A stretch of DNA of 64,000 nt from Candidatus Zixiibacteriota bacterium (GTDB taxonomy: Bacteria > Zixibacteria > MSB-5A5 > GN15 > PGXB01). The notes below the pieces were generated by a model. That model ran no database searches and had not been told where the DNA came from. It saw only the letters and a list, made by a program, of their open reading frames with translations. Position 1 is the stretch's first letter. The number at the start of each line of letters is the position of its first letter. Location of the stretch: the NCBI GenBank assembly GCA_016933955.1, contig JAFGTT010000036.1, forward strand, positions 1 through 64,000, given 5' to 3'. Shown piece by piece: positions 1 to 64,000 of this stretch. Position numbers and translations under genes: made by a program.

Positions 1-181
1 GACAGGGTGTGTTATCCAATCTGCTTGACACACCCCTGAATCCCCTCTCGAGAGGGAACTTTGAATATTTTCGTAAGTGGCAGACCTCCTCATTTGCTAC
101 CGCAATCTTTTTTTACTCTTTCCGCCTTCTTCCAATCATTCCTATTCCCTTTTCCTGTCAATCCAGACCGCATTTCATAAA

Positions 182-209
182 AAAACCCGCCTCTTACCGG
201 GCGGGTTTT
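182..209 (-). terminator. Rho-independent terminator after rplS
   Basis: A 10-bp perfect inverted repeat (AAAACCCGCC with GGCGGGTTTT, 8-nt loop) is followed on the minus strand by a run of T residues. It lies about 20 bases past the rplS stop and so closes the ffh-rplS operon. The first 180 bases of the window hold no convincing gene. Confidence 0.85.
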
Positions 210-230
210 AAAAATATTAATCTAATATTT

Positions 231-749
231 CTATTTCTCGTTATTCTCCTCGGTTGTTTCCTCTACCGTTTCTTCGGCGGTTTCTTCAACCTCGGCTGCT
301 TCCTGGGCCGCCAGAGCCGCTTCTTCCTCTTTCACCGGCTTTTCGGCCTTGGCACCCTTGCCCCGGGTTTTGGCTTTCTTGGTCTTGGTCTCGGTTATCG
401 TCTTCTCCTCCAGCTTCTCGGCGATACGGGCCGATTTACCGGTCAATCCGCGCAGGTAGTACAATTTCGCCTGATGTACCTTACCCTGACGAATCCGCTG
501 AATTTTAGAGATATTCGGCGAGTGAAGCGGAAATATCCTCTCGACCCCGATTCCCGACGACATCTTGCGAACCGTGAAAGTCGCCCCGGTTCCCGAACCG
601 CGGCGGCCGATAACCGTTCCCTGAAAAACCTGAATACGTTCTTTGTCACCCTCTTTGATTTTCACATGAACCTTAACCGTATCACCGGCCTTGAAGGCGG
701 GGACCGTATCCTTCATGAAGTTTCTTTCGATTTGCGCTAACCGTTTCAT
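231..749 (-). CDS. rplS: 50S ribosomal protein L19 with acidic C-terminal extension
   Basis: Structural protein of the large ribosomal subunit, located at the 30S-50S interface in the known family. Residues 1-115 carry the L19 signature: a basic N-terminus, '[17 protein letters not shown]', '[12 protein letters not shown]' and '[11 protein letters not shown]'. At 172 residues it is longer than the usual roughly 115. Residues 116-172 form a tail that starts Lys-rich and ends in Glu/Ala-rich sequence of low complexity. The start has a good ribosome site (GAGAGGA) upstream. It is the last gene of the ffh-rpsP-khpA-rimM-trmD-rplS operon and begins 23 bases after trmD. The core assignment is secure; the tail's role is unknown. 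Confidence 0.97.
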
Positions 750-772
750 GGGTCTATCCTCTCATCTTAGCA

Positions 773-1528
773 TTATTTTCGTCTCTTTTTGAGCTGCTCT
801 ATATAATCAGCGTCTTCTTTTTCCAGTTCGACTTCGTCCAGTAATTCGGGACGGTTCATAAATGTTTTTCTTATCGACTCTCTCTTTCGGTACCGTTCAA
901 TCAACCTGTGGTTTCCGCTTTGAAGTTCCTCCGGGACCTTCAGTTCCATAAATTCCTCGGGCCGGGTATACACCGGGGCGCCGAGCAGTTTCTCGGTGTG
1001 CGAGTCATACATGGCCGACTCGAAATTGCCCAGGACACCGGGAATCAAACGCGTCACGGCATCCAGCATCACCGCCGCCGCCCCCTCGCCCCCGGTCAGG
1101 ACATAATCACCGATCGATACTTCCTCGATCTCGAAAAGCTCCATAATCCGCTCATCCACTCCCAGGTAATGACCGCAGATTATGGTCAACCTCTCCAGGA
1201 GTGAATAGGCTACCGCCGTCGGCTGGTCGAACCGTCGTCCCGCCGCCGAGGTCAAAATTATCTTTTCTCTCTCTCGACCGGATTTTTCATACCCCAGCGC
1301 TTTCAGGCAATTGTACAACGGTTCCACTTTCAACACCATCCCGCCGCCGCCGCCGTACGGCGTATCATCGGCGGTGCGGTGACGGTCGGTCGTGAAATCC
1401 CGCAGGTCGATTATTCGGATGTCAAAGAACCCTTTATCCTTTCCCCGGCCGATTATCGACTGGCTGATAACCGAATCGAAATACGCCGGGAAAAGCGTGA
1501 CTATCTCAATCCTCAGCCGGTGAGTCAA
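773..1528 (-). CDS. trmD: tRNA (guanine-N1-)-methyltransferase TrmD
   Basis: Methylates G37 of tRNAs next to the anticodon using S-adenosylmethionine, which prevents frameshifting. The N-terminus ('RIEIVTLFPAYFDSVI') and the SPOUT-knot region ('CGHYLGVDERI', 'SIGDYVLTGGE') match TrmD. The 251-residue length is normal for the family. The start overlaps the rimM end by 23 bases, and no later ATG gives a plausible N-terminus, which implies coupled translation. The order rpsP-khpA-rimM-trmD-rplS is conserved across bacteria. Confidence 0.97.
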   Translation of the reverse strand: MTHRLRIEIVTLFPAYFDSVISQSIIGRGKDKGFFDIRIIDLRDFTTDRHRTADDTPYGGGGGMVLKVEPLYNCLKALGYEKSGREREKIILTSAAGRRFDQPTAVAYSLLERLTIICGHYLGVDERIMELFEIEEVSIGDYVLTGGEGAAAVMLDAVTRLIPGVLGNFESAMYDSHTEKLLGAPVYTRPEEFMELKVPEELQSGNHRLIERYRKRESIRKTFMNRPELLDEVELEKEDADYIEQLKKRRK

Positions 1529-2039
1529 AGATACCCTCCGGTGGATTCAATATTACCAGTTTTTTCTCTATATCAACCTTCTCAATAAACTGCCGCACCG
1601 CCGGAAACATATGCCGTTTCCCTTCCGGCCCCTCCACCACCCAGATATCATTGGCCGGAAAATATTCCACCTCGATTATCTCGCCGAGTTTTTTGCCCCC
1701 GATATCTTCCACCCGGCACCCGATTAGATCGAAATAGTAATAATTTCCTTCCGGCAACTCCTCCAGTTCCGCCCCTTTTATGTGCACATAGAGACCGGTC
1801 AACTTCCTGGCCTGTTCGGGGCTGTCAATTCCTTTTACTCTGGCGACCACTTTCCCGGAGATCATTCCGAAAGAAGCAATCTCCAGTTCCTTCCGATCGC
1901 CGTCCTTGTCAATCCAGAATATCCCCCCTTTTTCAAAGCGTTCCGGATTGTCCGACAATGGAACCACATATATATCCCCGGAGACACCTCGCGGCCGGCC
2001 AAACCGGCCGACAACGATATATTCCGGTCGTTTACTCAA
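1506..2039 (-). CDS. rimM: 16S rRNA processing protein RimM
   Basis: Assembly factor that binds S19 and helps mature the 30S head. The N-terminal RimM barrel is visible ('VVGRFGRPRGVSGDIYV', residues about 8-85), followed by a PRC-barrel-like C-terminal half ('YYYFDLIGCRVEDIGGKKLG', about 97-170). The length of 177 residues is typical. It abuts khpA directly and overlaps trmD by 23 bases, so it is part of the ribosome operon. Confidence 0.95.
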   Translation of the reverse strand: MSKRPEYIVVGRFGRPRGVSGDIYVVPLSDNPERFEKGGIFWIDKDGDRKELEIASFGMISGKVVARVKGIDSPEQARKLTGLYVHIKGAELEELPEGNYYYFDLIGCRVEDIGGKKLGEIIEVEYFPANDIWVVEGPEGKRHMFPAVRQFIEKVDIEKKLVILNPPEGIFDSPAED

Positions 2040-2270
2040 CTACTCAAGAATCTCCAGAACGGCACGTTTGCCCTTCTTGGCTGAAATAGCCGCAATCAGG
2101 GTTCGAATCGATTTGGCCGTCTGACCGTGTTTGCCGATTACTTTGCCCAGGTCGCCGGCGCCGACCCGAAGTTCATATACTGTCGTCCGTGAGCCCTGGA
2201 CCTCGGTCAGGTCCACTTCATCAGGATTATCAACCAGTGCTTTGACGATGGTTTCGATGAAATCTTTCAC
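2040..2270 (-). CDS. khpA: KH-domain RNA-binding protein KhpA
   Basis: Small single-KH-domain RNA-binding protein of 76 residues, the usual KhpA length. The KH signature GxxG loop is seen as 'GKVIGKHGQTAKSIRTLI' at about residues 42-59. In other bacteria KhpA pairs with KhpB and binds small RNAs and mRNAs. Its position between rpsP and rimM is the conserved one. Confidence 0.93.
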   Translation of the reverse strand: MKDFIETIVKALVDNPDEVDLTEVQGSRTTVYELRVGAGDLGKVIGKHGQTAKSIRTLIAAISAKKGKRAVLEILE

Positions 2271-2334
2271 TTCAATCTCCCTTGTAGATTCGGTTTCCGG
2301 TTTAGATTAACCCCTGGTAGTTTACACCACAACA

Positions 2335-2688
2335 CTATTCCGTTTTGGCTTTTTTCTTGCTTTTGCGTTTCTTGGTGCGCTCGGTTATGGTCTCGGAGAG
2401 AGTGACTTCCGAAATATCCTCACCCTTCTGCTTCATCTCATACTTCTTCCAGAATCCCACCTGCTTCATCAGCGTGGCGACGGTGTCCGAGGGCAAAGCT
2501 CCCTGTTCCAGCCAGTGAATCATCCGCTCTTCGAATATTGTCACCCGGGCCGGCTTCTCAATCGGGCTGTAATAACCCAGCGTCTCGATAAAGCGTCCAT
2601 CACGGGGCATGCGGGAATCAGTCGCCACAAAGCGGTACGTCGGTCTCTTCTTGGCACCCAAACGTTTCAGTCTAATCCGTACTGCCAA
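2335..2688 (-). CDS. rpsP: 30S ribosomal protein S16
   Basis: Small-subunit protein needed for 30S assembly. The start 'MAVRIRLKRLGAKKRPTYR' and the segment 'RDGRFIETLGYYSP' are diagnostic of S16. At 117 residues it is longer than the usual 80-90 because of a Thr/Glu/Lys-rich tail ending in a strongly basic stretch. It lies 23 bases after ffh and 64 bases before khpA on the minus strand. Confidence 0.97.
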   Translation of the reverse strand: MAVRIRLKRLGAKKRPTYRFVATDSRMPRDGRFIETLGYYSPIEKPARVTIFEERMIHWLEQGALPSDTVATLMKQVGFWKKYEMKQKGEDISEVTLSETITERTKKRKSKKKAKTE

Positions 2689-2711
2689 TTGTCGTTACCT
2701 CCATCAATAGG

Positions 2712-4040
2712 TCACCCTTTGAAAGGGAAGCTGCCTTTCGGCAAACCCTTCATCTTGAATTTACTTACGTTTTTTATCATCTTCTGCATGGCGAAAAACT
2801 GCTTCAACAGCAGATTGACATCCTGGACCGAGGTGCCCGAACCGCCGGCTACCCGGCCTTTCCGGCTTCCGTCGATAATATTCGGATGCCGCCGTTCCTC
2901 GGCCGTCATGGATTGTATTATCGCCTCCACCCGGCTCATCCCCCGCTCGTCGATCTGCACCCCTTTGAGAGCCTTGCCCATCCCCGGAATCATCCCCATC
3001 AGCGACTCCAGCGGGCCCATCTTCTTGATCTGCTGCATCTGATCGTAAAAATCTTCGAGCGTGAAGGCATTCTTTTTCAGCTTTTCCTGAAGTTTCTCGG
3101 CCTTTTCGATATCGATCGTCTGCTGGGCTTTCTCGACCAGCGTCACGATATCGCCCATTCCCAGAATCCGCGAGGCCATTCGTTCCGGATGGAACGGCTC
3201 CAGATCGGACAGCTTTTCACCCGTCGATACCATTTTTATCGGACAGCCGGTGACAGCGCGAATTGAAATCGCCGCCCCGCCCCGGGCATCACCATCAAGC
3301 TTGGACAGCACTACCCCGGTCAGACCGAGACGGCCGTGAAACTGCTCGGCCAGATTAACCGCGTCCTGCCCCGTCATCGCATCGGCCACCAGAAGCATCT
3401 CGTCCGGTTTCACCCTCGCCTTGATCTCCTCGAGCTCCTGCATTAATTCTTCATCGATATGCAGACGGCCCGCGGTATCCAGAATAATCAGGTCGACGAA
3501 ATTTTTCTCGGCATACTTCCTGGCCTCGGCGCAAATCTCCGGCGGCTTTTTACCATCGAGATGAAACACCTCGACATCTATCGACTTGCCCAGCAATTGC
3601 AGTTGCTTGACGGCCGCGGGACGGTATATATCGGCGGCCACCAGGAGCGATTTCTTGTTTTTGCGTTTGGCATAAAGCGCCAGTTTGCCCGAAAGAGTCG
3701 TCTTGCCCGAACCCTGCAATCCGCAAATCATAAAAACTGCCGGCGACCGGTCCAGACTGGCCAGCGGCTCGGCTTTCTCGCCCAGCACTTTTACCAGCTC
3801 ATCACTGACAATCTTGATTATCTGCTGACCCGGCTCGATCGACTTGAGCACCTTTTCGCCGACGGCAAGAGCCTCGACCTGTCTGACGAAATCCTTGACA
3901 ACTTTATAGTTGACATCGGCTTCAAGAAGCGCCCGGCGGACCTCCCGCAAGGCATCTTTGATATTCTTCTCGGTCAATTTTCCCGCGCCGCGAAGACGCT
4001 TGAAAATATCATCGAATTTTTCTGTCAGTTCACCAAACAT
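2712..4040 (-). CDS. ffh: Signal recognition particle GTPase Ffh
   Basis: SRP54-type GTPase that binds 4.5S RNA and signal sequences and delivers ribosomes to FtsY. The N domain comes first ('LTEKNIKDALREVRRALLEA'), then the G domain (P-loop 'GLQGSGKTT', 'DTAGRLHID', 'SKLDGDARGG'), and then the Met-rich M domain with 'SLMGMIPGMGKALKG'. I chose the ATG at 4040 because family members begin 'MF..L'. An upstream in-frame ATG at 4073 would add 11 residues. That ATG has better-spaced AGGG, whereas the AAGGG for 4040 is about 15 bases away, so the start is not settled. It is the first gene of the ribosome operon. Confidence 0.96.
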   Translation of the reverse strand: MFGELTEKFDDIFKRLRGAGKLTEKNIKDALREVRRALLEADVNYKVVKDFVRQVEALAVGEKVLKSIEPGQQIIKIVSDELVKVLGEKAEPLASLDRSPAVFMICGLQGSGKTTLSGKLALYAKRKNKKSLLVAADIYRPAAVKQLQLLGKSIDVEVFHLDGKKPPEICAEARKYAEKNFVDLIILDTAGRLHIDEELMQELEEIKARVKPDEMLLVADAMTGQDAVNLAEQFHGRLGLTGVVLSKLDGDARGGAAISIRAVTGCPIKMVSTGEKLSDLEPFHPERMASRILGMGDIVTLVEKAQQTIDIEKAEKLQEKLKKNAFTLEDFYDQMQQIKKMGPLESLMGMIPGMGKALKGVQIDERGMSRVEAIIQSMTAEERRHPNIIDGSRKGRVAGGSGTSVQDVNLLLKQFFAMQKMIKNVSKFKMKGLPKGSFPFKG

Positions 4041-4061
4041 ATTAACAATAATTAACCCTTC

Positions 4062-4088
4062 CCCAATAGGCATAATTTCCCTATTGGG
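4062..4088 (-). promoter_or_regulatory. Perfect hairpin in the ffh 5' leader
   Basis: A 9-bp perfect inverted repeat (CCCAATAGG / CCTATTGGG, 9-nt loop) lies between the predicted transcription start near 4091 and the ffh start codons. The alternative ATG at 4073 falls inside the loop, and the AGGG ahead of it lies in one stem arm, so folding could affect start choice. The hairpin is seen directly; a regulatory role is inference. Confidence 0.45.
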
Positions 4089-4097
4089 CAGACAGCA

Positions 4098-4125
4098 AAT
4101 ATATATAATCGCCCCGAAATGGCAA
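4098..4125 (-). promoter_or_regulatory. Sigma-70-like promoter for the ffh-rplS operon
   Basis: On the minus strand, TTGCCA (4120-4125), a 16-base spacer, then TATATT (4098-4103). It lies between the end of rpe and the start of ffh and matches the TATATT -10 box seen at other promoters in this window. Confidence 0.6.
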
Positions 4126-4133
4126 GCGATTTT

Positions 4134-4841
4134 CTAGGACTTTATCTTCCAGATAAACTGGGTATAATCAGGGGATAAGAAAAATGAGGAGCCGCTGACA
4201 AGAATATCCGCCCCCATCGAATGGAGCTTTCCGGCGTTGTCCATATCCACCCCGCCATCAACCATTATTTCGTAATGAAGGTCGTTTCCCCGGCGGTATT
4301 TATCGGCTGATGCCAGTTTGTCGTAAACACTGTCGATAAATCTCTGCCCGGAAAACCCCGGATTGACCGACATCAGCAGTAAAAGATCGATCTTATCCAG
4401 AAACGGGATGGCATACTCAAATTCCGTGGGGGGATTCAGGGTCAACCCGGCTTTGGAACCACCCTCTTTTATCCGCTGGATAAGATTCTCAACTCTTGCT
4501 TTATCAACTTGTCCGTCAACAACATAAACCCATCGCCGCTCGCCCAGAGGATGGGCCTTGCCGCCTATTTCAATATGAAAAGTGATATATTCGGCGCCCA
4601 TTTTCAGATAATCATCAACCCAGTTTTCCGGGTCGGTGACCATCAGATGAGCGTCATGCGGCAGACGGGTGGTATTTTTCGACATTTTCGAGATAGCCGC
4701 CCCGAACGAGATATTGGGCGCGAAATGGCCGTCGATGATATCCAGATGAATCATATCGGCCCCGGCTTTTTCGGCGGCTTTGATCTGTTCGCCGAGTCGC
4801 GAGAAATCGGCGGCGAGTATGGACGGCGCAATCTTCAGCAT
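4134..4841 (-). CDS. rpe: Ribulose-phosphate 3-epimerase
   Basis: Interconverts ribulose-5-phosphate and xylulose-5-phosphate in the pentose phosphate pathway. The TIM-barrel motifs are clear: 'APSILAADFSRLGEQI', 'HLDIIDGHFAPN', 'HLMVTDPE', 'LLMSVNPGFSGQRFI', 'EIMVDGGV' and 'GADILVSGSS'. The 235 residues include an extra stretch of about 20 residues after 'EYITFHIEI' (around residues 92-115, with 'HPLGERRWVYVVDGQ') that is absent from the Escherichia coli enzyme as I recall it. It stands upstream of the ffh promoter on the same strand and is probably a separate unit. Confidence 0.93.
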   Translation of the reverse strand: MLKIAPSILAADFSRLGEQIKAAEKAGADMIHLDIIDGHFAPNISFGAAISKMSKNTTRLPHDAHLMVTDPENWVDDYLKMGAEYITFHIEIGGKAHPLGERRWVYVVDGQVDKARVENLIQRIKEGGSKAGLTLNPPTEFEYAIPFLDKIDLLLLMSVNPGFSGQRFIDSVYDKLASADKYRRGNDLHYEIMVDGGVDMDNAGKLHSMGADILVSGSSFFLSPDYTQFIWKIKS

Positions 4842-4974
4842 AGCTGAGATAATTATATAACTTATGTAAGATGAAATCCAGAAGAAATATTACCTGTTAT
4901 TCCGTGGGCGGTAGACGCCTGCCCTTATCACCAGTGAGCGCCCGTCTATTCAGCCTGTAGCTTTTCTAAAAATT

Positions 4975-5017
4975 TTGTAGCCCACCCAACGGGTGGGTAA
5001 CGTAATATTAAAGCAAA
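4975..5017 (+). repeat. GTAGCCCACCC hairpin repeat, copy 1
   Basis: A 43-base element beginning TTGTAG, with the stem CCCACCC / GGGTGGG around a short loop, followed by TAACGTAATATT and AAAGCAAA. A near-identical 44-base copy is at 6281-6324. It directly abuts the terminator at 5015-5042. Confidence 0.75.
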
Positions 5018-5042
5018 AGGCGGCCATAAAAAGCCGCCTTTT
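5015..5042 (-). terminator. Terminator of the dockerin/FISUMP gene
   Basis: Perfect 10-bp stem AAAAGGCGGC / GCCGCCTTTT with an 8-base loop, 51 bases past the stop of the minus-strand gene ending at 5094. The U-tract is only four bases on either strand, so it may act in both directions. Confidence 0.65.
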
Positions 5043-5093
5043 AATGGTCAATTCAAATGTATCTTTCCTTAATGCCGATTGTCAGACCACCAG

Positions 5094-6005
5094 TCAATCA
5101 GCAATACAGCGGACCGAAAAACCTCCTTGCGCTGGGTAATTCAAACGAATAATACCGGATAAATTGTAATATAAGTGACGGTACATTACCGAGGAAGACC
5201 AATAAAAGGCACCGTAACCCATAATTTCATAATAACCCGTAAAGTCAGCACGATAACCGCCCGGAAGTGCATTAAACCCGCTTTCATTGGTGGCTCCAGT
5301 GTTGGGAGATAACCAATGCATGGTACCGATTTCTTTTAATTTTCCTCCCTCATCTGTTCCCCTGCATTCAGTTGAATTGGCTTGAGCCTGACTCATACCC
5401 AAATACATTTCCAACTGCATCCATTCATTATCACTTGGTACATGCCAGTCTATCGGAGCCAAATTCCGGCCATCATCCACCGCATACCAATTATATAACC
5501 GACCATAAGTAGTGACAATACTCTCATCATTATCATAATTGCAATATGCTCCCGTGGCAAGAGCTAGCCAAGCACCACTATCCGTAACATTTGGTATGGA
5601 ATCACCATTACTGTAATGGGTTACTTTAAGATTTTCCGCCATCCACCACTGGTCACCAATTTTAACTGTTTGATAGACGTTATCATCTATATCTGTGAGG
5701 ACTCCTGTTTCACCGCAGTCGGGTGCCGCACTATCAAAATACAGCCATTTTATTATATATGTAGCATCAAGGATATTAACACCACCGGAATTATCAACAT
5801 CGCCGCACAGACCCGCATAGGAATCTCCGCAATCCGGTGCTGCACTATCATGATAAAGGTAATGCACAAGATATGTCGCATCCATAATATTGACACTGCC
5901 GGAGTTGTTGACGTCCCCGCAACTTGTCGCGTAATCCCTGGCCAGTGATATTACCGGCGTGAGCAGGATGATAATGCCTAATAGTGCCATCAATACTCTT
6001 TTCAT
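5094..6005 (-). CDS. Secreted dockerin and FISUMP-domain protein
   Basis: Exported protein of 303 residues. A signal peptide (about 1-22, 'LLGIIILLTPVISLA') is followed by a type I dockerin pair ('CGDVNNSGSVNIMDATYLV', then 'CGDVDNSGGVNILDATYII', about 29-98). A FISUMP domain fills the rest: 'QTVKIGDQWWMAENLKV', 'YGRLYNWYAV', 'WHVPSDNEWMQLE' and 'GFNALPGGYRAD', ending 'GFSVRCIAD'. Dockerins bind cohesins through calcium-loaded duplicated loops. FISUMP (Fibrobacter succinogenes major paralogous domain) has no firm function. The start has GGAGG upstream. It is likely surface-attached or extracellular; no partner is nearby. Confidence 0.9.
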   Translation of the reverse strand: MKRVLMALLGIIILLTPVISLARDYATSCGDVNNSGSVNIMDATYLVHYLYHDSAAPDCGDSYAGLCGDVDNSGGVNILDATYIIKWLYFDSAAPDCGETGVLTDIDDNVYQTVKIGDQWWMAENLKVTHYSNGDSIPNVTDSGAWLALATGAYCNYDNDESIVTTYGRLYNWYAVDDGRNLAPIDWHVPSDNEWMQLEMYLGMSQAQANSTECRGTDEGGKLKEIGTMHWLSPNTGATNESGFNALPGGYRADFTGYYEIMGYGAFYWSSSVMYRHLYYNLSGIIRLNYPAQGGFSVRCIAD

Positions 6006-6280
6006 GGTTCCTCCACTTGATAAATTGCAGAAATTGTCCCCGGTTTAAAACCGGAATTTGTAAGAATGCTTATTAACTTCTGTTCTTTTAACTGCAATAA
6101 GTAAGGCCATTTTTGCAAATATTCATTTTGGTGACGAACCAAAAATACTTGATTATTGCACTCTCACGATATCACGATATTTCTACCCCTATGATGATAT
6201 TATTACTTTTCTACCTCCTTTCAAGTCAGTTATTAATTTTACCCTTCCGATTATTCCGGTGTGTAGTTTACCCTACAATC

Positions 6281-6324
6281 TTGTAGCCCACCCATCCGGG
6301 TGGGTAAAGTAACATTAAAGCAAA
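6281..6324 (+). repeat. GTAGCCCACCC hairpin repeat, copy 2
   Basis: A 44-base copy of the element at 4975-5017. It shares TTGTAG, the CCCACCC / GGGTGGG stem and the AAAGCAAA end, and differs in the loop and at two bases of the TAAAGTAACATT segment. Confidence 0.75.
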
Positions 6325-6958
6325 TGAATCGGTTTTTTTCAATCATCCGACGATTCATTCGGAGTCTTCTCCCCTCCGGAATCGCCCAAAATACCGCAAA
6401 TTCCGGGACTCCTGGATTATTGATAAATTATATGAATGTCTTAATTCAGGTGTCGAAACTGGTGAGCATTATCAGTAGAATTATACACTAATATAATTCC
6501 TGGCCGGGCAAATTGCAAGGAAATAATTTATTTTATAAAGCTCGGTTTATCTACTTATTTGATTCAAAACATGTTTAACGATGATTATACCGCGAGCGGC
6601 ATACGGTCACGTAATCACCTGTTTTACGCTTCACAATACCTCTGTTATCAAATTAAAGGAATTTTAATCTATCTGGATTCATTAAAAGATAATGCTGAAT
6701 CCTTTAATAAGCAAGAATAATTATATTTTTCCCCAATCTTATATTTTGTTGTCCAACAATACATTAATCTAAAATCAAGGCTTGCCACTCAAAAAAACGG
6801 CTTCTTTCACAATATAATAATTCCCCGCTTTTCCCCACCGCTTTACCCCTAATCCATACCCCGTCCCGATTTGTATGAAAACCGAAACAACCATTACTAC
6901 CGCCGTCGAAATATCCATCAGCTCTATACCGAATCCGCCTGAAAACTTTTTTACTGAC

Positions 6959-6973
6959 AAAACGAACCCATTT
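6959..6973 (+). repeat. AAACGAACCCATTT repeat, copy A
   Basis: 15-base match AAAACGAACCCATTT, the first of three copies within 182 bases upstream of bcp. Confidence 0.65.
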
Positions 6974-7020
6974 CATGGCCCTTTTAATAATAATACCGCA
7001 CAAAAAAAATTCCGGAGGAT

Positions 7021-7035
7021 GAAACGAACCCATTT
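7021..7035 (+). repeat. AAACGAACCCATTT repeat, copy B
   Basis: Second copy (GAAACGAACCCATTT), preceded by GGAT as in copy C. Confidence 0.65.
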
Positions 7036-7041
7036 GCCCGA

Positions 7042-7065
7042 ATGGCCCGGGTCTTTAGGCCCGGG
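7042..7065 (+). repeat. ATGGCCCGGGTCTTT hairpin repeat, copy 1
   Basis: 24-base element starting ATGGCCCGGGTCTTT and ending GGCCCGGG. A 23-base relative is at 7740-7762, so the two copies flank the bcp gene. Confidence 0.65.
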
Positions 7066-7125
7066 ATAACGAATTCGCCTTGTCGCCGATCCGGCCGCTA
7101 TGCTATGGGAAAAAAACAAACGGAT

Positions 7126-7140
7126 AAAACGAACCCATTT
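7126..7140 (+). repeat. AAACGAACCCATTT repeat, copy C
   Basis: Third copy (AAAACGAACCCATTT), about 90 bases upstream of the bcp start codon. Confidence 0.65.
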
Positions 7141-7232
7141 TTGCCGACGAGTCGTACAAATTATGAACCTTTCACGACTTATTTTGTTATCCTTACTTAT
7201 AATTGTTATGTCTTTAAAAGAAGGATTAACCG

Positions 7233-7712
7233 ATGCCCGATAATATCCCCAAAACCGGAACCAAAGCCCCGGCTTTCACCCTGCCCGATCAGGATGATAA
7301 TAAAATCAAATTGAGTGATTATAACGGCCGATGGGTCGTGCTCTATTTTTACCCCAAAGACAACACCCCCGGATGTACCACCGAGGCCTGTGAGTTCACC
7401 GGCGGTTTGAAAGATTTCGAAAATCTTGAGGCCGTGGTTCTGGGAGTTTCGCCCGATTCAACCGAAAGCCACCGGAAATTCATCGCCAAACAGAATCTCA
7501 AAATCACCCTGTTAAGCGACCCCGATCGCAAAGTGCTGGAAAAATACGGTGCCTATGGTACCAAGAAAATGTACGGTAAAGAAGTCAAAGGCGTCATCCG
7601 AAGCACCTTTCTGATCGACCCCGATGGCAAAATCGCTCAGTCATGGACCGGGGTTAAAGCGGCCGGTCATGCCGAAAAGGTGAGAGAGAAGTTGACCGAA
7701 CTGGCCGGATAA
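7233..7712 (+). CDS. bcp: Thioredoxin-dependent peroxiredoxin, BCP/PrxQ type
   Basis: Reduces hydrogen peroxide and organic hydroperoxides using thioredoxin. The fold and motif are clear: 'YFYPKDNTPGCTTEACEF' with peroxidatic Cys48 and Cys53 five residues on, as in atypical two-Cys BCP enzymes, then 'GVSPDSTESHRKF' and 'RSTFLIDPDGKI'. At 159 residues it has family length. The start has AAGGA nine bases upstream. It uses ordinary cysteine, unlike the second peroxiredoxin of this window (50324-51034). It stands alone, flanked by hairpin repeats. Confidence 0.96.
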   Translation: MPDNIPKTGTKAPAFTLPDQDDNKIKLSDYNGRWVVLYFYPKDNTPGCTTEACEFTGGLKDFENLEAVVLGVSPDSTESHRKFIAKQNLKITLLSDPDRKVLEKYGAYGTKKMYGKEVKGVIRSTFLIDPDGKIAQSWTGVKAAGHAEKVREKLTELAG

Positions 7713-7739
7713 TTGAACTTGTATGGAAATATCGTCCGG

Positions 7740-7762
7740 ATGGCCCGGGTCTTTGACCCGGG
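7740..7762 (+). repeat. ATGGCCCGGGTCTTT hairpin repeat, copy 2
   Basis: Contains a perfect 8-bp stem (CCCGGGTC / GACCCGGG, 3-nt loop at 7744-7762) followed by TTTA. It sits between convergent genes and could also act as a weak terminator for bcp. Confidence 0.65.
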
Positions 7763-7817
7763 TTTACTCAAATCAGATTATCTCTTTAATAACCGGATAA
7801 ATATGGCAGAGCCCGGT

Positions 7818-8483
7818 TCACAGGCTGTCCCCGGCCAGTTTTTCGGCCAGGACTTTGCCTTTGGGCCAGTCCACCTCCACCATAAACATCCCCCGCAATT
7901 CCCCGGCATAATACCCCGTGGCCTGATCATCGGGATACAATTCCATCAGCTTCGCCACCGTCTCCGGCTTCATACTCTCTTTGACCCCATGGCAGTTAAG
8001 GCAAAGTTTATCGGTATAAATCGGCTTATAATAATAGAATTTCCTTTGGCCCATTTCCTCTTTCCACTCGATCACGAACGGCGGAGCAGAACCTGCTTCG
8101 GCGAATTCGTACAGGATATCATGCTGGAGATCATTGACCTGGTTGTTCGGGTTACGACTGCGGTCGGTCAAACGCCAGATTTGCCATCCCTCCCGCGCAT
8201 GGGCCATGGCAATTTCCGGGGCCGCCTCACTGCAAACTCCGATCGCCCTGACCGGTCCCCCTTCGCGGATGGCCTCGTTCAGGGAATACTTGAGGGATAA
8301 CATGAATGATTCAATCTCCTTATCCGCCGCCTTCTTCAACATGGTCGCATCGGCATATTCACCGCTTTCTCTCTTTTGCTCGATCTCTTTATCCCTGTCG
8401 CTCTTATCCTTCGTACCGCAACCGGAAAACAGAAAGGCGGTCCAAAATAGAATAATCACTGGATATAAACTGATCTTTTTCAT
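7818..8483 (-). CDS. DUF3365/Tll0287-like lipoprotein with haem motif
   Basis: Predicted lipoprotein of 221 residues. The lipobox 'FLFSGC' places the acylated cysteine at residue 22. The middle and C-terminal parts match the DUF3365 (Tll0287-like) family: 'GVCSEAAPEIA', 'WQIWRLTDRSRNPNNQ', and a single c-type haem motif CLNCH at 161-165 ('YTDKLCLNCHGVKES'), then 'DQATGYYAGELRGMF'. Such domains act as periplasmic haem-binding sensor or redox modules. Here no signalling domain is attached, so an electron-transfer or haem-binding role is inferred. It is convergent with bcp. Confidence 0.85.
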   Translation of the reverse strand: MKKISLYPVIILFWTAFLFSGCGTKDKSDRDKEIEQKRESGEYADATMLKKAADKEIESFMLSLKYSLNEAIREGGPVRAIGVCSEAAPEIAMAHAREGWQIWRLTDRSRNPNNQVNDLQHDILYEFAEAGSAPPFVIEWKEEMGQRKFYYYKPIYTDKLCLNCHGVKESMKPETVAKLMELYPDDQATGYYAGELRGMFMVEVDWPKGKVLAEKLAGDSL

Positions 8484-8570
8484 AATTAATCTCCACGCTG
8501 GCTTGATTTGTAATCAATATGCTCAATTGTCCTATAAATTCAATGTAAAAAAATAACCGCCGCAGTAATA

Positions 8571-8599
8571 TTGACAAAACATGATCGGGAATTTAGATT
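8571..8599 (+). promoter_or_regulatory. Promoter of the barrel-like protein gene
   Basis: TTGACA (8571-8576), a 17-base spacer and TAGATT (8594-8599), 26 bases before the ATG at 8625. The -35 box itself contains an in-frame TTG that could be mistaken for an upstream start codon. Confidence 0.7.
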
Positions 8600-8624
8600 C
8601 AATCTGATAAAAGGTATTAAGCAC

Positions 8625-9359
8625 ATGATGAATAAATCGAAAAATACCAAAAGCCTTTTATTATTGGCAATTGTGATGGGTTGCTTTCTTTTGGCATCGG
8701 TGGTTCGGGCCGGTGATATCAAAGGAACCCAGCCGGCAGTCAAGGAACCGCCGCCGGTGTATTCGGCAGAACGTGACGATGGATCCTCGCATGCTTATTA
8801 TGAATTCGGGCTGGCTTTCCTGACCGGTACCGGGACGCATGATGTCCGGCATGGTCTCGGAGGTGATTTTCTTATCGATTATGTCCGCTTTTCTCCATTG
8901 ATAATCAATTCGGGATTGTATCTGAACTGGTCCCGGCTGCACACTCCTTATCTTGACGACAAACCGTTCGTCTCGGCCCAGGTTGATCTTGATGCCCTGA
9001 TCCGGCCGGAAATCGGCCGTTTTAAACCCTATCTTGGCGGAGGATTGACCTTCTATTACAATTCCTGGACCACCGATGAATCACCCTGGCCGCCGGTGAT
9101 GGGACCATACGATGAAACCGTGGGTCATAAGGTTTATAAATATGGCTCGGGATTGACCCTCAATGTGCGGGCCGGAAGTCAATTTAAAATCAGCCGCCGG
9201 ATTTCCATCTTCTTGGATTCCCGCTATCTTCACGCCCATCCATCGGTCAAAACCAATGTCTACAATTTTTCCACCCTCGAGGAATATACCGAAACCAATA
9301 AATACGATATGCGAACCGTGCTATTCTCGATCGGGGTGGTTTTCCGAGCTTTTAATTGA
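8625..9359 (+). CDS. Putative outer-membrane beta-barrel protein
   Basis: 244-residue exported protein. The signal peptide ('KSLLLLAIVMGCFLLASVVRA') ends near residue 29, followed by alternating hydrophobic/polar strands typical of OmpA/OmpW-size barrels ('YYEFGLAFLTGTGTHDV', 'LDALIRPEIGRFKPYLG', 'LNVRAGSQFKISRRISIF'). It ends 'MRTVLFSIGVVFRAFN', with the C-terminal aromatic and strand expected of a barrel. The ATG at 8625 has AAGG upstream and follows a good promoter. No specific family is recognised; the barrel call rests on pattern. Confidence 0.7.
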   Translation: MMNKSKNTKSLLLLAIVMGCFLLASVVRAGDIKGTQPAVKEPPPVYSAERDDGSSHAYYEFGLAFLTGTGTHDVRHGLGGDFLIDYVRFSPLIINSGLYLNWSRLHTPYLDDKPFVSAQVDLDALIRPEIGRFKPYLGGGLTFYYNSWTTDESPWPPVMGPYDETVGHKVYKYGSGLTLNVRAGSQFKISRRISIFLDSRYLHAHPSVKTNVYNFSTLEEYTETNKYDMRTVLFSIGVVFRAFN

Positions 9360-9360
9360 T

Positions 9361-10161
9361 TTATTCGGTGGTCGAAACCTTCAGGTCGATCTCTTCACCC
9401 TGCTCCAGTTCGGTGGCTTCTTCGACCGACTGCTCCAGGACGGTTTCGGGCAGGTAGTTTTCATCGCGAACATGGGTCACCAGACCCACTTTTAGTCCCA
9501 GGTTATGCAGGATCGCCACCGCTTCCTCGAGCGAGTGCCCCACCAGCTTGGGCATGAAGACAATCCCCGAGAGACTGCCGCGGTTGACCATCAGGTTGAC
9601 CTGTGAGCCGATCGGGATCATGGTTCCCGAAGCGGGGTAAGCGAACACCACCACCCGTTCGGGAAGCGAATCGGAAAAAGTCCAGGCGATATCTCCCAGC
9701 ACCAGGTTGGCGGCTTCGATATTGAGCTTGGCCTGCCGGACCGAGAACCCGCCCAGCGGCGGCACCTCGACCAGTTTCTGGCCGCTCGAAACAACCACCT
9801 TGATTATCCGTCCCGATTTGACCATTGTCCCGGCTGGCGGATACTGAGAAAGAACCGTTCCCTCCGGTTTATCGGCATGGTATTCTTCGGAGGTGACTTC
9901 TGTATCCAAATCCATCAATGTCAGCATTTCCTCGGCGGCATCCTTCCGGTAACCGATAATATCCGGAAGCTCAAACTCACTGCCATGCCGCGTCACCAGC
10001 GGCATGAAGATGGAGTCGAAGAAAAAATACAGAACCAGAAGCGCCGCAATCGGAATTATGATAAAGTTAACCGCTTTCCTCTGCCTGCTGCCAGTCGGGA
10101 AATGGGTTTGATACCAGCTTTTACCCGGCTCCGATGTTGATCGTCGTCTTGGCTGTACCAT
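9361..10161 (-). CDS. Membrane protein with three PASTA domains
   Basis: 266 residues: a short basic cytoplasmic N-terminus, one transmembrane helix (about 32-53, 'NFIIIPIAALLVLYFF'), then three PASTA repeats (about 63-130, 131-197 and 198-264). Examples are 'LPDIIGYRKDAAEEMLTLM' and 'MPKLVGHSLEEAVAILHNL'. PASTA domains bind peptidoglycan or beta-lactam-like ligands, usually at the end of Ser/Thr kinases or PBPs. There is no kinase or transpeptidase domain here. It follows rsmB in the same direction by 35 bases, a pairing known in several phyla. A cell-wall sensing or scaffold role is inferred. Confidence 0.88.
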   Translation of the reverse strand: MVQPRRRSTSEPGKSWYQTHFPTGSRQRKAVNFIIIPIAALLVLYFFFDSIFMPLVTRHGSEFELPDIIGYRKDAAEEMLTLMDLDTEVTSEEYHADKPEGTVLSQYPPAGTMVKSGRIIKVVVSSGQKLVEVPPLGGFSVRQAKLNIEAANLVLGDIAWTFSDSLPERVVVFAYPASGTMIPIGSQVNLMVNRGSLSGIVFMPKLVGHSLEEAVAILHNLGLKVGLVTHVRDENYLPETVLEQSVEEATELEQGEEIDLKVSTTE

Positions 10162-10196
10162 ATATCAAATGTTACAATTTTAATGATAAAAGGTCA

Positions 10197-11567
10197 TCAA
10201 CTTTTTTTCGGTGTCGGCTTTTTTTTCAGCCGGGCCGCAAAAGAGCCGGATAGATTGGGAATGTTCGGATACGTTTTCAGAAAACCTCGCTCGGAAACAA
10301 CCTCACTGTTATAATATTCGCCCGCGGATTCCAGTTCAAAGTCGTTGTTGCGAAGCAAAAATTCTTCGACAATCTCATCGTTTTCCCTGCGAACGATGGT
10401 ACAGGTTGAATAAACCAGAACTCCGCCCGGCCGCACCAGTTTGGCCGCCTTATCGATCATCATCCTCTGGACATTACACAGCTTTTTGATCGTATCCTCG
10501 TCTTTGGACCAGCGCAGGTCACTATGTTTACCGGCGTTACCCCAGCCGCTGCAGGGGACATCAATAATAACCCGGTGGAATGGGCCGCCTTTGAATTCCA
10601 GGTTATCGGCCAGAACCGGATTGACATTTTTGACTCCAAGTCTTTTGCAGTTGTCTATCAGCAATTCCAGCCTGGCCCGGGATTTATCCACAGCCGTTAT
10701 CATTCCTTTATTATGCATCCTTACCGCGGCATAAGATGTTTTTCCGCCGGGAGCGGCCGCCAGATCAAGAACATTTAACCCGGTTTTCGGATTCAAAAGC
10801 CGAATCGCCATGGCCGCCGATTCATCCTGGATATAAATTTTGCCGGTTTTAATTAACTGTTCTTCAAGAGGAAGCGGTCCTTCTTCGAGGTGAAAGAATT
10901 CTGGAAGATAATTACCCCGGGTGTACTTGATACTTTCCTTATCCAGCATCTCTGCCACCTGCTCCGGTTTGGCCTTGAAGACATTGGCCCGAAAAGATAT
11001 TGACGGCGGGCGATTCATGTTTTCCAGAAGGACGGTCGTTTCCTCAAAACCGAATTCATCAAGGCAGTACCCGACGAACCAGTCGGGATATGAATAGAAA
11101 CTACCCAGGTAGGCAACCGGATCATCCTCCTTCTTACGAAAAACCACTCTTTCGGGGTACCTCAGGGCATTTCTCAAAACGGCATTGACCAATCGCGCCC
11201 GGGGAGCATCACAAAAATGATGAGTCAGGTTGACTGATTCCGATACGGCCGCCGCGGCCGGAATCCGTTCCGTAAAAAAGAGCTGATAAAAACCGAGACG
11301 CAGAATATCGATCAGACGCTGTGACATTTTCTCCGATGGTTTACTCAGAAAGAAACGGATATCATGATCCAGCCGACGTTTCATTTTTATGGTTCCATTA
11401 ACCAGCTGTCGAATAAAGCGAATATCGAGGGATGTGAATTCCTGGTTTTTAATAGCCATGGCAATTGCCTCATCGGCGGTAAATTTGCCACTCTCTACCA
11501 GTCCCAGAATTTCCACCACGGCACCACGAACCGGGTCATGGGTGATTTTCTTTCTGACTCCTGACAC
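10197..11567 (-). CDS. rsmB: 16S rRNA (cytosine-967-C5)-methyltransferase RsmB
   Basis: Methylates C967 of 16S rRNA. A NusB-like RNA-binding domain fills residues about 1-140 ('SVNLTHHFCDAPRARLVNAV'), followed by the Rossmann SAM domain: 'NVLDLAAAPGGKTSYAA', 'DVPCSGWGNAGKHSD' with a conserved Cys, and 'LVYSTCTIVRRENDE' with the catalytic Cys. The 456-residue length fits the family. It starts 3 bases after the stop of the radical SAM gene and so is in one operon with it. Confidence 0.95.
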   Translation of the reverse strand: MSGVRKKITHDPVRGAVVEILGLVESGKFTADEAIAMAIKNQEFTSLDIRFIRQLVNGTIKMKRRLDHDIRFFLSKPSEKMSQRLIDILRLGFYQLFFTERIPAAAAVSESVNLTHHFCDAPRARLVNAVLRNALRYPERVVFRKKEDDPVAYLGSFYSYPDWFVGYCLDEFGFEETTVLLENMNRPPSISFRANVFKAKPEQVAEMLDKESIKYTRGNYLPEFFHLEEGPLPLEEQLIKTGKIYIQDESAAMAIRLLNPKTGLNVLDLAAAPGGKTSYAAVRMHNKGMITAVDKSRARLELLIDNCKRLGVKNVNPVLADNLEFKGGPFHRVIIDVPCSGWGNAGKHSDLRWSKDEDTIKKLCNVQRMMIDKAAKLVRPGGVLVYSTCTIVRRENDEIVEEFLLRNNDFELESAGEYYNSEVVSERGFLKTYPNIPNLSGSFAARLKKKPTPKKS

Positions 11568-11570
11568 AGC

Positions 11571-14093
11571 TTAAAACTCCATCGGTGTTAACCGATTACC
11601 CTGATCATCAAGATACAGTAAATCCTTGCGGACAATTTTCAAAGCCGGGATAGCTGAAGCATTTACCAAGCCAGCGGCCGCAATTACCTCCGATGGCCGG
11701 GCATAACCAGCCGTACCAACTCCCAGTTCGAGAATAATTCCAGCCGACCCCGGATCAATTGTCCCTTTCTGGAGATAGTCGATTTTGAAAACGGCCGATC
11801 TGATATCTACTGTCTTAATCTCCGTCTTTGTTTCCCGATTAATTTCGACTGTTTCCCGATTCATCAGATTATTGATTTTCTCCGGAATGCTTCCGTCGCC
11901 TTCGACTATCACCTCATAAACCGCCCTGTTAAGTCTCGCTGACAGTGACTGCTTGCTGTCTATTATCGACATAGCCTTAATAATATAATAACCATCCGGG
12001 AGACATTCGTCCAGCCGATCGGCCATCGATGGCAAAAAGGGGCGTTCAAGTTGAATATCGAAATATTCCGCCTCCGACATATAACCCAGTTGCAGCGGCG
12101 GACCAAACGATAGTTTCATATGCGGATGAAAACCAAGTGAATATTCCACCGGCATTCGGCTTCGACGAATAGCCCTCTCAAAAACCCGGACATTATCGAG
12201 ATGAGAGAGAAATCGAGTCAAACCCCGTTTTCCCCAGCGCACCCGAACCTTACTTTTGGTGGGAATCGAGGTTGATCGCGGAGTTAATTTTTTCCGCCCG
12301 CGGCCGAATCCATCGTCCTCGTCCGGATCGCTGTCCGGGGAAATCAAAGGTGGAACATGTTTTTTCTGTTCCTTAAGCAAAGTCGAGGTACGGTTACGCT
12401 CCTTAATTAAATATTCAACCGATTGTTGCATCTCAATATGCGACCAAGGCAATTCCGACGAAAAGGATCGGCCTTTCATATAATCGTAGGGATCGAGACC
12501 ATGTTTGCGAAAGGCCTCCATCCACAATTTGAATTTAAAATTCTCCGACCAGCCATCGAATCGGGCACCCGTTTTGAAAGCGGTTTCGATGACCTCTGCC
12601 AACTCCCGCCCGCCGCGGCCCATAATTCCCTCAATAAACGGCAGTTCGGGGTCGCGGAGTTTGATATTGACCAAGCTACTTCTGACATTTCGCTTTATAT
12701 AATCGTTCTTGCGTCTTATTTCTTCAGGCGTAGCCTGTTCATCCCACTGGAAGGGAGTATGCGATTTGGGAGAGAACGGCGAGATGGTGACATTGATAGT
12801 GTATTTACCCGTGCCGTTTTTGGCAATCGTAACCGCCTGACGAATCAGGTGAACAATACCCTCAACATCCTCATCAGTCTCGGTCGGCAGTCCGATCATG
12901 AAGTACAGCTTTACCAATTTCCAGCCATTCTTAAACACCAGGCTGATGGTATCCATTAAATCTTTATCGGTGATATCCTTGCGGATGACAGCCCGCAGCC
13001 TTTCAGTTCCCGCCTCGGGGGCAAAAGTCAATCCTGTTTTTCGTGTGGTCTTGACCGCTTCGGCCAATTGCTGGGTGAATGTCCCTGGTCTCAGCGATGG
13101 TAACGACAGGGCGATTTTTAATTCTTCAAGCATTCGCGACAATTGAATGGTCAAAGGGATAATGTCCGGGTAATCGCTCGACGACAAAGACAAAAGAGAA
13201 ACCTCATCATGGCCGGTCTGTTCAATCTGGTTTTTTACCTGCCTGATGATATCTTCTTTTTCTCTGGGTCGAACCGGTTTATAAATTGCCGATGCTTGGC
13301 AAAAACGGCAACCGCGCGGGCAACCCCGCATAATCTCGACCGTTAATCTGTCATGCACAATCTCTATGAAAGGTACAATCGGTCTGGCAGTATACTGGAT
13401 ACCTTCCAGTTTTTTAATACGACAGCTCTTAATCTTTGACGGCACGAAATCAAATAAAGGACGGCGCGTTTCGGCATCATAGAAGTGCGGGACATAAATA
13501 GAAGAAACCTCCCTGACAACCCGTTCCAGTTTTTCGATACGATTCAAACTTTCGGAATCATTCAACACCTCGAGTAATCGCAGGATATTTTCGTCGGCGT
13601 CGCCTATATGAAACATATCAAAAAAGGCCGCCGTCGGCTCGGGATTGTGGACCACCGGGCCACCGGCAATAACCAGCGGATCATGATCGGTTCGATCGAC
13701 TGCCCGAAGCGGGATACCGGACAGGTCAAGAATATTGAGGACGTTGGTGAAGGTCATCTCGTAGGCCAAGGTGAATCCGACCAGATCAAATTCCTTCAAC
13801 GGCGTAAATGATTCCAGGGTGAAGCAGGGAATATTCTCACGCCGCATTACCGCTTCGGCATCAATATCCGGCGCGAAAAATCTCTCGCATAGAAATCGCT
13901 CATCGGCATTGACGATGCTGTACAGGTTTTGCAACCCAAGATACGACATTCCGATATCGTACTTGTCGGGATACCCGAGAGCCAACCGAAAATGATTTTC
14001 GTGGGACTTAACAAACTGGCCCGGTTCCCCGCCGGTGTAGCGGCCGGGCTTCATGACAAAAGGAAAGAATTTTTTTTCCAACAGGTGCTGCAT
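11571..14093 (-). CDS. Radical SAM protein with DUF2344 domain (TIGR03960-like)
   Basis: 840 residues. The N-terminal half resembles B12-binding radical SAM proteins. The 4Fe-4S motif is 'GCPRGCRFCQAS' with Cys258, Cys262 and Cys265. Further motifs are 'GLTFAPEAGTERLRAVI' and 'KLYFMIGLPTETDEDVEGI'. The C-terminal part (about 615-840) is a DUF2344 domain: 'RVRWGKRGLTRFLSHLDN' and 'PVEYSLGFHPHMKLSFGPP'. The family is widespread but uncharacterised, and is often near tRNA/rRNA modification or RNase G genes. Its coupling to rsmB supports an RNA-modification link, which is inference. Confidence 0.92.
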   Translation of the reverse strand: MQHLLEKKFFPFVMKPGRYTGGEPGQFVKSHENHFRLALGYPDKYDIGMSYLGLQNLYSIVNADERFLCERFFAPDIDAEAVMRRENIPCFTLESFTPLKEFDLVGFTLAYEMTFTNVLNILDLSGIPLRAVDRTDHDPLVIAGGPVVHNPEPTAAFFDMFHIGDADENILRLLEVLNDSESLNRIEKLERVVREVSSIYVPHFYDAETRRPLFDFVPSKIKSCRIKKLEGIQYTARPIVPFIEIVHDRLTVEIMRGCPRGCRFCQASAIYKPVRPREKEDIIRQVKNQIEQTGHDEVSLLSLSSSDYPDIIPLTIQLSRMLEELKIALSLPSLRPGTFTQQLAEAVKTTRKTGLTFAPEAGTERLRAVIRKDITDKDLMDTISLVFKNGWKLVKLYFMIGLPTETDEDVEGIVHLIRQAVTIAKNGTGKYTINVTISPFSPKSHTPFQWDEQATPEEIRRKNDYIKRNVRSSLVNIKLRDPELPFIEGIMGRGGRELAEVIETAFKTGARFDGWSENFKFKLWMEAFRKHGLDPYDYMKGRSFSSELPWSHIEMQQSVEYLIKERNRTSTLLKEQKKHVPPLISPDSDPDEDDGFGRGRKKLTPRSTSIPTKSKVRVRWGKRGLTRFLSHLDNVRVFERAIRRSRMPVEYSLGFHPHMKLSFGPPLQLGYMSEAEYFDIQLERPFLPSMADRLDECLPDGYYIIKAMSIIDSKQSLSARLNRAVYEVIVEGDGSIPEKINNLMNRETVEINRETKTEIKTVDIRSAVFKIDYLQKGTIDPGSAGIILELGVGTAGYARPSEVIAAAGLVNASAIPALKIVRKDLLYLDDQGNRLTPMEF

Positions 14094-14114
14094 ATTCTGA
14101 CGATATAAAAAAAT

Positions 14115-14141
14115 TCCCGCTTATTTGGAAATTAAGCGGGA
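14115..14141 (-). terminator. Terminator of the DUF4388-headed operon
   Basis: 9-bp stem (TCCCGCTTA / TAAGCGGGA) with a 9-base loop, followed on the minus strand by seven T residues. It separates the four-gene operon at 14164-16114 from the radical SAM gene. Confidence 0.8.
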
Positions 14142-14163
14142 TTTATAGGCAACTCTTCAGTTT

Positions 14164-14349
14164 TTATCCATAAACTTCGGAATGGTTACATTTACACACA
14201 CCGACATTGATGGTCCTGAATCTCCACCCACGTTCCGACTTTTCAGCTTTGGCATATTTGACAAAACTGATCGGCTGTTCGCATATCGGGCAGGTCATAA
14301 CATGTTTTTTCTTGGAGGCCTTATCCGCGAAGCTCTGTTTCTTGGCCAT
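14164..14349 (-). CDS. Small zinc-ribbon-like protein
   Basis: 61 residues, basic N-terminus followed by a probable zinc ribbon: 'CPICEQPI' (CxxC) and, about 30 residues later, 'CKCNH' (CxC then His). No specific family is recognised. It overlaps the end of the preceding 82-residue gene by 29 bases and is the last gene before the terminator. The pattern of paired cysteines and the operon position support a real gene; the function is unknown. Confidence 0.7.
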   Translation of the reverse strand: MAKKQSFADKASKKKHVMTCPICEQPISFVKYAKAEKSERGWRFRTINVGVCKCNHSEVYG

Positions 14350-14569
14350 GGATCAATATCTCCTCAATCTCAATTCGATCATTTTCAGTTTCAAAAATCT
14401 CATCTTTGACAGCCAGCAAAAGCTCGGTTGTCTCTTTTAATATACGCAATTCGAGGTTATCCGCCAACTGATTTTCGGCCGATTTAAAAAAACCTGCCGC
14501 GGCGCGATATTGTCTTTCTTTTAATGCCTGCAGACCTCTGAAATAAGCCTTTTCCGCATCACTCAACAT
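14321..14569 (-). CDS. Short TPR-like helical protein
   Basis: 82 residues, predicted all-helical. The segment 'YFRGLQALKERQYRAAAGFF' followed by 'KSAENQLADNLELRI' looks like a tetratricopeptide-type helix pair. It overlaps the upstream 216-residue gene by 11 bases and the downstream zinc-ribbon gene by 29, so the three are likely translationally coupled. The function is unknown. Confidence 0.7.
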   Translation of the reverse strand: MLSDAEKAYFRGLQALKERQYRAAAGFFKSAENQLADNLELRILKETTELLLAVKDEIFETENDRIEIEEILIHGQETELRG

Positions 14570-15209
14570 TGATCAAGCCCATCCTGCGCTTTTCAATCTC
14601 TTTCAGGCGTTTTGCGTAAGGTGTTACCTTGTAACCATTTATCTTCAAATAATAGATGATCGAGCCGGCCAGATGCAAATAGAACATGTCCCCGTCATCC
14701 TTGGCCGCCGCCGATTTCAAGATATCATCGAGCGAGGACAGCAGATGCTGCCCCTCAAACTCGCCGGAATCGAGAAATTCGGTTTCCTTGGCTAAGAGAG
14801 TTGTATATTTTTCCACCAGATTGATCTCACCCTGTTTCGGTTTGAATTTCAATACCAGTTTGCGTTTTGGAACAACCCCCTTTTGGCGCCACTCATCAAT
14901 TTCGTGAGCCAGCTTCTGCGACTCCGGATCCGAATCATCAAGACCGCTTCGGATATCGCCCAATAAATTGGCAATGGCATTTAACCGCGACTCCTGAACT
15001 CGCCCCGATTCCAGCAGATCCCGGTTGGTGGCAAACCAGTTACCCAATTGATTGGCCACAAACTGCCCCCGCAACGATTCCCTTGCAATACCATCAAGAG
15101 TATCGATGCGCTTGAAATTTTCAAGAGATTCAGACTCGGTTTCGGTGATCCCGCTCAGAAAATGCTCAAGAGTCGCCTCGAGTTCTTTCAGAGATTCCAG
15201 ACGGCTCAC
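14559..15209 (-). CDS. Conserved-looking hypothetical protein
   Basis: 216 residues, charged and mostly helical, without signal peptide or membrane segments. No family is recognised. The first 100 residues read as a possible coiled coil ('SLKELEATLEHFLSGITETE'). A basic strand-like centre follows ('KRKLVLKFKPKQGEINLV') and then a helical C-terminus. Its start overlaps the stop of the DUF4388-like gene by 4 bases (ATGA), a sign of coupled expression in a signalling or motility-like operon. Confidence 0.75.
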   Translation of the reverse strand: MSRLESLKELEATLEHFLSGITETESESLENFKRIDTLDGIARESLRGQFVANQLGNWFATNRDLLESGRVQESRLNAIANLLGDIRSGLDDSDPESQKLAHEIDEWRQKGVVPKRKLVLKFKPKQGEINLVEKYTTLLAKETEFLDSGEFEGQHLLSSLDDILKSAAAKDDGDMFYLHLAGSIIYYLKINGYKVTPYAKRLKEIEKRRMGLINVE

Positions 15210-16114
15210 TTTTCGTCCTCGATAATTCCGCTGGTTATATGGGATTCTTTCAATCGTGAGACGGTAGGTCTGGTGATGGCTTGAACGGTAGTTTTTTCGG
15301 CCAGCCGATTTTTTGATTTTGCCTCCAGGTATTCTTCAAGCAGATGACTTACCCGGTTGACCATCACCTTGAGATGATCGGCTTCATCTTCCTTGCTCCC
15401 CGCGGTCGTCACCAGCCCGGCCAACTTCATAGCCGCCAGTTTGCGTAACGAATCCAACCGGGAAAGCGGCGACATGGTGACAATTTCATTAATCGAGCGC
15501 CGACCACTGACCAGTGAGAGCAAGTTCCATTCACCGGAATCAAGTGAGATCGATGATTGCCGCTCCGGCGGCGTGGCCGAGATGGTCAGGACCGAATTGA
15601 AATTGGGAAGAGCTTCCTTGATTCGGTTCAGCTCATCGATTCGCCGGTATCCTTCCAGGATAGCATTCTCAACCGAGATATCGACTGTGATTTCTTCCTC
15701 GGTCGGATACTGGTTTTCATAAAACTTGAAGGTTCCGCTCTCCCATGAAAGAAGCGAATAAATCAACTCCTCGACCTGTTCCCTGACCACCGCCTCAAGA
15801 TCCGCCCGGTCGATATATTTTTTGTCCAGCAGGATTCGCCCCAGTCTTTTCGATGAGGCTTCCCTGGACTGAATTTCCACGGCCTCGTCAAGCTGATTCT
15901 GAGTCAGACGGCCTCTGTCCCTTAGAAGCTGACCCAGGTGAAAAGTCTGACGCGGACCGTAGCCGTAAATGATTTTCCCCTTTTTGAAATAGACCATGAC
16001 GATGTCATCGTCTTTCTGAATCCCGAGTGTCCCGGTTTTGCGGCTGTTGGCAACAAGCTGGAATATCTCAGGAAGCGTAAAACGTCCGATTTTCCCCTGT
16101 AAAGCCTGTTCCAT
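15206..16114 (-). CDS. DUF4388 (PATAN-like) domain protein
   Basis: 302 residues, cytoplasmic. The start 'MEQALQGKIGRFTLPEIFQ' with 'SRKTGTLGIQ' and 'YFKKGKIIYG' is the DUF4388/PATAN signature found in gliding, type IV pilus and response-regulator proteins of myxobacteria, cyanobacteria and Deinococcus. It continues with 'HLGQLLRDRGRLTQNQLDEA' and 'LGRILLDKKYIDRADLEAVV', which resemble the GspE/MshE N-terminal domain. A winged-helix-like tail follows near residues 205-245. It heads a four-gene operon behind a clear promoter. A regulatory scaffold role is inferred. Confidence 0.82.
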   Translation of the reverse strand: MEQALQGKIGRFTLPEIFQLVANSRKTGTLGIQKDDDIVMVYFKKGKIIYGYGPRQTFHLGQLLRDRGRLTQNQLDEAVEIQSREASSKRLGRILLDKKYIDRADLEAVVREQVEELIYSLLSWESGTFKFYENQYPTEEEITVDISVENAILEGYRRIDELNRIKEALPNFNSVLTISATPPERQSSISLDSGEWNLLSLVSGRRSINEIVTMSPLSRLDSLRKLAAMKLAGLVTTAGSKEDEADHLKVMVNRVSHLLEEYLEAKSKNRLAEKTTVQAITRPTVSRLKESHITSGIIEDEK

Positions 16115-16144
16115 CTGTACTCCAGAATAAGTGTTCGAATCGAA

Positions 16145-16172
16145 AATATACGATGTACATATTGTTTGTCAA
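16145..16172 (-). promoter_or_regulatory. Promoter of the DUF4388-headed operon
   Basis: On the minus strand, TTGACA (16167-16172), a 16-base spacer and TATATT (16145-16150), about 30 bases before the start codon. Confidence 0.7.
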
Positions 16173-16272
16173 ATAATGTTTTGGAGAAAAATGGCCGATG
16201 GGCTTTCTGATGGCAATCAGGGTCTCATATAGATTTCTTGCGGCGTTGGAATCTAATCATGAAGATATCAAA

Positions 16273-16860
16273 TCAGCGGGTGATTTCCCCGGTATTCTGT
16301 AAAGTCCCGCTGACCTGTCTTTTTATTTTGACTCTCTTCAGACCGCGATCGGCTTTCATGCCATAGCCGCGCAGGGTATCACCGCGCTGATAAATGGTGA
16401 CAAAACTATCGGTTTCGATAGTTTCAGATTGCCCGTAATAAAACAACTGCTGGGTCTCCAGCCGGGCGCTGTCTTCCTTGCCGATCACCACCACATCCCC
16501 GTTGGCCACCATCCAGTTGGCCGACTCCCGGACCAGACCGCTGTCGGCCACCAGCGATGATGTCAATTCGCCCCGATCGTTGTAAAACAGGACATCGAGT
16601 TTCCAGGCCAGCGCCGAATCGCGTTTATCATACTTCTCGATATAATCGGCCCGGATATCGGTTGTTACCAACGAACCTTTATAAAGCAATATCTGGGCTC
16701 CCCGAATCTGCTGATCAGGGCGCATCAATTCTTTCCCATCCGAATCGGTCTCGGCCGATCCGGGGGCTTTGATTTCATCCTTTTCGGAACAGGACAGGAG
16801 TATACTAAGAAAAATTATCACCGCATTGGTCAGTTGTTTCTTTATCAAAGCCATATTCAT
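16273..16860 (-). CDS. lptC: LPS export protein LptC-like lipoprotein
   Basis: 195 residues. The N-terminal hydrophobic segment ends in a lipobox (ILLSC, Cys24), so the protein is probably lipid-anchored rather than held by a helix as in Escherichia coli LptC. The rest has the OstA/LptC beta-jellyroll pattern: 'LVTTDIRADYIEKYD', 'DVLFYNDRGELTSSLVADSG', 'NWMVANGDVVVIG' and 'IYQRGDTLRGYGMKAD'. LptC takes LPS from the LptBFG transporter and passes it to LptA. Its ATG overlaps the acyltransferase stop (TAATG), tying it to the Kdo genes. lptA and lptB are not in the window. Confidence 0.85.
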   Translation of the reverse strand: MNMALIKKQLTNAVIIFLSILLSCSEKDEIKAPGSAETDSDGKELMRPDQQIRGAQILLYKGSLVTTDIRADYIEKYDKRDSALAWKLDVLFYNDRGELTSSLVADSGLVRESANWMVANGDVVVIGKEDSARLETQQLFYYGQSETIETDSFVTIYQRGDTLRGYGMKADRGLKRVKIKRQVSGTLQNTGEITR

Positions 16861-17765
16861 TATATCGGCTCCTTGGGCCGGGTATGCCAGCGGTTATGAA
16901 TCCAGATCCACTGATCCCTGTGCTGGTCGATTATCTCATCCAGAGCCCTGGTACAAAGGGCCGTAATATTATACACATCTTTTTTAAAATCGTCGGATCG
17001 TTCAATTATCACCTCCGGGCGGATAATAATTTTATAGCGTCGACCATTCCGCACACAGGCCATAGGGACAAATCCGGCCCCGGTTTTCAAGCCGATAATC
17101 GATTGCCCCACCGGCGCATAGGCCGGTATGCCGAAAGCCGGGACAAATTCCGAGCGGACCCTCATCGAATCGGTATCAATCAAAACCCCCAGCGCACATC
17201 CCTCTTTAAGAACTTTTAATATTCGTCTTGGTGAGTCCCTGGTATCGATATTGATAATTCCCAGCGATTCGCGGTTATTGACCAATAACCGATTAAGACG
17301 CGGATCATACATTTCGCGACCGATTACAGCCGCTTTGTACCCGGAATTGGCAAAAAATACTGCCAACAGTTCGAAATTTCCGATATGCCCGGTCACGGCT
17401 ATTACCCCTTTGCCCCGCTTATAAACCCTATCAAAATACTCCAGACCCTCGACATCAATCAATGAACTGATTTGACGGCGATAAAATTTTTTAAAGCGGA
17501 ACACTTCAATAAGATTTCGTCCGAAATTTATATATAAATTTCTGATGATCCGCCGTCGCATTTTATTATCAAGCCTTTCCCCATAAACCATTTTCAGGGT
17601 CATCCGGGCCTTGGCCCGATCTCGACCACTGACCAGATAGGCCAGAAAACCCAGCCCGACCCCGGCCGATATAGCCATAGATCGAGGGATTAGATTAAAA
17701 ATCCTGATAAAAATAACGGCAGAATAATAGACAAGGTTGTTTTTTATTTTCTTCAATTTTTTCAC
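16860..17765 (-). CDS. Lipid A biosynthesis acyltransferase (LpxL/HtrB family)
   Basis: 301 residues. An N-terminal membrane-associated region (about 10-45) is followed by the HX4E acyltransferase motif 'TGHIGNFELLAVFF' (His127, Glu132), then 'GVLIDTDSMRV' and 'EIIDQHRDQWIWIHNRWHTR', all typical of late lipid A acyltransferases. It would add a secondary acyl chain to Kdo-lipid A at the inner membrane. It follows kdsD by 5 bases and overlaps lptC by one. Which acyl position it uses cannot be told from sequence. Confidence 0.9.
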   Translation of the reverse strand: MKKLKKIKNNLVYYSAVIFIRIFNLIPRSMAISAGVGLGFLAYLVSGRDRAKARMTLKMVYGERLDNKMRRRIIRNLYINFGRNLIEVFRFKKFYRRQISSLIDVEGLEYFDRVYKRGKGVIAVTGHIGNFELLAVFFANSGYKAAVIGREMYDPRLNRLLVNNRESLGIINIDTRDSPRRILKVLKEGCALGVLIDTDSMRVRSEFVPAFGIPAYAPVGQSIIGLKTGAGFVPMACVRNGRRYKIIIRPEVIIERSDDFKKDVYNITALCTRALDEIIDQHRDQWIWIHNRWHTRPKEPI

Positions 17766-17770
17766 GAGAA

Positions 17771-18730
17771 TTACACCAGTTTCGATTTCAGAATATCATG
17801 AAGGTGTATTATACCGACCGGTTCGTTTTGCCGATTAACCACCGGTAGAACGGTAATGGAATATTTTTCCATGATATTCAGGGCTCTATCGAGAATGGCT
17901 TCGGGGTTTATTGTTTTGGGATTCTTTATCATGACATCGCGGGTCAACCGTTCAAAGAATTTGTCATCCTGCTGGACCAGTCGGCGCAAATCGCCATCGG
18001 TAAAAATCCCGACCAGTTTGTTGTCCCGATCGACCACCAGAGTCGCCCCCAGACGTTTACCGGTCATTTCCAGTATCGTTTCGCGGATACTGGTTTCGGG
18101 TCTGACAATCGGGATTTCGGAGTTGGCATGCATGAATTCCCGAACATGCATTAATAATCTTCGGCCCAGTGAACCGCCCGGGTGGAGATAGGCGAAATCC
18201 TCGGCCGTAAAATCACGTTCCTGCAAAAGGGCAATGGCCAGAGCATCTCCCATTACCAGAGCTACGGTCGATGAAGTGGTCGGAACCAGATTGTTGGGAC
18301 AGGCTTCCGCCTTGACCGAGCAATCCAGGACAATATCGCATTTGGCCGCCAGAGGTGAATCAATACCGCCTGTCAGCAGGATTATCTTAACACCAAGTCT
18401 TTTGACAGTGGGGAGAATCTGGTACAACTCCTCGGTTGCGCCGGATTTGGAGATGGCAATCAGGATGTCATCAGCCTGAACCAACCCCAAATCGCCATGA
18501 ACCCCTTCGGCGGGATGCAGGAAAAAGGCGGAAATCCCGGTTGATGACAGGGTGGCGGCGACTTTTTTGCCCACCAGGCCTGATTTCCCCATGCCCGTCA
18601 CAATAACCCGACCGTGGCAATTCAAAATCAGTTCTACCGCCCTGGTAAAATTATCATCCAGCCGGCCGGCCAGTTCAGCAATGGCTTCGGCTTCTTTTTC
18701 GATTACGCGACGTCCGTTTTCCAGAATCAT
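17771..18730 (-). CDS. kdsD: Arabinose-5-phosphate isomerase KdsD
   Basis: Converts ribulose-5-phosphate to arabinose-5-phosphate, the first step to Kdo. The SIS domain ('GMGKSGLVGKKVAATLSSTG', 'EGVHGDLGLVQADD', 'ISKSGATEEL', about 35-170) is followed by two CBS domains ('IPIVRPETSIRETI' and 'VMIKNPKTINPEAILDRAL'). The length of 319 residues is typical. It is in line with kdsC upstream (9-base gap) and the acyltransferase downstream. Confidence 0.95.
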   Translation of the reverse strand: MILENGRRVIEKEAEAIAELAGRLDDNFTRAVELILNCHGRVIVTGMGKSGLVGKKVAATLSSTGISAFFLHPAEGVHGDLGLVQADDILIAISKSGATEELYQILPTVKRLGVKIILLTGGIDSPLAAKCDIVLDCSVKAEACPNNLVPTTSSTVALVMGDALAIALLQERDFTAEDFAYLHPGGSLGRRLLMHVREFMHANSEIPIVRPETSIRETILEMTGKRLGATLVVDRDNKLVGIFTDGDLRRLVQQDDKFFERLTRDVMIKNPKTINPEAILDRALNIMEKYSITVLPVVNRQNEPVGIIHLHDILKSKLV

Positions 18731-18739
18731 AAGGTCAAT

Positions 18740-19273
18740 CTATACTACATATGAGGCCGGGTCAAGTCTCATTCCCTTGAAGTAGGCTTTGAGAATTTCT
18801 CTCACCGCGCCCTCCCCTCCGCGTGCATCTGTAACATAATCAACGACTTCCTTCAACTCCCCGGCGGCGTCGGCAACTGCCATCGACAAACCGGACTCCT
18901 GGGCCAGTCCGATATCGAGTATTTCGTTGCCCATAAAGGCCACCTGATCCAGACTGATATTGAGCTTTTTCAAAAGCGGTTTAATCTGTTTCCGCTTGTC
19001 CTGCATTTTCTGGAGGATGTATTTGACTCCAAGGTCTTTCATGCGGGTGGTGGTAGCCTTGGAAACCCGTCCGGAGACGACGGCGATTTCCAGGCCGGAC
19101 CGCATGGCCAGAACCATAAAAAATCCATCGGAAATATTGAATTTTTTCATTTCCCAGCCATCCGGACCGAAATAAATATGATCATCAGTTAAAACCCCGT
19201 CAACATCAAGCGCCAGAAGCCTGATATTTTTAAATCGCCGGGCCAGTTCATTAAGGGTAATATGTTTTTTCAT
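18740..19273 (-). CDS. kdsC: Kdo-8-phosphate phosphatase KdsC
   Basis: HAD phosphatase that removes phosphate from Kdo-8-P. Motif I is 'ALDVDGVLTDD' (Asp23, Asp25), motif II includes 'AVVSGRVSKATTTR', and motif IV is 'FMGNEILDIGLAQESGLSM'. Here GNE-LD replaces the more common GDD-xD, although acidic residues remain. The end 'DYVTDARGGEGAVREI' is the KdsC C-terminal signature. At 177 residues it has family size. It lies between kdsA and kdsD. Confidence 0.93.
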   Translation of the reverse strand: MKKHITLNELARRFKNIRLLALDVDGVLTDDHIYFGPDGWEMKKFNISDGFFMVLAMRSGLEIAVVSGRVSKATTTRMKDLGVKYILQKMQDKRKQIKPLLKKLNISLDQVAFMGNEILDIGLAQESGLSMAVADAAGELKEVVDYVTDARGGEGAVREILKAYFKGMRLDPASYVV

Positions 19274-19290
19274 AGATTTTTTAAGCTCAT

Positions 19291-20088
19291 TTATTCCTGA
19301 TTAAGATCTCTTTTAATTTTTAGGACTTCCTTTAGTAATTGCTCCATTTTGTCCAGTGGCAACATGGCTTCCGCATCGGATAACGCCTGCTTCGGATCCG
19401 GGTGGGTTTCAATAAACAATCCATCCACCCCGACCGCAACGGCGGCCCGGGCGAAGGGGATAATGAATTCCGGTTGTCCCGAGGAAAAGTCACCTGCCCC
19501 GGCCGGAAGCTGAAGTGAATGAGTGACATCGAAAACCACCGGATAACCGAATTTTCTCATAATAATTAATGACCTGAAATCGACCACCAGGTTATGGTAG
19601 CCAAATGAGGTCCCCCGTTCAGTCAGGATGACCTTGCCGGATTGGGCCTTGGCGGCGGCCTTCTCCATATCCTCGGGAGCCAGAAACTGCCCTTTCTTGA
19701 TATTAATCCATTTTTTGGTAGCCGCCGCGGCTCGCAGAAGTTCGGTCTGGCGACTTAAAAAAGCCGGAATCTGAAGCACATCGACCACTTCCGCCGTGGC
19801 AATAGTCTCACTCGTCTCATGAACATCGGTCAGAACCGGCATAGCGAATTTTTCCCTGACCTGCCCCAGTACTTTCAAGCCATACTCCATTCCATGACCG
19901 GAAAAGGATTCCCCCGAGGTTCGATTGGCCTTGGCGTAAGAGGATTTGAAAATAACAGGAATTTCGTATTTCTCAGAAAGCTCTTTGAGTTTATCCGCGA
20001 CCCGGAAACAAATCTCTTCCGACTCGATAACACACGGACCGGCAATTAAAAAGAGCCGGTCGCCGTCAAGAATCCGATCAATATTCAC
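19291..20088 (-). CDS. kdsA: Kdo-8-phosphate synthase KdsA
   Basis: Condenses arabinose-5-phosphate and phosphoenolpyruvate to Kdo-8-P. Diagnostic motifs are 'LFLIAGPCVIESEE', 'FKSSYAKANRTS', 'PVLTDVHE', 'LQIPAFLSRQTELL', 'NIKKGQFLAP' and 'FIETHPDP'. Length is 265 residues. It is the first of four Kdo/lipid A genes plus lptC on the minus strand. kdsB and waaA are not in the window. Confidence 0.97.
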   Translation of the reverse strand: MNIDRILDGDRLFLIAGPCVIESEEICFRVADKLKELSEKYEIPVIFKSSYAKANRTSGESFSGHGMEYGLKVLGQVREKFAMPVLTDVHETSETIATAEVVDVLQIPAFLSRQTELLRAAAATKKWINIKKGQFLAPEDMEKAAAKAQSGKVILTERGTSFGYHNLVVDFRSLIIMRKFGYPVVFDVTHSLQLPAGAGDFSSGQPEFIIPFARAAVAVGVDGLFIETHPDPKQALSDAEAMLPLDKMEQLLKEVLKIKRDLNQE

Positions 20089-20125
20089 GGCCGCACCTCC
20101 ATGTCAAAGTCTGAAGCGGGTATCC

Positions 20126-20494
20126 CTAATTATCGAATTTGCGGTAATGCCACTTGACTGTATCGCCATCGTGGGTGATATACTTATCCGAGGCCACTTG
20201 CCCCATTGAATCATTCACCGAATACATCCAGCCATACTTGATACCGACTTCAACCGAATCGATGGCATTGACAAAAGAACCATCGATACTTTTTATGTAA
20301 TCAACCTTATGGTTTTCAAGGGTAACTTCCAGAACGGATTTCCCTTCCTGTCCCTCCAGAACCAGAATCAGGCTGTCGGTCGGTTGATTCGTTCCGACAG
20401 TATTATCACGTTCCCCCTTTTCGGATTTGCCACAGGCAATAAAAATCGCCATGGCAATAAACAGGCAAAACAAAGTGGTATGTCTTTTCATCAT
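20126..20494 (-). CDS. DUF4430-domain lipoprotein
   Basis: 122 residues. The lipobox 'IFIACG' gives Cys21 as the lipidated residue. The mature part is a single DUF4430 domain, recognised from 'GWMYSVNDSMGQVASDKYI' and 'HDGDTVKWHYRKF', related to the C-terminal domain of transcobalamin-like proteins. It lies 37 bases upstream of kdsA on the same strand, but a link to Kdo synthesis is not evident. Ligand unknown. Confidence 0.78.
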   Translation of the reverse strand: MMKRHTTLFCLFIAMAIFIACGKSEKGERDNTVGTNQPTDSLILVLEGQEGKSVLEVTLENHKVDYIKSIDGSFVNAIDSVEVGIKYGWMYSVNDSMGQVASDKYITHDGDTVKWHYRKFDN

Positions 20495-20736
20495 CCGTTT
20501 CCCTCAACCGATTTTAATAAATGGCTGCAATAAAATACGGGATTAAAGCGATAATGTCAAAAGGTTGATGTCAAACGAGAACGATCGCAGCAATTTGGGC
20601 AAAAAGGGGTCTGATAAATTGATCAGGGGATATTTGAACAAAACCAAAGGTATAGCAACGAAACAATCCATGGAAATAACCGTAATTGAATACCAGAAAA
20701 AGAAATCAGGAAATTCAAACCAGAGAGCAACTAACT

Positions 20737-21822
20737 ATGATCAAAAAGATAATTCTCACCTTTATCGCTGTTGTTATCGTCGGAACAATTCTCTTTTTTG
20801 CCCTGAGCGGCAACGCCACCAAAAACGACGATCTAAATACAGTTGCGGTTGAAAAAGGCACCATTATCGATAAGGCGCTGGCTGTCGGGAAAATCGAACC
20901 CAATAAAGAAATTTCAGTTAAATCAAAAATTTCGGGCATCGTCAGAGAAATCTATGTTGAGGTTGGTGATGTGGTCAAGGTCGGCGATCCCCTGATCGAT
21001 GTGGCCCCCGATCCGACCCCCGTGGAATTCGCCACTGCCAAGCGCAATGTGGAAATATACCAGGTGGCTTATGACAATGCCCGGCGCGAAACCGATCGCG
21101 CCAAATCGCTCTACGAGAAAAATTTGATTTCTTTCCAGGATTATGATACCAAGAAGTCTTCCTGCGAGGAGGCTCGGCTACGACTCCAGCTGGAAAAGGA
21201 AAAGCTGTCGTTGATTGAAACCGGGACAACCAAAATCGCCGACCTGACTGTGGATAACACCATTAAATCATCGGTCAATGGCATGGTTCTTTCCAGGCTG
21301 GTCGAGGAAGGTGACCCGGTAGTGCCGCTGACTTCGTACCAGGCCGGAACCGATCTGATGACCCTGGCTTATATGGATGATCTTCTGTTCAAGGGTACCG
21401 TTGATGAGATTGATGTCGGCAAACTTCGAGTGGGGATGCCGGCCGGAATAAAAGTTGGTGCGCTTCCGAAAGATACCGTCAGGGGTGAAGTTTTGAGAAT
21501 CTCCCCCAAGGCTCATAGCGATGAGGGATCAACTGTTTTTGATATTGAAATCAGCCTGGAGAATTGGGGCCGAAGCCTGCTTCGGGCCGGATATTCAGCC
21601 AATGCCGATATTATCATCGTCAAAAAAGACAGCATTCTGATTATCCCGGAACGTTTAATCGAGTTTAAAGAAGACACCGCTTTTGTTGAAGTCCGCGACA
21701 GTCTCGGCAATATCGACACCATGAAGATTGAAACCGGTCTATCCGACGGGATCAATATCGAAGTAATTAACGGGTTATCCGAAGGTGATTTGCTGGTCGA
21801 ACGGCCTCCACGGGAGATCTAA
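20737..21822 (+). CDS. Efflux adaptor (HlyD/MacA family)
   Basis: 361 residues from the ATG at 20737 (a TTG at 20686 is in frame but less likely). The N-terminal helix anchors it in the inner membrane ('IILTFIAVVIVGTILFFALS'). A lipoyl/barrel-sandwich half ('IEPNKEISVKSKISGIVREI'), a coiled-coil hairpin (about 95-165), a second half and a beta-barrel ('KGTVDEIDVGKLRVGMPAGI') follow. It would link the ABC permeases to an outer-membrane channel. It is the first gene of adaptor-permease-permease-ATPase, with a 3-base gap to the next. Confidence 0.92.
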   Translation: MIKKIILTFIAVVIVGTILFFALSGNATKNDDLNTVAVEKGTIIDKALAVGKIEPNKEISVKSKISGIVREIYVEVGDVVKVGDPLIDVAPDPTPVEFATAKRNVEIYQVAYDNARRETDRAKSLYEKNLISFQDYDTKKSSCEEARLRLQLEKEKLSLIETGTTKIADLTVDNTIKSSVNGMVLSRLVEEGDPVVPLTSYQAGTDLMTLAYMDDLLFKGTVDEIDVGKLRVGMPAGIKVGALPKDTVRGEVLRISPKAHSDEGSTVFDIEISLENWGRSLLRAGYSANADIIIVKKDSILIIPERLIEFKEDTAFVEVRDSLGNIDTMKIETGLSDGINIEVINGLSEGDLLVERPPREI

Positions 21823-21825
21823 AAT

Positions 21826-23058
21826 ATGATGCCGTTGTTGTCTGTCAGGCAATTCTTTCGTGATATGCGGAAACAGAAACTGCGGACCCTGATGACCATG
21901 TTCGGAATTCTCTGGGGCACCGTGGCCATTATTTTATTGATGAGTTTCGGGACGGGATTATATGAATACCAGCTTAAACGTTTCCGCGGTTTGGGTGAAA
22001 ATATATCCATTATCTGGCCGGGATTGACCTCGGAGCTATGGAAAGGACTTCCGAGAGGGCGTCAGATCAGGTTCACGGAGGATGATGTGGCTCAGATGAA
22101 GGCGCGTCTTGAATCCATAGAAAAAATATCCCCGGAGTATGCCCGCTGGAGTGTTTCGCTGAAATCAAAACATAACAATCTCGCGGCGCGCGTGGGCGGA
22201 ATCTGGCCGGAATTCAGTGAAATGAGAAACCTGATTCCGCAACCGGGCGGGCGGTTTATCAACGCTTATGATATGACGGAAAAACGGCGGGTTATTTTTC
22301 TGGGAAATGAACTGGCCGAGGATCTTTTCATGCAGGATGATCCGATCGGCAAAACCCTGATGGTAAACAATGTCCCTTTTACCGTGATCGGTATAATGTC
22401 GCCCAAAGAACAAAATTCATCATACCACGGTCGTGACTATAATATGTGCTGGATTCCGGCTTCGACTTTTAAAACCATGTGGTCACATCGCTATCCCAAT
22501 CTCATGGTCGTCCAATCACCGACGCCCCAGAGCATGGAGCGTGTCAAAGATGATATCTATGGATTTCTGGCCTCCAAATACAATTTCAATCCCAAAGATA
22601 CCGAGGCATTGATGATCTGGGATACTACCGAAGGCGTGAAATTTTTTGCCACCTTTTTTCTGGCTTTCCGGGCTTTCCTTGTTGGAATAGGCTGCCTGAC
22701 TCTGATAACCGGCGGAATCGGGGTGACCAATATCATGAATGTGGTGCTTGAGGAGCGAACCAAAGAAATCGGGATTAAAATGGCCGTGGGAGCCAAAAAA
22801 TACATCATCATGATTCAATTCATGTTCGAGACAATTCTCTTAACCGCTATCGGCGGCGGTCTGGGCTTTTTAATCGCCCTGGGAATTATATCCGTCTTTC
22901 CCACCAGCCTTGAGGAATATACGGGGATTCCCACGATGAATATCGGCGGTGCCATTCTGGCTATTGCCATTATCGGAACCATCGCCCTGGTATCGGGATT
23001 TTTCCCGGCCCGCCGAGCCGCATCCCTGGAACCGGTCAAGGCTTTGAAATTATTTTAG
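21826..23058 (+). CDS. MacB-like ABC transporter permease 1
   Basis: 410 residues. A first transmembrane helix ('TLMTMFGILWGTVAIILL') is followed by a large periplasmic MacB_PCD domain (about 45-270, 'RRVIFLGNELAEDLF') and an FtsX domain with three helices ('LITGGIGVTNIMNVVLEERT', 'GIKMAVGAKK', 'SGFFPARRAASLEPVKALKL'). This is the FtsX-fold permease of type VII exporters. It is paired with a similar but distinct permease 8 bases downstream, so the transporter is probably a heterodimer. Confidence 0.93.
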   Translation: MMPLLSVRQFFRDMRKQKLRTLMTMFGILWGTVAIILLMSFGTGLYEYQLKRFRGLGENISIIWPGLTSELWKGLPRGRQIRFTEDDVAQMKARLESIEKISPEYARWSVSLKSKHNNLAARVGGIWPEFSEMRNLIPQPGGRFINAYDMTEKRRVIFLGNELAEDLFMQDDPIGKTLMVNNVPFTVIGIMSPKEQNSSYHGRDYNMCWIPASTFKTMWSHRYPNLMVVQSPTPQSMERVKDDIYGFLASKYNFNPKDTEALMIWDTTEGVKFFATFFLAFRAFLVGIGCLTLITGGIGVTNIMNVVLEERTKEIGIKMAVGAKKYIIMIQFMFETILLTAIGGGLGFLIALGIISVFPTSLEEYTGIPTMNIGGAILAIAIIGTIALVSGFFPARRAASLEPVKALKLF

Positions 23059-23066
23059 GTAATCTT

Positions 23067-24314
23067 ATGAGCCCGTCAATTATGTACAATATCTTCATAC
23101 GCGATTTCCGCAAACAGCGAAAACGGATGATTCTCACACTGGTAGCCATCCTCTGGGGGACCATGTCGATTATGTTACTGCTTGGATTCGGAGAGGGACT
23201 CAGAATTCAGTTTATGAAGGGTTCCACCGGGTTGGGCGAAGGTATTGTCATCATGTGGGGTGGACAAACCTCGATTCCCTTTGAAGGCTTTGGAAAAGGA
23301 CGGAGGATTCACCTGTACGAATCGGATATAAACATGCTTCAACATAATATCCCGGAAATCGATGAAATCGCCGGTGAATATATTCGCTGGAATGTGGAAA
23401 TTAGATACGGAGACAAAACCCTGACCGAACGCCTCAATGGCGTTTATCCGTCATATCGCGAAATGCGGAATATGATCCCTGATATGGGCGGACGAATGAT
23501 CAATAAAATCGACATGGAGCAGAAACGCCGGGTGGTTTTTCTTGGTGACGCGGCCAAGGAACGTCTTTTCGGCAATAAGGATGCCGTTGGTGAAACAATT
23601 TATGTTCAGTCGATGCCGTTTAAGGTGGTCGGGGTAATGAAACATAAAATCCAGATGAACAGCTACCAGGGCCAGGATGAAGATGTTATCGTCATGCCGG
23701 CCACAACCTTTGTGACGCTTTTTGGCGATCCCTGCCTTGATAATATCATTTATCGCCCGGTGAATCTGGAAAACAGTAAGGCGGTTGAAAAAAGAGTCTT
23801 TGAAGTTATGGGAGCCAGATATAAATTCGATCCGGACGATGAGCGGGCACTCAGCTTCTGGGATGTGATAGAATCCAACCGCGTGACTGACAATGTCCTG
23901 CTGGGAATCGAAATATTCCTCGGTATAATCGGTACCCTGACTCTACTGATTGCCAGTGTCGGCGTGGCCAATATCATGTACGTGTCCATAAAGGAAAGAA
24001 CCCGCGAAATCGGAGTCAAAATGGCCGTTGGGGGCCGCCGAATATATATAATTATGCAATTCCTGATGGAGGCTATGGGAATTACTTTCCTGGGAGGATT
24101 TTTCGGAATCGCTATCACCTTCGCCATCACTGCTGTCTTCAAGATGATACCGGCGCAGTCGGAAGCGCTGGAACTTCTTGGTAAACCGACCATTTCCTTC
24201 GAAATCGGTCTGATCGTGGTTCTTATTTTGGGGATCATGGGTCTGGTATCAGGGTTGTTTCCGGCTTTTAAAGCCGCCTCGATTAATCCGGTCGAGGCCT
24301 TAAGGTATGAGTAA
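23067..24314 (+). CDS. MacB-like ABC transporter permease 2
   Basis: 415 residues and clearly paralogous to permease 1: 'LTLVAILWGTMSIMLLLGFG' at the N-terminus, a periplasmic MacB_PCD domain ('RRVVFLGDAAKERLFGN', 'KVVGVMKHKIQMNSYQGQD') and an FtsX domain ('IASVGVANIMYVSIKERT', 'SGLFPAFKAASINPVEALRY'). The tandem with permease 1 suggests duplication followed by specialisation. The ATPase gene starts 30 bases downstream. Confidence 0.93.
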   Translation: MSPSIMYNIFIRDFRKQRKRMILTLVAILWGTMSIMLLLGFGEGLRIQFMKGSTGLGEGIVIMWGGQTSIPFEGFGKGRRIHLYESDINMLQHNIPEIDEIAGEYIRWNVEIRYGDKTLTERLNGVYPSYREMRNMIPDMGGRMINKIDMEQKRRVVFLGDAAKERLFGNKDAVGETIYVQSMPFKVVGVMKHKIQMNSYQGQDEDVIVMPATTFVTLFGDPCLDNIIYRPVNLENSKAVEKRVFEVMGARYKFDPDDERALSFWDVIESNRVTDNVLLGIEIFLGIIGTLTLLIASVGVANIMYVSIKERTREIGVKMAVGGRRIYIIMQFLMEAMGITFLGGFFGIAITFAITAVFKMIPAQSEALELLGKPTISFEIGLIVVLILGIMGLVSGLFPAFKAASINPVEALRYE

Positions 24315-24344
24315 TGTTTACTTCTTATAAAGGCAGGTGCCATT

Positions 24345-25046
24345 ATGATAAGCATGAAACAGGTTAAAAAAATCTATAACACCGGGAAAATATCATTTGA
24401 AGCCTTGAGAGGCATTGATATTGAAGTCGAAGAAAACGAGTATATCGCTGTTGTCGGACCATCCGGATCGGGGAAATCGACTCTGATGAATTTGATGGGA
24501 TGTCTGGATACACCATCCGAAGGGGAATATCTGCTCAATGGCCGCCGCGTCGATCAACTGGGATCGAATCAACTTGCTGAAATCCGTAATAATCATGTCG
24601 GCTTCGTCTTTCAGGCATTCAACCTTCTGCCCTACGCCAGCGCTTATGAAAATGTCGAACTGCCGCTTCTCTTTGCAGGATTGCGTGGAAAGGAACGCAA
24701 GGAAAGAGTTGTCGAGATGCTGAACCGGGTGGGCCTGGGAGACAAACTGGCCAATAAGCCGACCGAGATGTCCGGGGGTGAGATGCAGCGTACAGCGATT
24801 GCCCGTGCGCTGGCCAATCGTCCGAAACTGGTTCTGGCCGATGAACCGACCGGGAATCTTGACACCGCCTCGGGTAAAGAAATAATAAAAATCTTTGACG
24901 AACTCTGGGAAACGGGGCATACCGTTATAGTCATAACTCATGATATGTCGATTGCCGATCACTGCCGGAGAATAATAAAATTGAAAGATGGTCTGGTTTT
25001 CAACGGCAATGGCCAACCGCAGAAGGACGTTCGCGCGGTGGCCTGA
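24345..25046 (+). CDS. ABC transporter ATP-binding protein (MacB/LolD type)
   Basis: 233 residues. Walker A 'GPSGSGKST', Q-loop 'VFQAFNLLP', signature 'MSGGEMQRTAIARAL' (SGGE rather than SGGQ), Walker B 'LVLADEPTGNLD' and the H-loop 'VIVITHD' are all present, so it should be active. It powers the two FtsX-type permeases upstream. Substrate unknown: a macrolide, lipoprotein, peptide or other exported molecule are all possible. A terminator follows at 25078. Confidence 0.94.
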   Translation: MISMKQVKKIYNTGKISFEALRGIDIEVEENEYIAVVGPSGSGKSTLMNLMGCLDTPSEGEYLLNGRRVDQLGSNQLAEIRNNHVGFVFQAFNLLPYASAYENVELPLLFAGLRGKERKERVVEMLNRVGLGDKLANKPTEMSGGEMQRTAIARALANRPKLVLADEPTGNLDTASGKEIIKIFDELWETGHTVIVITHDMSIADHCRRIIKLKDGLVFNGNGQPQKDVRAVA

Positions 25047-25077
25047 TTTATATATATTCATTTCCTTTCATTCTTGG

Positions 25078-25105
25078 CGCCGCCGGGCATTTCTCTCCGG
25101 CGGCG
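25078..25105 (+). terminator. Terminator of the ABC exporter operon
   Basis: 9-bp stem CGCCGCCGG / CCGGCGGCG with a 10-base loop, then TATTATTTTT. It lies 31 bases past the ATPase stop. Confidence 0.85.
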
Positions 25106-25154
25106 TATTATTTTTCCTTGATTTTCAATTAAATTTGAATCACATTACGCCTCA

Positions 25155-26261
25155 ATGATGAGACTGATTATTATTACGACTCTATTACTGATGGCCGTTG
25201 GGGTCGCCGCACAGGATTTCGAGCAAGAAACCGCTGTACCAACTCCACTGATACGGCGCCCGGGATTACCGACGGTAACCGTGCGAACCGACAACAAACT
25301 CCTGATGTGGGCCTTATATCCCGAAGATTACATCAATGAATATAATCTGCAAAGCGATATCCGCTGGGTCAATCGGAATGACTCCGAATTCGTGGCTGAA
25401 TGGGATAGCATTGGGATTACCATCCTGGCCATGATCGAAGATCTTTCCGGGATTAAATGGCGGGAATCTCAATTTGATATCAATCTGACGAAATACCTCC
25501 GCACCGCGGTTATGTATGATCCTCCTGCCCTGCCGCTCCAGGGAATAAGGATGAATCATTATACCGAGGCGGTACCCACCGGATTACACCGTTTGCTGAA
25601 CGTCATCAAACTGGTCGCCGGACGGAACTTATTACAAACCGAACTGCCGGGTTGCCCTCGTCAACCGGTCGCCGACCATCCTCTTCTCGATAAAAGCGCC
25701 TATCGCTTTGATATCATGGTTCTGACTTTAAGTCTGGCCTGCGCCGAGTATATTATTCCGTCCGACAGTCTGGAGAATATCCTTAAAACCGAGCATTGGC
25801 AAAAACATAATCCCGGATGGGAAATTTACAAGAATCATTTCCGATACAGCTGGATGATTTCTTTTGAGGAACCGTTGATTACCTTCATTTTGAGAGAGCC
25901 CTACGATTCACCGCTGGTTGGGTTAACTCGCCCACCGCGCCCGCCCAAGAAATCCGAAAACGAAATAACCGACAGAGAACCGATCAGGTTGTCGGCCGGT
26001 AGCGGACGCCTTGGTTTTTCAGTGGCCCGACTGCCCAACGGTTTTATGGAAATTATCGATGTCGATACTCTGGGTCTGGCTTACACCAACGGCTTGATGA
26101 TCGGCGATCAGATAAAGAGAGTCAATAATGAGGTTGTCCACAACGCCCACGATTTGATGGAAAAAATTCTCGATAAAATTGACCGTGAGGGAGTTTACCT
26201 GATTGTAATCCGAAATGGTGAAGAAGTCGGTTTACTGATGCTCCCTCGTTTAGCCGATTAA
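25155..26261 (+). CDS. Secreted PDZ-domain protein of unknown function
   Basis: 368 residues. The signal peptide is 'RLIIITTLLLMAVGVAAQ'. Residues about 25-270 show no recognised family ('FVAEWDSIGITILAMIEDL', 'RYSWMISFEEPLITFIL'). The C-terminus is a PDZ domain (about 278-365): 'GRLGFSVARLPNGFMEIIDV', 'GLMIGDQIKRVNNEVV' and 'YLIVIRNGEEVGLLML'. There is no protease catalytic motif. It lies between an exporter operon and a phosphate transporter and is probably monocistronic. A periplasmic protein-binding role is inferred from PDZ. Confidence 0.8.
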   Translation: MMRLIIITTLLLMAVGVAAQDFEQETAVPTPLIRRPGLPTVTVRTDNKLLMWALYPEDYINEYNLQSDIRWVNRNDSEFVAEWDSIGITILAMIEDLSGIKWRESQFDINLTKYLRTAVMYDPPALPLQGIRMNHYTEAVPTGLHRLLNVIKLVAGRNLLQTELPGCPRQPVADHPLLDKSAYRFDIMVLTLSLACAEYIIPSDSLENILKTEHWQKHNPGWEIYKNHFRYSWMISFEEPLITFILREPYDSPLVGLTRPPRPPKKSENEITDREPIRLSAGSGRLGFSVARLPNGFMEIIDVDTLGLAYTNGLMIGDQIKRVNNEVVHNAHDLMEKILDKIDREGVYLIVIRNGEEVGLLMLPRLAD

Positions 26262-26370
26262 ACGACATTCTTTTCAATCCCACCAATTCATCAAAGTGCT
26301 TTCAATTCATTGTCATAGCCTGCGCAAAAAAGGTATTCAAGATTCCGGGGTAATGATTGCCCGGATTGCC

Positions 26371-26399
26371 TTGACAGGCTACTGCATAAACAATATATT
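26371..26399 (+). promoter_or_regulatory. Promoter of the Na/phosphate cotransporter operon
   Basis: TTGACA (26371-26376), 17-base spacer, TATATT (26394-26399), about 30 bases before the start codon. Confidence 0.8.
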
Positions 26400-26430
26400 C
26401 GGCCTCAATACGGTTCTGGGGAATTAAGGT

Positions 26431-27570
26431 TTGACTGAAACGGTAAAGCCTGAAAAAAAACGAGTAGTCGCGTTCTTACATAAAAGACGCGAATTTACAA
26501 TCATTTCAATTATCCGGCCGATCGGTCTGCTTTGTGCGCTTTATATCTTTATTTTATCGATTACCCTTCTCGGTGATGCTTTCAAATTGTTCGGCCGGGA
26601 GTTTGCAGAATCTCTGCTTACAATGACTTCTAACCCCGTTGTTGGGCTTTTTATAGGCATTCTGGCCACATCGATTATTCAATCCTCATCAACCACCACC
26701 TCAATCCTGGTTGGTATGGTAGCCAGTGGATTGATTTCCATCGAGGGTGCCATTCCGATTGTTATGGGCGCCAATATCGGCACCACCATCACCAATACCC
26801 TGGTATCATTGACCCATATCAACCGAAGTCGGGAATTCAGCCGGGCTTTTTCGGGAGCCATCGTTCATGACATCTTTAATATACTGTCAGTTGCGATTCT
26901 TTTTCCTTTGCAATTGACCACGAATTTCCTGGGCCGCGCCGCCCTGTTTATGGAACAGGCCTTTGAGAATGCCGGCGGACTTCATTTTATATCCCCCATT
27001 AATGCTATTACCAAGCCGATTACAAAAATGATAATTGGATTATTTCATCAAAGCGCCTGGATTTCGGCGATTGTAGCCATAATTCTGCTGTTTATTGCCC
27101 TTAAACTCATGGTGGATATTATGAAATCCCTGGTCCTTTCCCGAGTTGAAGGTTTTTTCAGCAAATATATTTTTAAAACCACTTTCCGAGCATTGGTTCT
27201 TGGGATCCTTTTAACGGCGCTGGTTCAATCGTCATCCATAACCACTTCAATTGTCGTTCCGCTGGTAGGTGCCGGAGTTTTATCTCTCCGGCAGGTATAT
27301 CCATATACCCTTGGGGCCAATATCGGAACCACCGTAACCGCGATCATGGCCTCTCTTGTAACTCAAAATGTCGCCGCGGTGGCGGTTGCTTTCGCTCATT
27401 TACTCTTTAACTTCTGCGGAATCGCTATTTTTCTGCCACTGGCCAGAATTCCCCTAAGATTGGCCAAGATCATGTCGAGATTGACATTAAGGAATAGATT
27501 GATTCCCATTGGTTTTATTATATTAATATTTTTCCTTATTCCCATAGCTTTAATTTATCTATTGAGGTAA
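26431..27570 (+). CDS. Na+/phosphate cotransporter (NptA/PF02690 family)
   Basis: 379 residues, about eight to nine membrane helices. It has the two inverted Na/Pi-cotransporter repeats, each with a QSSS motif ('IIQSSSTTTSILVG' and 'VQSSSITTSIVVP') and a 'GANIGTT' motif. It imports phosphate coupled to sodium. The start is a TTG preceded by GGGGA, 31 bases after a strong promoter. Many bacterial relatives carry a C-terminal PhoU domain; here PhoU is a separate gene 6 bases downstream. Confidence 0.93.
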   Translation: MTETVKPEKKRVVAFLHKRREFTIISIIRPIGLLCALYIFILSITLLGDAFKLFGREFAESLLTMTSNPVVGLFIGILATSIIQSSSTTTSILVGMVASGLISIEGAIPIVMGANIGTTITNTLVSLTHINRSREFSRAFSGAIVHDIFNILSVAILFPLQLTTNFLGRAALFMEQAFENAGGLHFISPINAITKPITKMIIGLFHQSAWISAIVAIILLFIALKLMVDIMKSLVLSRVEGFFSKYIFKTTFRALVLGILLTALVQSSSITTSIVVPLVGAGVLSLRQVYPYTLGANIGTTVTAIMASLVTQNVAAVAVAFAHLLFNFCGIAIFLPLARIPLRLAKIMSRLTLRNRLIPIGFIILIFFLIPIALIYLLR

Positions 27571-27576
27571 AAGGCG

Positions 27577-28251
27577 ATGTACAAGAAGTTTCTGGAATTA
27601 TTCGGTAAGGAAAATCTCCTGGATCAGGCTATAATGACAACCATCAAAATGCTGGAAACGGATCGCGAAATGTTTGTGGCTTCGACCGAATCACTGCGAC
27701 GTCATGATACGGCTAAACTGCCTTTTGATATTTATGTCAAGGATAAGGAGATCAACAACTATGAACGAGAGGTCCGCCGGAATGTCCTGACGCACCTGAC
27801 GGTGGCGGGGACGGCTAATATTGTGCCCGGGTTGGTCCTGGTTTCAATTGTCATCGATGTTGAACGGATCGGTGATTATACTAAAAATATTGTGGAATTG
27901 GCCACGGCTCATCCAACCAAACTTCACGGCGGTATTTTCGAAAACGACCTCCGCGATATCGAAGGAATCGTCCGCGAAAGATTCGATCGAATTATTAAGG
28001 TTATCAGCGAGATGCATACCACAACCGCTAAGGATATAATTCTGGATCACAGGAATATTTCCACGCGATGCGATCGCATATTGATCGAAATAATCGGCGA
28101 AAAGGATAAAACTCTTTCCCCGGGAAATGCAACCACGCTGGCTCTTTATTTCCGATACCTGAAACGAATCGCGGCACATCTGACCAATATCGCCACCTCA
28201 ATTGTGAATCCGTTTCCCAGTATTGGTTTTCGCCCGACTCCTGAGCAATAA
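27577..28251 (+). CDS. PhoU-domain protein
   Basis: 224 residues, all helical. Two PhoU-like three-helix repeats (about 15-105 and 115-210) with 'IDVERIGDYTKNIVELA' and 'RYLKRIAAHLTNIATSIVNP', the E/DxxxD metal-binding helices of the family. PhoU proteins restrain phosphate uptake or signalling. Adjacent to and co-transcribed with the Na/Pi cotransporter, it probably regulates that transporter directly. Confidence 0.9.
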   Translation: MYKKFLELFGKENLLDQAIMTTIKMLETDREMFVASTESLRRHDTAKLPFDIYVKDKEINNYEREVRRNVLTHLTVAGTANIVPGLVLVSIVIDVERIGDYTKNIVELATAHPTKLHGGIFENDLRDIEGIVRERFDRIIKVISEMHTTTAKDIILDHRNISTRCDRILIEIIGEKDKTLSPGNATTLALYFRYLKRIAAHLTNIATSIVNPFPSIGFRPTPEQ

Positions 28252-28305
28252 GCGGTAACAACCGCTGTTGGGTTATGGCTTCTGATAGCCTCAGGTCAAG
28301 TTTCC

Positions 28306-28334
28306 TTGACAAATCCGGCCGCCGATTCTATATT
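28306..28334 (+). promoter_or_regulatory. Promoter of terC
   Basis: TTGACA (28306-28311), 17-base spacer, TATATT (28329-28334). The leader to the terC ATG is about 55 bases, too short for a manganese riboswitch. Confidence 0.8.
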
Positions 28335-28394
28335 GGCGGCTAATTAATTGGGGGCGAACAAATAAGATACCGGTAAAAACACGGAAATTACAAC

Positions 28395-29348
28395 ATGGAA
28401 TTGCTGGAAAATAAATATATTCTCTGGGGCGGATTTAACCTTCTGGTGTTATTCATGCTGGCTTTGGATCTGGGGATTTTCCATCGGAAGGACCACCGGA
28501 TTTCGGTCAAAGAGGGTCTGGTCTGGTCGCTTATCTGGATCATTGTCGCTCTTATTTTTAATGTTTTCGTCTATTTCTGGCATGGATCAGGGGCAGCCCT
28601 TCAGTTTTTCACCGGATATCTTATTGAACGGTCGCTAAGTATCGACAATATTTTTGTTTTTCTCCTGATTTTCACCTATTTCAAAGTCCCGGACATGTAC
28701 CAGTATAAGGTTCTTTTCTGGGGCATACTGGGTGCCCTTATTCTTCGCGGGCTTTTCATTGCCGTGGGAGTCATTTTAATATCCACTTTTCACTGGGTAA
28801 TCTATATCTTCGGGGCCTTCCTGGTATACACCGGGATCAAGATGGGTGTAACCGAGGATAAACAAATCGAGCCGGAGAAAAACCCAGTTTTGCGTTCCCT
28901 TCGTAAAATTCTGCCAATTACCAGAACTTATGTCAATGGCCATTTTTTCACCAAAGTCGATCTGAAACGTTACGGGACCCCATTACTGGTGGTTTTAATC
29001 GTTGTGGAAACAACCGATATTGTCTTTGCGGTCGATTCCATCCCGGCCATTTTCGCCATTACTCTCGATCCATTTATTGTTTACACCTCGAATGTCTTTG
29101 CCATCCTGGGGCTTCGTGCCCTCTATTTTGCCATCGCCGGTTTGATGGATATGTTTCATTATTTGAAATATGGTTTGTCGGCCATTTTAACCTTTGTCGG
29201 GATAAAAATGCTGATTTCCGGTTTTTATAAAATACCGGATTTGATTTCGCTGGGGATTATCGCCTTGCTTTTGACTATTTCGATTGTCGCTTCGATAGTC
29301 AGAAAGAAACCGGTTGAAAAAGTAAATATGGAAGAGCCAATGGCCTAA
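28395..29348 (+). CDS. TerC-family membrane protein
   Basis: 317 residues, about nine membrane helices. TerC family signatures are 'ALDLGIFHRKDHRISVKE', 'LIERSLSIDNIFVFLLIF', 'VETTDIVFAVDSIPAIFAI' and 'LGLRALYFAIAGLMDMFHY', with acidic residues inside the membrane. Relatives (Alx, TerC) export manganese or act with exported metalloproteins. Without riboswitch or neighbours the substrate is inferred as Mn(II) or another divalent metal only from the family. It has its own promoter. Confidence 0.93.
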   Translation: MELLENKYILWGGFNLLVLFMLALDLGIFHRKDHRISVKEGLVWSLIWIIVALIFNVFVYFWHGSGAALQFFTGYLIERSLSIDNIFVFLLIFTYFKVPDMYQYKVLFWGILGALILRGLFIAVGVILISTFHWVIYIFGAFLVYTGIKMGVTEDKQIEPEKNPVLRSLRKILPITRTYVNGHFFTKVDLKRYGTPLLVVLIVVETTDIVFAVDSIPAIFAITLDPFIVYTSNVFAILGLRALYFAIAGLMDMFHYLKYGLSAILTFVGIKMLISGFYKIPDLISLGIIALLLTISIVASIVRKKPVEKVNMEEPMA

Positions 29349-29461
29349 GGTATGCCATAAAATTCAGGATTACCATTTCATGATCGGTTTTTCTCAACAA
29401 TAAAAGTCGCTTTTTTATGGCCCAATAAATGACATGCACTAAAGAATATGAATTAAATCAC

Positions 29462-29500
29462 TTATCCACAGTGAAAAAGTTGTGGAAATGATGTGGAAAA
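29462..29500. promoter_or_regulatory. Cluster of three DnaA-box-like sites
   Basis: TTATCCACA (29462-29470, a perfect consensus DnaA box), TGTGGAAAT (29481-29489) and TGTGGAAAA (29492-29500); the last two are reverse-strand boxes with one or more mismatches. They lie in the AT-rich 168-base gap between convergent terC and the EIIA-CBS gene. The motif match is direct; DnaA binding is inference. Confidence 0.5.
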
Positions 29501-29516
29501 GTTGTAATTTCCCTGA

Positions 29517-30422
29517 TTATCCGCGAATAATCGAACTGACAATCTGTTTGCGAAGTAATATCCCAACCAGCTTCCCGTTTTTGGTTACATAAACCCGTCG
29601 CAGATCCTTGAAAAGCATCATTGCGGCCACCTCAACCAGCCGCGTATCCGGTGAGGTTTCCTCATAATCTTTAGTAAACAGCTCGGAAACTTTGATCTGG
29701 TTCTCCCGTTTTAGTAATTCCTCGAACGGCTCGATGTCCATTGAGTAATTCAGGTTATCGATCAGGGATTTATAATCGGGAAGGGCCATCTGGATAAGCC
29801 CCCGATCGGTGATATGTCCCAGAAAGTTGCCGTTATGATCGACCACGGCGATGGCAGACAGGTAATTCTTGAACATCAGGTTGGCCACATCTTTGAGAGA
29901 ATCATCGGGCGTAACGGTTGTTATATTACGCCGCATAAGGTCCTTGACGGTCAGTTCTTTTTCGACACTAACCCCGCTTTGCCAGAATATATCGATTATA
30001 TCGGCGGCATTCCCGGCGGATTTGATTTTTTCCAGATTACCTTCTATCCTGGCGAAGGTGGCAAAAGCCGACAGAGTTTGAAGATACAATCTGGAAATAT
30101 GTGAAGGGGTTAGAAGAAGAACCACGATTGCCAGCGGCACATTATCCGGGGTTTTATCTTCAAGACCGTTTTTTGATATCCCGACTAGGATGTACATATC
30201 ATCAACCTCATCGGTCCTGGCGTGCGGGAAAGCAAAACCTCTTCCATAGGAAGTATTTTCGATTTCTTCCCGTTCAATGATCATTTTTCGGACTTCTTCC
30301 AGATTAATCCCGGGATAATCTTCCCTTAATAACGCCAAAAGCTCATCGACAGCTCCGGTTTTATTGGCCGATTTCAAGTTCTCGATAATGTATTTTTCTT
30401 TTAATATGTTAGCCAGCCGCAT
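29517..30422 (-). CDS. PTS EIIA-2-like domain fused to two CBS domains
   Basis: 301 residues from the ATG at 30422, which has GAGGGACAGGA upstream; a TTG at 30437 is less likely. Residues about 1-145 form a fructose/nitrogen-type EIIA domain with the phospho-acceptor His67 in 'GRGFAFPHARTDEV'. Residues about 155-300 are a CBS pair ('VKDLMRRNITTVTPDDSL', 'ELFTKDYEETSPDTRLVEVA'). No EIIB, EIIC, HPr or EI is nearby, so it looks regulatory (PtsN-like, adenylate- or energy-responsive). It overlaps the DUF502 gene by 14 bases. Confidence 0.88.
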   Translation of the reverse strand: MRLANILKEKYIIENLKSANKTGAVDELLALLREDYPGINLEEVRKMIIEREEIENTSYGRGFAFPHARTDEVDDMYILVGISKNGLEDKTPDNVPLAIVVLLLTPSHISRLYLQTLSAFATFARIEGNLEKIKSAGNAADIIDIFWQSGVSVEKELTVKDLMRRNITTVTPDDSLKDVANLMFKNYLSAIAVVDHNGNFLGHITDRGLIQMALPDYKSLIDNLNYSMDIEPFEELLKRENQIKVSELFTKDYEETSPDTRLVEVAAMMLFKDLRRVYVTKNGKLVGILLRKQIVSSIIRG

Positions 30423-31080
30423 TATCCTGTCCCTCAATGAGATTGTCTTTTAAAAGTTTCGAGTCGACCCGCGTCAATTCCGATGGCGACACGATACCTC
30501 CGGAAACAAGCATTTTCACAGCTTCCTCAACTGTTATATTTATCGGTATTATTTCATCTTCGGCCACAAATACAAGAACCCCCGAAATCGGAGTAGGTGT
30601 TGATGGAACAAAAACGCCGACCATTTTCCTTGGTCCGTCCGGGCTATCGATAAATTTAATCCGGGCAGTGGCAAAGCCAATAGCATAAAGGCCCTTGCGC
30701 ATGTACTCGCACATAACGACTTCTTTGAAGGACTTAATCTGAGGGACCGTGACCGCCTCAATAAGCTGTTTGGCGGCAAGGTAGACCACCCGAATCACCG
30801 GTGTTTTGACCAGAACCCTTTCGCTGTAGCGATAAATTGTCTTGCCGATTATGCCCCGGGTAAAAAAGCCCGCCAGTATTATAAGAAGAATGGTAACAAT
30901 TATCCCCAGTCCGGGAATATTATAATGCAGGGTTTTCTGGATCAAGGGCGACAGAATGCCATCGATCGACTCAAAAAGAAATCGCAGGACAACATAGGTA
31001 AGTATTAACGGGACAACAACCAGAACTCCTGCGACAAACTGGTGCCGAATGATATCTTTAATCATTTTAAAAATCGACAT
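30409..31080 (-). CDS. DUF502 family membrane protein
   Basis: 223 residues. Two membrane helices near the N-terminus ('FVAGVLVVVPLILTYVVLRF' and 'GLGIIVTILLIILAGFFTRG') and a soluble C-terminal part with the family motifs 'YRYSERVLVKTPVIRVVYLA', 'GVFVPSTPTPISGVLVFV' and 'VEEAVKMLVSGGIVSP'. DUF502 proteins are widespread in bacteria and plants with no settled biochemical role. It is the first gene of a two-gene operon with the EIIA-CBS gene. Confidence 0.92.
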   Translation of the reverse strand: MSIFKMIKDIIRHQFVAGVLVVVPLILTYVVLRFLFESIDGILSPLIQKTLHYNIPGLGIIVTILLIILAGFFTRGIIGKTIYRYSERVLVKTPVIRVVYLAAKQLIEAVTVPQIKSFKEVVMCEYMRKGLYAIGFATARIKFIDSPDGPRKMVGVFVPSTPTPISGVLVFVAEDEIIPINITVEEAVKMLVSGGIVSPSELTRVDSKLLKDNLIEGQDNAAG

Positions 31081-31124
31081 CTGTCCCCTGAGCTGTTATG
31101 ACTAACCGATATCCATACCATGAA

Positions 31125-31154
31125 AATATACATAACGATTGACGATTTATGCAA
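31125..31154 (-). promoter_or_regulatory. Promoter of the DUF502 operon
   Basis: On the minus strand, TTGCAT (31149-31154), an 18-base spacer and TATATT (31125-31130). It is 45 bases upstream of the DUF502 start and just past nuoN. Confidence 0.6.
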
Positions 31155-31191
31155 CAGCTTTGATGATAATATCTCTATAGGAAACGCTGTT

Positions 31192-32658
31192 TTAAAAAGC
31201 AAAAACCTTCGCTGCTTCCAAGGCGAAATTCATGATCGGTTCCGGGAAAAGTCCGAAGATCAGGATTCCGGCCACACCGATAATCAGGACGATACTGGCT
31301 GGAAGCGGCGGTTTTATTTTGATCGAAGGAGTCTCCGAAGAGAAATACATCATTTTGAGGACATTGGCGTAATAGTACAGGGCAACGACCGATGTCAGCA
31401 GAGCCAGAATTACCAGCCAGGTATATCCAGCCTGAATACCGGCCGCAAAAACCAGATACTTGGCTACAAACCCGCCCAGAGGTGGAATACCTGCCAGAGA
31501 GAGCATGAAAATCGCCATAAAGGCCGACAGGGCCGGAGAGACTTTGGATAAGCCGCCATAACTGCTGATACTGTCGGAACCGGTTTTGTCATTGAAAACA
31601 GTGGCTACGGCAAAGGCGCCCATATTGGCGAACAAATAGATAAACATATAAAAACCAACCGAGCCCACTCCTAAGTCGGAGGTCGCCACCATCCCGACCA
31701 TTATATACCCTATCTGGGCAATGGATGAATAGGCCAGCATGCGTTTGATATTTTTCTGTCTGAGAGCGGTAATATTTCCCAGGATCATGGCCGCCGCGGC
31801 CAGAACCGCGACAACAATACCCCAATCAAGCGGAGCCATCACCTTGTCGGCGAAACCATACAGGCCATTGACAAATATACGCATAAATGCCACCAGTCCC
31901 GCCGCTTTGGAGCCCACCGAAAGCAGGGCCGTAATCGGGGTTGGCGCCCCCTGATAAACATCGGGCGCCCACATGTGGAATGGAACCAGGGCCAGTTTAA
32001 AGCCGATACCGGCCACCACCATGATTACCGCCAGAATAAATCCGCCGCCGATCTTACCGGCCGACAGGAACACCAGCGACATATTAATTTTAAGCATGAT
32101 AATATCGGTCGTACCGGTCAAACCATATAGAAGTGACAGACCATAAAGCAATATGGCCGATGAAAAGGCACCGATAATCATATATTTAAGTCCGGCTTCC
32201 ACCGATATCCGATCATCCTTATAAAAGGCCGCCAGGACAAAGAGCGGAATGGTGGTCAATTCCAATCCGACATAAAGTGAGATCAATTCACTGGCTGATG
32301 CCAGAAACATCATACCGACGGTTGAGAACAGCACCAGACCGAAATATTCGCCGCGATGATTCTTTATTTTTTCGGAGATGATATCAAATGATGACCCGAT
32401 AGCCATAAAGGCCGAACCGAGAAAAATAATCTTGAAAAAGACCGCCAGCTGATCCGACTGGAACATATTATTGAATGTTATGCCGCCGTGAAAGAGGTAC
32501 AGCAAGAGAGCCGTGAAGGCTGTTCCTCCCATCGCCAGGTACCCGATCAACCTGGTATTCCGCCGCCGGGTGCCGACATCATAGGCAATAATAAACAGCG
32601 CCCAGAGGAACAGAAATATTTCCGGTACCAACAATCTCAGATTATAATCAGGCATCAT
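31192..32658 (-). CDS. nuoN: NADH-quinone oxidoreductase subunit N
   Basis: 488 residues, about 14 membrane helices. Antiporter-like proton-pumping subunit of complex I. The proton_antipo_M core is evident: 'EAGLKYMIIGAFSSAILLYG', 'LALVPFHMWAPDVYQGAPTP' and 'QKNIKRMLAYSSIAQIGYIM'. It is the last gene of the nuo operon and follows nuoM by 9 bases. Confidence 0.97.
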   Translation of the reverse strand: MMPDYNLRLLVPEIFLFLWALFIIAYDVGTRRRNTRLIGYLAMGGTAFTALLLYLFHGGITFNNMFQSDQLAVFFKIIFLGSAFMAIGSSFDIISEKIKNHRGEYFGLVLFSTVGMMFLASASELISLYVGLELTTIPLFVLAAFYKDDRISVEAGLKYMIIGAFSSAILLYGLSLLYGLTGTTDIIMLKINMSLVFLSAGKIGGGFILAVIMVVAGIGFKLALVPFHMWAPDVYQGAPTPITALLSVGSKAAGLVAFMRIFVNGLYGFADKVMAPLDWGIVVAVLAAAAMILGNITALRQKNIKRMLAYSSIAQIGYIMVGMVATSDLGVGSVGFYMFIYLFANMGAFAVATVFNDKTGSDSISSYGGLSKVSPALSAFMAIFMLSLAGIPPLGGFVAKYLVFAAGIQAGYTWLVILALLTSVVALYYYANVLKMMYFSSETPSIKIKPPLPASIVLIIGVAGILIFGLFPEPIMNFALEAAKVFAF

Positions 32659-32667
32659 AATTGTAAC

Positions 32668-34158
32668 CTATCGCGCCATCAGGTTAACCAGGTTTTCCAG
32701 GGTAGCCTTCATCAGGTTGGAAAGCGGGCCCGGGAAAATTCCGATAGCTACAGTCAAGACCGCCAGTGGGGCCACCATCAAAATTTCCCTGACATTGATT
32801 TCTGTCAGGTGGTCCCATTTTTCCTTGTTGAATTCACCCAGGAAAATTCGCTGAACCATACGAAGCATGTACGCCGCCGTCAAAACCACTCCCAGCACGG
32901 CCAGGCCGGTGATGACTTTAAACTGGAAAAAGGACCCGACAAAAATCATGAATTCTGAAATGAATCCCGACATCCCCGGCAATCCCAGCGAAGCCATTGA
33001 AAACAGCACCATCAATCCGGTGTAGACCGGCAGTTTGGCGCCCAGGCCACCAAAGGCGGCGATTTCGCGGGTGTGGGCCCGGTCATATATTACCCCGACC
33101 AACATAAAGAGCGCCCCTGTGATTAAACCGTGGCTGACCATCTGGAACATACACCCGGCAATAGCCGTCACAGAGGAATAAGCCCCCAGGGCCAGCATGC
33201 AGTACCCCATATGCGAGACTGATGAATACGCCACCAGCTTTTTCAAATCCTTTTGTGCCATCGAAACCAGAGCACCATATATTATCGCGATCAATCCCAA
33301 CAGGGCGATCGGGATCGAAAAATAACGAACCATCTCGGGAAACATCGGCCAAGAAATTCTTAACATGCCATAGGTTCCCATCTTAAGTAAAACCCCGGCC
33401 AGGATGACCGAAACGGCTGTCGGCGCTTCCACATGAGCATCCGGCAACCATGTATGGAACGGCCAAACCGGGACCTTGATGGCAAAACCGACAAAAAAGA
33501 AAACAAAACAAACCATCTGAAGCGAACGCCCCAGGAAACCGGGAACGGTATTCACCAGCTCTGGAATATTCAGGGTATGCGGCGTGCTCGTAAAATACAG
33601 AATCAGAATGGCCACCAGCATGAAAATAGAGCCGAAGAGAGTATATAAAAAGAACTTGATGGCCGCATATTCCTTGCGCGGGCCGCCCCAGACGCCGATC
33701 AGGAAATACATCGGCACCAGCATGACTTCCCAAAAAACATAAAAGAGAAAGAAATCGAGAGCGCAAAAAACACCCATCATTCCCGCTTCCAGAAGCAGGA
33801 AGAAGGCAAAATATTCTTTGACCCGCTTGACAATATGGAATGAAACAATCACCGATAGAAATGAAAGAAGCCCGGTCAGCAGAAGCATCGGAACCGAAAT
33901 ACCGTCAACCCCGAGATAATACTGGGCGCTGATCGGGGCAATCCAGGTGAAAGGCCCCTCGATATAGGCAAAAGCGGCCGAATGTGAATAATTGAAAAAA
34001 TAGTCCCAGGTAAGATAGATGGACAGAACACAGGGTATAAAGGAAAAGAAAACCGATACCCATCTGATCAGATCATGCTTCTCTTTCGGTAAAAACATCA
34101 CCGCCACAAACCCCAGGAGCGGTAAAAATATCAGATAACTTAATATTGGAAAGCCCAT
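32668..34158 (-). CDS. nuoM: NADH-quinone oxidoreductase subunit M
   Basis: 496 residues, about 14 membrane helices. Antiporter-like subunit. Conserved segments are 'YYLGVDGISVPMLLLTGLLS', 'EVMLVPMYFLIGVWGG', 'PVWPFHTWLPDAHVEAPTA' and 'KLVAYSSVSHMGYCMLALG'. It follows nuoL by 17 bases. Confidence 0.97.
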   Translation of the reverse strand: MGFPILSYLIFLPLLGFVAVMFLPKEKHDLIRWVSVFFSFIPCVLSIYLTWDYFFNYSHSAAFAYIEGPFTWIAPISAQYYLGVDGISVPMLLLTGLLSFLSVIVSFHIVKRVKEYFAFFLLLEAGMMGVFCALDFFLFYVFWEVMLVPMYFLIGVWGGPRKEYAAIKFFLYTLFGSIFMLVAILILYFTSTPHTLNIPELVNTVPGFLGRSLQMVCFVFFFVGFAIKVPVWPFHTWLPDAHVEAPTAVSVILAGVLLKMGTYGMLRISWPMFPEMVRYFSIPIALLGLIAIIYGALVSMAQKDLKKLVAYSSVSHMGYCMLALGAYSSVTAIAGCMFQMVSHGLITGALFMLVGVIYDRAHTREIAAFGGLGAKLPVYTGLMVLFSMASLGLPGMSGFISEFMIFVGSFFQFKVITGLAVLGVVLTAAYMLRMVQRIFLGEFNKEKWDHLTEINVREILMVAPLAVLTVAIGIFPGPLSNLMKATLENLVNLMAR

Positions 34159-34175
34159 AATCTCCTTCTATCCTC

Positions 34176-36275
34176 CTAAGCTTCTATCTTCGGTTCCGTA
34201 TTGATTCGATCGGAACGGGATGATTTAAAAACCAGACGTGCCAGGGCAATCAATATAATCCCGGCCAGGTAATAGTAAAACCCGCTCGGTGTAACTCTAT
34301 AAATAACCAGACCAATAATTGCGGCGATAATCACCAGCGTGTAAAACTGCAATGACCCGCTCTGAATCCATCGAAATATCCAGGAAAGCCCCATGCAGAG
34401 ATAACCAAGACCGTTGACGGCGCCATCGACAATGTATTGATCGAATAATTGCTTGAGATCGGCCCATTTGACGGTCAGCCAGCCGGTGAAATTGACCAGT
34501 CCGTCAATAACATTGGCATCGAACCACCACATAATACGGCAGAGATCCATCACGCGATCGATAACCGCGGCTTGGTATATTTCATCGAAATAAAATTTAT
34601 TATACGACAGACGATACAGCAACTTGAACCGGCCGGCGATCACCTCAGCTGAAAAGGCATTTTTATAGTATATAAAATACGCCAGTCCGATTCCGCTGAC
34701 CGCCACCACGGTTGACAGAAGCATGAGCCCGTAATTGGCATGCACATGATACGCTTCATGATGAAAGGCAAACGCGGCAAAGCCATGTTTCAGCCAGGGC
34801 ATCCCGGTCCATCCCGCAAAAATCGCCAGGAAGGCCAGAATCATCAACGGCACCGTCATTGATTTTGGCGATTCATGAGCATGATCGAACCGGTCCTGGT
34901 TGCGCGGTGATCCGGTGAATGTCATAAAACAGAGCCGGAACATATAAAAAGCGGTCATAAAAGCAATCACCAGGGTTAAAACCATAAAGATCGGGTGCCC
35001 CACGGTGGTCGCCACTATCTCATCTTTTGACCAGAAACCCGACAGGGGGAAAATCCCGGCAATCGATAGCGAGGCGATAAAAAACGTCAGAGTGGTTGTT
35101 TTCATTTTTTTGTGCAGACCGCCCATTTCCTGGATATCGTTGGTATGCACGGCGTGAATCACCGAACCGGCTCCGAGAAAGAGCAGGGCCTTGAAAAAAG
35201 CGTGAGTCATTAAATGAAATGTTCCGGCGTACCAGCCCGGTGAGTGGAAATGTTCCGTGAACATCGCCCCGTAATGATGCATTGCCCGGGAGAAATCAAC
35301 TCCGTACAGGCCCAGAGCCATAATCATATAACCCAGCTGGCTGACGGTTGAATAGGCCAGAACCCGTTTGATATCGTTTTGAGTGAGGGCAATCGAAGCA
35401 GCCAAAAAAGATGTTATCAGTCCTATGACGGCGACCACCATCGAGGCGGTTTCCGAGGCCGCAAAAAGTGTCATGGCCCGGGCCACCAGGTACACCCCGG
35501 CCGCCACCATGGTGGCGGCATGAATCAAAGCCGAAACTGGTGTCGGGCCTTCCATGGCATCCGGCAACCAGACATGCAACGGGAACTGGGCCGATTTACC
35601 GACCGCCCCGCAAAAGATAAACACCCCGGCCGCGGCCAGAAGCCCCGATGACAGGTGCCCGCTGGTAACGATTTCAAAAACCTTCTGATAATTAAAGGTT
35701 CCAGCATAAAACCCGAGAATCAGCAGGCCGACAATAAATCCCAAGTCACCGATTCGGGTTGTGATAAAAGCTTTCTTTCCGGCATCGGCGGCGACTTTCT
35801 TTTCAAAATAAAACCCGATCAGAAGGTAACTTGTCAGACCGACCAGTTCCCAGAAAATAAATATCATAAAAAAGTTATTGGCAATCACCAGTCCGAGCAT
35901 GGAAAAGCTGAAGAGTGACAGGTAGGCAAAAAACCGGCTGAAACGCGGATCACCGTGCATATAACCGACTGAATAGATATGCACGCAACCCGAAACGATT
36001 GTGACCACCATCAGCATCACCACGGTCAGCGGATCGATCCACATCCCCAGATCAAGATGAAAATGGGGCAAATCAATGAAAGTGACCATGGCCTCCAGCG
36101 GAGTACCATGCCGGGCGATCATTTCGAACAGGACTACCACCGAATGGATAAAAGCCAGCAGAATCATCGAAATGGAAATATATGACGACAGTTTCTCCTT
36201 CCAGCGGGTGAAGAATACTACCACCCAAAATGCCAGTAGCGGATAAAACGGTATTAAAAAGGCTTTTTCCAGCAT
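34176..36275 (-). CDS. nuoL: NADH-quinone oxidoreductase subunit L
   Basis: 699 residues, about 16 membrane helices, including the long C-terminal lateral helix region expected of NuoL. Motifs: 'IYSVGYMHGDPRFSRFFAYL', 'FWELVGLTSYLLIGFYFE', 'QFPLHVWLPDAMEGPTPVSA' and 'KRVLAYSTVSQLGYMIMALG'. It is the distal proton pump of complex I and abuts nuoK. Confidence 0.97.
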   Translation of the reverse strand: MLEKAFLIPFYPLLAFWVVVFFTRWKEKLSSYISISMILLAFIHSVVVLFEMIARHGTPLEAMVTFIDLPHFHLDLGMWIDPLTVVMLMVVTIVSGCVHIYSVGYMHGDPRFSRFFAYLSLFSFSMLGLVIANNFFMIFIFWELVGLTSYLLIGFYFEKKVAADAGKKAFITTRIGDLGFIVGLLILGFYAGTFNYQKVFEIVTSGHLSSGLLAAAGVFIFCGAVGKSAQFPLHVWLPDAMEGPTPVSALIHAATMVAAGVYLVARAMTLFAASETASMVVAVIGLITSFLAASIALTQNDIKRVLAYSTVSQLGYMIMALGLYGVDFSRAMHHYGAMFTEHFHSPGWYAGTFHLMTHAFFKALLFLGAGSVIHAVHTNDIQEMGGLHKKMKTTTLTFFIASLSIAGIFPLSGFWSKDEIVATTVGHPIFMVLTLVIAFMTAFYMFRLCFMTFTGSPRNQDRFDHAHESPKSMTVPLMILAFLAIFAGWTGMPWLKHGFAAFAFHHEAYHVHANYGLMLLSTVVAVSGIGLAYFIYYKNAFSAEVIAGRFKLLYRLSYNKFYFDEIYQAAVIDRVMDLCRIMWWFDANVIDGLVNFTGWLTVKWADLKQLFDQYIVDGAVNGLGYLCMGLSWIFRWIQSGSLQFYTLVIIAAIIGLVIYRVTPSGFYYYLAGIILIALARLVFKSSRSDRINTEPKIEA

Positions 36276-36276
36276 A

Positions 36277-36579
36277 TTACCACTTCATAATATTAATCCG
36301 GTCGACATTAATGCCTTTCCAGTTTCGATACAGCAATAGAACGATTGCCAGGCCGACCACGGCCTCGGCGGCGGCAATGACAACCACGAAAATGGCAAAA
36401 ATTTGACCGGTCAGGTTAGCGGGACCGATAAATTTATTAAACGCCACCAGGTTAATATTCACGGCGTTAAACATCAACTCCAGGGACATCAGAATTCCGA
36501 TTGCGTTCCTCCGGGTGAGAACCCCGAAAATGCCAATGGCAAACAGGACTGCTGCCAGGGCCAGGTAATTCAACATCAT
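36277..36579 (-). CDS. nuoK: NADH-quinone oxidoreductase subunit K
   Basis: 100 residues with three membrane helices. Typical segments are 'LTRRNAIGILMSLELMFNAV' with an in-membrane Glu, and 'FVVVIAAAEAVVGLAIVLLL' with the second essential Glu. It sits between nuoJ and nuoL with one-base gaps. Confidence 0.96.
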   Translation of the reverse strand: MMLNYLALAAVLFAIGIFGVLTRRNAIGILMSLELMFNAVNINLVAFNKFIGPANLTGQIFAIFVVVIAAAEAVVGLAIVLLLYRNWKGINVDRINIMKW

Positions 36580-36580
36580 A

Positions 36581-37111
36581 TCAGGAACCCTCCCTTCGGG
36601 CCAGAACCACAGCCCCGATCAGAGCGGCCAGCAGGACAATCGAAACCACCTCGAACGGAAGAACATAATCCGTCATTAAGAGCTTTCCCAGAGTCAGAAT
36701 ATTATTGTCCGGGAGTGGTTGATCCACCCGTCGCCAAATCGTATAGGGAAGCGAGGCCAGGCAGGCGATCAAGAACGAAGCACAGACAAAGATGCCGATC
36801 AAAACCTGTTCATTGCTTTGTTTGATCTGCCGGGAGCTTAAATTTGACGTCAGCATGATGGCAAAAATCATCAGGACGGAAACCGCCCCGACATAAATCA
36901 GGACCTGGACCGCCGCCAGGAATTCGGCCTCAAGCAGAATATACAGACCGGCCACACAGAAAAGCGCCAGGATCAAAAACAGGGCGCAGTGGAAAATATT
37001 TCTGAGGGTTACCACCATCAGGGCCGACATGATCAAAACAAACGATATCAGGTAAAAGACCGGTTGCGCCGAAATCTGGGTAAATATATTTCCGATACCT
37101 ACCAGAATCAT
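36581..37111 (-). CDS. nuoJ: NADH-quinone oxidoreductase subunit J
   Basis: 176 residues, five membrane helices. Recognised by 'HCALFLILALFCVAGLYILL' and 'EFLAAVQVLIYVGAVSVLMI' including the pi-bulge helix. Its start overlaps the nuoI stop by 4 bases, and the gene order supports the call. Confidence 0.95.
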   Translation of the reverse strand: MILVGIGNIFTQISAQPVFYLISFVLIMSALMVVTLRNIFHCALFLILALFCVAGLYILLEAEFLAAVQVLIYVGAVSVLMIFAIMLTSNLSSRQIKQSNEQVLIGIFVCASFLIACLASLPYTIWRRVDQPLPDNNILTLGKLLMTDYVLPFEVVSIVLLAALIGAVVLARREGS

Positions 37112-37740
37112 TTCTGTTCCTCCGCACCTTGATCTTCAGCTTTCTTCTCACCCGTGACTTCACCCGCCGCCCCGGCATCAGAAGTAACATCCGGTTTCTT
37201 ATCAACTTCAACCGGTTTATCAGTTTGTCCGGCGGGTTTGGGTACCGGCCGGGGTACCGCCGCAGCCGCCTTTTTGCGGGCCGGCTTTTCATAGGGAACA
37301 TCGCGCCCCAGTTCCTGCAGTCGGGCGGTGTGATATATTAAATCTTCCTGGTTGTAGGTGGAAAATTCATATTTGGGTGCCAGTTTGATGGCCGCGAAAT
37401 TGCAGGCTTCCTCGCACAATCCGCAAAAACAGCAAATGGTGTTATCAACAATAAAATCATCAAGAACCCGTTTCTTGGTTTCTTCGTTTTTATGATGTTC
37501 AATCCGTATGGCCGCCGAGGGACAGCTTCGCATACAGAGTAAACAGACGGTGCAATTCAACTCGCCGGTATCCGGATCAGAAAGTAAAACCACGACACCG
37601 CGGGAACGCTCCGGCATCGGCCATTTCTCTTTCGGATACTGCAGAGTGATGGCATGTTTGCCGAGATGTTTACCGGTCGTCATCAACCCGATCAGAAGGT
37701 TTTTTATTCCATTTAAAACTTCTTTTACCAATTGAACCAC
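37108..37740 (-). CDS. nuoI: NADH-quinone oxidoreductase subunit I, extended C-terminus
   Basis: 210 residues. Two 4Fe-4S motifs are intact: 'CTVCLLCMRSCP' and 'CCFCGLCEEACN' (Asn replaces the usual Pro after the last Cys). These carry clusters N6a and N6b toward NuoB. After about residue 150 comes a low-complexity Lys/Ala/Pro/Glu tail of about 60 residues that ordinary NuoI lacks. It overlaps nuoH by 16 bases and nuoJ by 4. Confidence 0.95.
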   Translation of the reverse strand: MVQLVKEVLNGIKNLLIGLMTTGKHLGKHAITLQYPKEKWPMPERSRGVVVLLSDPDTGELNCTVCLLCMRSCPSAAIRIEHHKNEETKKRVLDDFIVDNTICCFCGLCEEACNFAAIKLAPKYEFSTYNQEDLIYHTARLQELGRDVPYEKPARKKAAAAVPRPVPKPAGQTDKPVEVDKKPDVTSDAGAAGEVTGEKKAEDQGAEEQK

Positions 37741-38768
37741 TCCGAATATTTCATCAAACCGGCCAGAATCAAATTAACGAAGGCCACCGGTACCAAAAAT
37801 TTCCAGGAAAATTCCATCAATTGATCCACTCTCAAACGTGGGTAGGTCCAGCGGAACATCATAAAGACAAATACCAGGCCAAACGATTTAATCAGAAACC
37901 ACATCCATGACGGGAGCCACGGTCCATGCCATCCGCCCAGAAAGAGTGTGGCGCCGATTGCGGAAACCGTGAACACATTGACAAACTCGGCCAGGAAAAA
38001 CATGGCGAATTTCATACCGGAATATTCGACATTGAATCCGGCCACCAGTTCCTGTTCCGCTTCCGGTAAGTCAAACGGGGTTCGGTTGGTTTCGGCAGTG
38101 GCGGCTATTATGTAAGTTATAAAAGCAATCGGCCCGAAGGGTAATCGGAAAACGTACCACTGATATATCTTGGCCTGCGATTCGACGATATCCACCATGG
38201 ATAATGATCCGGAAAAGACAATCACGGCCAGAACAGCCACGACCATTGGCACTTCATAGCTGACTACTTGGGCCGCGGAACGCATCCCCCCCAGCAGGGC
38301 GTATTTATTATTGGAGCCCCAACCAGCCATGAGAAGAGAGATAACCGTAAAGGTGGTAATGGCCATTATAAACAGAATTCCGATATTGAGATCGGCCACG
38401 ATCAAACCGTTTCCGAAGGGTATGGTAATGTAGGCCAGATAGGCTGCCACAAAACAGATAACCGGCGCCCAGAAATATACCGGACGATCGATTTCGGCGG
38501 GACGGATATCTTCCTTTTGTAATAATTTGACCGCATCGGCGATGGTCTGACGCCAGCCATGCCAGCCGGTTAACATCGGCCCGAATCTTTGCTGGATATG
38601 CCCGGCCACCTTTCTCTCCCACCAGACCAGAAACAGCGCCACCAGGGAGAGAAACCCAAAAACAATCAATCCCGCCACAGTATAAGAGATAACATCAACC
38701 CAGCCCTGTGAAAGGCCACTGGATTCCAGTAATTCATACAAATATTTAAAAATGCCGGCAATTTCCAT
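37725..38768 (-). CDS. nuoH: NADH-quinone oxidoreductase subunit H
   Basis: 347 residues, eight to nine membrane helices. It forms part of the quinone chamber. Signatures: 'WWERKVAGHIQQRFGPMLTG', 'WGSNNKYALLGGMRSAAQVV' and 'AETNRTPFDLPEAEQELVAG'. Its ATG overlaps the nuoD stop by one base (TAATG). Confidence 0.97.
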   Translation of the reverse strand: MEIAGIFKYLYELLESSGLSQGWVDVISYTVAGLIVFGFLSLVALFLVWWERKVAGHIQQRFGPMLTGWHGWRQTIADAVKLLQKEDIRPAEIDRPVYFWAPVICFVAAYLAYITIPFGNGLIVADLNIGILFIMAITTFTVISLLMAGWGSNNKYALLGGMRSAAQVVSYEVPMVVAVLAVIVFSGSLSMVDIVESQAKIYQWYVFRLPFGPIAFITYIIAATAETNRTPFDLPEAEQELVAGFNVEYSGMKFAMFFLAEFVNVFTVSAIGATLFLGGWHGPWLPSWMWFLIKSFGLVFVFMMFRWTYPRLRVDQLMEFSWKFLVPVAFVNLILAGLMKYSEWFNW

Positions 38769-39871
38769 TACCTGTCCACCTCCGGCATAATGACATCCAT
38801 TGAAGCCATAATGGCCACCAGATCGGCTATTTTATGCCCGCGAGTGATTTCGGGAATAACCTGAAGATGGTTATATGATCCCCCCCGCATTCTGACCCTG
38901 AGCGGTTTCTTGTCGCCCGCCGAAACCAGATGAACACCCATCTCTCCACGGGAGTTTTCGATTCGGCTGTACACTTCCCCCGGTTTGGGTTTGAAATTCA
39001 TGGTCACCTTGGCGCGAATCTCGCCTTCGGGTATTTGTTCAATAGCCTGCCGGACGATTTTGGCCGATTCCCGCATCTCCTTTATTCGAATCAGGTAGCG
39101 ATCGAGGCAGTCTCCGTTGAAAGTCACCGGAATATCGAATTTAAAACGATCATATATAGAATATTGATCATCCCGCCGCAGATCGAATTTGACTCCCGAA
39201 GCTCTCAGGGGGGGGCCGGAAACTCCGTAGGCAATAGCCTTTTCCTTTGAAAGAACCCCGATATTCTTGTTGCGTGGAACAAATATCGGATTTTCGGTCA
39301 GGATTTTTTCATAATCATCGACCCGATGATCAAAGGTCCCCAGGAATTTTTTACATAATGGAATAAACTGCTCGGGGATATCGCGCGACACACCGCCGAT
39401 CCTTATATAATTGTATGTCAGTCTCTGTCCGCAGGTCATTTCAAACAGGTCAAGAATATCTTCGCGTTCACGGAAAGCATAGAGAAACGGCGTGAGAGCT
39501 CCCAGGTCCAGACAGGTGGTTCCAAACCAGATCAGGTGGCTGGCTATTCGGTTGAGTTCAAGCATGATTACCCGGAGATACTGAGCCCGTTCCGGGACTT
39601 CAACCTCGCCCAGTTTTTCGGCGGCCAGGGAAAAGACCTGATTACAGGACATGGACGTGCAATATTCGAAGCGATCCATCACCGGAATACACTGGGCATA
39701 GGTTCGGTTTTCGCAGATTTTTTCCAGGGCCCGGTGAAGATAACCGATGATCGGTTCCACATCGACGATCACTTCGCCGTCCATGGTCAATAAAAATCGG
39801 CAGACACCATGAGTCGAAGGGTGTTGCGGCCCCATATTTATTTGGAATTCTTCTGTCCGCAATTCGCCCAT
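38768..39871 (-). CDS. nuoD: NADH-quinone oxidoreductase subunit D
   Basis: 367 residues from the ATG at 39871 (2 bases after the nuoC stop); an upstream frame extension inside nuoC is not needed. The 49-kDa subunit lines the quinone site. Motifs: 'INMGPQHPSTHGVCRFLLTM', 'EPIIGYLHRALEKICENRTY' and 'ASHLIWFGTTCLDLGA', ending 'ASMDVIMPEVDR'. Confidence 0.97.
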   Translation of the reverse strand: MGELRTEEFQINMGPQHPSTHGVCRFLLTMDGEVIVDVEPIIGYLHRALEKICENRTYAQCIPVMDRFEYCTSMSCNQVFSLAAEKLGEVEVPERAQYLRVIMLELNRIASHLIWFGTTCLDLGALTPFLYAFREREDILDLFEMTCGQRLTYNYIRIGGVSRDIPEQFIPLCKKFLGTFDHRVDDYEKILTENPIFVPRNKNIGVLSKEKAIAYGVSGPPLRASGVKFDLRRDDQYSIYDRFKFDIPVTFNGDCLDRYLIRIKEMRESAKIVRQAIEQIPEGEIRAKVTMNFKPKPGEVYSRIENSRGEMGVHLVSAGDKKPLRVRMRGGSYNHLQVIPEITRGHKIADLVAIMASMDVIMPEVDR

Positions 39872-39873
39872 AA

Positions 39874-40347
39874 TTAAAACTCCGGCATCCTCTTGAAATC
39901 GGGAGCATCCCAGTTCTTCCTCATCGGATGGCCCTGATCCCAATCATCCGGTAATAAAAATCGTTTTAAATTCCCGTGATTTTTCACGTCGATTCCAAAA
40001 AGCTCCCAGACTTCCCGTTCATACCAGTTGGCGGCCGGCCAGATTTCCTTGATCGATTCCACCCAGGCTCCGTCGTAATCCATGACCACCTTAAAATCAA
40101 ACCTGGTTTTATTCCTGATTGAGGCAACATTATAGACTACCTCAAAATGCTCCCCGGTATCGATCCCCGCCAGATTACATAGAAAATCCATTGATAATTG
40201 AGGATCATCGACAATCGCCCGGCAAAAGGAAACCAGATTTTCGCGGGATTTAATCAGGAACATCGGCTCGACTTTCCCGGTGTCCAGAAGTTCTATTTTA
40301 TCCTGGAATTTATCCTGAAGATATTGGATCAGCTCTTCACGGTTCAT
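39874..40347 (-). CDS. nuoC: NADH-quinone oxidoreductase subunit C
   Basis: 157 residues, the 30-kDa subunit. Recognised by 'WPAANWYEREVWELFGID', 'HGNLKRFLLPDDWDQGHPMR' and its place between nuoB and nuoD. It is separate from nuoD, not fused as in Escherichia coli. Confidence 0.96.
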   Translation of the reverse strand: MNREELIQYLQDKFQDKIELLDTGKVEPMFLIKSRENLVSFCRAIVDDPQLSMDFLCNLAGIDTGEHFEVVYNVASIRNKTRFDFKVVMDYDGAWVESIKEIWPAANWYEREVWELFGIDVKNHGNLKRFLLPDDWDQGHPMRKNWDAPDFKRMPEF

Positions 40348-40359
40348 AAGAAATCGGCC

Positions 40360-40866
40360 CTAACTCCAGTCCTGCATCTTCTGCTTTTTAATCTTTTTCT
40401 GAAGAGTAATGCATCCTTCGAGGAGTGATTCCGGTCGGGGCGGGCAACCGGGAATGTAAACATCTACCGGGACAATATGATTAATGCCCTTTTCCACGGC
40501 ATAGCTGTCATAATAAAAAGGCCCGCCGCCGCAGGTACAACCGCCCATGGCAATCACATACCTCGGTTCTGCCATCTGGTCATAAAGCAACCGTAATCTG
40601 GGACCCATCTTCTTGGTAATAGTCCCGGCCGCAATAATTAAATCGGCCTGACGAGGTGTGGCCCGAAAAATCATACCCAGTCGGTCAAAATCATATCGGG
40701 AGGCGCCGGTAGCCATAAGTTCGATGGCGCAACAGGCGGTTCCAAATAACAAATACCAGACTGAACTGGCACGCGATTGATTCAATACCCAGTCAAGCGA
40801 AGTGGCCACAATACCGCCACCCGGGAATTTTTCCACTATTGCCGGAACCTGTTTAATCACACCCAC
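40360..40866 (-). CDS. nuoB: NADH-quinone oxidoreductase subunit B
   Basis: 168 residues. It holds cluster N2, the last iron-sulfur centre before quinone. The tandem cysteines ('[12 protein letters not shown]'), '[14 protein letters not shown]' and '[14 protein letters not shown]' supply the four ligands. It overlaps nuoA by 10 bases. Confidence 0.97.
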
Positions 40867-41210
40867 TTGAGGACTCCCTTCTTCCAGGCGTAATAAAGAC
40901 CGAAAATCAGGATGGCAATAAAAATAGCCATTTCTATTAGGGCAAAAAGACCCAGTTGACCAAAAGCCACCGCCCAGGGGAATAGAAAGACCGCTTCGAC
41001 ATCGAAAACCACAAAAATTAAAGCAAAGATATAAAACCGGTTATTAAACCTGATCCAGGAATTTCCAATTGGAGTCTCGGCGCATTCATAAGCCTGGTTT
41101 TTGGCTTTGTAGGGGTGATGAGGTCGGAGAATGCGGGCCAAGAAGAAGGTAAACAGAACCATCCCTATCCCGACTATCAGAAATATCAGAACCGATAAGT
41201 AATGGGCCAT
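40857..41210 (-). CDS. nuoA: NADH-quinone oxidoreductase subunit A
   Basis: 117 residues, three membrane helices. Typical: '[20 protein letters not shown]', '[19 protein letters not shown]' and '[20 protein letters not shown]'. It is the first gene of an 11-gene operon (A, B, C, D, H, I, J, K, L, M, N) that lacks nuoE, F and G. Confidence 0.96.
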
Positions 41211-41238
41211 CTGTTTTCAACTCCTCAACGCTATCGCC

Positions 41239-41256
41239 TTGTGATAAATATCACAA
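41239..41256. promoter_or_regulatory. CRP/FNR-type palindrome in the nuo leader
   Basis: Perfect 18-base palindrome TTGTGATAAATATCACAA, fitting TGTGA-N6-TCACA. It lies 29 bases upstream of the nuoA start and downstream of a TTGACA (41291-41296, minus strand) whose -10 region is only a T-run. This position would suit repression or a roadblock. The palindrome is seen; the regulator is inferred. Confidence 0.6.
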
Positions 41257-41379
41257 ATAGATTTTTCAAAAAAACTCCTTTTTCTCTATTTGTCAAGAAG
41301 TTTGTAAAAATAATCATCAATAATTTGATAAAAACTCGTCGGGAAAATGTCTTGTTATGATTCTTTAATCCCAATATTA

Positions 41380-42576
41380 CTATTCAGCCGAAGTCAGACC
41401 GGAGTCCATTTGGCCATGGCCGTTCTTACCATTTTTCAATACCAGATATATCCCAATCAGGACTGTGGCCGTCATTGAACCGAAATAAAATAAAAAGACT
41501 ACCCCGAATTGGGCCGCCAAGATACCGGCCAGAAGGCTCGCCGCCACCTCACCGATTGAGCAGGTCAGATTATATGCCGAAAGATAAGTTGCTCTGTTTT
41601 TCGATTCCAGATGACGATTGAGATGGGTGGAGATAACCGGCCGAACCATTTCTTTAATTGAGAAATATACGACTATGCCGACAACCGCCGGGTAACGATC
41701 CGACAAAGCGGCCAGATAAAGAGCAACTGATAGTATAATAAAACAGGCCGCCAGATATGCAGTTAAGTAGTGATACAGTTTTTTTAGCCAGCGGGTAAAA
41801 ATAATTACCAGGCCTAATCCGGAGGCGGTCATAAGACCAAAAAAAGCCGGATCAATTTCCCTGATTTCAGAAAAGAGAACCTGCCAGAATTGATCAATTG
41901 GCTCATAAATAAAGTTAGCCAGTAAACCAACCGCAAACAACGCCGCTACAACAGGATTACCCCATATAAATTTCCAGAGCGATGGGCCGGGGGCCTTATC
42001 CTTATCTGCAATTGGTTCTGGTTCTGGTTCAACCAGAAGCAGGGCCAAAACCGCTCCGATAGCCGAGAATCCGAGAAGAGGAAGAAAAAGCGCCGGTAAA
42101 CGCCACTCGGCCAGCAGACCGCCCGTAATCATTCCTATCAGAAGAGCCGAGGTTTTGATGATTGTCCGGTTGGCAAACAATGTTGCCAATTTCCCTTTTC
42201 TTTCCTGTTTATCAATGGAATCGACTGCCAACGCTTCCATGGCTCCGGAAATAAAAGTCTCCGCCAGGCCAAAAAGACCTTCCGCGATTAAAAAACCGGC
42301 AAAATTCCGAAATTCGAAAAAGATAATCCCGGCCAGGGAAAAGAGGATAAATCCGGTAATTGTTGAAAGTCGGCGGCCGTATCGATCGGCAAAAAGACCG
42401 GTCGGGATTTCAAAGATAATAATGGTGGCCTCAAAAACGGCCGCCAAGACGGCCACCTGGAAAAGAGTGATCTGAAATTCCCTGAAATAAAGGACATAAA
42501 CCGGGAAAATTATCCCGCCCGATAGAGACAGGATCATTTCCAGGATATAATAAACGCGAATGTTTCGTGTCGGCAA
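41380..42576 (-). CDS. MFS transporter
   Basis: 398 residues, about 12 membrane helices. The loop between helices 2 and 3 carries the MFS motif ('GLFADRYGRRLSTITGF'). Relatives include drug and sugar exporters. No binding-site signature allows a substrate call. It starts 2 bases after ridA, so the two are co-transcribed, but the pairing does not reveal the substrate. Confidence 0.88.
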   Translation of the reverse strand: MPTRNIRVYYILEMILSLSGGIIFPVYVLYFREFQITLFQVAVLAAVFEATIIIFEIPTGLFADRYGRRLSTITGFILFSLAGIIFFEFRNFAGFLIAEGLFGLAETFISGAMEALAVDSIDKQERKGKLATLFANRTIIKTSALLIGMITGGLLAEWRLPALFLPLLGFSAIGAVLALLLVEPEPEPIADKDKAPGPSLWKFIWGNPVVAALFAVGLLANFIYEPIDQFWQVLFSEIREIDPAFFGLMTASGLGLVIIFTRWLKKLYHYLTAYLAACFIILSVALYLAALSDRYPAVVGIVVYFSIKEMVRPVISTHLNRHLESKNRATYLSAYNLTCSIGEVAASLLAGILAAQFGVVFLFYFGSMTATVLIGIYLVLKNGKNGHGQMDSGLTSAE

Positions 42577-42578
42577 TT

Positions 42579-42962
42579 TCAGACTACCGCTATCGCCTCA
42601 ATCTCGACTTTGACGCCCAGCGGCAACCGCCCTACCTGAAAGGCCGCCCGGGCCGGGAGTTTAAGCGTAAAATATTTGGCATAGACCTCGTTGACCGCGG
42701 CGAAATCATCCATGCTGTCAAGATAAACCGTGGTTTTGACAACGTGTTTGAATTCGGCCCCGGCAGCAAAAAGGACCGCCTGGAGATTCTTCAGAACCTG
42801 TTCGGCCTGTTCGGCGGCGGTAAAGCCTATGATTTTCCCGGTTTTGGGGTCAAGCGGAATTTGCCCGGAGCAGAAAACCAGATTGCCGGCGCTGACCTTA
42901 ATGGCCTGGGAATAGGGGCCGACTGCGGCCGGAGCTTCGCTGGTGTTGACAACCTCTTTCAT
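42579..42962 (-). CDS. ridA: RidA-family reactive intermediate deaminase
   Basis: 127 residues. Hydrolyses toxic 2-aminoacrylate and related enamines or imines from PLP enzymes. Typical motifs are 'APAAVGPYSQAIKVSAGNLV', 'CSGQIPLDP' and 'LPARAAFQVGRLPLG', which includes the conserved carboxylate-binding Arg. It is the first gene of a two-gene unit with the MFS gene, behind a promoter at 42999. Confidence 0.95.
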   Translation of the reverse strand: MKEVVNTSEAPAAVGPYSQAIKVSAGNLVFCSGQIPLDPKTGKIIGFTAAEQAEQVLKNLQAVLFAAGAEFKHVVKTTVYLDSMDDFAAVNEVYAKYFTLKLPARAAFQVGRLPLGVKVEIEAIAVV

Positions 42963-42998
42963 GGTTTCTCCTTATTAAATATAAATAGATACACCATC

Positions 42999-43025
42999 AT
43001 TATACTTTCCGATTGGGTCTGTCAA
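42999..43025 (-). promoter_or_regulatory. Promoter of the ridA-MFS unit
   Basis: On the minus strand, TTGACA (43020-43025), a short 15-base spacer, TATAAT (42999-43004). Both boxes are perfect but the spacing is tight. Confidence 0.5.
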
Positions 43026-43155
43026 CGGAAATCCATTACCATCCGATATTTATTTTCCCCAGCTACTTGCCTATCGAGTTTAAAGTAATTATTCTTATAT
43101 ATCGGGGTTGGGTTAATTAAAGAAAATATGGTCGAAATCCGATAATTTAACAAGT

Positions 43156-43878
43156 ATGAGTAACGATTTTCTTCTTGAAGAATTTCAGCAAATTGAGACT
43201 AAAAAAACTGCTGAACAGCCTATTCGGCGCCGGAAACATAAACCGATCTGGCGCGAGTATCTTGAGGTTGTTTTTATCTCGCTGGCCGCCGCAATTATTT
43301 TGCGTTTATTCATCGTGTCTGCTTATCGAGTCGATTCGGCTTCCATGGAAGATGCTCTTTACGAGGGCGATTATATTTTTGTCAACAAACTGGCCTATAA
43401 GTTCGGAAGTCCCGAAATAGGCGATATTATTGTTTTTAAATATCCCCTGGATCCTACCCGGGATTACATCAAGAGGATTATTGCCCTCCCCGGTCAGACC
43501 GTGGAAATAGTCGATAAAATTATATATATCGATAATGAGCTGGCGGAAATATTTCCCAACACCAAAAACACCGATCCCAAAATCCTGGCGGCGCAACTTT
43601 CCGGGAGAGACAATTTCGGGCCGGTTCAGGTTCCTTCCGATGAGTATTTTGTATTGGGCGACCATCGGGATTTAAGCGAAGACAGCCGCTTCTGGGGGTT
43701 CGTCCCGGATCAAAATATCAAGGGCAAAGCTCTCTTTGTCTATTGGTCATGGGAACCTGATCCCGATATGCCGCACTGGGAATTTCCGTATATAACTTCT
43801 GTTTTCAGCTATACTTTCTACTTTTTAGGGAATTTTCCTTCTCATACTCGATGGGAACGTCTTTTCACCGCTCTCTAA
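43156..43878 (+). CDS. lepB: Signal peptidase I
   Basis: 240 residues. An N-terminal basic tail and one membrane helix ('VFISLAAAIILRLFIVSAY') are followed by the periplasmic catalytic domain. The nucleophile is Ser63 in 'RVDSASMEDALYEGD' and the general-base Lys106 is in 'DYIKRIIALPG'; box E is 'FVLGDHRDLSEDSRFWG'. It removes signal peptides from exported proteins, of which this window has many. hemW follows after 6 bases, so the two are probably co-transcribed. Confidence 0.96.
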   Translation: MSNDFLLEEFQQIETKKTAEQPIRRRKHKPIWREYLEVVFISLAAAIILRLFIVSAYRVDSASMEDALYEGDYIFVNKLAYKFGSPEIGDIIVFKYPLDPTRDYIKRIIALPGQTVEIVDKIIYIDNELAEIFPNTKNTDPKILAAQLSGRDNFGPVQVPSDEYFVLGDHRDLSEDSRFWGFVPDQNIKGKALFVYWSWEPDPDMPHWEFPYITSVFSYTFYFLGNFPSHTRWERLFTAL

Positions 43879-43884
43879 AGTATT

Positions 43885-45024
43885 ATGGCAATATCATTAT
43901 ATATTCATTTCCCTTTCTGTGGAAATATTTGCGGCTATTGCGATTTTTACCGGGAAAAATATGATCCGGGTCTGGAAGAGCAATTTTTCAAGGCCCTGAT
44001 TATGGAATTACGCTTGGCCAAGGATACCATTGATCCCGACCGAAGATTAATCGAGACCATTTATATCGGGGGGGGAACTCCCTCTTTGATCGATTTCTGG
44101 CATCTCAAACACCTTATCACCATGATTCGCGAATATTTCGATCTTGATCCCCAGTTGGAATTTTCCATGGAGATAAATCCTGAGTCGATCGATGCCGAAA
44201 AGCTTATTGCTTTGAAAGACATGGGCATCAATCGTCCGGTTTTCGGAATTCAGAGTTTCGATTCGTACCCGTTGACCAGGCTCGGCCGGATTCACAATCT
44301 CAAAGATTCCTATCGGGCGGTTTATCTGGCGGGGGCCAATGGTTTTCGGAATTACGGCGTCGATATGATGTTCGGCCTGCCGGGCCAGAATTCCCGTCGG
44401 CTTTCCGATGATCTCAATCAACTGGTCGATCTGGCTCCGCCGCACATATCCTATTATCAACTGACGGTCAAGCCGAATTCCATTCTGGAGCGGGATGTTC
44501 GGGACGGAAAAATAACCTTGCCGGATCAGGATATGATGGCTTCGATGTATCGTGCTATCCACGAAGAATTGAAAAAACACAGCTATATCCGTTATGAAAT
44601 TTCATCCTATGCCATCCCGGGATTTGAATGTCGGCATAACATGAACTACTGGGAAGGAGGCGATTTCCTTGGCCTGGGTCCTTCTGCCCATAGTTTTATT
44701 GAGAACCGTCGTTTTTCCAATATCCCCGATCTGAAAAAGTATATCGAAACTATATCCCGCGGCGAGCGGCCGCTTATATTCGACACCATCGATCCGGAAT
44801 CGCGTATCGCCGAAACCATAATGCTTGGTTTGCGGACTGCCCGCGGCATTGGTCGTGAAGAATTCCGGAATCGTTTCGGAGTTTCTGTTGACCAGGTAAT
44901 CGATGAAAAAAGTCTGGCCGCCATGCTCAAAGAAAACCTGATCGACATGGATAACAATAGCCTGCGGCTGACCGAGTCGGGTTTTCCGTTGGCCGATGAG
45001 ATAATCAGACGACTGGTCAAATAG
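43885..45024 (+). CDS. hemW: HemW-like radical SAM haem chaperone
   Basis: 379 residues. The radical SAM motif CxxxCxxC is 'HFPFCGNICGYCDFY' (Cys12, Cys16, Cys19), followed by 'YIGGGTPSLID', 'FSMEINPESID', 'GIQSFD', 'MFGLPGQ' and the HemW C-terminal domain ('YEISSYAIPGFECRHNMNYW'). Formerly annotated as oxygen-independent coproporphyrinogen oxidase. The CxxxCxxC without a fourth nearby Cys fits HemW, a haem-trafficking chaperone, rather than HemN. Confidence 0.93.
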   Translation: MAISLYIHFPFCGNICGYCDFYREKYDPGLEEQFFKALIMELRLAKDTIDPDRRLIETIYIGGGTPSLIDFWHLKHLITMIREYFDLDPQLEFSMEINPESIDAEKLIALKDMGINRPVFGIQSFDSYPLTRLGRIHNLKDSYRAVYLAGANGFRNYGVDMMFGLPGQNSRRLSDDLNQLVDLAPPHISYYQLTVKPNSILERDVRDGKITLPDQDMMASMYRAIHEELKKHSYIRYEISSYAIPGFECRHNMNYWEGGDFLGLGPSAHSFIENRRFSNIPDLKKYIETISRGERPLIFDTIDPESRIAETIMLGLRTARGIGREEFRNRFGVSVDQVIDEKSLAAMLKENLIDMDNNSLRLTESGFPLADEIIRRLVK

Positions 45025-45158
45025 CCTTTTCTTATCTCTTTTCCAAAAACCGGTATTAATTGCCGGGATATGATTTAGAGACTTTCTGTCCAACTGACGA
45101 GTAACACCAGAAAACCGATTATACATCCCGATAATAGCCCCACAAATCCATAAAATGC

Positions 45159-45188
45159 TTGACAATTGATACCCCAAGCCGCTATATT
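45159..45188 (+). promoter_or_regulatory. Promoter of the FG-GAP/dockerin gene
   Basis: TTGACA (45159-45164), 18-base spacer, TATATT (45183-45188). The leader to the ATG at 45286 is about 90 bases. Confidence 0.75.
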
Positions 45189-45285
45189 TGGAGTACTGGG
45201 ATTTTTGGGTTGTCCAATGCCACATTTTACCGGCATCTTTCTACCGGACAACCTTTAGACTTTTATCTCAACCGGGGAGGATACT

Positions 45286-47328
45286 ATGCCCACCAGGACC
45301 CTTTGCATTGCTGTAATCTTAATTTTCATCTGCGGGTCGGCAATTATGGCCCAATGTCCCGATCGTATTTACACGGGAACCTATGCTGGTGCCGAACTCG
45401 GAGCCGTCCTGGCTGCCGATGGTGATGTAAATAACGACGGAGTCAACGATATCGCCATTTGTGAACGGTCTTTTAATAACGATGCCGGCAAGGTATACAT
45501 TTACAGCGGGGCCGACAACAGCCTCTTGTATACTTTCTCAGGCGATAAAGGGAATGACAATTTCGGATGCAGTATGACCATGGGAGTCGATATCAATTGT
45601 GACAACTATGATGATATAATTATCGGGGCCTATAGAAATGATTCCCTGGCCAATGATGCCGGGGCCGTTTATATCTTTTCGGGACGAACCGGCAGTACTC
45701 TCGGTGCGATTTACGGTAATGCCTCAAATATGCTTCTTGGCTTTGAAGTTCTCCCCTTCGAGAACTTCAATGGCGATTACTATAACGACTTTATAGCCCG
45801 CTATAGTGTGGAGGGAGTAATATATTATGGAATTTATTCCGGCCGTAATTATACGCTGTTAAAAAGCTTCGGCGGCTTTCTGCATAATTTTATTGTCAAT
45901 GCCGGTCTGGCCGGTGATGTCGATAATGATGGCCATGTTGATATCATCATAGGTGATTGGGGGCATTTCCCGACACCGATGGATAGTGGCTACGCATATG
46001 TCATTTCCGGGGCCACCGGGGAAATCATGTACAATCTTGAGGGATCCGCCCTTGGTTACCATTTTGTCGGTTTTGTGGCCGAAGCCGGCGATGTAAACGC
46101 GGATGGATATGACGATTTCATATCCATGACGGACGATCCCCTTATGAATGTTGTCTTTTCCGGAAAGGATTTGGAGGTTCTTGGTGAATATGAGACCATG
46201 TCTTTCCCCATATATATGGGTGATGTCGATAAAGACGGGTATACAGATATCATGAGTAATTTTCGGATAATTTCCGGATTGACCGGCGACATATTGTACG
46301 ACTTCAAGGGACTGGGTATAAGCTGGACTGCCGCGGTGTCCGGAGATATCAACGGTGATGGTTATCCTGATCTGGTAATAGGTTCATATAGTGATGATTC
46401 CGTGGCGACCAACGCCGGGATCGCCAGAACCTATATTCTGGGTGATGATGATTGCGACGGTTATGCCAATGATATTGATATCTGTATTGATTCCGATGGC
46501 GATGGATTTGGTGATCCAGATGCGCCTGAGAGTGTCTGCCCCCCCGATAATTGCCCGGATATTTACAATCCCGATCAGGCCGATATTGACGGCGATGGTA
46601 TCGGCGATGCCTGCGATTATTGCCATGACCTGGAATATTTCCTCGGCTGGAATATGGTCATGATCGAAAATACCGGGCCTGATACTTACAATGAAACGGC
46701 CATTATTCCCTTTATGATAAAAACCCATTCATGGTTTCTTGGCTGCAATATCGGTGATACGATTTCCGATATTCAAACCCGGATTTCTTTCGGAAGCCGA
46801 TATTTGAGGCTGATGGATGTATATCAAGATTCATCAAACTGGAATGGTGATTTTGAGTATTATCTGCATACGTCCGCGAATGGTGATACAATCCATGTCG
46901 ACCTGATATTTACAGGAGGAACAGCCCCCCGTCCTTCTGACTTCACCGAGTTCGCTTATCTTGTTTTTAAAGCCAAATGCCAGACCATCGGCACCAAAAC
47001 CGAACTCCTGATTAACAGAGAGCCATTTTACAGCAATGCCAAAATCGGAGAATATCTTGATATCACCGGTTTTACCGATGGTTATGTTAAGGCATTACGT
47101 GGAATGTGGCCCTGTTATTCCTGTGGCGATTATAATTTGAATCAAAGCGTTAATATTCTCGACGCCACCTCGGCCATCAATTATCTGTATCGTGACGGTG
47201 AGCCGCCGTTCGTAACGGATGCCTTTGACGTCAACAATTCGAGTGAGTTGAATATCCTCGATGTTACCTATCTGATCAATTACCTTTATAAAAACGGCCC
47301 GGAACCTAATTGCCCCTTTGCCAAATAA
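45286..47328 (+). CDS. Secreted FG-GAP repeat protein with dockerin
   Basis: 680 residues. Signal peptide 'CIAVILIFICGSAIMAQ'. Residues about 30-380 form a beta-propeller of FG-GAP/VCBS-type repeats with calcium loops such as 'DGDVNNDGVNDIAI', 'GDVDNDGHVDIIIG' and 'SGDINGDGYPDLVIGSYSDD'. Then thrombospondin type-3-like calcium repeats ('DSDGDGFGDPD', 'DIDGDGIGDACDYC', about 385-445), a beta-sandwich possibly cohesin-like (about 450-605), and a C-terminal dockerin pair ('NLNQSVNILDATSAINYLY', 'DVNNSSELNILDVTYLINYL'). The start has GGGGAGG upstream. It is probably cell-surface or secreted. Confidence 0.9.
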   Translation: MPTRTLCIAVILIFICGSAIMAQCPDRIYTGTYAGAELGAVLAADGDVNNDGVNDIAICERSFNNDAGKVYIYSGADNSLLYTFSGDKGNDNFGCSMTMGVDINCDNYDDIIIGAYRNDSLANDAGAVYIFSGRTGSTLGAIYGNASNMLLGFEVLPFENFNGDYYNDFIARYSVEGVIYYGIYSGRNYTLLKSFGGFLHNFIVNAGLAGDVDNDGHVDIIIGDWGHFPTPMDSGYAYVISGATGEIMYNLEGSALGYHFVGFVAEAGDVNADGYDDFISMTDDPLMNVVFSGKDLEVLGEYETMSFPIYMGDVDKDGYTDIMSNFRIISGLTGDILYDFKGLGISWTAAVSGDINGDGYPDLVIGSYSDDSVATNAGIARTYILGDDDCDGYANDIDICIDSDGDGFGDPDAPESVCPPDNCPDIYNPDQADIDGDGIGDACDYCHDLEYFLGWNMVMIENTGPDTYNETAIIPFMIKTHSWFLGCNIGDTISDIQTRISFGSRYLRLMDVYQDSSNWNGDFEYYLHTSANGDTIHVDLIFTGGTAPRPSDFTEFAYLVFKAKCQTIGTKTELLINREPFYSNAKIGEYLDITGFTDGYVKALRGMWPCYSCGDYNLNQSVNILDATSAINYLYRDGEPPFVTDAFDVNNSSELNILDVTYLINYLYKNGPEPNCPFAK

Positions 47329-47364
47329 AGACGGGGATTTTGAATCCTGCCATGCGGAAGATTG

Positions 47365-47393
47365 AGGAAGGGAATTTTGACAATTCCCTTCCT
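47365..47393 (+). terminator. Terminator of the FG-GAP/dockerin gene
   Basis: 12-bp perfect stem AGGAAGGGAATT / AATTCCCTTCCT, 5-base loop, followed by TTTTATT. Confidence 0.9.
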
Positions 47394-47479
47394 TTTTATT
47401 GTCCATATCACAATTTTAAAAAGCTATCGTATTTTTCTTATTTCCGATTATATTTATAATTTCGGCGTTATACTAAATT

Positions 47480-48829
47480 ATGGAATTATTTGAACAAAAT
47501 AATGGATCCGATGAACAGGTGAGCGATAAAACAAATTCGGCACCGTTGGCGGATCGGATGCGGCCAGGCTCTTTTGACGACTTCTTTGGACAGGAAAAAT
47601 TAATCAGCCCTGAAAGCTCCTTTAGGCGTGCGGTCGATCAGGATCGCCTTGGATCTGTTATTTTCTGGGGACCTCCCGGTTCCGGGAAAACAACCCTGGC
47701 CCGGCTTATTGCCGGGGCGACCAGCGGCCAGTTCCTGCTGTTCTCGGCCGTAACTTCATCAATTAAGGAGATTAAGAATGTCATTTCCAAAGCCGCCAAT
47801 TATAGAAAACTGACCGGGCGTAAAACATATGTATTCATCGATGAAATTCATCGCTTTAATAAGGCCCAGCAGGACGCTTTTTTGCCATACGTCGAAAAAG
47901 GAGATATCGTTTTAATCGGAGCCACAACTGAAAATCCATCGTTCGAGGTTATCTCGGCCCTGTTATCACGCGTCAAGGTTTATACGCTTGATCGACTTTC
48001 CGAAAAAGCTCTTGATAACATTATAAACAGAGCCATATCGGATTCTGATTATGGTTTGGGATCGATGAATGTTTCTATCGAACTTGAGGCTGTCGAATTC
48101 ATTATCGCCGCCGCCGATGGTGATGCCCGCCGATCGCTTAATTTACTTGAGGCCGCGGCCGAAGACGCCGGGCCCGGTGGAAAAATAACGCTTGATAAAG
48201 TCCGCGAAATTCACCAGAAAGGCGCCCTGGTTTATGATAAGGCCGGTGAAGAGCATTACAATCTAATCTCCGCCCTGCACAAGGCCATCCGCGGCGGCGA
48301 TCCGGATGCCTCGCTGTACTGGCTGGCGAGGATGCTTCAATCCGGCGAGGACCGTCTTTATATTGCCCGCAGGTTAATCCGGATGGCGGTCGAAGACATC
48401 GGTCTGGCTGATCCTTATGCTTTAATGGTGGCTATTAATGCCCGCGATACTTACCATTTCCTGGGCACTCCGGAAGGTGAACAAGCCCTGGCCCAGGTGG
48501 TGATATACCTGGCCTGCGCCCCCAAATCGAATGCCGCTTATATGGCTTTCGGTCGGGCTATGACTGATGCTGAAACCAGAGGTTCTTTGCCGGTACCGTT
48601 GCATATTCGTAATGCTCCCACGGCGCTGATGAAAAATCTTGGCTATGGTAAAGATTATAAATATGCTCATGATTTTGATGAGGCTTTGACCGATCAGGAG
48701 TATTTTCCCGAGGAATTGTCCGGAACCATCTATTACAATCCGGTTGAACGGGGGCGTGAAATCAAGTTGTTGGAATATCTCAAGAAATATCGGGAGTACC
48801 GCAAAAAAAAGATGAATAAAAAGCAATAG
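47480..48829 (+). CDS. rarA: Replication-associated recombination protein RarA (MgsA)
   Basis: 449 residues. AAA+ ATPase that acts at stalled forks. Walker A '[12 protein letters not shown]' (residues 64-75), Walker B '[16 protein letters not shown]', sensor '[19 protein letters not shown]' and the C-terminal tetramerisation domain ('[20 protein letters not shown]', '[20 protein letters not shown]'). The family assignment is secure. It appears monocistronic. Confidence 0.96.
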
Positions 48830-48961
48830 TCTATATCCGATCGGGCCAACCCATTTAAACTTTTTTATTGACCCGGATGTAAAAGGGATAAGAAATGAAA
48901 AACGGTGGCATATGAAATGTTTTAATACAAATCGTTTCCTGATTCAATAGAAACAAGGGCT

Positions 48962-50233
48962 ATGATGAATATCAAAAAACCGATTATAATTTTCCTGGTT
49001 CTGCTTTTCATAACCCCGCTGATTCAGGCACAAATTACCCTGATCCCGATGGATCAAAGTCAAATGGATCATCTCCGGGCCTATGGCATTGCTTATAAGG
49101 CGCTTCAGATGGGAATCAACGTGGAATGGCTTCTTAATTACCGGGGCGGTTCATTTGCCTTTGACAGCCGCGATGAACTAACCTCCCTCTGTCTTCTTCG
49201 AGGCGTTTATTATGAGGAACTCAATTCCGCCCAATTGGCCGACATCTATCGGATTATTGATGTCGAGAATATGGAACGCGTTCTGCTGGAAAAAGCGCCG
49301 GCTATTGCTGTCTATTCGCCAAGCAATGTCGAACCCTGGGATGATGCCGTAACCCTGGCTTTAACTTATGCCGATATCAAGTACGATTTGATCTGGGACG
49401 AGGAGGTTTTAACCGGAGCTCTCGATAATTATGATTGGCTTCACCTGCATCACGAGGATTTCACCGGCCAGTACGGTAAATTCTATGCCTCTTTTCATAA
49501 TGAATTATGGTATCGGCAGGAAGTGGAAGCCAATGAATCCCTAGCGCGGAAGATGGGCTACCATAAGGTTTCCGAGATGAAAGGCGAGGTGGCTCGTACC
49601 ATAACCGATTATGTCCGCCGCGGCGGATTCATGTTTGCCATGTGCTCGGCCTGCGAGACGATCGATATCGCTCTGGCGGCTGAGGGAGTGGACATCTGCC
49701 CGGCCCAGTTCGATGGTGACCCGGTTGATCCTGATTGTCAGGAACGCCTGGATTACTCCAAGTCGCTGGCTTTCGAAAACTTTACCGCTACTCTTGACCC
49801 CATGCTTTATCGCCATAGTGATATTGACACTTATCCGGATCGAATGATGCGCTTTCCGGAACCTGAAAACGACTGCTTTTATCTCTTTGAATTCTCGGCC
49901 AAACTCGATCCGGTTCCGACCATGCTGGTGCAGGATCATGTCGGTATGATCGGCGGATTTATGGGCCAGACGACCGCTTTTCGGAAATCTCTTCTGAAAA
50001 ATTATGTTACTATTCTGGGAATGCCGGAGGGATTCGATGAAGTACGTTATATTCATGGGAATCTGGGGCGCGGGACTTTCACTTTTCTATCGGGGCATGA
50101 TCCCGAGGATTACCGTCATATGGTTGGAGATCCTCCAACCGATTTGAGCCTGCATAAAAACTCCCCGGGTTATCGCTTGATTTTGAACAATGTCCTCTTC
50201 CCGGCCGCCAAGAAAAAAGAACGCAAGACGTAA
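48962..50233 (+). CDS. Exported protein of a family often labelled asparagine synthetase B
   Basis: 423 residues with a signal peptide ('IIIFLVLLFITPLIQAQ'). The body starts 'ITLIPMDQSQMDHLRAYGIA' and continues 'VEWLLNYRGGSFAFDS', 'IAVYSPSNVEPWDDAV', 'YDWLHLHHEDFTGQYG', 'GGFMFAMCSACETIDIALAA' and 'GRGTFTFLSGHDPEDYRH'. Similar exported proteins in Bacteroidetes are called asparagine synthetase B, but I see neither the N-terminal Cys nor the PP-loop of that enzyme. The 'MCSACET' plus beta/alpha pattern suggests a class I amidotransferase-like or DUF4159-like fold. Function unknown. Confidence 0.75.
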   Translation: MMNIKKPIIIFLVLLFITPLIQAQITLIPMDQSQMDHLRAYGIAYKALQMGINVEWLLNYRGGSFAFDSRDELTSLCLLRGVYYEELNSAQLADIYRIIDVENMERVLLEKAPAIAVYSPSNVEPWDDAVTLALTYADIKYDLIWDEEVLTGALDNYDWLHLHHEDFTGQYGKFYASFHNELWYRQEVEANESLARKMGYHKVSEMKGEVARTITDYVRRGGFMFAMCSACETIDIALAAEGVDICPAQFDGDPVDPDCQERLDYSKSLAFENFTATLDPMLYRHSDIDTYPDRMMRFPEPENDCFYLFEFSAKLDPVPTMLVQDHVGMIGGFMGQTTAFRKSLLKNYVTILGMPEGFDEVRYIHGNLGRGTFTFLSGHDPEDYRHMVGDPPTDLSLHKNSPGYRLILNNVLFPAAKKKERKT

Positions 50234-50268
50234 TAAACCGGGTCAGCCGAATTTCCTCTGTAAAAAAA

Positions 50269-50291
50269 GACGCCCCTCTCCAAGGGGCGTC
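50269..50291 (-). terminator. Terminator of the selenocysteine peroxiredoxin gene
   Basis: 9-bp perfect stem (GACGCCCCT / AGGGGCGTC, 5-base loop) followed by seven T residues on the minus strand, 32 bases past the stop codon. Confidence 0.9.
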
Positions 50292-50323
50292 CAATACAAT
50301 TCTAGGAGTATTCTCCGTTTAGA

Positions 50324-51034
50324 TTACTTGGGTTGCCAGACCTTCCAGACCTTACCGACCAGGTCCGGTCCCGGTTTGAGAGTTGGTTTGCCCGGTTCCC
50401 ACTCCGCGGGACAGGCCTCAGTGCCTTTGGCCTTCCTGACATGTTGAAAGGCGTGGATTTGTCTGATAGTCTCGCCGATTTTTCGGCCGACCGGAGGCGT
50501 CATCACTTCCATGGCCTGGACCACGCCATCGGGATCGATCAAAAATCGGCCGCGAATGTTTACGCCATTCGCCTCATCATAAACTCCGTACACCCGCCCG
50601 AGATTCCCGGCTCCATCGGAAAGCATCGGCCACGGGATCCCGTCTTTGGTCATTTTGGAGAGTTCTTCTTCTTCCCAGATTTTATGCACGAAGGTGCTGT
50701 CGGTTGAGGCTGAGAGAACTTCAACCCCGAGCTTCTGAAGCTCATCGAACTTGCCGGCGACCGCCGACAATTCTGTCGGTCAGACAAAGGTAAAATCACC
50801 CGGATAGAAACACAGCAAGACCCATTTCCCCAGGTAATCGGACAGCTTGACACTGACGAATTTGCCCCGATGGTAAGCGGGGGCAACAAAATCGGGAGCC
50901 TTGCCTCCCACTTTTACCATGATCATTGTTTTCTCCCTTTCTACGGCTTCAGCTTTTGATGCTTTTGCAGATTCCTCGGATTGCCCGATAACCGACCCGG
51001 TCGGTTTGGCGCATCCGACAGATTCTTCAGCCAT
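50324..51034 (-). CDS. Selenocysteine-containing peroxiredoxin (AhpC/Prx1 type), UGA read as Sec85
   Basis: One 236-residue frame from ATG 51034 to the stop at 50324, interrupted only by an in-frame TGA at codon 85. The context is '[25 protein letters not shown]', where every AhpC/Prx1 relative has the peroxidatic Cys (FTFVCPTE). The resolving Cys208 is present ('[12 protein letters not shown]'). Other motifs: '[18 protein letters not shown]', '[14 protein letters not shown]', '[16 protein letters not shown]'. The start has AAGGAGG seven bases upstream and the N-terminus carries about 35 extra residues. A promoter (51106-51134), terminator (50269) and UGA-adjacent hairpin support an intact selenoprotein gene, not a pseudogene. 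UGA is a normal stop for other genes here. Confidence 0.88.
50764..50779 (-). promoter_or_regulatory. Candidate bacterial SECIS hairpin
   Basis: Immediately after the in-frame TGA the minus strand reads CCGACA-GAAT-TGTCGG, a perfect 6-bp stem with a 4-base loop. An alternative larger fold pairs GACCG (including the GA of UGA) with CGGTC 13 bases on. Bacterial SECIS elements lie just 3' of the UGA and bind SelB. The position fits, but SelB recognition cannot be judged from sequence alone. Confidence 0.55.
50780..50782 (-). other. In-frame TGA, predicted selenocysteine codon
   Basis: Codon 85 of the peroxiredoxin frame. It is exactly in frame with both flanking halves (252 bases from the start, 12 bases before the next TTG codon), and replaces the catalytic Cys. 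Confidence 0.85.
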
Positions 51035-51105
51035 AAATGCCTCCTTTATGGTTAAGTATGTCAGCAGGATATTAGATTAATTCCGAATCTCCACCCTTTT
51101 GGGTT

Positions 51106-51134
51106 ATTATAATAATTACGCCAATTCAATGCAA
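51106..51134 (-). promoter_or_regulatory. Promoter of the selenocysteine peroxiredoxin gene
   Basis: On the minus strand, TTGCAT (51129-51134), 17-base spacer, TATAAT (51106-51111). The leader is about 65 bases. Together with the promoter at 51279 this accounts for the 330-base gap 51035-51364; I see nothing else in it. Confidence 0.7.
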
Positions 51135-51278
51135 TTGATTTGTCTCGTAATATGGAAATGATTTCGTCGAGATTTAATCCAGGTAATTATATGTCTTTTA
51201 AAGATGTATCGGCCGAATTGAGAATCTTTTAGATTTCGGGCTAATTACAAAACATAGACAGTATTTGGTACAAAGCGC

Positions 51279-51307
51279 TTGACAGGCAGGATTCTTTTTT
51301 TTAGATT
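51279..51307 (+). promoter_or_regulatory. Promoter of the sensor kinase gene
   Basis: TTGACA (51279-51284), 17-base spacer, TAGATT (51302-51307), 58 bases before the kinase ATG. Confidence 0.7.
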
Positions 51308-51364
51308 TTAGCCATCGGCATTTTTCAGGCATTTAAAAACTCTTAAAAAACGGAAATCGCCGCT

Positions 51365-54238
51365 ATGCCTATACCAGAATTGGATAAAATTTTCGACCAC
51401 TATAAGGTTGTTGAAAAAGATCGTCATCCTTATGACGTTTTAAGTCACGAGGTGTATATTGTTGATCCCAAGCATGAAATATTATATGCTGACGAAAAGA
51501 AAAAGCAAAAATATGGCAATGATATAATCGGTAAAAAATGTTACGAAGTCTTTCCCATTGATAAACCACGGGAGTTACCCTGCTCTGGTTGCCCATGTGA
51601 AGAAATACTATCCGATAGATCTGATAAGCCGGCCTTCCATCATGAGCGTTTTGAGACCACGGATAAAGATGGCAAATTACGTTATATTAGCGAAACCGCC
51701 GTTCCCTTAACCGATGAAATTGGTAATCGTGTCCTGGCCTTGGTTCTGGGCCGGAATATCACCAAACGGGTCAGGCTGGAAAATATAAAAAAGGAATTTT
51801 ACGAAACTCTTGGTTCGGATTATGACATTCATTTAAAACTTGTCGTGGACAGATTGCATGAAATCGGATATAACCGAGTAAGATTCTATGATGTGATCGA
51901 TGATTGCCTGTCTAAAAACAATCCCCTGTTTGTTCTGCGAGCCAAAGCCGGAAGGGGTGGAAGTATTCCAGATGGTTACAGCTTCCATCTTAATGATAAA
52001 GGTTATCACGAAGTTCTTAGAAAGTTGACAAAACAGGCTAAAGCAAATGAGGTCTTGAGTGTTAATTCCTTAACGGAGCCGAAATTATTAAAAAGCTGGG
52101 ATTTCAGTCCGGGAAATAAATGTATCAAAGATTTGGGCCTTGAGAATACCCCTTGGATTATCTTGCCGCTTCTGGCCCAACAAAAACCCGAAAATAAAGA
52201 TGGCGACCAGAATAAAAGAAAACAAAAAAAGCTGGTTGGCTTATTATCGGTGGATAACAAGGATAAGGTCGATAACAAGGGCAAAGATAAACCTGTCACC
52301 AGTGACGATTTAGGTTTGTTAAGAAATTTCGCGGATTTCCTGGGTGAAGCAATAGTCGCCGTTCGGGCGGAAATGAACCTCCGCATTTTAAATAAAATAT
52401 CCGAACTGATCACTCAGAAACGAGTCGAGGCGGAAACGCATGATCTTATTGCCAAGGAGGTCTGCGAGAACATGAAGGCCGGCATGTGCTCGATTTTCAT
52501 CTATTCCGATGCCAGCCGGAAACTGGAAAGGCATGCCAATTATATCAGTAAAGAAATATTATCGGATGGCAATTTCGGGCCCGAGGGAAAGGAAAGTAAA
52601 GAGGAATATGCTTTCGACAGCCCCTTTATGACAGCCAAATCATTTCGCGAGGGTTCATGCCTTAATATTTTTGATTTCCATAAAATCCGCTACGCATCAG
52701 AACGTGATAAACGGGAATACGAAAAACAGATTGGGGAAGTCAGCTGGAATTATGTAGACCTTTACGAAAGCTATGCTGTAAAAAAAACCGGAAAAAAGAG
52801 ATTTGAAATAAAAAATGCCGTATTTGCTCCCCTTAAGTTCGAGGATCATAATATCGGCGTCATTCGGGTGGTGAATAATATTCGTGACGGCCGCTACCCC
52901 TTCCCCGACTCGGATATCGATCTATTAAAATCCATTGCGCTTCAAATTGCCGCCCATTCTCATTACGAGGGGATGAAAGAGGATTTAAACAGCGCCATCT
53001 CCAAAATCAGCAGTGCTATTGCCGCTCGCCAATTCAATCTTCCCAATATTGCTCAAAATATTGTCGATACTGTTAAACAGATATCAAAGGCTTTTGCGGT
53101 TACTCTTTTTCTTACCGATGATGACCATAAAAAACTGATTTCAATTGCCAAGGCCGGTTACCCAAAAGATTTCAAGGGTGAATTAGAATATTCTCTTGAT
53201 GTCAATCCCGAAGATAAAGGAATCGGAATAACGGCCTGGGTCGCTTTGAAAAAAGAACCATTTAAAGCGAGTAAAAAAGAGCAAATAGAAAAGCATGGTG
53301 CTCATTCTGGCAATTATGAAAAAGTACTATATGGTAACAGACACGCCGAATCATTAATCGCTCTGCCGATGAAAATCGATGATAAAATCATCGGAGTTTT
53401 TAAAGTGGAGGATTATGAACCCAATAAATTCGGTAAATCGTTTAGCACCATGTTTGATATTTTGGCCAACCTGACTTCGCTGGCCATTAATTCCCTTCAG
53501 GAAATAAAACGCCGTGAGGAACTCATGATTGTCCTGGGGCATGAGTTGGCTACGCCAGCAATCGCTTTGGCGTCAATGGGTGCTGTCATGAAAAAGGAAT
53601 ATAGCGTTCAGGAAGACATTCCCCCTGAGATAGAAACCCTTATGGTCCAAAAGAATGAGTTGTTGGATTATTGCAGTATTCTGGTTGCCGAAAGTAAACA
53701 TCTGACATTTATTACCTCCAGCCGTGAGGCTCTTGACCCATATGCTGATTACAAATTCGGTTATTTTAGTCTTAACAAACTTTTAAAGGAAGTGATTGAT
53801 GTTCTTCAACCTTATGCCAAATGGAAGTACCTTGAAATAAGCTCAGATAAAAACGCCCCTAAGGTCGCTATAGAAATGGATAAAAATAAATTGAAACAGC
53901 CAATTCATAATCTCCTATATAACGCCATTAAGTATTCTCATAAAAATAATGCAATTAATGTCATCTGGGATCATGACGATGAATATAAAAATGTTATCCT
54001 TAAAATTCAGGACTTTGGTATAGGCGTTCCTGAAAAGGATGTCGATGTTATTTTCGACAAGGGTAAACGAGGCAGTAATGCTCCCCACAAAGACCCAACC
54101 GGAGCGGGGTATGGATTGTACTATAGCCGTTTAATAATTGAAAACCATCGTGGAACAATAAAATTAACAAACCGTAAAAACCCAACCGAATTCACTATTA
54201 CGCTGCCAATAACACAGCCGGTGGAGGATAAAAAATGA
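51365..54238 (+). CDS. Multi-domain sensor histidine kinase (PAS, GAF repeats)
   Basis: 957 residues, no membrane segment, so cytoplasmic. A PAS domain (about 20-135) has an unusual Cys cluster ('LPCSGCPCEEI'). Three GAF-like regions follow (about 145-330, 345-545, 560-710; for example 'VRFYDVIDDCLSKNNPLFVL' and 'IALPMKIDDKIIGVFKVEDY'). Then HisKA with phospho-acceptor His726 in 'VLGHELATPAIALAS', and HATPase_c with N box 'NLLYNAIKYSHKNN', G1 'QDFGIGVPEKD' and G2 'GAGYGLYYSRLII'. All catalytic motifs are intact. It overlaps the response regulator by 4 bases (ATGA). The signal is unknown; the cysteines suggest a redox or metal cue. Confidence 0.9.
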   Translation: MPIPELDKIFDHYKVVEKDRHPYDVLSHEVYIVDPKHEILYADEKKKQKYGNDIIGKKCYEVFPIDKPRELPCSGCPCEEILSDRSDKPAFHHERFETTDKDGKLRYISETAVPLTDEIGNRVLALVLGRNITKRVRLENIKKEFYETLGSDYDIHLKLVVDRLHEIGYNRVRFYDVIDDCLSKNNPLFVLRAKAGRGGSIPDGYSFHLNDKGYHEVLRKLTKQAKANEVLSVNSLTEPKLLKSWDFSPGNKCIKDLGLENTPWIILPLLAQQKPENKDGDQNKRKQKKLVGLLSVDNKDKVDNKGKDKPVTSDDLGLLRNFADFLGEAIVAVRAEMNLRILNKISELITQKRVEAETHDLIAKEVCENMKAGMCSIFIYSDASRKLERHANYISKEILSDGNFGPEGKESKEEYAFDSPFMTAKSFREGSCLNIFDFHKIRYASERDKREYEKQIGEVSWNYVDLYESYAVKKTGKKRFEIKNAVFAPLKFEDHNIGVIRVVNNIRDGRYPFPDSDIDLLKSIALQIAAHSHYEGMKEDLNSAISKISSAIAARQFNLPNIAQNIVDTVKQISKAFAVTLFLTDDDHKKLISIAKAGYPKDFKGELEYSLDVNPEDKGIGITAWVALKKEPFKASKKEQIEKHGAHSGNYEKVLYGNRHAESLIALPMKIDDKIIGVFKVEDYEPNKFGKSFSTMFDILANLTSLAINSLQEIKRREELMIVLGHELATPAIALASMGAVMKKEYSVQEDIPPEIETLMVQKNELLDYCSILVAESKHLTFITSSREALDPYADYKFGYFSLNKLLKEVIDVLQPYAKWKYLEISSDKNAPKVAIEMDKNKLKQPIHNLLYNAIKYSHKNNAINVIWDHDDEYKNVILKIQDFGIGVPEKDVDVIFDKGKRGSNAPHKDPTGAGYGLYYSRLIIENHRGTIKLTNRKNPTEFTITLPITQPVEDKK

Positions 54239-54636
54239 AGGAAGTAGTTTTTATAGATGATGATATGATGACTATGCGGCATTGGGTAAAATACCTGGAA
54301 TTAGACCATTTTGTAGTAAAATCCTTTGAAGAGGATATAGAAGCACTGTCTTATATAGATATCAATCATGATAAAATCGGACTGATAATTCTTGATATGA
54401 TTATGCCATCGGAACAATTTAAAATGGAAGAGACAAAACGTTATTTTGATACCGGATGGCACTTACTTGATAAAATCAGGACTATTATGCCGGATGTTCC
54501 GGTGATTATATTTTCAATCAGACACAATTTAAAGGCTTCAGATACACAACATAGGGTTGAACGTATTCTAATAAAGGACCAAACAACACCGGAAAATCTA
54601 TCAGAAATTGTCGGTGAAATACTAAATGGCCAATAG
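54235..54636 (+). CDS. Single-domain response regulator
   Basis: 133 residues, a receiver domain only. The acidic pocket is 'VVFIDDDMM' and the phospho-acceptor is Asp54 in 'LIILDMIMPSEQF'; the conserved Lys is in 'ILIKDQTTPEN'. A loop of about 10 residues after the Asp ('MEETKRYFDT') is longer than usual. There is no output domain, so it works through protein contacts or as part of a relay. Translationally coupled to the kinase upstream, its probable partner. Confidence 0.92.
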   Translation: MKEVVFIDDDMMTMRHWVKYLELDHFVVKSFEEDIEALSYIDINHDKIGLIILDMIMPSEQFKMEETKRYFDTGWHLLDKIRTIMPDVPVIIFSIRHNLKASDTQHRVERILIKDQTTPENLSEIVGEILNGQ

Positions 54637-54693
54637 TATTATGGTTCCTAATGCATAATAAAATAAAGGGCGGTAATGTAAAATGGAGGGGCC

Positions 54694-55491
54694 ATGTGGC
54701 GAGTTATCTATACAGTGCTACTTATTTTCTACGTGGCGACATTTAGTTCATATTCACAGAAGCTTGAAAAGCTTCAGCCGGATTTTCACAAGGAAGAAAT
54801 CGAGCAGTTAAACATCGAGTTGGATTCACTTAAATCGGAGATTGCCAAACATACGAATCAAATTAACAGTCTTTCAGATTCAATAAAATCAATTAACCGA
54901 ATTGAAGATCCCGTTAATATAACCACTTTGGTAGTGACTATATTTTCCGGATTACTGGGCGCAGCGGCAATCATTATGGCTTTTCTTACATTCCAATCAA
55001 AAAGCCACCTTAATGATTCCATTAAAGCGGCGGGTGAAGCAAATCATGCGGCCCGGGATGCCAAAGCCGCTATCGGGGCAGCAAAAGAGGCAAAAGAAGA
55101 GGTTAATAAGATCAGAAGCAATTTCCAAGAAATATCAGAGAATACTAGTAATACACTGGCGGAGTTAAAAGCAGATTTACAGCGCAATTTTACTGAAAAC
55201 AGAAAATATGCTGAATATTTCCTGGTGTTTTTTAATAATGCCATGCCTCCGTATAAACGCTTGGATCAAAAACTGGTAAAACATGTCTTAGATCTGGCCA
55301 GTTTTAATCAAGATGAACGATTCCGTGCCATCAGCCAATTAAAGGAAATGGCAGAAAACGATGACAGATCGGTTGTGGATGCCATCCTTTACCTTGAATG
55401 GGTTATAAAACACCGGTCAACTTCCAAAGATGATGCTGAAGATGCCATTAAGACGATAAGAGGGAAGTTTCCGCCAGCGCCAGATCAGTAA
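54694..55491 (+). CDS. Coiled-coil membrane protein of unknown function
   Basis: 265 residues. Signal-like helix (1-20), coiled coil (about 25-68, 'QLNIELDSLKSEIAKHTNQI'), transmembrane helix (about 78-100, 'TLVVTIFSGLLGAAAIIMAF'), a long Ala/Glu/Lys-rich coiled coil (about 105-165), and a helical C-terminal domain ('VDAILYLEWVIKHRSTSKDD'). No family is recognised. It has its own GGAGG site, 57 bases after the response regulator, and may be read with it. It could link the two-component system to the membrane, but this is speculation. Confidence 0.7.
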   Translation: MWRVIYTVLLIFYVATFSSYSQKLEKLQPDFHKEEIEQLNIELDSLKSEIAKHTNQINSLSDSIKSINRIEDPVNITTLVVTIFSGLLGAAAIIMAFLTFQSKSHLNDSIKAAGEANHAARDAKAAIGAAKEAKEEVNKIRSNFQEISENTSNTLAELKADLQRNFTENRKYAEYFLVFFNNAMPPYKRLDQKLVKHVLDLASFNQDERFRAISQLKEMAENDDRSVVDAILYLEWVIKHRSTSKDDAEDAIKTIRGKFPPAPDQ

Positions 55492-56323
55492 GAATCCGGG
55501 AATGATACACTCCATCTCGGGAATTGAAACAGGCAATTCCAGGCCAATGGGGATTTGCCAAATCCGTAATGGATGAATTAAGACTCCCTATCCAACCCTG
55601 CAATACATTCCGGGCCAAAACATGGTTTAAAAGATTTTCAATGACGGTCTGAAAGGAACTTCGACGGTCTTTCTCTTCAAGACGCCTTTTATAAATGGAC
55701 ATCATATAAAGGGGAAAGCCGATATTGTGATAATAGTGACTCCCCGCTCTAAGAAATTTCCCATAATTTTCGGCCAGGTAATTTATGAGTCGGCAGTCGG
55801 AATGCCCGATAATCTCGAAAAATAATCCAATGTTGATATTAACTATGAAATCAATATTGTTTTTGGGCTTGTCAATCCAGGTATAAAAGGCACCGGTTTT
55901 TCTGTCGCGATGGCACTCCATGATTTCCACTATTCCCGGTATCATAGAGGCATTGTCATCGGGATTAAATTCATGAATAATACCATGCACACAGGCAATT
56001 GTATCCAGATCAAAACGGTGATTATTTGGATCAAGAAAACCTATTAGCCCCAAGTCATCCATGGTCGCCTTAAGATAATTTCCGACCGCATACAAAATTG
56101 AATTTTTCATTGGATGAGATCGAAAACCGTAAAGGATCCTGGCCGCCAGGGCAGTCACGAAAGGTGAAGATTGCACTATCCTATCGCCGGTACCATGAAG
56201 TACCTTGATGCAGTTATTTTTGTAGAATGATTCGGTACTCAGATTATAAATATATGAATCAAAATCAAAGGGCAATTTGGGGGAAATCTGATTTTTGGTT
56301 ATCTGTGTCATCTGATTATCCAT
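55448..56323 (-). CDS. Alpha/alpha-toroid-like protein of unknown function
   Basis: About 291 residues from ATG 56323; ATG 56311 and TTG 56377 are alternatives, none with a clear ribosome site. The helical repeats resemble terpenoid-cyclase/prenyltransferase-type toroids: 'LDPNNHRFDLDTIACVHGII', 'DRKTGAFYTWIDKPKNNID' and 'NIGLFFEIIGHSD'. The DxDD-type acid of squalene cyclases is not seen, so an enzyme call would be unsafe. Its 3' end overlaps the convergent gene at 54694-55491 by 44 bases. Confidence 0.65.
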   Translation of the reverse strand: MDNQMTQITKNQISPKLPFDFDSYIYNLSTESFYKNNCIKVLHGTGDRIVQSSPFVTALAARILYGFRSHPMKNSILYAVGNYLKATMDDLGLIGFLDPNNHRFDLDTIACVHGIIHEFNPDDNASMIPGIVEIMECHRDRKTGAFYTWIDKPKNNIDFIVNINIGLFFEIIGHSDCRLINYLAENYGKFLRAGSHYYHNIGFPLYMMSIYKRRLEEKDRRSSFQTVIENLLNHVLARNVLQGWIGSLNSSITDLANPHWPGIACFNSRDGVYHSRILTDLALAETSLLSS

Positions 56324-56436
56324 CCAATGATCTATATTTTGACATCGGTATAAAGAAGCGGAAACTTGAGCGGACAAATTTACAGAAACAAAAGAGAAAG
56401 AAGCCTGCGGACTTCAAGTCCTTACTGTTTATTGCC

Positions 56437-56745
56437 TTACGTCTCCCACCGGAATCGCTTCAGGTCGATTGAATTGTCAAGGCGGAATTCGATCCCCTCT
56501 TTTTCCAGCATCGATTTCTGAAGTTCATAACCATAGCCCGGAGGCAGAGAGATTTTACCCCGGCTGTTGATTACCCGATACCAGGGGAGTTTTTCTTTTT
56601 CCGACATAGAGTGCAATATCCTGACCACCTGGCGGGCGGCCCGGGGATTACCCGCCAGAAGGGCGATCTGGCCATAAGTGGCTACCTTGCCCTTCGGAAT
56701 TGATTTAATCACCTTCACCACGCTTTTTGTAAACAATTCAACCAT
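56437..56745 (-). CDS. Alkyltransferase-like (ATL) DNA-binding protein
   Basis: 102 residues from the ATG at 56745; upstream starts add a non-conserved hydrophobic extension. It matches the MGMT DNA-binding domain: 'VVKVIKSIPKGKVATYGQIA', 'AARQVVRIL' and 'LPWYRVINSRGKISLP'. The alkyl-accepting Cys of the PCHRV motif is Trp, with Tyr replacing His, as in ATL proteins that flag O6-alkylguanine for nucleotide excision repair without enzymatic repair. Monocistronic. Confidence 0.88.
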   Translation of the reverse strand: MVELFTKSVVKVIKSIPKGKVATYGQIALLAGNPRAARQVVRILHSMSEKEKLPWYRVINSRGKISLPPGYGYELQKSMLEKEGIEFRLDNSIDLKRFRWET

Positions 56746-56950
56746 CTTCAGGATAATCCTTAATATTATGGCCAAATCTCTGTTTATAATATCCATCAGC
56801 CCTTTTAAAAAATATCCATTTATCAACGAATTTGGAAATAAAAAGTGATCCGACAGGCAAACGGGAAATTCACTTGTGCGATAGGTCTCAGGGAGTTAAT
56901 TTCTTACTTGCCAAATCTGAAGTAAATCTGATGTTTAAGGAGGCATATCC

Positions 56951-58078
56951 ATGCTTGATCCGCGAAACGACAAACTGGCTGATATTCTGGTCAATTATTC
57001 CTGCTCCGTAAAAAAGGGTGACCTGGTGTATCTTTCCATGAGAGGAATTCCATCCCTGGAACTGGGAAAAGCCATCATACGAAAAGTAACCGAAGCTGGA
57101 GGAGTGCCTTATTGGCATTATAATGATGAATCGATCCTCCGACAGTTTCTTCTGAGGAATAATGTCGAGCAGTTGAAAAAATATGCCGCTATTCATCTGC
57201 CGCTGGTTAAGAAAACCGATTGCTATATAAGTATCGCCGGTTCGGGTAATCCCTTTGATCTCAATGACATTCCTTCCGATAAGATGAAGCTGTATAAGCA
57301 GTTGTTTTATAAACCGGTGCTGGCCGACCAGATAATTAAAAAAGCCCGATGGGTGGCGATGAGGTTTCCGAATGACGCCATGGCTCAGCTGGCCCAACAG
57401 CCGCAGGAAGTTTTCGAAAAATTCTATTATGATGTCTGCTGTATAGACTACAGAAAAATGTCAAAGGCAATGGATCCGCTGGTACGCTTGCTTCGGAAAA
57501 CCGACCGGGTTCATATCAAGGGACCCGGAACCGATCTGGCTTTTTCCATTAAAGATATTGAGGTGGTCAAGTGCGACGGACATCGTAATATTCCCGACGG
57601 CGAAGTCTACACCGCCCCGGTCAGAAATTCCGTCAACGGGACGATTTCTTATAACACACCTTCCCTGTATGAGGGAACGATTTATGAAAATATCCGATTT
57701 GAGTTCAAGAACGGCAAGATTATCCGGGCTGACTGCTCCGGAGATAAGGCCAAACTGAACCGCATTCTTGACACCGATCCCGGGGCGCGCTATATCGGCG
57801 AGTTTGCCCTGGGAGTAAATCCGATGATCAAGGAACCGATGAAAGATACTCTGTTTGATGAGAAAATAGATGGTTCTTTCCATTTCACCCCCGGACGGTG
57901 CTACGATATGGCGCCCAACGGCAACAAATCAGCCATTCATTGGGATCTGGTTGTCATTCAAAGAAAAGAATACGGCGGCGGAGAAATCCGGTTTGACAAC
58001 CGCCTGATTCGAAAAGACGGGCAATTCGTAATTCCGGAATTAAAAGGCAAATTTACCCGCCGGGCACTTGGAGGCTGA
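56951..58078 (+). CDS. M29-family aminopeptidase
   Basis: 375 residues, a thermophilic-type metallo-aminopeptidase (AmpS/AmpT-like). Metal ligands of the family are visible: 'NIPDGEVYTAPV' (Glu), 'ARYIGEFALGVNP' (Glu), 'SFHFTPGRCYD' (His) and 'KSAIHWDLVVI' (His and Asp). The N-terminal domain begins 'MLDPRNDKLADILVNYSCSV'. The start has AAGGAGG upstream. It removes N-terminal residues from peptides in the cytoplasm using two metal ions. Confidence 0.94.
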   Translation: MLDPRNDKLADILVNYSCSVKKGDLVYLSMRGIPSLELGKAIIRKVTEAGGVPYWHYNDESILRQFLLRNNVEQLKKYAAIHLPLVKKTDCYISIAGSGNPFDLNDIPSDKMKLYKQLFYKPVLADQIIKKARWVAMRFPNDAMAQLAQQPQEVFEKFYYDVCCIDYRKMSKAMDPLVRLLRKTDRVHIKGPGTDLAFSIKDIEVVKCDGHRNIPDGEVYTAPVRNSVNGTISYNTPSLYEGTIYENIRFEFKNGKIIRADCSGDKAKLNRILDTDPGARYIGEFALGVNPMIKEPMKDTLFDEKIDGSFHFTPGRCYDMAPNGNKSAIHWDLVVIQRKEYGGGEIRFDNRLIRKDGQFVIPELKGKFTRRALGG

Positions 58079-58225
58079 TATATGGCCTAACGAGACACGG
58101 CCGGACGGATTTTGCTGTTGCATTTTCAGACGTAATTGCCTATTTTCATTGGAAACCGGGTATTTAAAAATATAACTATTGTACCCGTTGTTCCTCAGGA
58201 GTCTAATATTGTAGCCAGATTTATT

Positions 58226-58273
58226 ATGGAGGGGGTTATTCTCCCGATGTTCCTTGCTTTGGTGCCATTTTGA
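58226..58273 (+). CDS. Possible 15-codon leader peptide
   Basis: A short frame (MEGVILPMFLALVPF) whose TGA overlaps the start of the PAS-LuxR gene (TGATG). It contains GGAGGGGG at its 5' end, which could pair with CTCC 10 bases on. No ribosome site clearly precedes it. It is reported because the large gene itself has no obvious ribosome site, so coupled re-initiation is conceivable. Confidence 0.3.
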   Translation: MEGVILPMFLALVPF

Positions 58274-60792
58274 TGGATAACCTCACAAAATACAGGAAAA
58301 TAATTGAAAGCGCGGCTGAGTCTATTTTCATTTTAAACCGTGATGGGTTTATAGAAATTATCAACCCTGCCGCGGCCAGCAGATTCGGTGGTTTACCCGG
58401 GGAGTTTGCAGACCGGAAACTGACAGATGTCCTTCCTGGCAAAAACACGGATGAATTTCTTCTTCAGGTGGCTAAGGTATTCACGACGGGTAAAGACCAA
58501 TTGGTAAGTGCCATTCCGGATTGTTTCAGACCGGGAGGCGACTATGAAACCAGCCTGGAACCGATTCGAAATACAGATGGCAGTATTACATCGGTGCTTT
58601 GCATATTACGAGTTATAAGTAACAGCATAAAACCAGAAAGCGATCTCGACAGCGACAAGGATTTCGTTCGAACTCTTCTGGATACGGCAAACAGTCTGAT
58701 TGTTTGTCTCGACGAAGCGGCGAAGATAAAGGTTTTTAATCGGGAATGTGAGCGGATAACCGGATATAAAAGTGAAGAAGTCATAGGATTAAGCTGGCCC
58801 AATAATTTTCTCCCTCCCTCTCATCGTCATCAGCATCTGAAAGATTTCAAATCCTGGATTAAAGCTCATCCACGGGATGTGTACGATGGACCGCTGGTAA
58901 CCAAATCGGGCGAGATTAGGACTATCCTCTGGTCGAATTCATGCCTGATATCACCAAAAACAGATGAATTGACAGCCATAGCCGTCGGTCATGATATTAC
59001 CGACCGGATCAGAATCGAACAGGCTCTGCGTGAAAGCGAAGCGCGTTTCACCGAAGCGCTGGAATATTCTCGCGATATTATGTACCGTCTGAATCTCGAC
59101 ACTATGGAATACGATTATATCAGTGCTTCGGCCCGTGTGATTACCGGCTATACATCCGAAGAAATCACTCGTTTCGGACCTGAGGGGATGCGTCGGCTGA
59201 CCCATCCCGCAGACCTGGAACGCCTCAAAGACCATCGCCGTCAATTGATTACATCATCTCCTGAAAGCGAATCATCTTCAACAACGGAATATCGGATAAA
59301 ATGCCATGACGGCAAATATCGCTGGCTCAGCGACAGTCATGCGCTGGTTCGCGACAGTGATAATAAACCCCGTTTTATAATAGGTAATGTTCGCGATATT
59401 ACCGATCAGAAATTAATCGAGGAGGCTTTGCATAAAGATCAAGAGGAACTTGAAAAACGGGTAGAGTATCGAACGGCTGAGCTTAAAACGGCCAATCTGC
59501 AATTAAAGGAAGAAATCGACAATCGAAAAACGATCGAGATGGCCCTGAGAGAAAGTGAAAAACGGTATGAACTGGCGACAAATGCCGGTCACGTCGGTGT
59601 CTGGGACTGGAATCTGGAAACGAATGAAATCTATATCGATCCGAAATTGAAGGCCATGCTGGGATATGCGGATTATGAAATCAAGAATCATCTTGATGAT
59701 TGGGTGAAATATGTCCATCCGGAAGATATAGAAAAGGTTGGTTCGGAGACCGAGAGGCATTTAAGTGGTGAAACTCCCCAGTTTGAAATAGTGTACCGAA
59801 TGTTTCACCGGGATGGCAGTACTCGCTGGATTCTGGCCCGGGCTACCGCTGTAAGTGACAGAGAGGGAAAGGCTGTCAGGATTGTCGGAACCGATACCGA
59901 TATAACCGACAGACGCCTGGCTGAAATTGAACTCCTGGAGACTCGCCAGCGTCTGAGCCATTTGCTCTCATCGAGTCCGGCTGTTATCTACAGTTGCGGC
60001 GCGGCTCCCGATTTCCCGACTACCTTTATCAGCGATAATATTTTCGAGAGTCTGGGATACAATCCCATTGAATTCTACGATGATCCCTTTTTCTGGAGCA
60101 AACAAATTCACCCCGATGATTACCAGCGTATCATGGATACGCTTAAATCCATAACAGCAGACGGGGCATTCTCCTACGAATATCGTTTCCGGCGCAAAGA
60201 CGGTCAGTATGTCTGGTTATTTGACGAACTGTCGGCAATGGCCGATGATGATGGTCATATCAGTGGATTGATTGGAAGCTGGTTCGATATATCCGCCAGA
60301 AAGAATGCCGAGAGAATGCTTCAGAAAACGGCAGATGAACTACGTCTGGAAAGAGAGATATTGGCCGAGAAAAATATCGCCCTAAAACAGATTCTGGATC
60401 ATATCGAAACCCGACGGGAGGAATACAAACAGGCGATTTGTCGGGAAATCGAATACGCAATTCGACCCTTTATGAGAAACCTGAAAAGGCTGTCAGCCGG
60501 GATGGATCGGCGCGAGATTGAAGGGCTTGAAACCAAAATCCAGGGGATTTTAAATAAGGATATTGACGTTTTCCGAGATCGTTTTTCACGATTATCTCCA
60601 CGCGAAATGGAAATCTGTCAACTTATTCGTAACGGCATGTCTTCCAAGCAAATATCCGACCATCTCAATCTTGCGGTAGTCACCATCCATAAACATCGCG
60701 AACAAATCCGCAAAAAACTGGGGATAACAGGAAAAGACATAAATTTAATCTCTTTTCTTCAAAACCGCTGGCCAGATAGACATACGCAATAA
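58273..60792 (+). CDS. Multi-PAS regulator with LuxR-type HTH output
   Basis: 839 residues, cytoplasmic. Five PAS regions (about 5-110, 130-250, 255-375, 425-550, 555-685), several with PAC motifs ('VGHDITDRIRIEQALRESEA', 'GNVRDITDQKLIEEALHKD', 'VGTDTDITDRRLAEIELLET'). Coiled coils lie near 375-425 and 685-770. The C-terminal LuxR/FixJ helix-turn-helix is 'LSPREMEICQLIRNGMSSKQ' onward with 'HKHREQIRKKLGI'. It has no kinase or receiver domain, so it would be a one-component transcription factor. Ligand or cofactor unknown. A terminator follows at 60850. Confidence 0.9.
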   Translation: MDNLTKYRKIIESAAESIFILNRDGFIEIINPAAASRFGGLPGEFADRKLTDVLPGKNTDEFLLQVAKVFTTGKDQLVSAIPDCFRPGGDYETSLEPIRNTDGSITSVLCILRVISNSIKPESDLDSDKDFVRTLLDTANSLIVCLDEAAKIKVFNRECERITGYKSEEVIGLSWPNNFLPPSHRHQHLKDFKSWIKAHPRDVYDGPLVTKSGEIRTILWSNSCLISPKTDELTAIAVGHDITDRIRIEQALRESEARFTEALEYSRDIMYRLNLDTMEYDYISASARVITGYTSEEITRFGPEGMRRLTHPADLERLKDHRRQLITSSPESESSSTTEYRIKCHDGKYRWLSDSHALVRDSDNKPRFIIGNVRDITDQKLIEEALHKDQEELEKRVEYRTAELKTANLQLKEEIDNRKTIEMALRESEKRYELATNAGHVGVWDWNLETNEIYIDPKLKAMLGYADYEIKNHLDDWVKYVHPEDIEKVGSETERHLSGETPQFEIVYRMFHRDGSTRWILARATAVSDREGKAVRIVGTDTDITDRRLAEIELLETRQRLSHLLSSSPAVIYSCGAAPDFPTTFISDNIFESLGYNPIEFYDDPFFWSKQIHPDDYQRIMDTLKSITADGAFSYEYRFRRKDGQYVWLFDELSAMADDDGHISGLIGSWFDISARKNAERMLQKTADELRLEREILAEKNIALKQILDHIETRREEYKQAICREIEYAIRPFMRNLKRLSAGMDRREIEGLETKIQGILNKDIDVFRDRFSRLSPREMEICQLIRNGMSSKQISDHLNLAVVTIHKHREQIRKKLGITGKDINLISFLQNRWPDRHTQ

Positions 60793-60849
60793 ATACGCAA
60801 TTATCTCGCGTTGACATTTTATTGGATTATCCCTTTTATGAGTTTTAGG

Positions 60850-60873
60850 AAAAAACAAGGGCACTTGTTTTTT
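60850..60873 (+). terminator. Terminator of the PAS-LuxR gene
   Basis: 10-bp perfect stem AAAAAACAAG / CTTGTTTTTT with a 4-base loop, ending in a six-T run. Confidence 0.85.
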
Positions 60874-60911
60874 CTGTGGAGGTTAATGACTCCTAAGAAA
60901 GAAGTATGGCA

Positions 60912-60960
60912 GTAAGTCCATGGCTGTGAGATGGGAGCACATCTCACACCATGGACTTAC
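60912..60960. repeat. Long imperfect palindrome (20-bp stem, 6-base loop)
   Basis: The outer arms GTAAGTCCATGG / CCATGGACTTAC (12 bp) and inner arms GTGAGATG / CATCTCAC (8 bp) are separated by a small 2x1 internal loop; the terminal loop is GGAGCA. No U-tract follows, so it is not a simple terminator. It could be a structured RNA, an operator pair or a repeat-element remnant. Confidence 0.8.
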
Positions 60961-61181
60961 ACACTCTGGCGTGAGTTTTATTGATGTCCGATATAGAAAA
61001 GAGAAAAAGCGCATGTACCTGATTGAATTCCCCCCTTCAAGAGAAATGCCTGAGGAGCAATCTTGCCTCTTTTAGTCACTTTCCGCTTCAGGTACATGTG
61101 CTCTTAAATTCCGCCGATCATAATCCGGCATTAATCGCGGGCAATTCAATTGAAATCATTCATCTCAGCGGGATTATTCAC

Positions 61182-61209
61182 TTGACAAATCCCCTTTATG
61201 GGCTATTTT
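61182..61209 (+). promoter_or_regulatory. Promoter of the giant secreted protein gene
   Basis: TTGACA (61182-61187), 16-base spacer, TATTTT (61204-61209). The leader before the ATG at 61423 is about 205 bases. Confidence 0.55.
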
Positions 61210-61422
61210 TTAATTAAGATTATATTATCTTTATACTTATTAGAAATAATACTACCCTTTGGGCAATAACATAAGTCCTGAACCACTCGTGGCATTATTT
61301 TATAGGCGGTTATAATTATGTTTCATCGAGTTATATAATATCGGGAGGCAAAATCGACCTATCATAAAAACGACAATAAAATATGGCAAATCCTCAATTT
61401 TCCGCCATAAAGGAGATTTTCA

Positions 61423-64000
61423 ATGTGTAAGGAGTTAATGATTTTAATCATGGTATTGGTGCTCTTTGCCATGATTATTGGACCGGCTGTCAAAGCTGAT
61501 ACAATCTTAAAACATGGCCTAAACCCGATTCAGAAAATTAACCCGCAGGCTCCCAAATATCCCGATTTGAGTGCCGTTGAGCATAATCAACCGGCTTTCC
61601 AGAAACCGGCCTCGGGAATAAAGGAAATCGAAACGCCTCAGTCTCTAACTCCACCCCAATATTTCTGCGATTTTATTGATTATTCTGGCGGGGCCGCAGC
61701 CTACTACTGGCTGGTTCCGGACAATTACAATGACATTGAAATGGGCATGCGGTTTGACTCGGAAGTCAACTATAACTGCACCCTGCTCACAGCCTGGGTG
61801 GGAATATACGGTTCCTATATGTCGCAGGTTCCGGGGACACCGGATATGAGAGTCACGGTTTATGCCGATGACGGTTTCGGATTGCCGGGAACTGCCCTGG
61901 GATCGGTTGTGGTTCCATATGAAAATCTTCCAACTTCCGGCCTGGCCTATGTGGCCGCCGATTTGACTTCTCTGGGACCCTTGGTATTTACCGACGGGGA
62001 ATCATATCATATCGGGGTTTCTGTGGATAATTTTGTCGATGGCGACACCCTTGCTATCTTATCCGACGATGGCACCGCCGGAGATAATCGCAGTTGGGAG
62101 AACTGGAATGGAATATACGGCTTCATGAGTGATGATTGGAGTATTGATATCAATTTCTGTATTGGAGTCGATTTCTGCTGTAATTTGATTCCATACAATA
62201 ATTGCTACACCATGGACTGGTCCGGACCGGCCTATTATTACTGGAACCAGCCTGATGCCTATGACGATGACTATTTCAACATGAGATTCAATTCCTATTA
62301 TGATGCTGATACGCTTAAAGAAGTGGGTATCGCCCTTTACGGACCGGCCACCGTTGGGACGCCGGATTTGGATATTTATGTCTGGGGCGACGACGGTTCG
62401 GGGTTCCCTGATTTATCCAATGAAATTGTCAAAGTCACTATTCCGTTTGAAAATCTGGTTTTCTACCCGGAATATAATATCGTTGATCTTTCGGCATTGA
62501 ATTTAATCATGTATGATGATTTCTTTGTCGGCTGGTCAACCAACGAAATCAGTGATCCGACGGGAGTATTGGCGGGTTTGTCCGATGATGGCAGTTACGG
62601 TTTTAATCGCAGTTCCGAATATTCCGATGGATCCTGGGGAAGTATGCTCGATGACTGGGGGGTTGATGTCAATTTCCTGATGTATGCCTATGTTTGCAAT
62701 GATCCCCAGTCGGAGTGTATTACCGTTGCCGATGCCTGCAATCTGAGTTATTTCTGGCGACTCCCTGATGCTTACGGCGATGTCGGCGAATATCAGAAAG
62801 TCTCCCCATCATTCTCCGGCGATTGCCGTCTGGAGAAATGCCGGGTGGCTTTCTACTGGCCTTCAAGTGAATCCACCCTGCCGTTATATACATATAATAC
62901 CGCGGTTCAGATATGGGACAGCGATGGTCCCGATGGTCTACCGGGCGCCAAACTGACCGAAGTTATTTTAACTCCGGCCGATTATATACTTTATCCCGGG
63001 ATGGTGGAAATCAATCTGACAGATATTCCTGGTTTTTATAATCATTTCGATCATGCTCTCTGGATCGGGGTGGAATCATTTGCACCTTCACCTGATGCCG
63101 GAATAAGATCACTATCGGATGATGGAAGTTGTGGCGATTATAATTCATGTGAGGCCTGGTACAATGGCGGCACACTGATTTTCGGCTATATGGCTGACGA
63201 TTGGTCGGTGGATGTCAACTTCATTATTGAAACCGACATTTGCTGTGAACCGCTTCCGCCCACTCCGTGCTGGCCGGGCGAAGACTGGCCGACCATGGGT
63301 CAGAGTTTTGCCAGAACCAATCGTTCTCTCAGTCAGATAGCCTATGATTTGCAGGGCAATATGACCAAAGCATGGGAATATGCGGCGGGTCAGGTGAGCA
63401 ACCTGAATAGCCCCGTGGTTTACATCGATACAATCGTGAATTATTTCTTGAATCAGCTGGTTGCGATTGACCTTAATGATGGCTCCGAAATCTGGAAGCG
63501 GTTAGCTGACGGTTTTGAGATCGGAGGCGGTTGTTACGCCACGCCGACCATATATAACTTCGCCGCGTACGGTGAGGATGTCACTCTTATTTTCACTCCG
63601 GGCGGTGACGCCAAATCATTCAGTGCCATCAACCTGACCGATGGGACCACCCGTTGGACAAGAAACTACCTGGCTCACAGTCACCATTTTATGACTTGGG
63701 GAGTTTCGGTAATTGTTGATATCGAAGGGGTTCCTTATGTCATCTATAACGATGATAACGGCGACATCTACTGTGTCGAAGCATTGACAGGTAATATTTT
63801 CTCCGGCTGGGTTGCCAGCGGGGCCGGAAATCCGGTCAATCTCGGAGGGGCTATTTTCAAAGGGTTGGCCACCGATGGTTACCAGATTTACATCGGTACG
63901 GATGATGATGTTTCCAACGGAGATATTTATTGCCTTGATGCCGCCACCGGAATTCTGGTCTGGCAGTTCGCCGATCATCAGCTTTGCAATCTCGATCCCG
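61423..64000 (+). CDS. Large secreted repeat protein with PQQ-like propeller, partial
   Basis: Open frame from ATG 61423 to the window end (859 codons, no stop). AAGGAG sits eight bases upstream, then a signal peptide ('LIMVLVLFAMIIGPAVKA'). Three related beta-rich units follow (about residues 78-255, 260-430 and 432-610), each with 'YYWLVPDNYND'-like starts and a 'LSDDG..(S/M)DDWS(I/V)D(I/V)NF' ending. From about 625 a beta-propeller with PQQ-like blades begins: 'LVAIDLNDGSEIWKRL', 'SAINLTDGTTRWTR' and 'IYCLDAATGILVWQF'. The N-terminal units are not a family I recognise. Surface or extracellular location is inferred. The C-terminus lies outside the window. Confidence 0.85.
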   Translation, partial: MCKELMILIMVLVLFAMIIGPAVKADTILKHGLNPIQKINPQAPKYPDLSAVEHNQPAFQKPASGIKEIETPQSLTPPQYFCDFIDYSGGAAAYYWLVPDNYNDIEMGMRFDSEVNYNCTLLTAWVGIYGSYMSQVPGTPDMRVTVYADDGFGLPGTALGSVVVPYENLPTSGLAYVAADLTSLGPLVFTDGESYHIGVSVDNFVDGDTLAILSDDGTAGDNRSWENWNGIYGFMSDDWSIDINFCIGVDFCCNLIPYNNCYTMDWSGPAYYYWNQPDAYDDDYFNMRFNSYYDADTLKEVGIALYGPATVGTPDLDIYVWGDDGSGFPDLSNEIVKVTIPFENLVFYPEYNIVDLSALNLIMYDDFFVGWSTNEISDPTGVLAGLSDDGSYGFNRSSEYSDGSWGSMLDDWGVDVNFLMYAYVCNDPQSECITVADACNLSYFWRLPDAYGDVGEYQKVSPSFSGDCRLEKCRVAFYWPSSESTLPLYTYNTAVQIWDSDGPDGLPGAKLTEVILTPADYILYPGMVEINLTDIPGFYNHFDHALWIGVESFAPSPDAGIRSLSDDGSCGDYNSCEAWYNGGTLIFGYMADDWSVDVNFIIETDICCEPLPPTPCWPGEDWPTMGQSFARTNRSLSQIAYDLQGNMTKAWEYAAGQVSNLNSPVVYIDTIVNYFLNQLVAIDLNDGSEIWKRLADGFEIGGGCYATPTIYNFAAYGEDVTLIFTPGGDAKSFSAINLTDGTTRWTRNYLAHSHHFMTWGVSVIVDIEGVPYVIYNDDNGDIYCVEALTGNIFSGWVASGAGNPVNLGGAIFKGLATDGYQIYIGTDDDVSNGDIYCLDAATGILVWQFADHQLCNLDP

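Follow-up and report, generated by a model that had tools for sequence, protein, structure and literature searches.

The window analysed here is a stretch of 64,000 nucleotides from a Candidatus Zixiibacteriota genome (contig JAFGTT010000036.1), and the hairpin under study, HP1, lies in it downstream of a gene for a PAS-LuxR regulator. The features of this region, all on the forward strand, are as follows.

58270-60792, + strand: PAS-LuxR regulator gene, 840 aa, with several PAS domains and a C-terminal GerE/LuxR helix-turn-helix (HTH) (ORF, Pfam)
60783-60799, + strand: tandem operator TACGCA-N5-TACGCA with an 11-bp period, box 1 overlapping the final LuxR codons (sequence, relatives)
60811-60816, + strand: -35 box TTGACA, 11 nt past the second operator box (sequence, alignment)
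60834-60839, + strand: possible -10 box TTTTAT, spacer of 17 nt (column counts over 32 loci)
60849-60874, + strand: AT-rich hairpin near the putative RNA 5' end, the "terminator" of the initial annotation (sequence, folding)
60912-60960, + strand: HP1, 12 bp, a bulged C and 9 bp, loop GGAGCA (sequence, folding, shuffles)
60935-60941, + strand: GAGCACA at the tip of HP1, spanning five bases of the loop and the two that open the 3' strand of the stem (motif counts)
61009-61101, + strand: HP2, conserved element with outer stem GCGCATGTACCTGA / TCAGGTACATGTGC and inner hairpins (folding, pattern, covariance model)
61030-61035, + strand: CCCCCC, loop of the left inner hairpin of HP2 (sequence, unpaired probability)

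Three neighbouring proteins were examined: a peptidase, the PAS-LuxR regulator and a PQQ_2-like protein. The regulator matched the Pfam families PAS_3 (E 1.4e-70) and GerE (E 7e-12); its start codon, TTG, is uncertain. A search of 80 genomes from the order detected LuxR homologs in 62. The PQQ_2-like gene begins at 61423, in the same direction as the LuxR gene and HP1, and is preceded by a promoter-like TTGACA/TATTTT (61182-61209) and by a 15-nt inverted repeat (61187-61201/61405-61419). No tRNA or tmRNA was found in the window. The interval, initially described as gene-poor, contains a putative promoter, which starts within the end of the gene before it, and, beginning 48 nt past HP1, the larger structured element HP2.

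In HP1, an outer stem of 12 bp, formed by GTAAGTCCATGG (60912-60923) and CCATGGACTTAC (60949-60960), is followed by a bulged C at 60924 and by an inner stem of 9 bp, formed by TGTGAGATG (60925-60933) and CATCTCACA (60940-60948), which closes the loop GGAGCA (60934-60939), for a total of 21 bp. The outer stem and the six-base loop agree with the initial annotation, whereas the inner stem, given there as 8 bp, has one pair more. The claim that the hairpin is too perfect for chance held: a 64-nt piece folded at -36.5 kcal/mol (z -8.19), which 0 of 200 shuffles equalled, and the 21-bp helix was attained by 0 of 100 shuffles of the ~110 nt preceding HP2. Inspection of the sequence also bore out the lack of a U-tract, the stem being followed by ACACTC; HP1 does not qualify as an intrinsic terminator and was absent from the terminator scan. 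It is part of no visible gene, as had been stated, and the overlapping ORFs of 42 to 51 aa have no gene support. A search of its own 3.38-Mb genome (DNA search, E up to 0.001), as the initial annotation had suggested, returned no copy besides HP1 itself, the second row being the same palindrome on the opposite strand. The hairpin is thus single-copy, which argues against the proposed repeat relic.

The conserved promoter is located ~95 nt upstream of HP1 and starts within the last LuxR codons. The arrangement common to the relatives between LuxR and HP1 is TACGYA-N5-TACGYA-N11-TTGAC (60783-60815 in the window). To describe it on the LuxR side, the best locus per genome was taken for the 30 genomes of the order that matched most closely; 29 of these loci (window included; identity 42-100%) had sufficient downstream sequence, and spacers of N4-6 and N10-12 were permitted. 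With up to two mismatches, the operator-promoter was present behind 28 of these 29 close LuxR homologs, exactly so in 22, and in none of the 1160 shuffles or of the 131 windows taken farther downstream as controls. When the operator was searched for in the 80 genomes of the order with one mismatch, 31 places in 23 genomes were obtained, and the reversed pattern yielded one match in one genome. A LuxR homolog with its aligned end 17 to 30 nt before the operator accompanied 25 of the 30 places examined; L055 and L075 hold a single operator, and a match that overlaps it on the antisense strand counts among the five places lacking LuxR. Behind distant LuxR paralogs the operator (up to two mismatches) was present in only 11 of 40, four of the 40 having already been counted among the operator places, with 2 of 154 in the controls.

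A positioned -10 element accompanies the operator in the relatives. Among 32 loci aligned on TTGAC, there was an A in column 23 in 21, a T in column 26 in 22 and a T in column 27 in 27. TAnnnT was present in 18 of the 32 (shuffle mean 4.05, maximum 10) and a TATAAT-like sequence (at least 4 of 6) in 12 (shuffle mean 4.3, maximum 11), as measured against mononucleotide shuffles and with L051 and L059, both lacking LuxR, included in the set. Most relatives carry TAnnTT with a 16-nt spacer, and the -10 box of the window is a weak match, off this consensus. The operator plus -35 arrangement has the appearance of a promoter at which an activator binds beside the -35 box, and the adjacent LuxR protein would be the one that binds the TACGYA tandem; transcription of the window RNA would then start near 60846. 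The "good terminator" of the initial annotation (60849-60874) proved to be a weak CAAG/CTTG stem inside A6/T6, absent from the terminator scan. The proposed promoter precedes this hairpin, which would therefore lie close to the start of the RNA.

Over the phylum, the operator pattern was present in 33 of 132 genomes. Outside the order it occurred at 15 places, with LuxR upstream in two of the seven fetched, one of them 184 nt away, and in these sequences the linkage between LuxR and operator is weaker. The exact TACGTA operator was found in 19 stretches of a species-genome collection, nine of them titled Candidatus Zixiibacteriota. LuxR preceded it in 9 of the 19 (7 of 9 Zixiibacteriota, 1 of 2 titled "bacterium" only, and 1 of 8 others, a Candidatus Scalindua), a sample that overlaps the genomes of the order search and is not independent of it. 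At the Scalindua locus (L083, JASMMK010000012.1), a 38%-identical LuxR, the sole such LuxR detected in that genome at E 1e-8, is followed 46 nt past its aligned end by the operator-promoter and then by an ORF that is hemerythrin-like by eye.

Some operator-linked loci appear to lead into protein genes. At L050, L063, L064, L065, L078 and L079, the LuxR-linked operator is followed by a leader of ~220-300 nt and an apparent ORF start, the ORFs being zinc-ribbon-like or HTH-like by eye, and the operator-promoter may drive a protein gene there. L059 and L077 have an operator with no LuxR upstream and, ~250 nt on, a similar small ORF (by eye), possibly a second target of the regulator.

When the whole interval was compared with 60 genomes (its own included), two same-family genomes matched besides its own, in HP2 stretches only, and HP1 had no match outside the window. 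Among 80 genomes of the order (its own included), five matched an HP2 pattern and none the reversed control; in every case a LuxR homolog precedes the element, with only the gene end aligned in G004. The window's genome holds one copy, the remaining rows of the search being of 14 to 19 nt with E 0.6 or worse. Among 132 genomes of the phylum, the HP2 covariance model matched nine, eight of which had served to build it; G031 was found only at E 0.005. These nine, which we call class A, are the window, G014, G010, G004, G034, G051, G059, G049 and the divergent G031. In all nine the order is LuxR, promoter, leader with one or more stem-loops, and HP2, with a LuxR homolog and the promoter always in front. 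Class A is patchy, amounting to 9 of 132 genomes overall and 3 of 78 of the better ones.

Of the 112 cells of the HP2 outer stem, 96.4% are paired; among its 14 pairs, 3 are changed on both sides and 8 are invariant. The covariation score was reached by 27 of 500 shuffles and the number of pair types by 390 of 500, so that the support from covariation is weak. For its part, HP1 recurs in relatives by position and tip motif only: its stem sequences are unrelated between species, and that of the window is the most perfect. The covariation sought by the initial annotation was modest for HP2, and HP1 has stems that differ from one relative to another. The longest leader helix exceeded all 100 shuffles in two of the nine class A loci only (the window and G049), being attained by 68 of 100 in G004 and 44 of 100 in G031, and leader folding energy was unremarkable in G051 (z -0.8), G034 (z -1.3) and G014 (z -1.5).

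Rfam gave no match at the gathering score for the window and nine related loci (chance-level matches, E 0.62 and 0.82), and none up to E 0.5 for 16 related loci. ORFs of at least 20 aa with a Shine-Dalgarno-like (SD-like) sequence were present in five of the nine class A RNAs (20 to 27 aa, at differing positions). The window's RNA has no such ORF; its 51-aa ORF (60920-61075) lacks an SD-like sequence. A small protein gene was therefore rejected, as no conserved ORF with a ribosome-binding site was present in the class A RNAs. The covariance model matched one more place, a second, diverged HP2-like element, L108 (G034:C18:31201-31310, minus strand), which contains a C7 run and GAGCACA and has a 12-bp hairpin directly ahead, with no LuxR operator.

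Two short motifs recur in the predicted loops. GAGCACA is present in eight of the nine class A RNAs, with 0.2 occurrences expected in all, and CCCCCC lies within HP2 in eight of the nine. GAGCACA is also the commonest 7-mer of the leaders, preceding HP2 in six of the nine, whereas the best count for any 7-mer over 200 shuffles was 4 (once). In the window RNA the predicted mean unpaired probability is 0.71 for GAGCACA and 1.00 for C6; over class A it ranges from 0.42 to 0.84 and from 0.54 to 1.00, respectively, with RNA means of 0.32 to 0.46, and both motifs are predicted to be more open than the average of their own RNA, except for GAGCACA in G031 (0.42 versus 0.44). Titration of CsrA through GGA loops, the way in which CsrB and RsmZ act, was considered and rejected, given that GGA is not common to the class A tips (by eye).

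The same motifs were counted in 47 operator-linked stretches (at least 250 nt, identical starts merged, up to two operator mismatches for close and three for distant homologs). The top two 7-mers were GAGCACA (12 versus 0.8 expected) and TCCCCCC (11 versus 1.3), their reverse complements occurring in one and none of the 47, and most of the enrichment stems from class A. In the 38 stretches outside class A, some of which are homologous to each other, so that the figures are optimistic, the motifs were modestly enriched: GAGCACA was present in 4 (0.79 expected, reached by 0 of 200 shuffles), GAGCAC in 8 (2.69, 2 of 200), TCCCCC in 9 (2.98, 2 of 200), runs of at least five C in 14 (8.2, 2 of 200), at least six C in 5 (2.9, 27 of 200) and at least five G in 15 (12.4, 42 of 200). 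A separate count over 38 loci, which omits the two antisense rows of L055/L075 as well as L074 (lacking LuxR) and keeps L051, L059 and L077 (likewise lacking it), gave C runs of at least five in 23 of 38 versus 8.9 in shuffles (maximum 16), and G runs in 9 versus 9.6. Sequence comparison shows LuxR to be followed by the operator-promoter, the promoter by leader and HP2 in that order, and the loops to carry recurring motifs that are predicted to be accessible. Among the candidates first offered for HP1, a small structured RNA is the one that gained ground, in that promoter, position, second structured element and tip motif all recur.

Our preferred reading, to which we assign a probability of roughly two in three, is that HP1 is the first stem-loop of an undescribed noncoding RNA of ~260 nt that belongs to a PAS-LuxR/sRNA module. 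The RNA (about 60846-61105) would be encoded directly behind the regulator gene, with the 60849-60874 hairpin near its 5' end. The PAS domains would sense a signal, upon which the regulator would occupy both TACGYA boxes, located where its own gene ends, and, bound beside the -35 box, switch the RNA on. The RNA would fold into HP1, with the GAGCACA tip, and HP2, with the CCCCCC loop, HP2 probably also forming the 3' end. The C-rich loop could pair with target mRNAs at G-rich ribosome-binding regions, blocking their translation with no need of Hfq, and the GAGCACA tip may provide a second contact, for target RNAs or an unnamed protein partner. Transcription, the ends of the RNA, its targets and the direction of control are what we infer here. 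Hfq was not found in the window's genome (96.6% complete) by a search that was positive in 5 of 14 control genomes. The window itself brings three complications, the weak -10 box, an HP2 with no clear T-run and a T6-containing hairpin just past the proposed start.

That same hairpin, lying ahead of HP1, would suit a different explanation, in which HP1 and HP2 are the 3' untranslated region and terminators of the LuxR mRNA and have no promoter of their own. Both structures do lie downstream of LuxR on its strand, and HP2 is followed by a T-run in G014 and G059. Nevertheless, the gene end is repeatedly marked by a TACGYA tandem, by TTGAC at a constant distance of 11 nt and by a -10 box in register, none of which an untranslated region would need, and the window's HP1 has no U-tract, so we consider this unlikely. 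Control of the gene on the other side is improbable as well: the stretch would act in cis as a leader or attenuator of the co-directional PQQ_2-like gene (61423), with GAGCACAU (60935-60942) pairing with AUGUGCUC (61096-61103) and opening HP2. This 8-nt complementarity is present in the window, and at L050, L063, L065 and L079 the operator is followed by ~220-270 nt and then an ORF (by eye). However, the next large ORF past HP2 faces HP2 in G014 and G004, leaving a leader nothing to act on there; the PQQ_2-like gene has the promoter-like TTGACA site at 61182 ahead of it; and two of the nine class A RNAs, G014 and G010, show breaks in the complementarity (by eye), which is why a GAGCACA pairing to the 3' arm of HP2 forms no part of our preferred reading. 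Since the -10 box of the window does not fit the family consensus, a leader becomes slightly stronger and a separately transcribed RNA slightly weaker.

The palindromes might also act as DNA, whether as a mobile repeat, a recombination site or a regulator-binding palindrome. Long inverted repeats, the palindrome ACATGT in the HP2 arms, the invariance of most HP2 pairs and the lower-scoring match of the HP2 model on the reverse strand would all be in keeping with this. We judge it very improbable, given that HP1 and HP2 have one copy each in the window's genome (L108 in G034 being the only extra HP2 copy in the 132 genomes), that order and strand behind LuxR are fixed in class A, and that the motifs are strand specific, as the counts of their reverse complements indicate. 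The recombination site named by the initial annotation fares no better, the neighbours being a peptidase, the PAS-LuxR regulator and the PQQ_2-like protein and the class A element lying behind a LuxR-type gene in nine of nine cases.

The sRNA module that we favour has parallels in known systems. VqmA of Vibrio cholerae couples a PAS sensor to a LuxR-type HTH, the vqmA and vqmR genes lie side by side, and the VqmR RNA depends on Hfq. The regulator described here likewise combines PAS families with GerE. It differs in having several PAS domains and in being followed by the RNA on the same strand, and, unlike the Hfq-dependent VqmR, the RNA has no Rfam family and comes from a genome in which no Hfq was found. 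According to the passages retrieved from the papers on that system, a sensory transcription factor activates a regulatory sRNA gene (PMC8284805, PMC13251380), and the VqmA operator is a GG-N6-CC palindrome, in contrast to the TACGYA-N5/6-TACGYA conserved here (PMC8284805). As operator and RNA differ, we do not claim membership of that system. The other parallel is sX13 of Xanthomonas, which the passages retrieved from PMC3771888 describe as highly structured, with three C-rich loops within 115 nt, and as acting independently of Hfq on mRNAs with G-rich motifs near their start codons; C-rich-loop sRNA parallels in S. aureus and Helicobacter are mentioned there too. C6 similarly lies in a predicted open loop in eight of the nine class A RNAs, but there is a single C6 loop in addition to the GAGCACA tip, and next door lies a LuxR-type regulator whose operator is conserved (compared with sX13 as given in PMC3771888). 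Both systems would be parallels in the way they work. A PAS-LuxR-controlled sRNA with a C-rich loop was proposed on account of these two precedents and the lack of a detectable Hfq.

In the matching text portions, literature on Zixibacteria or Zixiibacteriota together with sRNA, small RNA or noncoding RNA amounted to nothing but unrelated-looking work on mouse gut infection, and LuxR-linked sRNAs of this kind were absent among the matches listed. If the proposal is true, it would add, for an uncultured phylum, both a sensor-to-RNA cassette and an sRNA family not previously described, reveal from sequence the promoter that a one-protein sensor probably controls, and point to RNAs that may function in a genome with no detectable Hfq. 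A broader generalization, which we hold to be doubtful, is that many PAS-LuxR sensors of the Zixibacteria each drive an adjacent structured RNA through the TACGYA tandem, the RNAs being different in sequence and alike in a GAGCACA/C-rich loop code in which GAGCACA would be recognised by a general partner, for instance an RNA chaperone that takes the place of Hfq. The Streptomyces PAS-LuxR regulators PimM and PteF also fuse a PAS sensor to a LuxR HTH; they differ in governing antibiotic biosynthesis genes, and no linked sRNA is mentioned in the text portions seen among the matches listed.

Further RNA-like groups were recognised by eye among the operator-linked stretches: one type has GTGGAAGTTG in common, and in a set of short stretches CCCTCCCCC-like runs sit in terminator-like hairpins. 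They comprise L057, L058, L060 and L076 (genus g32), L052/L053, L045/L047, and L021, L038, L040 and L051. At L153 and L155, from other families of the class and both with LuxR upstream, the operator leads into stretches that resemble each other, each containing a CCCGGGGGGGAAT hairpin together with a second hairpin that is GC-rich.
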